Source of the DNA: a virus
Length of the DNA: 22,745 nucleotides
Reading direction: 5' to 3' (one strand)
IMG/VR virus record: IMGVR_UViG_3300050821_005170
Coordinates: 1-22,745 of that record
In this document: positions 1-22,745 of the stretch, piece by piece
How the letters are laid out: each line of letters opens with the position of its first letter
How positions within the stretch are numbered: position 1 is the first letter of the stretch
Notes under the pieces: generated by a model
Told to the model about the DNA's origin: nothing
Database searches by the model: none
The model's input: only the letters and a program-made list of their open reading frames with translations
Translations under genes and position numbers: made by a program

Positions 1-1
1 A

Positions 2-247
2 TGTATGCCTGTCTCGATTAGTTCTCTACCAACCAATTGGTCTGATGATAGCACACATCGAGTAACAGTAACATTCGTCTTTACCAAATGGCAATCACAA
101 TTACTGCAGACTTCTGATCTTGATTTACCAATTAACAATTTTACCAATCAACTTCTCAATGTTGGTGCTCAATTTTTGAACGGCTCATCTTCCACAAAAC
201 AACTTAGTCAAATTATCGGTCGCAATTCATTAAGCAATATTATATAA
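2..247 (+). CDS. C-terminal part of a tail-tube-fold protein (gp19/gp54-like)
   Basis: This is the end of a gene that enters from the left edge; the frame is open back to base 2. An ATG at 5 exists, but there is no room to judge whether it is a true start. The visible 80 residues contain the pattern Pro-(Val)-Ser-Ile-Ser followed by a beta-strand with Val-Thr-Val-Thr-Phe and a Trp about 30 residues in. This resembles the C-terminal strands of T4 gp19 (tail tube) and related tube-initiator proteins such as gp54. About 45 further residues, rich in Asn, Gln and Ser, follow. It ends with TAA 9 bases before the gp26-like gene and belongs to the same + strand tail operon. The family call is by pattern and neighbourhood only; which tube-fold protein it is cannot be decided from the fragment. 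Confidence 0.5.
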   Translation, partial: CMPVSISSLPTNWSDDSTHRVTVTFVFTKWQSQLLQTSDLDLPINNFTNQLLNVGAQFLNGSSSTKQLSQIIGRNSLSNII

Positions 248-256
248 GGATTCATT

Positions 257-976
257 ATGACTTTACCAAGAATTGATTTACCTATCTATACCACCAACAT
301 TTGTTCACAAAAAGCTTCCGTTAGATTTACGCCATTTACAGTAAAAGAAAGCACTGTTTTAATGATGGCAAAAGAAAGTGGCGAAGTGAAATCAATGGTT
401 GATGCTTTGAAGCAAGTTCTAACCAATTGTTTGGTGGACAAGCTTGATATTAATAAACTTCCTATGGTGGATTTGGAATGGCTTTTCCTTCAAATCTACA
501 TGAAATCTAGTGGTGAAAAAATACCAGTTCACTTCAAATGCACCAATACATACCAAAATAACGCTTGTGGAATGATTCTGCAATGTGATGTGGATTTGAA
601 TCAAATCAAACTCGAAATTCCAGAAAAGGGATTTGGAAAAATAATGTTGAATGAAACAATTGGTGTCCAATTACGTCTTCCAACATTTGAATCCACACAA
701 AAGGCTCTTATGGTTGAACAATCCTTACAAGATCACATGATGGCTGCTATGTGTATTGATTACATATTTGATGAGCAAACAGTGACCAGATCGGATGATG
801 CTACTCCAGAAGAACTTCTAGAATTTGTCCAACAGATAGAGATATCAAAATATAATGAAATTGAAAAATTCTTGGATTCTATACCAAACATTAGTCATAA
901 AGTAAATACAACTTGTGTTAAATGTGGTTATAACCATGAAATCAAGTTGGAGGGTTTGGAGGATTTTTTCGCGTAG
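257..976 (+). CDS. gp26-like / T4_baseplate family protein (tail assembly chaperone-like)
   Basis: A 239-residue protein matching the overall pattern of the T4 gp26 / T4_baseplate family: an N-terminal 'LPxxDLPIYT' strand, a 'FTVKESTVLMMAKES' segment, a helical middle, and a C-terminal Cys-x2-Cys knuckle (residues about 221-224) just before the terminal 'GLEDFF'. Family members are baseplate hub or tail-assembly proteins. The start has a good ribosome binding site, AAGGA, 6 bases upstream. The gene ends in TAG at 974-976, one of few amber stops here. The last codons GAT TTT TTC GCG TAG hold a U UUU UUC slippery heptamer at 964-970, with a hairpin starting at 976. A fraction of ribosomes probably continue in the -1 frame to make a 316-residue fusion with the next gene. 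A tape-measure-like gene follows, the order known from G/GT-type chaperone pairs of long-tailed phages. Confidence 0.75.
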   Translation: MTLPRIDLPIYTTNICSQKASVRFTPFTVKESTVLMMAKESGEVKSMVDALKQVLTNCLVDKLDINKLPMVDLEWLFLQIYMKSSGEKIPVHFKCTNTYQNNACGMILQCDVDLNQIKLEIPEKGFGKIMLNETIGVQLRLPTFESTQKALMVEQSLQDHMMAAMCIDYIFDEQTVTRSDDATPEELLEFVQQIEISKYNEIEKFLDSIPNISHKVNTTCVKCGYNHEIKLEGLEDFFA

Positions 977-1005
977 TGCTGCCTGAGCAAGCACTTAGGC
1001 AGCAC
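964..1005 (+). promoter_or_regulatory. Programmed -1 ribosomal frameshift signal
   Basis: The heptamer T TTT TTC (964-970) lies in the correct phase for gp26 codons TTT and TTC. It is followed by a 5-base spacer (971-975, containing most of the TAG stop) and then a perfect 9-bp stem: 976-984 pairs with 997-1005 around a 12-base loop. After a one-base backward slip the next codons are CGC GTA GTG, which enter the downstream gene in frame. Heptamer, spacer and stem all match the textbook arrangement for -1 frameshifting in phage tail-assembly genes. Confidence 0.75.
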
Positions 1006-1206
1006 TTCGAAACCAATTTTAATTTGTTATACCATCATAAGTTAGACATAAGGATATTTGACTCCATGGTACCCTGGGAAAAGGATGTGTATTTGGCTAT
1101 GATGGTTCAGGCTGTAGAAGAAGAAAATTTGAAATTGCAACTCCAAGAAGCTGCTAAACGAGCTTCGGCAAAGGGACCAAGACGACCAAGAATGAAAAGA
1201 GGCTAA
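976..1206 (+). CDS. Short protein downstream of gp26, probable -1 frameshift extension
   Basis: A 76-residue frame opening with GTG that shares one base with the gp26 stop (TAGTG). It has a helix-rich centre with Trp-Glu and an acidic 'EEEN' stretch, and a strongly basic end (RRPRMKRG). It has no good ribosome binding site of its own: the nearest GGAGG lies about 15 bases upstream, and the GTG forms the first bases of a 9-bp hairpin. The frame is exactly -1 relative to gp26 and is open upstream through the slippery site, so it most likely forms the tail of a gp26 fusion, as in lambda G/GT-type chaperones. Positionally it matches T4 gene 51, but it is far shorter and I see no sequence link. 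It ends with TAA followed at once by TAG. Confidence 0.7.
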   Translation: MLPEQALRQHFETNFNLLYHHKLDIRIFDSMVPWEKDVYLAMMVQAVEEENLKLQLQEAAKRASAKGPRRPRMKRG

Positions 1207-1209
1207 TAG

Positions 1210-2994
1210 ATGGCAGCTAAGAAGAAAACACCAGCGGGTTTAAATCTTGAGGACTTTGTCAAAGTTCTCAAGGAAAAAAACCTACCAATACCACCAGAAA
1301 TCCAACACGAATTGGATCAAAGGGTTGCTCCAAATGAAAAACCAAAGGCAAAAACACCAGAACCACCAAAGCTTCCGGCTAAAAAACCCAAAGCTTCTGT
1401 AAAAGGAGCTTCAAAACAAGGAAAGATTAAAAACGAATCAGAAGAAGATTTGTTGGAACGCGCTCGTGAACTTATAGAACAGGAAGGAAAGATGGACGCA
1501 AGAATTCTTGCATACCGTCTTTCCATCAGCCGACCTGTGGCACAGGAATTACTGAATAAAATTGAGAAGGACGATTTCACAAACCAATCCCAAACAAAAT
1601 ACGAAGAATCACCAAAAAACGAAGGAAAACGCGTTCATTCATCATTACAAAATTTCCTAGGAAAAGACACAGCCAAAAAACTCATAAAACAACATCCGAA
1701 TACTCCAGGAACAGAATCTGTATCCTTACAAAATCTTCCTGAATTATTAAACAACAAAGAAAAAAAGAAAGTTCCTGCTACGTCTGCAGATATCAAGGCT
1801 ATTCGTGCTAGCGTTGATGAAATTCATGAGTATTTGTTTGGTAAGAAGAAACCTTTGGGTTCTAATCTTATAAAGAGCAGACGACGTCAAGGAGGATTTT
1901 TAAAATCATTTGTAGGTGGATTGACGACAGATCGATTTGCCGAGAAAGTTTTTTCTGGTGGATTACCAAAATTTGAACGTGCCAAACCAACAGAAAATAA
2001 GACGCCATCTACTGTTGAACGCGTGCCAACAGAAAACGTTCCAAACGCTCTCAGCAATATTCAAATGGGTAATTCTGATCAGGCGCAAGCACAACACACC
2101 AAAGAATTTGTACAAAAAGAAGAAGACGCAAAAGCCCTTCATCAACGTATCGATAAAATCCAAACATCCATAGACGATATGAAAAAGAAATTGGATACGT
2201 TGTTGGGTAGAAGTGGAAAAAATAATTTTGGAAGTATGCTAGGAACAATCTTACAAATGCTAGGATTAGCTTGGAAGGCTATTCGAGCTATTGGCGCCAA
2301 TGTGGGAAAAGTTCTATCTCAATTAGGTAAGCTCGCAAGCACAATCTTTAGTAACGTTTGGTCAAAACTCAAACCTATATTGGCTCGCGCTGGTTTTGCC
2401 GAAACGGGAGCCGCTCTTGGTGCAGCTGTTCTTACGGCTGGTCAGGCCTTAGCCATCGACCGTATGGCCAAATATGAATACGATCGTGCCGCAAGTCCAT
2501 TCAAGAAATTGGAACAGGATTACGGATTAAAGGCTCTTGGTAATGGTAATTTTGAATTAAAAGGTAAAAAGTATCACAATTATGGAGATAGCGAAGTAAA
2601 GGGCAATGATGATCTTCCAGAAGAATATAAGACACTTATCAATGCCAAGACGGGAGATACGCGCGGTGGAACGTCGAAACGAGCTCAGGAGTATATCCAA
2701 AAACATGAAGCCGAATTTGAGGCGTTGAAAGTAAAACCTACTCAACCTCCAAGAGCACTCCCAACAGCGCTTTCCAAAGCTACCGAAACAAATAACACAC
2801 TAGAATCTGATAAAGATTCATCCCCACAGGTTGTAGTGGTGAAAGGTGGAAACAAGACTACGGTTGTCCCTACGCCGTCTCAGAGTCCAATTGGGGTTGT
2901 AGTAAGTCCGCGTAATCCAGAACCTTCTGCTGATTCTTTGAATGCAGGACTTTTTGATGCTCCACAAGGCTATGGAGCAATGTATCGTATCTGA
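1210..2994 (+). CDS. Tape-measure-like tail protein (594 aa)
   Basis: A long structural-type protein. An N-terminal Lys/Pro/Ala-rich stretch (about residues 40-80) is followed by a short helical region that could form a small helix-turn-helix (about 81-122). Next comes a linker with basic clusters (about 215-235), a charged coiled-coil-like segment (about 290-340), and a run of hydrophobic and amphipathic helices (about 345-420) including an Ala/Gly-rich membrane-like stretch. The C-terminus is low-complexity. Lengths and layout resemble tail tape measures: T4 gp29 is about 590 residues, and tape length scales with tail length. Position right after a chaperone-like frameshift pair supports that role. 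The start has AGAGG about 7 bases upstream. The TGA stop abuts a strong hairpin. I do not recognise a specific family, so another baseplate-hub role is possible. Confidence 0.5.
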   Translation: MAAKKKTPAGLNLEDFVKVLKEKNLPIPPEIQHELDQRVAPNEKPKAKTPEPPKLPAKKPKASVKGASKQGKIKNESEEDLLERARELIEQEGKMDARILAYRLSISRPVAQELLNKIEKDDFTNQSQTKYEESPKNEGKRVHSSLQNFLGKDTAKKLIKQHPNTPGTESVSLQNLPELLNNKEKKKVPATSADIKAIRASVDEIHEYLFGKKKPLGSNLIKSRRRQGGFLKSFVGGLTTDRFAEKVFSGGLPKFERAKPTENKTPSTVERVPTENVPNALSNIQMGNSDQAQAQHTKEFVQKEEDAKALHQRIDKIQTSIDDMKKKLDTLLGRSGKNNFGSMLGTILQMLGLAWKAIRAIGANVGKVLSQLGKLASTIFSNVWSKLKPILARAGFAETGAALGAAVLTAGQALAIDRMAKYEYDRAASPFKKLEQDYGLKALGNGNFELKGKKYHNYGDSEVKGNDDLPEEYKTLINAKTGDTRGGTSKRAQEYIQKHEAEFEALKVKPTQPPRALPTALSKATETNNTLESDKDSSPQVVVVKGGNKTTVVPTPSQSPIGVVVSPRNPEPSADSLNAGLFDAPQGYGAMYRI

Positions 2995-2996
2995 AA

Positions 2997-3042
2997 ATGA
3001 ATGGGCCACCCAGACTCGGACATTAGGGTGGCCCGCATTCAT
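2997..3042 (+). terminator. Strong hairpin ending the tail operon
   Basis: Two bases after the stop of the 594-residue gene lies an inverted repeat. Bases 2997-3011 pair with 3026-3042 (GGGCCACCC against GGGTGGCCC, extended by an ATGAAT/ATTCAT stem with a two-base bulge) around a 14-base loop. Position and strength suggest a transcription terminator or 3'-end stabiliser for the + strand operon. A clear run of T is lacking (CAACATTTTG follows), so Rho-independent action is only probable. Confidence 0.6.
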
Positions 3043-3330
3043 AACAACATTTTGTGCCGTGAGACTTCAACGCTTTGGATTACTCATATCTGATCAGGAT
3101 ATTTTCACCTTAGCTCCATCCGGTTCTGTTTCGCATCTATCCGGAGTTGTAGTCAGCTTAACCTTAACAACCCAGAACCAAGCACCTTACTTCTATTATC
3201 AAGTATAATTTAATTTGATTCGAAAGATTAGCGCTTCATAGTTCAACCCTCTGGTTCATTTTTAGAGAATCATTTTATTTACCTATCGAGCGTAAAAAGT
3301 TTACTCCTATCCGACGCAAAAGTAAAGCGT
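3043..3330. other. Convergent intergenic region, content unclear
   Basis: About 290 bases between the convergent + strand tail operon and the - strand operons. I see no tRNA and no convincing gene. An 88-codon + strand frame crosses it (2942-3208), but it starts inside the previous gene, lacks a ribosome binding site and spans the terminator hairpin. Bases 3091-3107 form a near-perfect palindrome around TGATCA. The hexamer ATCCGG occurs twice (near 3118 and 3140). The right part is AT-rich. It could hold a small RNA, but nothing decides this. Confidence 0.4.
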
Positions 3331-3495
3331 TTAAATGAAAAGAAAAAGCAACCGAATAAGAAAAACAATTGGCCAAAGAAGACAAAGAGCAATTCCAATA
3401 AGTCTAGTGTGAATTGGTTTGCCTCGTGAGAAAATCTCATCGCGAAAATAAGAAATGAAAAATCCAAGACCAAAAAGATATATTGTAGAAAACAT
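3331..3495 (-). CDS. Small two-helix membrane protein (54 aa)
   Basis: ATG at 3495 with AGAGGTG five bases upstream reads 54 codons to TAA. The protein has two hydrophobic stretches (about residues 4-15 and 31-54) separated by a short charged loop with Arg-Asp-Glu and Arg-Gly-Lys. The second stretch is rich in Leu, Ile, Phe and Trp. A longer frame on the same strand (64 codons) covers the same bases in another phase, but it lacks a ribosome binding site. It is the last gene of the - strand operon below gp32. Function unknown; a small inner-membrane protein such as a holin-like or exclusion protein is possible, but nothing shows it. Confidence 0.6.
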   Translation of the reverse strand: MFSTIYLFGLGFFISYFRDEIFSRGKPIHTRLIGIALCLLWPIVFLIRLLFLFI

Positions 3496-3511
3496 AAGTC
3501 ACCTCTTTTGG

Positions 3512-4000
3512 TTACAAACCACGAAAATCCATATTTTCAAATATGATATGTTCGTGGTCAGTCAATTCCGTTTTCAGACCTTTAATCGGGTATTGGGCAA
3601 TACTTGAGAGCGCAAAACCAAAACCTTCGCGAATATACGATCCAGCATCGTCTCGATCTGCTACGGAATGAGTCAGGCCTGTATGAAGAAGATATAGATC
3701 ACCCAATAGACGTTCGTGGTATCCGCGATTGATATTGATTATAAAAAGGCCGGTGGGGCGATCCCAGACCCAATTATCAAAATTGTAGCAATTGTAATTT
3801 CGTTCTTCGTTTGGTTCACCAAACAAAACTACGCCTGGACAATTATGAACTTCGCTCAAATTATTGGCTTTGGCAGAGTTATTCCAACATCTCTCAATAC
3901 TTTCTTGAATCCATTCGAAACTCTCTATGCGTCCATCCGGACGCGCTTTGCTAACGCTGCGAAGTCTGACGAAGAACTCGTCTTCAGATATTAGACGCAT
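3512..4000 (-). CDS. Hypothetical protein (162 aa)
   Basis: A soluble protein with no family I recognise. It has an acidic N-terminus, several Trp residues in the first half (about residues 30-80) and His-Glu near the C-terminus. The start is secure: ATG at 4000 preceded by a full AGGAGGT 7 bases upstream. On the - strand a TATAAT hexamer (plus-strand 4021-4026) lies just upstream, with a weak TTGGCC 16 bases further back inside the gp32 terminator stem. The gene may therefore have its own promoter separate from gp32; this is suggestive only. It is followed by the 54-residue membrane protein. Confidence 0.75.
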   Translation of the reverse strand: MRLISEDEFFVRLRSVSKARPDGRIESFEWIQESIERCWNNSAKANNLSEVHNCPGVVLFGEPNEERNYNCYNFDNWVWDRPTGLFIININRGYHERLLGDLYLLHTGLTHSVADRDDAGSYIREGFGFALSSIAQYPIKGLKTELTDHEHIIFENMDFRGL

Positions 4001-4030
4001 TTTAATTACCTCCTGGAGCTATTATACTAT

Positions 4031-4068
4031 GGGAAAAGAAAAGGCCAAGCGATTTCTCGCCTGGCCTT
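4031..4068 (-). terminator. Rho-independent terminator after gp32
   Basis: Read on the - strand, a 12-base arm (AAGGCCAGGCGA) pairs with TCGCTTGGCCTT around a GAAA tetraloop with one G-T pair, directly followed by TTCTTTTCCC. It lies about 40 bases past the gp32 stop. This is a canonical intrinsic terminator and matches the high, separate expression usual for gp32. Confidence 0.85.
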
Positions 4069-4109
4069 ATTTGGGAACAACCAATTAAGGTTGCGCCTCC
4101 ACCAGCTGA

Positions 4110-5048
4110 TTATTCTGCTTCAGCAAGCCTTGCGAACTCTGCGTAAGCGCTTCCATCTTCTCCAGGAGTCTCTGAAATTGCATCCTTGATTTCTCGGTCC
4201 ATTTCAGCTTCGGTTGGTGGAACGTCATCTTCCACTTTGGCTTGAGCCGCTCTGGCTGGCGCACCAGTTGTTCCAGCCGCACCCAAAACCTTATCCAAGC
4301 GCTTCTTTAACTCATCATAAGTCTTGAACTTATCTGGAGCTACTTCTGCCTTGAGACTGTAAAGATCCTTCCAAAGTTTTTCGATCTTAGCATCATCGCC
4401 TCCAAATATAGGAGACGGCGCTGCGAACTCAGACTTGTCGTAATTTCGGAAATCTCCAACTTTACGAATCTTAAGCTTGAAATCCGCTCCTTCCCAGAAG
4501 TCAAACGCATTGAATTTAACTTCATCTGGATCCACATATGATCCTTCTTCTCTATTGGTTTCCATACCAAGCTTATCTTTGATCTTATCCATAATCTTGG
4601 TGCCATACGAATACAAGAAATGCTTTCCTTCGTTGGCTGGATTACCAGCATCCTTCACAACCCAAATATTGCTGATATAATTCAACTTACGCTTACGTGC
4701 GCTAGCAATTTCTCGATTTGCCTTCACTCCAGTATCCCAAAGCGCCTTATTGATTTCAGAAACCGGATCATCAAGACCAATAGTCGTCAAAGAGTTTTCA
4801 ATATACCATCCACCTGGACCTTGAAATGCATGAGTCCACAAAGTTGAATAATCTGGTGGTGGAATGTCGTCAGCCATATCAATGGCTGGACCCATCAAAA
4901 AACGAATTACAGCAAAACCATTACCTGCTTTATCAACAGTTGGTTGCCAATAGCGTTCATCGCGGACGAATTTTCTGTTTTGTTGCTCCAGAGCTTTCTG
5001 AAGTCTTTCGGCTGAATTGCCTTTGCGTAGTTTTGCAAAATCTACCAT
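4110..5048 (-). CDS. 32: Single-stranded DNA-binding protein, gp32-like
   Basis: A 312-residue homologue of T4 gp32, which coats single-stranded DNA in replication, recombination and repair. The N-terminus is basic (KLRKGNS, like the LAST-type cooperativity motif). The central OB-fold region carries 'GPGGWYIENSLTTIGLDDPVSE', 'NYISNIWVVKD', 'FLYSYGTKI' and 'FDFWEGADFKLKIRKVGDFRNYDKSEF', patterns I associate with cyanophage/far-T4 gp32. The C-terminal ~45 residues are acidic, as in the T4 protein-partner tail. It contains no cysteine at all, so the zinc site of T4 gp32 (three Cys and one His) is absent. The start has GAGGAT 6 bases upstream. Just upstream, a small 5-bp hairpin (about 5097-5113) lies in the 79-base leader; T4 gp32 controls its own translation through leader structure, but I cannot show that here. 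Confidence 0.93.
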   Translation of the reverse strand: MVDFAKLRKGNSAERLQKALEQQNRKFVRDERYWQPTVDKAGNGFAVIRFLMGPAIDMADDIPPPDYSTLWTHAFQGPGGWYIENSLTTIGLDDPVSEINKALWDTGVKANREIASARKRKLNYISNIWVVKDAGNPANEGKHFLYSYGTKIMDKIKDKLGMETNREEGSYVDPDEVKFNAFDFWEGADFKLKIRKVGDFRNYDKSEFAAPSPIFGGDDAKIEKLWKDLYSLKAEVAPDKFKTYDELKKRLDKVLGAAGTTGAPARAAQAKVEDDVPPTEAEMDREIKDAISETPGEDGSAYAEFARLAEAE

Positions 5049-5127
5049 TTTTGTATCCTCGTATCTATGTGTACTTTAATATTTTGTGTAAATCAATTCG
5101 GCCTTGCGCCGATTCATAATGTACTTG

Positions 5128-5403
5128 TTATTTAGTCGCGATTTGTTGCAGTTCTTTGTCTACGACAAAATATTTTTCATCCATACAATTGACACCGATC
5201 AAAGGACCAATAAATGGTTTATCTTCATTGATATGAAATCGATATTGATCAACTCCTCCATGATCTAAACAAAGATTTTGAGCATTTACTATTTGATTGT
5301 TTAGTCTATTCTTAGGATAATCTAATTGGGCTTCACATCCAGTTAAATATATCAATTCGAATATCAACCAAATTATCAAAATAAAACCAATTAAATCTTT
5401 CAT
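5128..5403 (-). CDS. Small putative lipoprotein (91 aa)
   Basis: The N-terminus has one charged residue pair (Lys2-Asp3), then a hydrophobic core (about residues 5-20) and a lipobox-like Leu-Thr-Gly-Cys ending at Cys23. This suggests a lipid-anchored, exported protein with a ~68-residue mature part containing two further Cys residues. The ATG overlaps the TGA of the AAA+ gene by four bases (ATGA), so the two are translationally coupled. An inner-membrane or periplasmic role such as superinfection exclusion or a spanin-like lipoprotein is possible, but the length and lack of Pro-rich character do not favour a spanin. I do not recognise the family. Confidence 0.6.
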   Translation of the reverse strand: MKDLIGFILIIWLIFELIYLTGCEAQLDYPKNRLNNQIVNAQNLCLDHGGVDQYRFHINEDKPFIGPLIGVNCMDEKYFVVDKELQQIATK

Positions 5404-6359
5404 GTAAATCCCACTGTAGGTTTATCAGGCGTGTCTTCGGAGGTAGCCTTAGAATCTTGCATTTTTTTCAGTCGTTCAATAACTGAATTAAGATCCTGTC
5501 CAAGACATTCAACAGCCACAATTACTTCTTTCAGGAAAGCTAATGAAAAATTCTTAGTCAATCTTACCCAAAGTTCCAAATCTTCCTGATTATCATTCAG
5601 GCGTGGATTCTTCTTCTGGAGATAATGGCGCCGTGATTCATCACTAGGTATTCCAATATATACCACTTCATCAAATCTTGAGGGTCTTTTAGAAAATCTC
5701 TTATCCAATTTTTCGGGATAATTGGTTGTGGCTATGAAAACCACATTATCAATCTGCAGCTCTCCATCCAAAAGAGCCAACATATCCGATTCACCGCGAT
5801 TATCCAGAATCGCATCAATATCTTCAATCAACACAACAACAGGTCTTTTTGGTTCAATTCGACGAAATATTCGCAAAACTTCTGCTGTTACGTTTGGTGT
5901 GGTGCAATAGAAAGAAACTCCACCCAACGCGATAATTTCCAAAGAAATTTGTTGAAGGCAAGCCGTCTTTCCCGACCCAGGTGGTCCCCAAAGAAGAATA
6001 CCACGTTTCCAAAGAAACCCATGTTGGCGGAAAACATTCTCACGAGTCCAGAAAAATTTAATTGAACTCAAAATTTCGGTTGTTTTGGAATCTGGAAGAA
6101 CTATCAGTTGATCTAAATCAACTTTCTTTCTAACCAAAAACGGCCCACGTTGATCACTTATTGTTGGTAGATATTGGCCTGAAGGAACTTGTTCAACAGT
6201 CTTTTCACAAGGGAAATAATAATCGCCAGAAACGGACCACATCTTGTGTTTTCCATTAACAGCTTCATCCAAGAAATCTCTGTTATTAAAATCTTTGAAT
6301 CCAGGAGTGTCATCATCGTAAATACTGGATGGCGCAGTCAACGCTTTCAATAAACTCAT
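5400..6359 (-). CDS. AAA+ ATPase, BCS1/FtsH-like core
   Basis: A 319-residue AAA+ protein. The first ~115 residues are a family-specific N-domain. The ATPase core has Walker A GPPGSGKT (residues 125-132), Walker B VVVLIEDID (174-182), sensor 1 ATTN (210-213) and an arginine-finger region RPSRFD (225-230). A helical lid follows, ending in a charged Lys/Asp/Thr-rich tail. The classic-clade arrangement resembles BCS1 and proteasomal/FtsH-type ATPases rather than replicative helicases. It is not a clamp-loader or gp41-type gene. It overlaps PilZ-like and lipoprotein genes by ATGA on both sides, so the three are coupled. The substrate is unknown; remodelling or unfolding of a protein complex is the general family role. 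Confidence 0.88.
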   Translation of the reverse strand: MSLLKALTAPSSIYDDDTPGFKDFNNRDFLDEAVNGKHKMWSVSGDYYFPCEKTVEQVPSGQYLPTISDQRGPFLVRKKVDLDQLIVLPDSKTTEILSSIKFFWTRENVFRQHGFLWKRGILLWGPPGSGKTACLQQISLEIIALGGVSFYCTTPNVTAEVLRIFRRIEPKRPVVVLIEDIDAILDNRGESDMLALLDGELQIDNVVFIATTNYPEKLDKRFSKRPSRFDEVVYIGIPSDESRRHYLQKKNPRLNDNQEDLELWVRLTKNFSLAFLKEVIVAVECLGQDLNSVIERLKKMQDSKATSEDTPDKPTVGFT

Positions 6360-6679
6360 TTATTTTCCTTAACTCTTCTAATCATGAAAAAACCAGTCTT
6401 ACCATTTGTATTATGACGGGCGTATGCGTCCATATGGTAAATTTTGATTACATTTGGAACTCTATCCAGATAGATCACTACCACTAAATGATATTTGGCA
6501 GCTATTCTTATTGGTAATTTTCCTGTCTCTAAGCAAACTCCACTTGGACAAAGATCAACAATTTTATGCCTGGTACGAACCTTTTTCCCATTAGCTTCAT
6601 TGATTAAATATGCAACCGTATTTTCTGGAACCTTTCCTCTTACATGCTGTCTTCTATTACTATCTTTGTTTTCTTCCAC
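6356..6679 (-). CDS. PilZ-domain-like protein
   Basis: A 107-residue protein with the two marks of a PilZ cyclic-di-GMP-binding fold. Near the N-terminus is RxxxR (Arg-Gln-His-Val-Arg, about residues 10-14). About 28 residues later is Asp-Leu-Cys-Pro-Ser-Gly (about 42-47), matching (D/N)xSxxG except that Cys replaces the Ser. Beta-strand-like segments follow, ending 'KTGFFMIRR', as in the last PilZ strands. The longest frame starts with TTG at 6685. I chose GTG at 6679 because GGAG lies 7 bases before it; the 5' end is uncertain. The gene sits between a gp33-like coactivator and an AAA+ ATPase. PilZ proteins act as c-di-GMP receptors, so this may let the phage sense or blunt host c-di-GMP signalling; this is inference from motifs only. 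Confidence 0.65.
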   Translation of the reverse strand: MEENKDSNRRQHVRGKVPENTVAYLINEANGKKVRTRHKIVDLCPSGVCLETGKLPIRIAAKYHLVVVIYLDRVPNVIKIYHMDAYARHNTNGKTGFFMIRRVKENK

Positions 6680-6681
6680 TA

Positions 6682-6915
6682 TCAATCTCCAGTCGGCAAT
6701 CTAGAATCTCTACCTCCAGGCAAATAATGAAGCGCCTGTGCTTCCACTTTAAGTTTGGCTTTAAGCGATGGAGTGATGAGTTTCTTAACTACATCGCTTT
6801 CAACTCCGGTTTTTTCACAATACTGAACCAGAGCTTCGAGATGAGATATGTTTTGGGTATTGGCAAGACTTTCGACTGCTTGGGAGAATTTGGTTTTATC
6901 GTCAATTTTGGTCAT
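6682..6915 (-). CDS. 33: Late-transcription coactivator, gp33-like
   Basis: A small (77 aa) helical protein with the pattern I associate with phage late-transcription coactivators: a helix, then 'LEALVQYCEKTGVESDVVKKLITPSLKAKLKVEAQALHYLP', then a short tail ending 'RLPTGD'. In T4, gp33 bridges RNA polymerase, the gp55 sigma factor and the sliding clamp to activate late promoters. The longest frame starts with TTG at 6948. ATGs occur at 6939 and 6915. I chose 6915 because it leaves a short overlap with the previous gene, but no ribosome binding site is strong. Confidence is limited by the short, low-complexity nature of the family. Confidence 0.6.
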   Translation of the reverse strand: MTKIDDKTKFSQAVESLANTQNISHLEALVQYCEKTGVESDVVKKLITPSLKAKLKVEAQALHYLPGGRDSRLPTGD

Positions 6916-7141
6916 AGTAATCTTTACCGCATTCGACATTTCTGACAAGTATTTTCAATCTATCATTATCCATAAGAATCGTTCCAGCACAATTATCGCT
7001 GTGACTACCACGTCTTACGGTTACCGTTTCAGCACGCCACCTCGTATTATATATGTCCATACAATCCAAACAATCTTTCGATGGACGTTTGCCTTGATAT
7101 CTTGGGTGTTTCTTACAAGAGAGGATAATCGCAAATGACAT
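6902..7141 (-). CDS. Small Cys/His protein, putative zinc finger (79 aa)
   Basis: A 79-residue protein with an N-terminal Cys9-x2-His12 and Cys24-x2-Cys27 set around a basic Pro/Lys/Arg loop, followed by 'DIYNTRW'. Such a compact Cys/His pattern is common in small conserved phage proteins and suggests one zinc ion. Two more Cys residues follow (51, 71). The longer frame to 7189 runs back toward the tmRNA gene; I chose ATG at 7141 because AAGGA lies about 6 bases upstream. It overlaps the gp33-like gene slightly and is the first protein gene after the tmRNA, so may be on the same transcript. Function unknown. Confidence 0.65.
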   Translation of the reverse strand: MSFAIILSCKKHPRYQGKRPSKDCLDCMDIYNTRWRAETVTVRRGSHSDNCAGTILMDNDRLKILVRNVECGKDYYDQN

Positions 7142-7194
7142 AATGTATCCTTGGGAAAAGATTGGTGGATGATTGGATAATAAGGACACCCACC

Positions 7195-7348
7195 GAAACC
7201 CCAGACGAAATCAGGCTGCTAGAGCAAGCTCTACAAACCCTTCATCGAATGCGCTATCGTTTGCATTTAACGTTTTGTGCTGCTTAGGGCAGTCACCAAT
7301 CCGGTAGCCAATGAGTTATGCCGCGCCCAATCGAAACTGTTCAGGCCC
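7195..7348 (-). ncRNA. tmRNA coding (5') piece
   Basis: It begins at G1 (7348) with GGGCCTG and the D-loop-like AACAGTTTCGATTGG. It then has a GGGC...GCCC segment that could form the first pseudoknot, the resume codon and tag frame, and a G-rich end. The right end is an estimate, since only the beginning is fixed by pairing. Confidence 0.85.
7211..7264 (-). other. tmRNA tag reading frame ANDSAFDEGFVELALAA
   Basis: From the resume codon GCA (7264-7262) the frame gives the 17-residue peptide ANDSAFDEGFVELALAA and then TGA. The AND beginning and the hydrophobic LALAA end are the marks of bacterial tmRNA tags; the terminal LAA is the ClpXP recognition end. TTAAAT stands just before the resume codon, an A-rich upstream context like that used for frame setting. 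Confidence 0.9.
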
Positions 7349-7351
7349 ATC

Positions 7352-7416
7352 AAAAGTGCACGCCATTGATTATCAAGAAACGACCCGACATATGATCTCC
7401 AGGCTCGTGCACTTTT
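7352..7416 (-). repeat. Inverted repeat linking the two tmRNA pieces
   Basis: AAAAGTGCACG (7352-7362) and CGTGCACTTTT (7406-7416) are perfect 11-base inverted arms around a 43-base loop. They sit directly outside the acceptor stem, so the precursor would be a long near-continuous hairpin. Removing it would give the mature 5' end at 7348 and the CCA end at 7416, by RNase P and 3' processing as in known permuted tmRNAs. Confidence 0.85.
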
Positions 7417-7500
7417 GGTGGACCTGGCGGGTATCGCAACCCGCGTCTTGAACACCTTTAGTCAGAAGTTTACTACCATTCAACCTTATATAGTTTAGAC
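7416..7500 (-). ncRNA. tmRNA acceptor (3') piece
   Basis: This piece carries the T-arm (GCGGG, loop, CCCGC), the 3' half of the acceptor stem, discriminator A and encoded CCA. Upstream is 'TGACTAAAGGTG' and 'AATGGTAGT', comparable to the conserved segment before the T-arm in bacterial tmRNA. Part of it can pair with ACTCATT in the 5' piece to make helix P2. The T-loop is TTGCGATA, eight bases rather than the usual seven (alternatively a six-base-pair stem with a six-base loop). The exact 5' end is not visible. Confidence 0.85.
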
Positions 7501-7513
7501 TCGATTTCTGTAA

Positions 7514-8218
7514 TCAACAAGCACTAAATCTCAGAAGTCTATATTGGAGTAAATCACCCCTTTCACGAATAGGAATTGGTGCTGTTGCAATTGCAGTGAT
7601 TTGGTTTCCCAAATCAGGTTCACGAAACCCTATTCCATGTATATTCCGTTCTCTAAGATGAATTTGCGTCTCTATCAAGGCGTCTTCGTCCTTAACACCA
7701 ATCACCGTGAAATACAATTCACGACTTTGTTCCCAATCAATTCTATTTTGATCACGCAAATCGTATCCTAATTGAAAAGCCGCGTGCATTCCTTGAACCG
7801 CTTGATACTCTGGTGAAATATCCTGGCGAACAAAAATGTAAACGTATTTCCTATTGAAATATTCGTCACACTTATTACTATCAATCCAAAGTGATAACAT
7901 CAACCTTTCGTATTTTATTTTTCTATCTATCCCAAGACTGGCTATTGGCACTCCCAGAACGGTTCCTTTACAAGTATCATGTCGAGCCAGTGCAATAGCC
8001 TGTTTAAGACCTTGTAGCGGTTTATAACCATTATCCAACGCATTTTTATTGGTTCTTGGAACAAATGCTTTCAAAAGGTCACGAAGTACCAAATCAATAC
8101 ATTTATTTTCATCATCAGATTTATGCATCACGCGTAGAATAGCACGCTCTACAACGTGAGCTGAAGTCAACATTTTATTTTTGTGGAGATTCTTCCACGT
8201 TTTATTTAGATTCAACAT
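7514..8218 (-). CDS. Pth2-like domain protein upstream of the tmRNA
   Basis: A 234-residue protein. The first ~120 residues are mostly helical, with no recognised domain. The C-terminal ~95 (about 124-216) look like a peptidyl-tRNA hydrolase II fold: a strand 'YVYIFVRQDIS', a helix 'AVQGMHAAFQLG' (compare AQCxHAA in Pth2), a helix around 180-190, then 'FREPDLGNQITAIATAPI'. The usual Pth2 catalytic lysine in the first loop is not evident, so hydrolase activity is uncertain. The longest frame begins with TTG at 8338. I chose ATG at 8218, which has AAGGG 7 bases upstream; ATG at 8290 is an alternative. Its stop is 14 bases before the tmRNA acceptor piece, a striking placement because Pth and tmRNA both deal with stalled or dropped peptidyl-tRNA. 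Confidence 0.6.
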   Translation of the reverse strand: MLNLNKTWKNLHKNKMLTSAHVVERAILRVMHKSDDENKCIDLVLRDLLKAFVPRTNKNALDNGYKPLQGLKQAIALARHDTCKGTVLGVPIASLGIDRKIKYERLMLSLWIDSNKCDEYFNRKYVYIFVRQDISPEYQAVQGMHAAFQLGYDLRDQNRIDWEQSRELYFTVIGVKDEDALIETQIHLRERNIHGIGFREPDLGNQITAIATAPIPIRERGDLLQYRLLRFSAC

Positions 8219-8225
8219 TAGATTA

Positions 8226-8273
8226 CCCTTACAGTTGTTTGATTGAAATAGATTCAAAAATAACTGTAAAGGG
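8226..8273 (-). promoter_or_regulatory. Hairpin sequestering the ribosome binding site of the Pth2-like gene
   Basis: CCCTTACAGTT (8226-8236) pairs with AACTGTAAAGGG (8262-8273), with one bulged A. On the - strand the downstream arm contains AAGGG, the ribosome binding site for the ATG at 8218. The stem could hide that site and make translation conditional. The bases also fall inside the longer alternative frame, so the fold could be incidental. Confidence 0.4.
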
Positions 8274-8334
8274 CGGCCCACGAATTTCATAATATACCTA
8301 TATGTCTGGTAAAATCTACAAGCCTTCGTAATCG

Positions 8335-8493
8335 TCAATCATTTGGATCTCGCAATCTCAATATTTCAAGTCTAGCCCGTTTTAGAAGATCAGCCAAATC
8401 TAGCCGTTCTGACACTTCGCAATAAGTTCCACTTCTAACATCTCTTTCAAAACCTAATAGGTCATCCACAAGACATTTATCTGGAGCGTTCAT
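8335..8493 (-). CDS. Small hypothetical protein (52 aa)
   Basis: ATG at 8493 begins two bases after the stop of the barrel-like gene (TAA AT ATG), typical of coupled translation here. The 52-residue product is charged and mostly helical, rich in Asp, Glu, Arg and Leu, with two Cys. GGAG lies about 12 bases upstream. No family recognised. It fills the gap between two well-supported genes in the same direction. Confidence 0.6.
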   Translation of the reverse strand: MNAPDKCLVDDLLGFERDVRSGTYCEVSERLDLADLLKRARLEILRLRDPND

Positions 8494-8495
8494 AT

Positions 8496-9086
8496 TTAGT
8501 TGAATCTCCATCCAAGTAACAAAAGATCCCGACCAGCATTAGGACTACAAGAACCTCCACAAGAAAAATGAGTATACGTAATGGTCAATGGAGCCTTGTA
8601 GAATTCGTACGCCAATTGAAGATTCGCGTTGACATTTCCACCATTATAAGGTAGATAATTGGTCATGTAAGAAATACCAATACCTGCCCGAACCGCTCCA
8701 AATTTATTACCATACACAGTATCTTCAAAAATGGCTCGCCAAGCCAAATTGGATTCACATTGGTGATTACCGGCTCCGTCTATAGGACAGTTCTTCCAAG
8801 TAGAACGCCCAACAGCAAACATACCAATCACTATATCAGAACCTTTTACCAAATTTGTTGGTTCAACCAAATCAATACCGAATGTTGGAGTAACTCCGCG
8901 AATTACTGTTGAACCAACATTAAATTGGACGTATGGCTTCTCGTCGAATACTGTGGCCGAATGAGCCCTATTGACCCAAAGACCAACAAGAATCAGAAAA
9001 ATCAATGTCAAAACTGCAAAAATAGCTCCTGGCGCCAAATTGAACGGCGCATGAGCAATAATCCAAGCTTTAAATTTCGACCACAT
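8496..9086 (-). CDS. Exported beta-barrel-like protein, possible PagL-type
   Basis: A 196-residue protein. A long N-terminal hydrophobic segment (residues 20-38) followed by Ala-His-Ser-Ala suggests an export signal, with cleavage near residue 44. The rest alternates polar and hydrophobic residues in short strands ending in an aromatic-rich tail (GWRFN), typical of outer-membrane barrels. Near the end, His173-x-Ser175 and then Ser-Pro-Asn-x-Gly-x-Asp (181-187) resemble the HxS...NxGxD region of PagL lipid A 3-O-deacylases. That link is a motif resemblance only. Four Cys (100, 110, 176, 180) could make disulfides. The ATG has AGGAG 7 bases upstream. A phage barrel of this kind could modify LPS or block superinfection. 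Confidence 0.5.
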   Translation of the reverse strand: MWSKFKAWIIAHAPFNLAPGAIFAVLTLIFLILVGLWVNRAHSATVFDEKPYVQFNVGSTVIRGVTPTFGIDLVEPTNLVKGSDIVIGMFAVGRSTWKNCPIDGAGNHQCESNLAWRAIFEDTVYGNKFGAVRAGIGISYMTNYLPYNGGNVNANLQLAYEFYKAPLTITYTHFSCGGSCSPNAGRDLLLLGWRFN

Positions 9087-9095
9087 AATTTACTC

Positions 9096-9281
9096 CTAAT
9101 GGTTCAATATGATTATTGATATGGCTGAACAAGATATCAGCCATAATACTCCAACTAAAGCGGCTCCTGTTGAATGATCTCCAGAAAATTTCCAATAATG
9201 TGGAACAAAGAAGGATAATGATGTACCAATTCCTCCAATTAAAATAAATAAGAATGAAAATATCAAATTTGCGATGCTCAT
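9096..9281 (-). CDS. Small two-helix membrane protein (61 aa)
   Basis: A 61-residue protein with two hydrophobic helices (about 4-24 and 40-57) joined by a loop with Tyr-Trp-Lys and Gly-Asp-His. The ATG lies two bases after the stop of the next upstream gene, so translation is probably coupled. It ends in TAG, one of a handful of amber stops in the window. Holin-like in size and layout, but the endolysin is separate and nothing shows that role. A second frame over the same bases (9070-9303) lacks a supported start. Confidence 0.6.
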   Translation of the reverse strand: MSIANLIFSFLFILIGGIGTSLSFFVPHYWKFSGDHSTGAALVGVLWLISCSAISIIILNH

Positions 9282-9283
9282 GC

Positions 9284-9496
9284 TTATTCTCTGGCTGACT
9301 CAATGTATTTAATGTGCTTTCGTATGTATCTCATAAGAAGCAACGCTTTCTCTTCTGCTTGGAATGTTCCATCACCTGTATCTGCAATCGGAACTGGAAA
9401 TCTGAAACCAGTCTCCGTTTCGTACCAAAGCTCATTAAGTTTGTAATATACAAATCGAGCCTTCTTATTATCAGAAACCATTTCCTTAATATTCAT
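9284..9496 (-). CDS. Conserved hypothetical phage protein (70 aa)
   Basis: A soluble small protein with 'ARFVYYKLNELWYETETGFRFPVPIADTG' and a basic C-terminal helix 'KALLLMRYIRKHI'. I recall this combination from small conserved proteins of many phages, without a known function. The longest frame begins with TTG at 9502. ATG at 9496 is more likely, though its ribosome binding site is weak. It overlaps nothing and is two bases from the following membrane-protein gene. Confidence 0.65.
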   Translation of the reverse strand: MNIKEMVSDNKKARFVYYKLNELWYETETGFRFPVPIADTGDGTFQAEEKALLLMRYIRKHIKYIESARE

Positions 9497-9508
9497 ATTC
9501 AATTTGAA

Positions 9509-9682
9509 TTATTTGTAGTTATATGGTTTGACCGTGTGATTTATTCCCAAGGATTTCAACAGTTGGGAAAGCGCTTTTGGATCGGTTGGTAAATCCCAAT
9601 AGTTACCGATAAAGATAGCCTCTCCATCCTTATGGATTTCAACCATTGCACAATTTTCGTCTTCCAATATCTCTATATTCAT
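9509..9682 (-). CDS. Small hypothetical protein (57 aa)
   Basis: ATG at 9682 with AAAGGA 6 bases upstream; the longer frame to 9727 lies inside the tRNA and is not real. The 57-residue product is acidic at the start (EILEDENC) and contains 'GNYWDLPTDPKALSQLLKSLGI', a strand-turn-helix-like arrangement. No family recognised. It begins 10 bases after the tRNA CCA end, so it may be on the tRNA transcript. Confidence 0.65.
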   Translation of the reverse strand: MNIEILEDENCAMVEIHKDGEAIFIGNYWDLPTDPKALSQLLKSLGINHTVKPYNYK

Positions 9683-9692
9683 GATTGTCCTT

Positions 9693-9767
9693 TGGAGCGC
9701 GCAGTGGGACTCAAACCCACGACACACGGTTTTAGGGACCGCTGCTCTTTCTCTGAGCTATACGCGC
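9693..9767 (-). tRNA. tRNA-like gene with anticodon CUA (amber reader?)
   Basis: A 75-base cloverleaf read from 9767 down to encoded CCA at 9693. Acceptor stem GCGCGTA/TGCGCGC has one T-G pair, with discriminator T. The D-stem GCTC/GAGC has a short loop AGAGAAA. Anticodon stem GCGGT/ACCGT encloses loop CCCTAAA. The variable loop is GTGTC, and T-stem GTGGG/CCCAC has loop TTTGAGT. The anticodon is CUA (34-36), which would read UAG; AAA at 36-38 fits tRNAs for codons starting with U. Base 33 is C instead of the near-universal U. The usual G19-C56 contact is replaced by A19 and U56, which can still pair; G15-C48 and U8-A14 are kept. This suggests a working, unusual tRNA rather than decay. G1 is also the last base of the TAG stop of the preceding 45-residue frame. 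Confidence 0.8.
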
Positions 9768-9904
9768 TAAATTTCCTCTGCCCAAACAACTAAAGAATTT
9801 TTTCGAATTCGTTGACGGATGATTGCTCCAAGATTTCCACAATGCTCGTCACCTTTTAAGTTGGGATTAATATAGACTTCAACTCTATATTTATCGCCAA
9901 GCAT
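9767..9904 (-). CDS. Small hypothetical protein (45 aa)
   Basis: ATG at 9904 has GGAA about 7 bases upstream and reads 45 codons to TAG. The product has a strand-like 'DKYRVEVYINP', then 'GDEHCGNLGAIIRQRI' and 'SLVVWAEEI', like a small beta-barrel or SH3-type protein. The same frame continues upstream to an ATG that would overlap the DexA stop by ATGA, interrupted only by two TAG codons. The true extent is therefore open, especially with an amber-type tRNA next door. The stop overlaps the first base of that tRNA. Confidence 0.45.
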   Translation of the reverse strand: MLGDKYRVEVYINPNLKGDEHCGNLGAIIRQRIRKNSLVVWAEEI

Positions 9905-9999
9905 AAATTGTTCCGAAACCGTTAACACGCTATGATAAACATAACTTTGTTTTGGTAATAAACAACCGCTTCGCTAATACAACTAAATTTCCGCAACAT

Positions 10000-10614
10000 T
10001 CATTTTCCAGCAACCATCATAAGAATATCGTACGCGCAATCATGAACTGGATCATGTTTGATCACTTTGGTGCGAAAATCAAAATCAGGAACTGATGCAT
10101 AACCGCGAACCACCGTATCCTTAGTGATGGTTAACATAGTTCTAACGTCAAGCCAACACCAAAAATTAACAAACGGTTTCATACCAGCGTGAACTGCAAA
10201 ACTATCAAGCATTATTTGATCCAATCCGCCACGCTGCCAAAATGTGTATCCATTTGGAATAGTCAGATTTCCATCTGATCCACCCATTTCTTTGTTAACA
10301 AATTTGAATAATTCTGTTAATCCACCAATAGCGTTCAATTCAATATCAGGATTAGGATTGAAAGACTTTGTTCTGCTTTGTGGAGTCTGCTCGGACCAAA
10401 ATTGCATAGTTCCTTTATCAGATGCACGTCCCATCCGGAATTGTTCTTTTGCATTGAATTTCACGAATAATGCACGATCCAATAATCGTTGATAAAGAAT
10501 ATCCGGACCTTCAGACATATCCTCATCAAAGGTGAATGGAATACAAGCGAACGAAAGAACAACCGCGTTACTTTCAACACCAAGAGTTTCAACATCAAAC
10601 ATAAACTGATCCAT
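10000..10614 (-). CDS. dexA: DexA-like 3'-5' exonuclease (DEDDh)
   Basis: A 204-residue homologue of T4 exonuclease A, a DnaQ-fold 3'-5' DNA exonuclease. Visible motifs: ExoI Asp-Val-Glu-Thr near residues 7-10, the 'FWSEQTPQSR' segment near 80, ExoII 'WQRGGLDQIMLDSF' in the middle, 'FWCWLDVRT' after it, and ExoIII His-Asp-Cys-Ala-Tyr-Asp (HxxxxD) near the end. The frame could open at GTG 10623. I prefer ATG at 10614, one base after the stop of a 48-residue frame and with AAGG about 7 bases upstream. Likely roles are DNA repair or degradation of host DNA ends. Confidence 0.88.
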   Translation of the reverse strand: MDQFMFDVETLGVESNAVVLSFACIPFTFDEDMSEGPDILYQRLLDRALFVKFNAKEQFRMGRASDKGTMQFWSEQTPQSRTKSFNPNPDIELNAIGGLTELFKFVNKEMGGSDGNLTIPNGYTFWQRGGLDQIMLDSFAVHAGMKPFVNFWCWLDVRTMLTITKDTVVRGYASVPDFDFRTKVIKHDPVHDCAYDILMMVAGK

Positions 10615-10615
10615 A

Positions 10616-10762
10616 TCATTCACCTTCTAAATCAGAAATCCAATTCTCAATTATTTCATCTGACCAAAAATAATCTGGGACTTCTTGACTTTCCGTTGCT
10701 TCATTCCAAACCAAGTCTACCAATTTTTGTAAATCATCATGAGATACAATATAAATTTCCAT
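10616..10762 (-). CDS. Small acidic hypothetical protein (48 aa)
   Basis: ATG at 10762 lies one base after the stop of the lysis-enzyme gene and reads 48 codons to a TGA one base before dexA. The protein is acidic, with many Asp, Glu and Trp, and mostly helical. No family recognised. Its tight fit between two strongly supported genes, with the same close spacing seen elsewhere, is the main support. Confidence 0.6.
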   Translation of the reverse strand: MEIYIVSHDDLQKLVDLVWNEATESQEVPDYFWSDEIIENWISDLEGE

Positions 10763-10763
10763 A

Positions 10764-11345
10764 TTATTCTCGATAAAACAAATGCGTTCCTATTTGGCCT
10801 ATTTGTTCAGTTCTATCCGCCCAATCCGGATGAACGTAAACCGCATGATAAAGCGTCGCTCCAGATACATCAGCCAATAGTCTATGTTTCAATAAGACTT
10901 CTCTGGCTATTTCTCGCGATTGCTTATATTTCTTTTTGTTAAGTTTCCTTTTTGGTTTACAGGTCCAACTAAATTGACACACAACCTTATGATTTCTAAA
11001 ATCCACATGTCTTTCGTATACCACACCACAAACTGTCTTTGGATAATCAGGACTCTTGACGCGATTCCATACAACAGTTGCTACAGCCAATTGCCCTTCG
11101 ATAGATTCAAAACCAGCCTCGTTATAGATATTATCCGCCATACAAGCCAATTCTAATGCAAGATTATGAGCTTTAATTCTCTTTTCAAAAATTGGTTTGT
11201 AGTGTTCTCCCAATTGTTCGGAAAATTCTCTATATGTTATTGGTTGTTCAATTCTTGTTGAAGTTGAATCAACCTCACGAAAAATTAATAAACTACCAAC
11301 AATCGCTACAAAAAATGTAATCAGAAACCAATGTACGTTCCGCAT
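10764..11345 (-). CDS. SleB-type cell-wall hydrolase with N-terminal anchor (endolysin)
   Basis: A 193-residue protein. An N-terminal hydrophobic segment (about residues 6-22) is followed by a ~45-residue linker and then a hydrolase_2/SleB-like domain: 'MADNIYNEAGFESIEGQLAVATVVWNRV' with the likely catalytic Glu in NEA, 'PKTVCGVVYE', 'CQFSWTC' and 'DVSGATLYHAVYVHPDW'. SleB-family enzymes cut peptidoglycan glycan strands. The hydrophobic start suggests a signal-anchor-release type endolysin exported by the host Sec system and activated when the membrane is depolarised. I chose the second ATG at 11345 because GAGG lies 6 bases before it. No holin is obvious next door, though small membrane proteins occur nearby. 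Confidence 0.85.
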   Translation of the reverse strand: MRNVHWFLITFFVAIVGSLLIFREVDSTSTRIEQPITYREFSEQLGEHYKPIFEKRIKAHNLALELACMADNIYNEAGFESIEGQLAVATVVWNRVKSPDYPKTVCGVVYERHVDFRNHKVVCQFSWTCKPKRKLNKKKYKQSREIAREVLLKHRLLADVSGATLYHAVYVHPDWADRTEQIGQIGTHLFYRE

Positions 11346-11388
11346 GACCATCCTCGATGGGTTGTATTATGGGAGCGTTCATTATATC

Positions 11389-12075
11389 TTATTTTCCTTG
11401 TTTTTTCAAGCTCTTTTTGTAATCATTTACTTTCCGAACATAATCAACCAATAAATCAAAACACTCTGAGATAGATTTCTTGAATATCTGGGGTACTGGT
11501 GATTGTTCCACGGCAATAATGATTACACCTTGTTTTGGTCGAATTCCATACAACTCTTCATACATAACCGCGTACGCAGCAACTTGGCAATAGTAACTCC
11601 AAATATATTTTTCCTGTTTTACTTTGGTAGAAGTTTTAAGATCCACGACGCTCAACAAATCGGAATAATCTCCAATAATATCTGGAGTTCCTGCCATAAA
11701 CAAGCGTCTTGAAAATAAAGGAGATTCGATCACCTTAATGTTATCAAGAGCATTAAAACTAGCGCGAACCTGGCTAAATAAAGTTTTTACAATTGGATGT
11801 TCAATTTCTGGTTTTTCGTTTCTGACATATTGTTCCAAAACTTTATGAAGTGCCGAACCACGATTGGCACCGTGTTGCGTAGCTCGATCCGCTTCCTTAT
11901 CGCCAACACGTTTTCTCCAAGCATCCAATCCTTTGGATGGTAATTCCTTAAGAACAGTGGTCACGGATGGAAAAGTTGTCCCATCCGGAAGTCCATAACA
12001 ACGTTTTCCAGTTACAGGATCATTTATTTGGATCAATTCAGGTGGCGTTACGAGTTGATGATTGAATATTTTCAT
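11389..12075 (-). CDS. PD-(D/E)XK nuclease family protein
   Basis: A 228-residue protein with RecB/Cas4-type nuclease motifs. Near the N-terminus is 'TFPSVTTVL' and 'NRGSALHKVLEQYV' (motif around His77). The core has Gly-Thr-Pro-Asp-Ile-Ile (Asp132), then Val-Val-Asp-Leu-Lys-Thr (Asp145-x-Lys147) and 'YCQVAAYAVMYEELYG' (Gln164, Tyr168). All metal and catalytic positions expected of this superfamily are present. It overlaps the small membrane protein upstream by ATGA. Such phage enzymes usually act as single-strand or end-directed DNases in recombination, repair or host DNA breakdown. Confidence 0.82.
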   Translation of the reverse strand: MKIFNHQLVTPPELIQINDPVTGKRCYGLPDGTTFPSVTTVLKELPSKGLDAWRKRVGDKEADRATQHGANRGSALHKVLEQYVRNEKPEIEHPIVKTLFSQVRASFNALDNIKVIESPLFSRRLFMAGTPDIIGDYSDLLSVVDLKTSTKVKQEKYIWSYYCQVAAYAVMYEELYGIRPKQGVIIIAVEQSPVPQIFKKSISECFDLLVDYVRKVNDYKKSLKKQGK

Positions 12076-12248
12076 GAACCTTTGATCTTCGTCACTATTA
12101 ATAGCAGAAGATAAAATGGTCCAGAAATAACCCAGTCAATTCCAGTCAATTGAACCTTCAACGCTACCAAGTCTTCCAAGGAAAACAGAAAACGTATAGA
12201 ACCAATCAAAATCCAAACCAATAATCCTATTACAATATATTCTATCAT
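12072..12248 (-). CDS. Small membrane protein (58 aa)
   Basis: A 58-residue protein with two hydrophobic stretches (about 3-19 and 36-53) and few charges. ATG at 12248 shares one base with the stop of the preceding gene (TGATG) and has AAGGA about 7 bases upstream. Codons further upstream begin with a non-ATG start and were rejected. Function unknown. It is the second of two small membrane genes in a row. Confidence 0.6.
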   Translation of the reverse strand: MIEYIVIGLLVWILIGSIRFLFSLEDLVALKVQLTGIDWVISGPFYLLLLIVTKIKGS

Positions 12249-12454
12249 CAATATTTCCTTGGAAAGAATCCGATTATCCAAATCAAAAAGAAAATTGGAG
12301 CCGCAAGAATAATTTCAAATCCCTGCAACCACCATCGAATGGTCCATTTCTTTGGTCCTGGTTTAGACTTATTCCCAATACCATTATAAAGCCATATACC
12401 GCTAGCAAAAATCCATAAAACCAAACCCAGAAATATCAATAACCAAATATTCAT
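12248..12454 (-). CDS. Small membrane protein (68 aa)
   Basis: A 68-residue protein with two membrane-spanning helices (about residues 4-23 and 45-63) joined by a basic loop (KSKPGPKKWTIRWW). I chose ATG at 12454, which overlaps the previous gene's TGA in an ATGA junction; an ATG at 12466 is an alternative. Trp-rich helices suggest an inner-membrane protein. No family recognised. Confidence 0.6.
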   Translation of the reverse strand: MNIWLLIFLGLVLWIFASGIWLYNGIGNKSKPGPKKWTIRWWLQGFEIILAAPIFFLIWIIGFFPRKY

Positions 12455-12654
12455 ATTGATATCCATAAAATATTATCACAACCATCTTGAGGGCAATTTA
12501 TTTCCAAATAATCAGAATCCCTCCTTCCAGTTGAATCAGTTCTAAGTTTCGCGTCTTTCCATTCAAAATCAAATTCACATCCACAATCTTTACATCTACC
12601 ACGATAAATCCTATTAATTTTAAGTTTACCTGGCGTAATTATTGAAATTGTCAT
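12451..12654 (-). CDS. Small zinc-ribbon-like protein (67 aa)
   Basis: A 67-residue protein with Cys-Lys-Asp-Cys (about residues 21-24) and, near the end, 'CPQDGC' (about 56-61): two pairs of Cys that could bind one zinc ion, around a strand segment 'EFDFEW'. The ATG at 12654 makes an ATGA overlap with the DUF3307-like gene. A longer frame to 12762 overlaps that gene completely and is rejected. Zinc ribbons of this size bind nucleic acid or protein. The role here is unknown. Confidence 0.65.
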   Translation of the reverse strand: MTISIITPGKLKINRIYRGRCKDCGCEFDFEWKDAKLRTDSTGRRDSDYLEINCPQDGCDNILWISI

Positions 12655-13001
12655 AAGAATGGCCACCATACCAAAGGAAGAGTAAGAATCAAACAAGTCA
12701 TATGAATTGCCTGATCCAAACCAATCACCACAAAGAAATCGTGAACCCGTCCTTCTTTCCAAAGTTTTGAAGAAGCGCGAGACGAGAAGTAATCAGTAAT
12801 CCAATGCAAAACACAATTGACTATAGCGTAAACTGGTCCCAAATAAATGAAAAAGAAAACTCCATAAGTCAATACGTGTCTTGTTAACCATTCATTAGAT
12901 GTACTCTTACTTTTCGCCATTTGATCTGTTTGAAGAACAAAATCACTAACGAAATGAATCCAAAAAACATAAATGACGAACGGAACAGTTGGATGAAACA
13001 T
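12651..13001 (-). CDS. DUF3307-like membrane protein
   Basis: A 116-residue, three- to four-helix membrane protein. Its 'FWIHFVSDFVLQTDQMAKSKS' start and 'NCVLHWITDYFSSRASSKLWKEGRVHDFFVVIGLDQAIH' centre match the DUF3307 pattern: conserved His/Asp in the first helix, a HxxTD segment, and a GxDQxxH segment. The family is common in bacteria and phages, but its activity is not known to me. ATG at 13001 shares one base with the preceding stop (TAATG); the GTG at 13007 was not chosen. It ends in an ATGA overlap with the zinc-ribbon-like gene. Confidence 0.78.
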   Translation of the reverse strand: MFHPTVPFVIYVFWIHFVSDFVLQTDQMAKSKSTSNEWLTRHVLTYGVFFFIYLGPVYAIVNCVLHWITDYFSSRASSKLWKEGRVHDFFVVIGLDQAIHMTCLILTLPLVWWPFL

Positions 13002-13285
13002 TACCACTCCCTTGGAATATTGAATTTACTATTATCCAACATACCTTTTGCGCCTGGATAATTTTGCTCTATTTGGCGCAAACGATTAGCAAAGGTTACA
13101 GGAAGTTTGGCTGCATAGGTTCCAAAGGCACCAGTCAACATCGGAACAACATCAAGATATCGTTCTAGCGTTTCTTTGTTCTGTTCCTTAAATCCATCAT
13201 ACTCACTCATAGGCATTTGGATTTCAATAATCTCGTCTTTCTTGCCCCAATCGCTATCCCTTAATATCAACCATGTGTATGTCAT
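13001..13285 (-). CDS. Hypothetical protein (94 aa)
   Basis: A 94-residue soluble protein. The N-terminal half is acidic with a 'DIL...MPMSEYDGFKEQNKETLERYLDVVPM' region. The C-terminal half ends 'LRQIEQNYPGAKGMLDNSKFNIPREW'. The end resembles a small phage family whose longer members carry an N-terminal zinc ribbon of the FmdB type, but the ribbon is missing here. GGATT lies about 5 bases before the ATG. Function unknown. Confidence 0.65.
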   Translation of the reverse strand: MTYTWLILRDSDWGKKDEIIEIQMPMSEYDGFKEQNKETLERYLDVVPMLTGAFGTYAAKLPVTFANRLRQIEQNYPGAKGMLDNSKFNIPREW

Positions 13286-13288
13286 TGA

Positions 13289-13723
13289 TTAATCCAGATT
13301 GAAATTGGAACCATTCTCGTTCAAACCTAACTGATCATGTAAATCAGCCATGTCACGATCCGAAATTGTAGTGACCACGTTATCCTGATCCAAGATTGGA
13401 GTGTTGAATGGTGCACCACCTCCATCCTTAGACGAATCGGCTACAACGGTAACAGTATTACCATCAACCTTCTTTTCAATTTGGTTGTTATTGGAACGAT
13501 ATTGAGGAACGTCAATCTTGTTCTTCAGACGATAGGCAACAACCTTATTACCATCCTTAATATTCTCAATATCAGCTTTGTGCTTCTTACGAAGATCAAA
13601 TATGTATACCGCCACAGAAATTTTGGAAATACCCAAAGTTTCCATAATCTTTTCTACTGTGACTTGCTCACCACTCTGGAGTAGAGTAGCCAATTTATAA
13701 TTTTGTGTAATCTTCAACGCCAT
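13289..13723 (-). CDS. HTH-domain protein (144 aa)
   Basis: Residues about 10-70 form a winged-helix-type DNA-binding domain: 'KLATLLQSGEQVTVEKIMETLGISKISVAVYIFDLRKKHKADIENIKDGNKVVAYRL', with a recognition helix around 'SVAVYIFDLRKKH' and a short beta wing. The remaining ~70 residues are polar and probably disordered, ending in acidic residues. Similar proteins occur in large phages of unknown role; transcription control is the natural guess. GAGAGG lies about 7 bases before the ATG. Confidence 0.75.
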   Translation of the reverse strand: MALKITQNYKLATLLQSGEQVTVEKIMETLGISKISVAVYIFDLRKKHKADIENIKDGNKVVAYRLKNKIDVPQYRSNNNQIEKKVDGNTVTVVADSSKDGGGAPFNTPILDQDNVVTTISDRDMADLHDQLGLNENGSNFNLD

Positions 13724-13732
13724 AGAAACCTC

Positions 13733-13927
13733 TCAAACAACAACTCGAACAAATTCAGGTGGAACGTGATATTCAAAATGATCCTTCAGGAATAACATCC
13801 GTCCTTCCATAACACCAACAAAATCTGATTGATTAAACGAATGCGGAATTTTTCTCATCTCCCAATGAAGGAACTTAGTAGTGTCGCGGGCGGCGACAGA
13901 TAGAGCTGCAACCAGATACTGCTTCAT
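13733..13927 (-). CDS. Hypothetical protein (64 aa)
   Basis: A 64-residue protein with no recognised family. The start is a mild judgement: the longest frame begins with TTG at 13960, and ATGs at 13945 and 13939 are possible. I chose 13927 because GAGG and GGG lie upstream at usable distances. Its aromatic-rich C-terminal half ends 'HFEYHVPPEFVRVVV'. It lies between the HTH gene and the phosphatase-like gene in the same direction. Confidence 0.5.
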   Translation of the reverse strand: MKQYLVAALSVAARDTTKFLHWEMRKIPHSFNQSDFVGVMEGRMLFLKDHFEYHVPPEFVRVVV

Positions 13928-13956
13928 AAGTATACCCATCCTCGTCATAGAAATAA

Positions 13957-14370
13957 TCAACCTTTGGACGCGCTCTTTCCCTCCAAATATTTTGTATATT
14001 GTTCTTTGATGATAAGCTGTAGAACATCAGATCTGTAAGGATATTGATCTGGAATATCCAACGTCACGATCTTGGATTCAATTTCATCCCCAAGTACACC
14101 AGGACGATCACGTAATTTATCAGTTATTGATTGCTCAACACAAACGATTTCATCGGCCCAGTGCAACAAAACCTTATCCACAGGAATCAATGCATAGCTA
14201 TCGATTCCAGCAGAACGCGTGTTATAACTGAATGGAGGTTGAGAAAGAACAAGCGCTGTTGTTGGTGAACGGAGAAGTCCAGCCGAACAAATAGCTAAAA
14301 CTCGCTTATATCTACCCTGGTATGGGTTTTTACAAACATACATTCGTTCACCATCATCTATCATTTGCAT
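13957..14370 (-). CDS. Low-molecular-weight tyrosine-phosphatase-like protein
   Basis: A 137-residue protein with Cys-Ser-Ala-Gly-Leu-Leu-Arg-Ser at residues 28-35. This is the C-x5-R-S phosphate-binding loop of LMW protein tyrosine phosphatases, right after a strand, as in that family. Acidic residues follow in 'WADEIVCVE'. The expected Asp general acid near the end could be in 'DIPDQYPY'. Domain length matches the family. ATG at 14370 overlaps the preceding gene by one base (TGATG) and has AGGGA about 7 bases upstream. A phage phosphatase might act on phosphoproteins or small phospho-metabolites; the substrate is unknown. Confidence 0.75.
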   Translation of the reverse strand: MQMIDDGERMYVCKNPYQGRYKRVLAICSAGLLRSPTTALVLSQPPFSYNTRSAGIDSYALIPVDKVLLHWADEIVCVEQSITDKLRDRPGVLGDEIESKIVTLDIPDQYPYRSDVLQLIIKEQYTKYLEGKSASKG

Positions 14371-14606
14371 CAATATTCCCTCAACTTTTTATTGTACGTA
14401 CAATTCCGGCAATAGAACTCGGAACGATTCGTGTTTAATTCAATATCGTGAATACTGAACCAACACATAAGTCTTTCAAACCAGTTTGGTTTTGCTACAG
14501 CAGGCCTGGTCTTTACCTCGTCTGCAGGAATACAATTCTCCAATCCTCTTGGAGGAGTTGTATCGTTCTGAATTCCTCTTAATTCGTCAAACAACAATCT
14601 TCCCAT
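14370..14606 (-). CDS. Hypothetical protein (78 aa)
   Basis: A 78-residue soluble protein with no recognised family. The second half contains a Cys-rich stretch, Cys48 and 'CRNC' (two Cys), that might bind metal. It is fused by one-base overlaps to its neighbours (TAATG at the start and TGATG at the end), so it is translated with the metallophosphoesterase and the phosphatase-like gene. Confidence 0.6.
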   Translation of the reverse strand: MGRLLFDELRGIQNDTTPPRGLENCIPADEVKTRPAVAKPNWFERLMCWFSIHDIELNTNRSEFYCRNCTYNKKLREY

Positions 14607-15211
14607 TACAATTCAGCCTCATGATGGCCACGAATTTTCCGCTGGATCAAATTCTGGTAAACTTCTTCCCAAGACCAAAGCGTCATATCCTTATTTGGTC
14701 TGGAATCAATTCCCGCATCCATTGCTCGACCTGTTACAAATGGATGTTCCTCCAAACCATATTTGGAGTGAATATGACCATAAAGATGGAACGCGCCTTT
14801 ATGCATGTCTTTCCACTCGTAGGTCGGATAATGATGAAGAATCACTCTTTGGTCTCTGGTATTGGAATACATTCCAGGAGGCTTCAACATAATATCTGCC
14901 CATTCCACACATTCAGTAAAAAAATCTTGCAGATATTGGTTGTTTCGGATAATCTTATCGTGATTCCCATAAACCAAATGCAGAATTCCAGGCAATTGTC
15001 TCAAAATATTGGCACAAATATTCACATCATTAATGAAAAATATATCACCAAGAAGCCAAACATGATCTTCTGGTCGAACTTGTTTCTTCCAATTATGGAT
15101 GATAATTCGATTCATATCATCCACATCAACACCTTGGCGCGTATCTGGGCAGAATTTCTTTAGAATGTTGTTATGCCCAAAATGGACATCGGATGTAAAA
15201 TATGTATTCAT
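14606..15211 (-). CDS. Calcineurin-like metallophosphoesterase
   Basis: A 201-residue enzyme with the full metallophosphoesterase set: Asp8-x-His10 in 'TSDVHFGHNN', 'LLGD' in the middle, 'GNHD', 'HHYP' and 'GHIHS'. Family members hydrolyse phosphodiesters or phosphomonoesters of nucleotides or nucleic acids with a two-metal site. The ribosome binding site is weak. It ends one base inside the next gene. It lies near the RNA-repair cassette but not in the same tight overlap run, so a link to RNA repair is only possible. Confidence 0.9.
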   Translation of the reverse strand: MNTYFTSDVHFGHNNILKKFCPDTRQGVDVDDMNRIIIHNWKKQVRPEDHVWLLGDIFFINDVNICANILRQLPGILHLVYGNHDKIIRNNQYLQDFFTECVEWADIMLKPPGMYSNTRDQRVILHHYPTYEWKDMHKGAFHLYGHIHSKYGLEEHPFVTGRAMDAGIDSRPNKDMTLWSWEEVYQNLIQRKIRGHHEAEL

Positions 15212-15245
15212 AGCATATTATGATAGCGAAGAATTATGTAATAGT

Positions 15246-15548
15246 CTAGGTTCCGTACAGATGTTTCGTGACCCATATTGCAAACAACGATCCGCTGGTT
15301 CCTCCTACTACGTAGGCCAAAAGAGACCAACCATGCAACTGATCGTTGGAATCTTTCATATCCTTATAAATCACTCTAGCCACAACAAAATTCATAGTAG
15401 CAAATAGAGTATCTGTAACAGCGGTCCAGAAATATGAACCAAGCATATAGGCTCGGCCATTGGCTACCAAAATTGCGTAACTGACAAATTGGATCAAATA
15501 ATAGAACCAGAATCGTCCAAAATTTGTTTTGGGAGCCTTGAATTTCAT
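15246..15548 (-). CDS. Multi-helix membrane protein (100 aa)
   Basis: A 100-residue protein with about three membrane-spanning helices. Pattern: 'PKTNFGRFWFYYLIQFVSYAILVANGRAYMLGSYFWTAVTDTLFATMNFVVARVIY' and then a Gly-rich last helix ending 'WVTKHLYG'. I recall this composition from conserved small phage membrane proteins of unknown role. The ATG at 15548 overlaps the next upstream gene's TGA (ATGA). It ends in TAG. Confidence 0.65.
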   Translation of the reverse strand: MKFKAPKTNFGRFWFYYLIQFVSYAILVANGRAYMLGSYFWTAVTDTLFATMNFVVARVIYKDMKDSNDQLHGWSLLAYVVGGTSGSLFAIWVTKHLYGT

Positions 15549-15922
15549 TTTCTTATCACCATGCCTTTGCAAAAGACGATCAATCCGTCAGCAAGTGGCC
15601 GCCTTTTTCGATTGATCATAAAATCGTGCTCCAAAATCTCTTCTTTAGATCGAGTTGGTTTTGGGTGTTTCTTACGAAGATAAACCAAAAGACTAACGTA
15701 TAAGAAATTACAGAGAACAATTAAAACACCACCAGAAAAGGAATACCATTGACCCAAACTTGGATAGTAATAAAGATTCCAAACTCCCCAGGAGGTGAAA
15801 AAGATTATGGCCAAAATTGAAACGCCCCAAGGTTGTTTGGATTTCCATAAATTCCAACAATGGCCAAGAATAAAGAACGCTCCCAAACCTTCGTACAAGC
15901 CGTTGATTAAATCAGCCGACAT
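15545..15922 (-). CDS. Three-helix membrane protein, SemiSWEET-like layout (125 aa)
   Basis: A 125-residue protein with three membrane helices in the first ~85 residues, then a ~40-residue basic cytoplasmic tail. Helix sequences 'NGLYEGLGAFFILGHCWNLWKSKQPWGVSILAIIFFTSWGVWNLYYYPSLGQWYSFSGGVLIVLCNFLY' resemble a widespread small phage membrane family, and the three-helix spacing is like PQ-loop/SemiSWEET proteins. The transport idea is only a structural impression. GGAGG sits 6 bases before the ATG at 15922; the ATG at 15928 would be too close to it. Confidence 0.65.
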   Translation of the reverse strand: MSADLINGLYEGLGAFFILGHCWNLWKSKQPWGVSILAIIFFTSWGVWNLYYYPSLGQWYSFSGGVLIVLCNFLYVSLLVYLRKKHPKPTRSKEEILEHDFMINRKRRPLADGLIVFCKGMVIRK

Positions 15923-16154
15923 GCTCATCCTCCAAATGATATTGATAACATTGTCTAGAACAAAATTTTCCCAAGTTCACTACCAATATTACGTCAGATA
16001 ACCATTTCTTGCAATACAGACAATGGTATTTTTGCCATTGTCCATAAGCCTCAAACGGAGTTGAGCCTCCATATGTCGCGTTGTTATTACGATCTTTACA
16101 AAGCCATATATTAGAACGTCTGTACAAATGTGGTATTGATTTTTCAAGAATCAT
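15912..16154 (-). CDS. Putative zinc-finger protein (80 aa)
   Basis: An 80-residue protein with 'HCLYCKKWL' (C-x2-C) and 'KFCSRQCYQYHLEDEH' (C-x3-C plus His), a possible four-ligand zinc site in the C-terminal half. The N-terminal half has no recognised features. It overlaps both neighbours by 11 bases, so it is part of the same run of coupled genes that follows the HAD phosphatase. AGGAT lies 10-14 bases before the ATG. Confidence 0.6.
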   Translation of the reverse strand: MILEKSIPHLYRRSNIWLCKDRNNNATYGGSTPFEAYGQWQKYHCLYCKKWLSDVILVVNLGKFCSRQCYQYHLEDEHVG

Positions 16155-16755
16155 TAGACAATATCCTGCAAATTTGGTCTATGTGATTATTCAACAATCC
16201 TGTTTCCCAACTGGTCTGAACTAATGGTTGACCTTCCAAAAAGTCCGAATCATCATCCAAGATAACGTATTTGTTGGCATTTGGTTGATTAGTTCTTTTA
16301 TCCTTGATGAGGCTTCTGCCTGCCCAAGCCAACCAATATTCCACTTCATGTCCACGTACAACTTGTATTTTTCCTTCTGGATCAACATCCTGGCGACGCA
16401 ATTCTGGAGTGTATCCTATAATAGGTGCATCGTTCCAACCAAAATATTTAAAGAGTTCAATCATTCCCGCCATCTCTATCTGATGACGCCATGAGGAACT
16501 AATTACAATTTTGGTTTCTGGATGACATTTCCAAACAATTTGTAATCTCTGAAAGGCTTCTGGATCAATATCAATTCCATAATATTCAATGTCATTCGCA
16601 AATTTATTATTTGGAATTACCCCAAATCTTTTAAGCATCCTTTCCGTTCGCTCCACTCTACTATCAATCTTAAATGATTGAAGAAATTCAGCGCTATTCA
16701 ACACACCATCAATATCCAAAAACAAAAATTTCACGTTATTCTCCAATTGATTCAT
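16144..16755 (-). CDS. HAD-superfamily phosphatase of the RNA-repair type
   Basis: A 203-residue HAD protein. Motif I is Asp14-Ile-Asp16-Gly (FLDIDGVLNS), motif II is in 'VISSSWR', and motif IV is in 'VILDDDSDF'. The end 'QPLVQTSWETGL' fits the HAD domains found in polynucleotide kinase-phosphatases and 'Swiss Army Knife' RNA repair proteins. In T4 the kinase and 3'-phosphatase are one protein (Pnkp). Here the two halves are separate genes flanking an RNA ligase: this phosphatase overlaps the ligase by ATGA, and the kinase lies upstream. It would remove 3'-phosphate or 2',3'-cyclic phosphate from broken RNA ends so that the ligase can act. Confidence 0.85.
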   Translation of the reverse strand: MNQLENNVKFLFLDIDGVLNSAEFLQSFKIDSRVERTERMLKRFGVIPNNKFANDIEYYGIDIDPEAFQRLQIVWKCHPETKIVISSSWRHQIEMAGMIELFKYFGWNDAPIIGYTPELRRQDVDPEGKIQVVRGHEVEYWLAWAGRSLIKDKRTNQPNANKYVILDDDSDFLEGQPLVQTSWETGLLNNHIDQICRILSNDS

Positions 16756-17651
16756 CTTAATTCCATAAATTCACGAATGTATTGGAGCCGCTCTTGCTCA
16801 TTCATAGCTTTGAACTTCTCTTTATTTTCAACCAGAAAATCAATCACTGGATAGAACTCTTCATCAACAGTTTTCTTAACATTTGAAGGATTATCCAACA
16901 TCACATCAAGTTTTTCAACACTCTTTCGAGCCAAGAATTTATTGAAGAGATAATGTGGAGATTTAATCTTCAAAACTGTTCCAGATGTCTGTCCATAAAC
17001 CACATAACCTTCATGGACGGCTCTCTTGGAAATATCTACCAAATTTCCAAATGGAATCCGAAACCAATCAGGCCTAAGAGGTATTGGCTTGTTATGCCAT
17101 TGATTCACCAATTTGTTGACTTCGTTATCCAAGAAGTCTTCAGGCATCATATTTCCTGATACCAAATCTCTCATTCCAATAAGATAAGCTCCAGGCCGTT
17201 CCGGAACGATATGTGGATCGGATGGATCACATATCTCGAATATGTAAGAAAAACCTGTCCAGATGGTCAAATGGCTCAAATATTTCTCAGCCAATTTGAC
17301 GAAGTCTGAATCCAAAGAACCCGTAGTGGAAATGACATTGTTTGACTTATAACGAGTCACGCAAGCCATGAAACCATTAATCTTCCGAACTGCAATCACA
17401 CTTTCATCGCGATGAATATCCGTCCCATTCTCTCCACGATTAAAAATCTTGGTAAAAGGATGAACTACAACATTCCAATCCTTATCCACAACCAAACCAC
17501 GAAGTTCCAACAACTCTGGTGTCCAAAGATTATCATAAAAGACTTTGCGTTTGTACTTAACCACGTACAAATTTGGATATCGAGTAGATGGTTGAAAAGA
17601 AACCAATTTTGGATTCTCTTCCACAAATTTCCGAATCTTCTCAAGATTCAT
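16752..17651 (-). CDS. RNA ligase, T4 Rnl1-like
   Basis: A 299-residue nucleotidyltransferase ligase. Motif I is Lys-Ile-Asn-Gly (KxNG, Lys90 as the AMP-accepting lysine). Upstream is the 'ELRGLVVDKDWNVVVHPFTKIFN' segment typical of T4 RNA ligase 1 relatives. Later comes motif III-like 'YIFEICDP', motif IV 'EGYVVY' and motif V 'VLKIKS', and a helical C-terminal domain. Rnl1-type enzymes seal 5'-phosphate to 3'-OH ends and repair tRNA cut in the anticodon loop. I chose ATG at 17651 because it overlaps the preceding TGA (ATGA) and has GGAAG upstream; the GTG at 17669 gives a longer version. It forms a cassette with a kinase and a HAD phosphatase. Confidence 0.9.
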   Translation of the reverse strand: MNLEKIRKFVEENPKLVSFQPSTRYPNLYVVKYKRKVFYDNLWTPELLELRGLVVDKDWNVVVHPFTKIFNRGENGTDIHRDESVIAVRKINGFMACVTRYKSNNVISTTGSLDSDFVKLAEKYLSHLTIWTGFSYIFEICDPSDPHIVPERPGAYLIGMRDLVSGNMMPEDFLDNEVNKLVNQWHNKPIPLRPDWFRIPFGNLVDISKRAVHEGYVVYGQTSGTVLKIKSPHYLFNKFLARKSVEKLDVMLDNPSNVKKTVDEEFYPVIDFLVENKEKFKAMNEQERLQYIREFMELR

Positions 17652-17947
17652 AGTACTTCCAATTCCCACTCACTTTGGATAAATGGAGACAAAAAAGGTT
17701 TAGTGTAATAACTATCGTGGTGGCGACCAGATTCAAGCATTTTCTGGACTAATACATGATTATAAAAACCATGTTTCAACCACCTCCAACTAGGAGGATC
17801 TGTATACACTTTCCCCTTCTTGGAAAGGTTACTCTTCACCATCATCCAAATAGTTTTATCTTTGGTTGGTTTGATTAATTTTCTAACCGTCCTTGACGGA
17901 CGCCAATACATTCCTGTTGGAATGTGCTTAAATCGGTAACATTTCAT
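17648..17947 (-). CDS. Conserved hypothetical protein of the RNA-repair cassette (99 aa)
   Basis: A 99-residue basic protein beginning 'MKCYRFKHIPTGMYWRPSR', with 'NLSKKGKVYTDPP' in the middle and a helix-rich end. I recall this N-terminal pattern from small proteins in T4-like phages, but not their function. It lies between the kinase and the ligase genes and overlaps both (20 bases with the kinase and an ATGA with the ligase). The conserved position suggests a link to RNA repair, but it is not shown. ATG at 17947 is used; the TTG at 17956 is not. Confidence 0.65.
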   Translation of the reverse strand: MKCYRFKHIPTGMYWRPSRTVRKLIKPTKDKTIWMMVKSNLSKKGKVYTDPPSWRWLKHGFYNHVLVQKMLESGRHHDSYYTKPFLSPFIQSEWELEVL

Positions 17948-18422
17948 GAAGGTCAAACTCGTCCTGATTCAATAACGTAATATCTTCCCAATCAAATTCA
18001 AATGCCATAGAAGCCTTAGCTTGAATTTCTTGTAATTTTGAATTTGGTTCCCAACGTGATCGCATTCTCTCCATGGAACTGTCTGGTACGTTATGGATTG
18101 AACCATAATTTTCCAAACATTCAATGATTATTACATCATATTTACAGGATTGTGCGTCGTAAACATATTCCTCAAATTCCCGAAGTCTTGTAAAGGTGTT
18201 GGAAACGATTACATCACGTCCAGCTAAAATGGAATCGGAGAAATTACTGTGACATTGATCGTGCGCTTCTCCAATACTCATTCCATCAAATTTATAAACT
18301 CCATTCTTGATGAAATATTGGTCTGCTTCCCAATGGTCGGCTCCTGTTCTTGCAGCAATTTCTTTTGCTAAGGTGGATTTGCCTGCTCCAGGCAGGCCAC
18401 GAATAATATATAATTTGCTCAT
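17928..18422 (-). CDS. Polynucleotide kinase-like P-loop protein
   Basis: A 164-residue P-loop kinase. Walker A is Gly-Leu-Pro-Gly-Ala-Gly-Lys-Ser-Thr (residues 9-17). It then has 'HWEADQYF' with an acidic residue where the phosphate acceptor is activated, 'DVIVSNTFTR' and a lid region 'RMRSRW'. The size matches the kinase half of T4 Pnkp and of bacterial AAA_33-type kinases. It would phosphorylate 5'-OH RNA ends before sealing by the ligase downstream. Start ATG overlaps the next upstream gene's stop (ATGA). Together with the 99-residue protein, the ligase and the HAD phosphatase, it makes a complete RNA-end-healing set. Confidence 0.85.
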   Translation of the reverse strand: MSKLYIIRGLPGAGKSTLAKEIAARTGADHWEADQYFIKNGVYKFDGMSIGEAHDQCHSNFSDSILAGRDVIVSNTFTRLREFEEYVYDAQSCKYDVIIIECLENYGSIHNVPDSSMERMRSRWEPNSKLQEIQAKASMAFEFDWEDITLLNQDEFDLHEMLPI

Positions 18423-18673
18423 TTTGCGAATTCGTATTTGGTTTTCAATCGTAAATAAAGTTGGTATTCTTCTTGATTCATTCTCTCAAAATTCTTCAAT
18501 TCTCCTACCCAGAAAGATGGTATGGAGTCGTCTCGGCCAGAACGATAAGCGCAAATCAATTCTCGTAAATGACTCGCGCCGCCATCATCAAATCTACCGC
18601 CATGACCAGCGTCGCTCTCAGCTTCATCGGCCTTACGAGCCAAATGAATTAAGAAATCTTCAGGAATACGCAT
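18419..18673 (-). CDS. Hypothetical helical protein (84 aa)
   Basis: A charged, mostly helical 84-residue protein, with 'GHGGRFDDGGASHLRELICAYRSGRDDSIPSFW' in the middle and a Glu/Tyr/Lys-rich end. No family recognised. ATG at 18673 lies four bases after the preceding stop. The longer frame to 18721 overlaps another gene and was rejected. It ends with an ATGA overlap onto the kinase, so it may be expressed with the repair cassette. Confidence 0.55.
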   Translation of the reverse strand: MRIPEDFLIHLARKADEAESDAGHGGRFDDGGASHLRELICAYRSGRDDSIPSFWVGELKNFERMNQEEYQLYLRLKTKYEFAK

Positions 18674-18677
18674 GATT

Positions 18678-18944
18678 TTAATGCACCTTAATTTTGATTG
18701 GTTTTTGAAACCGTTTCTCAATTCCCAATGGGTCTTCTCGGAGATTATGGATCAATTGGTTCATTTCAAATATTTGTCGATCTTTTAAGACAAGTTCCCC
18801 ACGAGCCTCGTTAATCTTGGCTTGCATAGCCTTTGGAGTCTCGGCTATTTCCTGAAATGCCTTCAGTTTGGAAACTTGTCCCACCATCTTACGGCTAATA
18901 ATTCTCCAGCGCCGGACTTCATCCATGAGCTGTTGATGAGTCAT
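18678..18944 (-). CDS. Hypothetical coiled-coil protein (88 aa)
   Basis: A charged, helical protein. The middle has a heptad-like pattern (Leu/Ile/Val every 3-4 residues with Lys, Glu, Arg and Gln) consistent with a coiled coil. The longest frame starts with GTG at 19025 inside the previous gene. I chose ATG at 18944 because GGAA lies 4 bases before it. With the GTG start the product would be 115 residues. No function seen. Confidence 0.55.
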   Translation of the reverse strand: MTHQQLMDEVRRWRIISRKMVGQVSKLKAFQEIAETPKAMQAKINEARGELVLKDRQIFEMNQLIHNLREDPLGIEKRFQKPIKIKVH

Positions 18945-18972
18945 GGATTCCACAGGCAATTCTTGGATCAAG

Positions 18973-19179
18973 TTAGTCACTAACTGACGTCTCGATAGTT
19001 CCAAAACGCTTTTGAAAGAATTCACTCTTTCGAGCAGTTTCCAAACTCTGAAGAATAGTTCTATTTTCGTCCGGAAAATTACGGGCGCGGAAATCGCGCA
19101 ATTTCAATTTCACCTTTGGTTTTCGGGTGGCCGAATCCCACCAATAAGAACGAAGCTGTTCAAACCGCGTCAGAGTCAT
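18973..19179 (-). CDS. Small hypothetical protein (68 aa)
   Basis: A basic 68-residue protein, Arg/Lys-rich in the middle ('RKPKVKLKLRDFRARNFPDENRT'). This composition could bind nucleic acid, but that is inference. AAAGGA lies about 8 bases before the ATG. It overlaps the previous gene by 20 bases. No family recognised. Confidence 0.6.
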   Translation of the reverse strand: MTLTRFEQLRSYWWDSATRKPKVKLKLRDFRARNFPDENRTILQSLETARKSEFFQKRFGTIETSVSD

Positions 19180-19393
19180 TCTTAATTTCCTTTGCTACTT
19201 TCTTTGGTTTAGCAAGCAGATTCTTCAATTCAGCAATCTGGGAAATATATACCACGGTTGCAGTATTAGCATCCTCCAAAAGCTTCTCTTGTGCCTGTAT
19301 TATAGCGACAAGTTCCGTTTCGGTCAAATATTTAAATTCTGTGTCTGAAATTTGAATTGCTGGCTTTCTATTGTAAAGAATTACATTACTCAT
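19160..19393 (-). CDS. Small hypothetical protein (77 aa)
   Basis: A 77-residue protein with a helical, leucine-rich centre around 'TETELVAIIQAQEKLLEDAN' and a Lys-rich end. GAGG stands 6 bases before the ATG. It lies between the metallopeptidase and a basic small protein in the same direction. No family recognised. Confidence 0.6.
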   Translation of the reverse strand: MSNVILYNRKPAIQISDTEFKYLTETELVAIIQAQEKLLEDANTATVVYISQIAELKNLLAKPKKVAKEIKNDSDAV

Positions 19394-19405
19394 TGGTATC
19401 CTCTT

Positions 19406-20005
19406 TTATTTGGCGCCAATCCACCTATCAGCAGCAGCGTAATAATTGGGATTGCCAATGGCCGCGCGATAGTTCTCATGGGGTTGAATTGATTCCAATT
19501 TCAACTCCCCACGAATGTAATTATATCGCGCCGGGATAGCGAGTCTCAACAGATCTGGATTACCAATGAACAACCGCATCGTCTCCGCGAATGCTTCGGC
19601 GGAATTGGGTTCGTATCCACTCACTCGCTTGGTACCACGCCAGAGCTTCCTCCAGCTATCGAATAAGAATGGTTTGCGGTATGAGAGAACTTCTTCGACA
19701 TGATGGCCAGTTTCGTGCAAAACCACACCACATGCAGTTCGATCCGTCTTCCAGCCGGGATGACTCCAGCGCATGTGAGATGGTCGTTCAACTGGATAAG
19801 CAGTTTTCTCCAAATTCACCAAAATTTGTGCTCTTTTGGTGCGGGTCTGTCCTAGATAGCGACCTGTGGAAGTAAGTCTCTTTATCTTGTATTCTGGCAA
19901 CGGTAAGTTATTGATTGCACAAAAACTTTGCGATACACTTGCGCCCAAAGTAAACAGACTCAGCTTCCTATCGTTTTTGTTCATCAAATCAATAATTGGT
20001 GTCAT
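19406..20005 (-). CDS. Zinc metallopeptidase-like protein (HEXXH)
   Basis: A 199-residue protein with His97-Glu98-Thr-Gly-His101, a perfect HExxH zinc site, in a helix ('CGVVLHETGHHVEEVL'). A second acidic segment, 'NSAEAFAETMRLF' (Glu137 and Glu141), lies ~36 residues later, typical of gluzincin-type third ligands. The ~90-residue N-terminal region and the short C-terminal tail have no signal. Start ATG shares one base with the stop of the preceding small membrane gene (TAATG) and has GGGAG 6 bases before. Substrate unknown. A host-targeted or virion-maturation protease are both possible. Confidence 0.7.
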   Translation of the reverse strand: MTPIIDLMNKNDRKLSLFTLGASVSQSFCAINNLPLPEYKIKRLTSTGRYLGQTRTKRAQILVNLEKTAYPVERPSHMRWSHPGWKTDRTACGVVLHETGHHVEEVLSYRKPFLFDSWRKLWRGTKRVSGYEPNSAEAFAETMRLFIGNPDLLRLAIPARYNYIRGELKLESIQPHENYRAAIGNPNYYAAADRWIGAK

Positions 20006-20157
20006 TACCATCTCCCAAATCGATCTTCAATTATTCTAATAATTGGTCCCAGAGCTTTATTCATCAAGATTACGAAAATGAGCCAAGCCAATACAAATCC
20101 TCCAAGGCCAACCATAACATATGGCCACCAATGGGGAATGTGGATGGTAATAGTCAT
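20005..20157 (-). CDS. Single-helix membrane protein (50 aa)
   Basis: ATG at 20157 reads 50 codons to a TAA that shares its last base with the ATG of the metallopeptidase. There is one clear hydrophobic helix (about residues 12-31) and a basic tail ending RFGRW. The overlap makes translation coupled. A weak GAG lies upstream. A membrane-bound partner of the metallopeptidase would be an attractive but unproven idea. Confidence 0.6.
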   Translation of the reverse strand: MTITIHIPHWWPYVMVGLGGFVLAWLIFVILMNKALGPIIRIIEDRFGRW

Positions 20158-20176
20158 ATTGATATCTCGTCAATAA

Positions 20177-20446
20177 TCACCAAGGCAATTGAATTGGTTC
20201 GCCAATAGTCGTGATGGAAACTTCGCGAATTTCCCAATCTTTGCCTTGGAGTTTATGATCCTTATAAAAGTTCAACATTACATCCGCGTCATCATATCTT
20301 GATTCGGTTGAATCATTAACCTCCCAAAGCCTAGCGCGTGACAATGGTGAGACCGGAACTGGAGCAAGCTCATTACTATATGCCACGTACGTTGCAATGT
20401 AGGGAAATGTTTTGGACGATTTATCAATAATAACAAACGTTTTCAT
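20177..20446 (-). CDS. Hypothetical protein (89 aa)
   Basis: An 89-residue soluble protein, with beta-rich first half ('MKTFVIIDKSSKTFPYIATYVAYS') and acidic, Asp-rich middle. The ATG overlaps the DUF6011-like gene's stop by four bases (ATGA). No family recognised. Confidence 0.6.
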   Translation of the reverse strand: MKTFVIIDKSSKTFPYIATYVAYSNELAPVPVSPLSRARLWEVNDSTESRYDDADVMLNFYKDHKLQGKDWEIREVSITTIGEPIQLPW

Positions 20447-21420
20447 AGCAATTGCTCCAAATCTTCCTTCACAGTTGTCAGATAATTCTTCTTCTCGCGA
20501 AGCTTCTGGCCGCGAAGTTCACCATCACAGGTCAGATTCTCTGGACTCAATTCGTTTTTAACATTCTGGAGCAAAGAATCCAATTGAACTTTTGTGAGAG
20601 AATCTGGATTGAATTGCTCGTTTCCAACAACCTTGGAAAGGCGATTACCATTCTCAATATATACCCACAAAGAGCTATTCAATACAACCTTGAAAGTCCG
20701 TTCCTTTGGAGCAACCTTCACGCCGTTCAAAGCCCAATCACCGATAGCAGTCATGTTATTCTGCTTGCCCCAAGGCAATCGATAATGGCGCGCGCAGGTG
20801 TCGCCATACCCACACTGCAACGACCGCTCATCAGTAAGTGGAAGTGAACAGAAGCAACAGTTTCCAGTCAACTTTCCATGAAGAATGGCCATTTCAATAG
20901 GCTTTTTGGAGAAATTCTCCAGAAGCTTCATAAACTCCGTCTTAACCTTTTGACCATACCGGCGCAAATCCACAACGCCGGTATCCAAATTGATAGAAGC
21001 GTAAGTCACTCCATAGCTGTGTTGATCGTTAACCCAAAGAAGATTTCGACCTTTCCGGTCAAAACTGAAGCGAACTCCAGATTTGAGATCACTCTCGTTC
21101 ATAAGAAGAGTGACTTTGGGAAATTTAAGGTGCTTTCGAGCGCTTTCGAACATGGCCACGATCTTGGTCACATCCAATTTGATGACCGGATCTGGTTGCC
21201 AACCCTGCGCTTGGGCCGCAAACCCGGTCAAAGGATGAGGATTATTATTGGCCTTCTCAATCATCTTACCAACCCAGTAGGCCTGGCGCAAGGAAAGCTT
21301 TGCTTCTTTGACCAAACCTTCACAAAAGGTTAAGTCTTTGGCTTCAACGCGACCAGACAAAACTAAATCGCGAAGTTGATTTTGCTCGATGGTCACCGCA
21401 TTGAAAGTGGGCGAAATCAT
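20443..21420 (-). CDS. DUF6011-like zinc-binding protein (325 aa)
   Basis: A 325-residue protein. The only recognisable part is a Cys-rich segment at about residues 188-215: Cys-Cys-Phe-Cys, then Cys203 and Cys209, with Gly-Tyr-Gly-Asp-Thr-Cys-Ala-Arg. This matches the DUF6011 zinc-binding pattern (CxxC ... SL..GxGxxCA). The region before it (about 100-180) has strand-rich 'VRFSFDRKGRNLLWVNDQHSYGVTYASINLDTGVVDL'. The longest frame starts with TTG; ATG at 21420 has GGAG 8 bases before. Family function unknown to me. Confidence 0.65.
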   Translation of the reverse strand: MISPTFNAVTIEQNQLRDLVLSGRVEAKDLTFCEGLVKEAKLSLRQAYWVGKMIEKANNNPHPLTGFAAQAQGWQPDPVIKLDVTKIVAMFESARKHLKFPKVTLLMNESDLKSGVRFSFDRKGRNLLWVNDQHSYGVTYASINLDTGVVDLRRYGQKVKTEFMKLLENFSKKPIEMAILHGKLTGNCCFCSLPLTDERSLQCGYGDTCARHYRLPWGKQNNMTAIGDWALNGVKVAPKERTFKVVLNSSLWVYIENGNRLSKVVGNEQFNPDSLTKVQLDSLLQNVKNELSPENLTCDGELRGQKLREKKNYLTTVKEDLEQLL

Positions 21421-21507
21421 TTCCAGTCTCCGCTTGTTTGTGTTCAACCTGGATAAGAATTATGAAGCAACACATCGCAGATTTCAAGAAATGAATTATT
21501 TGAACTA

Positions 21508-21705
21508 TCAATCAGTTATTTTAATCGATGAATGAATACATCCGTAAACGACTAGTAGAAACCCCAAAAAGGATAAAGCGCACATCAAATATCCTAAAAG
21601 GGTAAACAATATATAAGTTGACACAAATTCTCTTCCAGACTTATTTCTAAGCTCGTTCCACCACCAAACCAAAGAAAATACAACAAATATTATAATATAC
21701 CACAT
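21508..21705 (-). CDS. Small membrane protein (65 aa), possibly joined by amber readthrough
   Basis: A 65-residue protein with two membrane helices (about 1-16 and 28-52) joined by a basic loop. ATG at 21705 has only a weak ribosome binding site. Its reading frame is open upstream through 33 sense codons to the TAG stop of the 71-residue gene, so the two would become one protein if the amber codon were read. The structured hairpin at 21739-21797 lies between them. No family recognised. Confidence 0.5.
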   Translation of the reverse strand: MWYIIIFVVFSLVWWWNELRNKSGREFVSTYILFTLLGYLMCALSFLGFLLVVYGCIHSSIKITD

Positions 21706-21738
21706 ATTACGCAACCGATACAATGAACTTAAATTCAA

Positions 21739-21797
21739 CCAGAGCCACGAGAGTAACACTCGGCTTACTGCACCGTCACAGCGGTTCGTGGCTCTGG
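21739..21797 (-). promoter_or_regulatory. Structured three-stem RNA element between two small genes
   Basis: CCAGAGCCACGA (21739-21750) pairs perfectly with TCGTGGCTCTGG (21786-21797). Inside, GAGT/ACTC (with a 3-base loop) and ACCG/CGGT (with a 6-base loop) can form two small hairpins, giving a three-way junction. There is no T run after it on either strand, so it is not a simple terminator. It starts 7 bases after an amber stop. Confidence 0.5.
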
Positions 21798-21804
21798 ACG
21801 AATT

Positions 21805-22020
21805 CTACTTTGGCATGCTCATCTGGCACTCTGTATCCAATACAAAACGCCCATCCTCCAACTTAATTATCCCCACATAAGGTTGCTCTGTATCGTCTCG
21901 TATAATTTCACCTCTAATTGACTTAGAGGTGTCGTAATGAAAATACACGTCAACCTTCTTTCCAACCCATGGACCTTGCTTTGGCATACGGTTAAAACCA
22001 ATAGTCGCAACGCATCCCAT
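21805..22020 (-). CDS. Small hypothetical protein (71 aa), amber stop
   Basis: A 71-residue protein with strand-rich 'GPWVGKKVDVYFHYDTSKSIRGEIIRDD...PYVGIIKLEDGRFVLDTECQ', like a small beta-barrel/SH3-type fold; family unknown. GGAGG about 10 bases upstream overlaps the previous gene's end. It ends with TAG at 21807-21805. The frame stays open for 33 more codons into the next gene. Confidence 0.6.
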   Translation of the reverse strand: MGCVATIGFNRMPKQGPWVGKKVDVYFHYDTSKSIRGEIIRDDTEQPYVGIIKLEDGRFVLDTECQMSMPK

Positions 22021-22022
22021 GA

Positions 22023-22745
22023 TTATACAGCCTCCATATATGTATTGATTCGTTCCTGGACTTCTTTGAAGTCATGATCAATTAAAAGCTTACCCATGCG
22101 ATATTTGCAATTCAACATTGGTATAGCCCCAGGATCGTGGTCTGATTGTTTGGTCATATCGGCTGTGAAAAATCCTCTTTCCTGAGTCCAATAGAGCATC
22201 AGACGCCCACGCTTGGAACGCTTCACTTGATCTGTTACTGGATCTTTATAGACTTCCACCCAATCGCCATTGATCAAAGCGGCGCAAGTCTTTTGAGCAA
22301 ACTTCTGCGTATCTCGATCTTGTCCCTGGAGAAGCTTTCCACCCATTCCATAGAATACATTTTCAGCGCTGAAATTATAACCCTTGATAGTAGTCAGAAT
22401 ATCAAAAATTGGATCGTAATCGATTCCATCACCTTGGATTATCTTAACGTAAGAAAGTACGCGATAACCTTTTTTGTTAATCTTGTGTCCAAACTTAGAA
22501 TCCAAGATCAAAAGAATTTTGAGAACCACGTCAACTGGTTTGCCTGAATCAGGCCGAACTACAATGATTGATCCACAACCCATCACTTCATCTTTCAGTT
22601 CACCACCCCATCCGTCACGAACAGCTTCAAAGATATTGTAACTGTCGCTCACGACAGCAATAAATGGGTATTTTCCACCAAACTTCTGCAGCATATTTCG
22701 ATATGCTTCAAATTCGCGGTGACGCTGCCAGGCAGTAATAGAACT
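22023..22745 (-). CDS. nadV: Nicotinamide phosphoribosyltransferase (NadV/NAMPT), partial at right edge
   Basis: The gene runs off the right edge: the frame is open to 22745, so 241 codons are seen, with the N-terminal part missing. The first visible residues 'SSITAWQRHREFEAYRNML' match the segment after the NAMPT substrate-binding loop. Further motifs: 'DSYNIFEAVRDGWGGEL', 'GSIIVVRPDSG', 'IIQGDGIDYD', 'SAENVFYGMGGKLLQ', 'RDTQKFAQKTCA'. The enzyme makes NMN from nicotinamide and PRPP, the first step of NAD salvage. Phage NAMPTs are known parts of NAD-restoring pathways that overcome NAD-depleting defences. It heads the longest - strand run; a partner NMN adenylyltransferase may lie beyond the edge. 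Confidence 0.92.
   Translation of the reverse strand, partial: SSITAWQRHREFEAYRNMLQKFGGKYPFIAVVSDSYNIFEAVRDGWGGELKDEVMGCGSIIVVRPDSGKPVDVVLKILLILDSKFGHKINKKGYRVLSYVKIIQGDGIDYDPIFDILTTIKGYNFSAENVFYGMGGKLLQGQDRDTQKFAQKTCAALINGDWVEVYKDPVTDQVKRSKRGRLMLYWTQERGFFTADMTKQSDHDPGAIPMLNCKYRMGKLLIDHDFKEVQERINTYMEAV

Follow-up and report, generated by a model that had tools for sequence, protein, structure and literature searches.

A circularly permuted, two-piece tmRNA gene upstream of gp33 in a T4-like phage

The stretch of DNA analyzed here (the window) is an IMG/VR contig of 22,745 bases that encodes a baseplate hub protein (phrog_150), gp32 (phrog_224), gp33 (phrog_254), an RNA ligase, a nicotinate phosphoribosyltransferase, and a cell wall hydrolase. 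Since the contig carries the baseplate hub, gp32, gp33, and other phage genes, it is assigned to a T4-like phage. Within this gene set, positions 7481-7164 of the minus strand encode a circularly permuted (two-piece) tmRNA. An earlier reading, made from the sequence only, had proposed such a phage-borne gene at 7195-7500; this extent was close, with the molecule and its spacer actually running from about 7481 to about 7164 on the minus strand. The features of the locus are as follows.

4110..5048, minus strand: gp32-like single-stranded DNA binding protein (phrog_224, E 1.6e-95)
6682..6948, minus strand: gp33-like late promoter transcriptional regulator (phrog_254, E 7e-19)
6902..7141, minus strand: small ORF (MSFAIILSCKKHPRY...) with an AAGGA ribosome-binding site, adjoining the tmRNA downstream
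7164..7348, minus strand: coding RNA piece, with acceptor 5' strand (7348-7342), UUUCGA (7336-7331), tag, and 3' hairpin region
7211..7264, minus strand: tag reading frame from GCA to TGA, ANDSAFDEGFVELALAA
7330-7323 and 7307-7303, minus strand: P2 3' strands of the coding piece, UUGGGCGC and CUACC
7349..7415, minus strand: intervening sequence of 67 nt, presumably removed by processing
7416..7481, minus strand: acceptor RNA piece (tRNA-like 3' part), its 5' end approximate, from the RF04321 alignment
7444-7427, minus strand: T-arm of the acceptor piece, with an 8-nt T-loop, UUGCGAUA
7477-7473 and 7455-7448, minus strand: P2 5' strands of the acceptor piece, GGUAG and GUGUUCAA
7486..7493, minus strand: CTATATAA, a box resembling a -10 or late-promoter element that precedes the acceptor piece, candidate promoter for the tmRNA itself
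7514..8338, minus strand: ORF directly upstream of the tmRNA, start codon uncertain, with a predicted C-terminal Pth2 (peptidyl-tRNA hydrolase 2) fold

Read along the minus strand, the order of parts is a P2 strand, the T-arm, the acceptor 3' strand, ACCA, the 67-nt spacer, the acceptor 5' strand, UUUCGA, the P2 partners, and the tag frame. Thus, the acceptor piece with its encoded CCA (7418-7416, after the discriminator A at 7419) precedes the tag-coding piece, as the sequence-only reading had it. The 7-bp acceptor stem of that reading is also present at the positions it gave, GGGCCTG (7348-7342) pairing with CAGGTCC (7426-7420); the third pair, G7346-U7422, is the alanine mark G3-U70 and is identical in relatives. 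The tag frame is clean, running from the alanine resume codon GCA at 7264 through 17 amino acids that end in LALAA to the stop codon TGA at 7213-7211. The 3' end of the coding piece probably lies near 7164, to judge from conservation in two relatives (L250 and L272) and from the end of the alpha_tmRNA alignment.

A covariance-model search (cmscan) agrees with this direct reading. RF04321 (tmRNA_permuted), a merged model covering all permuted forms (PMC11915505), matches over its full length at 7477-7211 on the minus strand with 115.9 bits (E 2.2e-22, cut-off 47), a score far above chance. A strong match to the alphaproteobacterial model had also been named as possible support. The window reaches 54.9 bits with that model (RF01849), barely above the cut-off of 50, and it scores higher, at 76.0 bits, with the beta model (RF01850), where it stays under the cut-off of 84. 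The beta model is the best one in close relatives and is passed by L250 (94.1 bits) and L183 (103.7 bits). ARAGORN, the other program proposed as a check, did not report a tmRNA gene in the window; in L250 and L183 it does report one, as permuted. The miss is possibly due to the T-loop, which is 8 nt instead of 7 in the window and in an identical copy (L184), on an intact stem. The loop is 7 nt in L250 and throughout the 65 aligned sequences other than the window, a uniformity to be read with the fact that the scan demanded a 7-nt loop.

Several lines of evidence indicate that the gene has been kept under selection. The tags of the relatives, ANVSAFEEVELALAA (L250), ANDTAFDEDEGFVELALAA (L272), and ANDDDAFDLPEMALAA (L183), preserve the frame: indels are codon-sized and many differences are synonymous, including, among the four phages, changes at the first base of leucine codons and exchanges of TGA and TAA stops. 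Furthermore, in a set of 66 phage sequences, which the window entered by hand because the extraction script required a 7-nt T-loop, the P2 helix is paired in 78.8% of cells versus 52.1% after shuffling. This helix was not used to select the sequences, and its second position is paired in 66 of 66 by four pair types. Pairing in the acceptor piece is likewise kept across the set, the counts for the acceptor stem and T-stem being partly selected for and hence not independent. In addition, the spacer of the window is closed by an inverted repeat, AAAGTGCACG / CGTGCACTTT, which begins directly after CCA and stops 4 nt short of the acceptor 5' strand. Among phage spacers of at least 30 nt, a closing helix of at least 7 bp beside the presumed cleavage sites is found in 48 of 56, where shuffling predicts 0.67.

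Other layouts were encountered during the survey. In L183 (G003:17720-17920, minus strand), L189/L191, and L198, just 3-5 nt separate CCA from the acceptor 5' end, so that the acceptor stem would close on a tiny loop. In L218, L240, L242, and L243, the tags assigned automatically (ATEK..., ATEI...) seem incorrect, and AAATGCAAACGATAA lies much closer to the acceptor than usual; these may represent a shortened subtype of permuted tmRNA.

The sequence-only reading had pointed to a misassembled bacterial fragment as the explanation that would undo it. The window is a 22.7-kb fragment, and no support for this explanation was found. A second, independent assembly (G001) is identical to the window over 11,048 bases. 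A related phage of 176,865 bases (G131) carries a 79.8% identical tmRNA in the same gene order (PagL-like, Pth2-like, tmRNA, gp33-like, AAA, gp32). Given the exact match of G001 and the syntenic tmRNA of G131, misassembly of bacterial DNA into a viral contig is extremely improbable. No identical bacterial sequence was found either: neither a 23-base core nor a looser split pattern, both searched as exact patterns only, occurred in 84,980 species genomes (GTDB), and plasmids and E. coli genomes gave no match. Among 50,697 phage records, megablast revealed no close nucleotide relatives, and blastn gave just a 33-base match. Elsewhere in the window (9767-9693, minus strand) lies a tRNA with anticodon CUA, labeled Pyl by ARAGORN, with 56.6 bits to the Rfam tRNA model and C at position 33; it is possibly an amber-reading tRNA. 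As for amber recoding by this tRNA, TAG is the stop codon of only 4 of 43 likely genes, and no wholesale reassignment is apparent.

The permuted form had been thought unusual for phages, a view that does not hold. Among 133 unique phage tmRNA structures, 53 are two-piece molecules, of which 50 belong to marine or aquatic phages, and the authors of that survey noted one upstream of gp33 in phage Melnitz (PMC9004378). Moreover, RF04321 finds one in 7 of 7 named phages fetched by similarity. Thus, two-piece phage tmRNAs are already known, and the window RNA adds a well-preserved case. Methylophilales phage Melnitz (MZ577097) is T4-like as well; its permuted gene also lies upstream of gp33 and gp32 and is itself preceded, at a greater distance, by genes for a cell wall hydrolase and a PDDEXK nuclease, as in the window. 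It differs from the window RNA in that alpha is its best model (106.7 bits), its tag is ANDNYVPVDYALAA, and a glutamine riboswitch follows, whereas the window scores higher with beta than with alpha, has a longer tag, and gave no riboswitch hit. The tmRNAs of Stenotrophomonas phages DLP_6 and Marzo (RF04321, 136.8 and 119.0 bits) are permuted and beta-like as in the window, but they lie inside tRNA clusters rather than beside gp33. Stenotrophomonas is not among the lineages to which permuted tmRNA is usually assigned. One-piece phage tmRNAs share with the window RNA only that they are phage-encoded, not the permutation.

Some of these phage records hold further features. The permuted tmRNAs of DLP_6, CcrPW, X1, and Tunturi_4 (L256, L257, L259, and L260) are unannotated in their records. 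In Tunturiibacter phage Tunturi_4, the gene (43532-43941, minus strand) adjoins gp53, a release-factor gene with an RF-1 domain, possibly another ribosome-rescue pairing. Brevundimonas phage Bajun has, near its tmRNA, a full-length match to GOLLD RNA (L265 550-968, minus strand) of 104 bits, under the cut-off of 150.

The gene had also been taken for a strong clue to the host. However, an alphaproteobacterial origin is unsupported, as the window scores higher with beta than with alpha, and the named carriers infect hosts as diverse as Stenotrophomonas, Xanthomonas, Caulobacter, Brevundimonas, Methylophilales, and Tunturiibacter (an acidobacterium). The permuted form is consequently a weak host marker.

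The position of the gene recurs from record to record. RF04321 scores above its cut-off in 9 of 50 records picked by gp32 similarity and in 51 of 80 picked by a 14-base tag motif. Among 50 tmRNA-bearing viral records, several of them near-duplicates and those fragments without gp33 being uninformative, a gp33 gene is present in 33 and, in 32 of them, follows the tmRNA on the same strand at a distance of about 0.1-5.1 kb; 24 of these 32 cases come from 41 records chosen by the motif alone. This address, conserved in many divergent T4-like phages, bears on the idea that the gene was recently captured from a host, or is decaying, and serves no purpose in the phage. Acquisition of tRNA-like genes by phages is frequent, and integration of temperate phages into ssrA is common. 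Yet the place beside gp33, the conserved coding of the tag, the covarying helices, and the absence of the core from the 84,980 species genomes (exact patterns only) all speak against such a capture, which is judged very unlikely.

A motif recurs upstream of the tmRNA and may serve as its promoter, as its position and sequence suggest. TTGAC-N16-22-TATA is found there in 28 of 63 phage loci, versus 0.17 expected, and TATAAATA, which is similar to a sigma70 -10 box as well as to the T4 late promoter, in 23 of 63. The window has the degenerate box CTATATAA alone, without the full TTGAC-N16-22-TATA. Across the whole window, the T4 late-promoter consensus TATAAATA shows no excess (36 versus 36.8 expected); for this reason, only the positional signal upstream of tmRNAs was used.

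The neighbor on the other side is the ORF at 8338-7514, whose N-terminal half is long and helical and whose C-terminal half is modeled as a Pth2 fold (pLDDT 73). Searches of Pfam, NCBIfam, and PDB sequences gave nothing useful, so the ORF is named by its predicted fold and weak PHROG hits only. The top PDB match of the predicted fold is Pth2 (E 3.7e-4), and each of the six PDB matches with E below 0.001 is to Pth2 or a Pth2 homologue. Homologues adjoin the tmRNA upstream in L250, L272, and G003, making four related phages with the window. The three ORFs that were compared all have EYQ-VQ, in which the lysine of the usual Pth2 motif, GK-AAQ, appears to be replaced; consequently, activity of the ORF is uncertain. 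From the predicted fold and the conserved position, rescue functions may be clustered at the tmRNA locus. A broader model is offered tentatively and is somewhat doubtful: the permuted tmRNA would have belonged to the T4-like late-transcription cluster, upstream of gp33, for a long time and would have its own combined sigma70/late-type promoter. In one lineage it would be paired with a Pth2-fold protein, the phage thereby providing both peptidyl-tRNA rescue and ribosome rescue.

Taken together, these results have led to the hypothesis that the window encodes a functional two-piece tmRNA (ssrA) that works in trans-translation with the SmpB and alanyl-tRNA synthetase (AlaRS) of the host, a reading given a probability of about 0.8. 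By analogy with known tmRNA biology, a single precursor would be made as part of the gp33-gp32 transcript, from a promoter immediately upstream, or in both ways. The hairpin of the spacer would draw the two acceptor strands together, and host RNase P and 3'-end enzymes would excise the spacer, yielding an acceptor piece that ends in CCA (7416) and a coding piece that starts at G7348, joined by the acceptor stem and P2. The G3-U70 pair would allow charging by host AlaRS, and host SmpB would bring the tmRNA to ribosomes that have stalled on broken mRNAs. With its LALAA end, the tag would then mark the nascent chain for host proteases, and the phage would presumably benefit from recycled ribosomes during infection. 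SmpB (PF01668) was found in 0 of 18 phage records, many of them fragments, and in 10 of 14 control genomes; its absence from the 22.7-kb window, itself a fragment, is weak evidence when taken alone.

Two features of the window count against a functional tmRNA, its 8-nt T-loop and its degenerate own promoter. The main rival to a working molecule is a decoy or competitor, an RNA that binds SmpB, AlaRS, or stalled ribosomes and thereby blunts or redirects host trans-translation. There is a precedent in the tmRNA of mycobacteriophage DS6A, phage-encoded like that of the window but neither permuted nor supplied with a tag, whose expression in E. coli inhibits the tmRNA of the cell itself (PMC11915505), and the 8-nt T-loop could conceivably lower activity. 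However, a decoy needs neither an intact tag, nor the usual LALAA end, nor the protein-coding constraint seen in relatives, all of which are present here. The decoy is therefore regarded as improbable, and the functional tmRNA is preferred.

Permuted tmRNAs thus prove to be common in T4-like phage records, where they occupy a constant genomic address, a pattern that points to a role under selection during infection. The tmRNA of the window enlarges this known but little-studied class.
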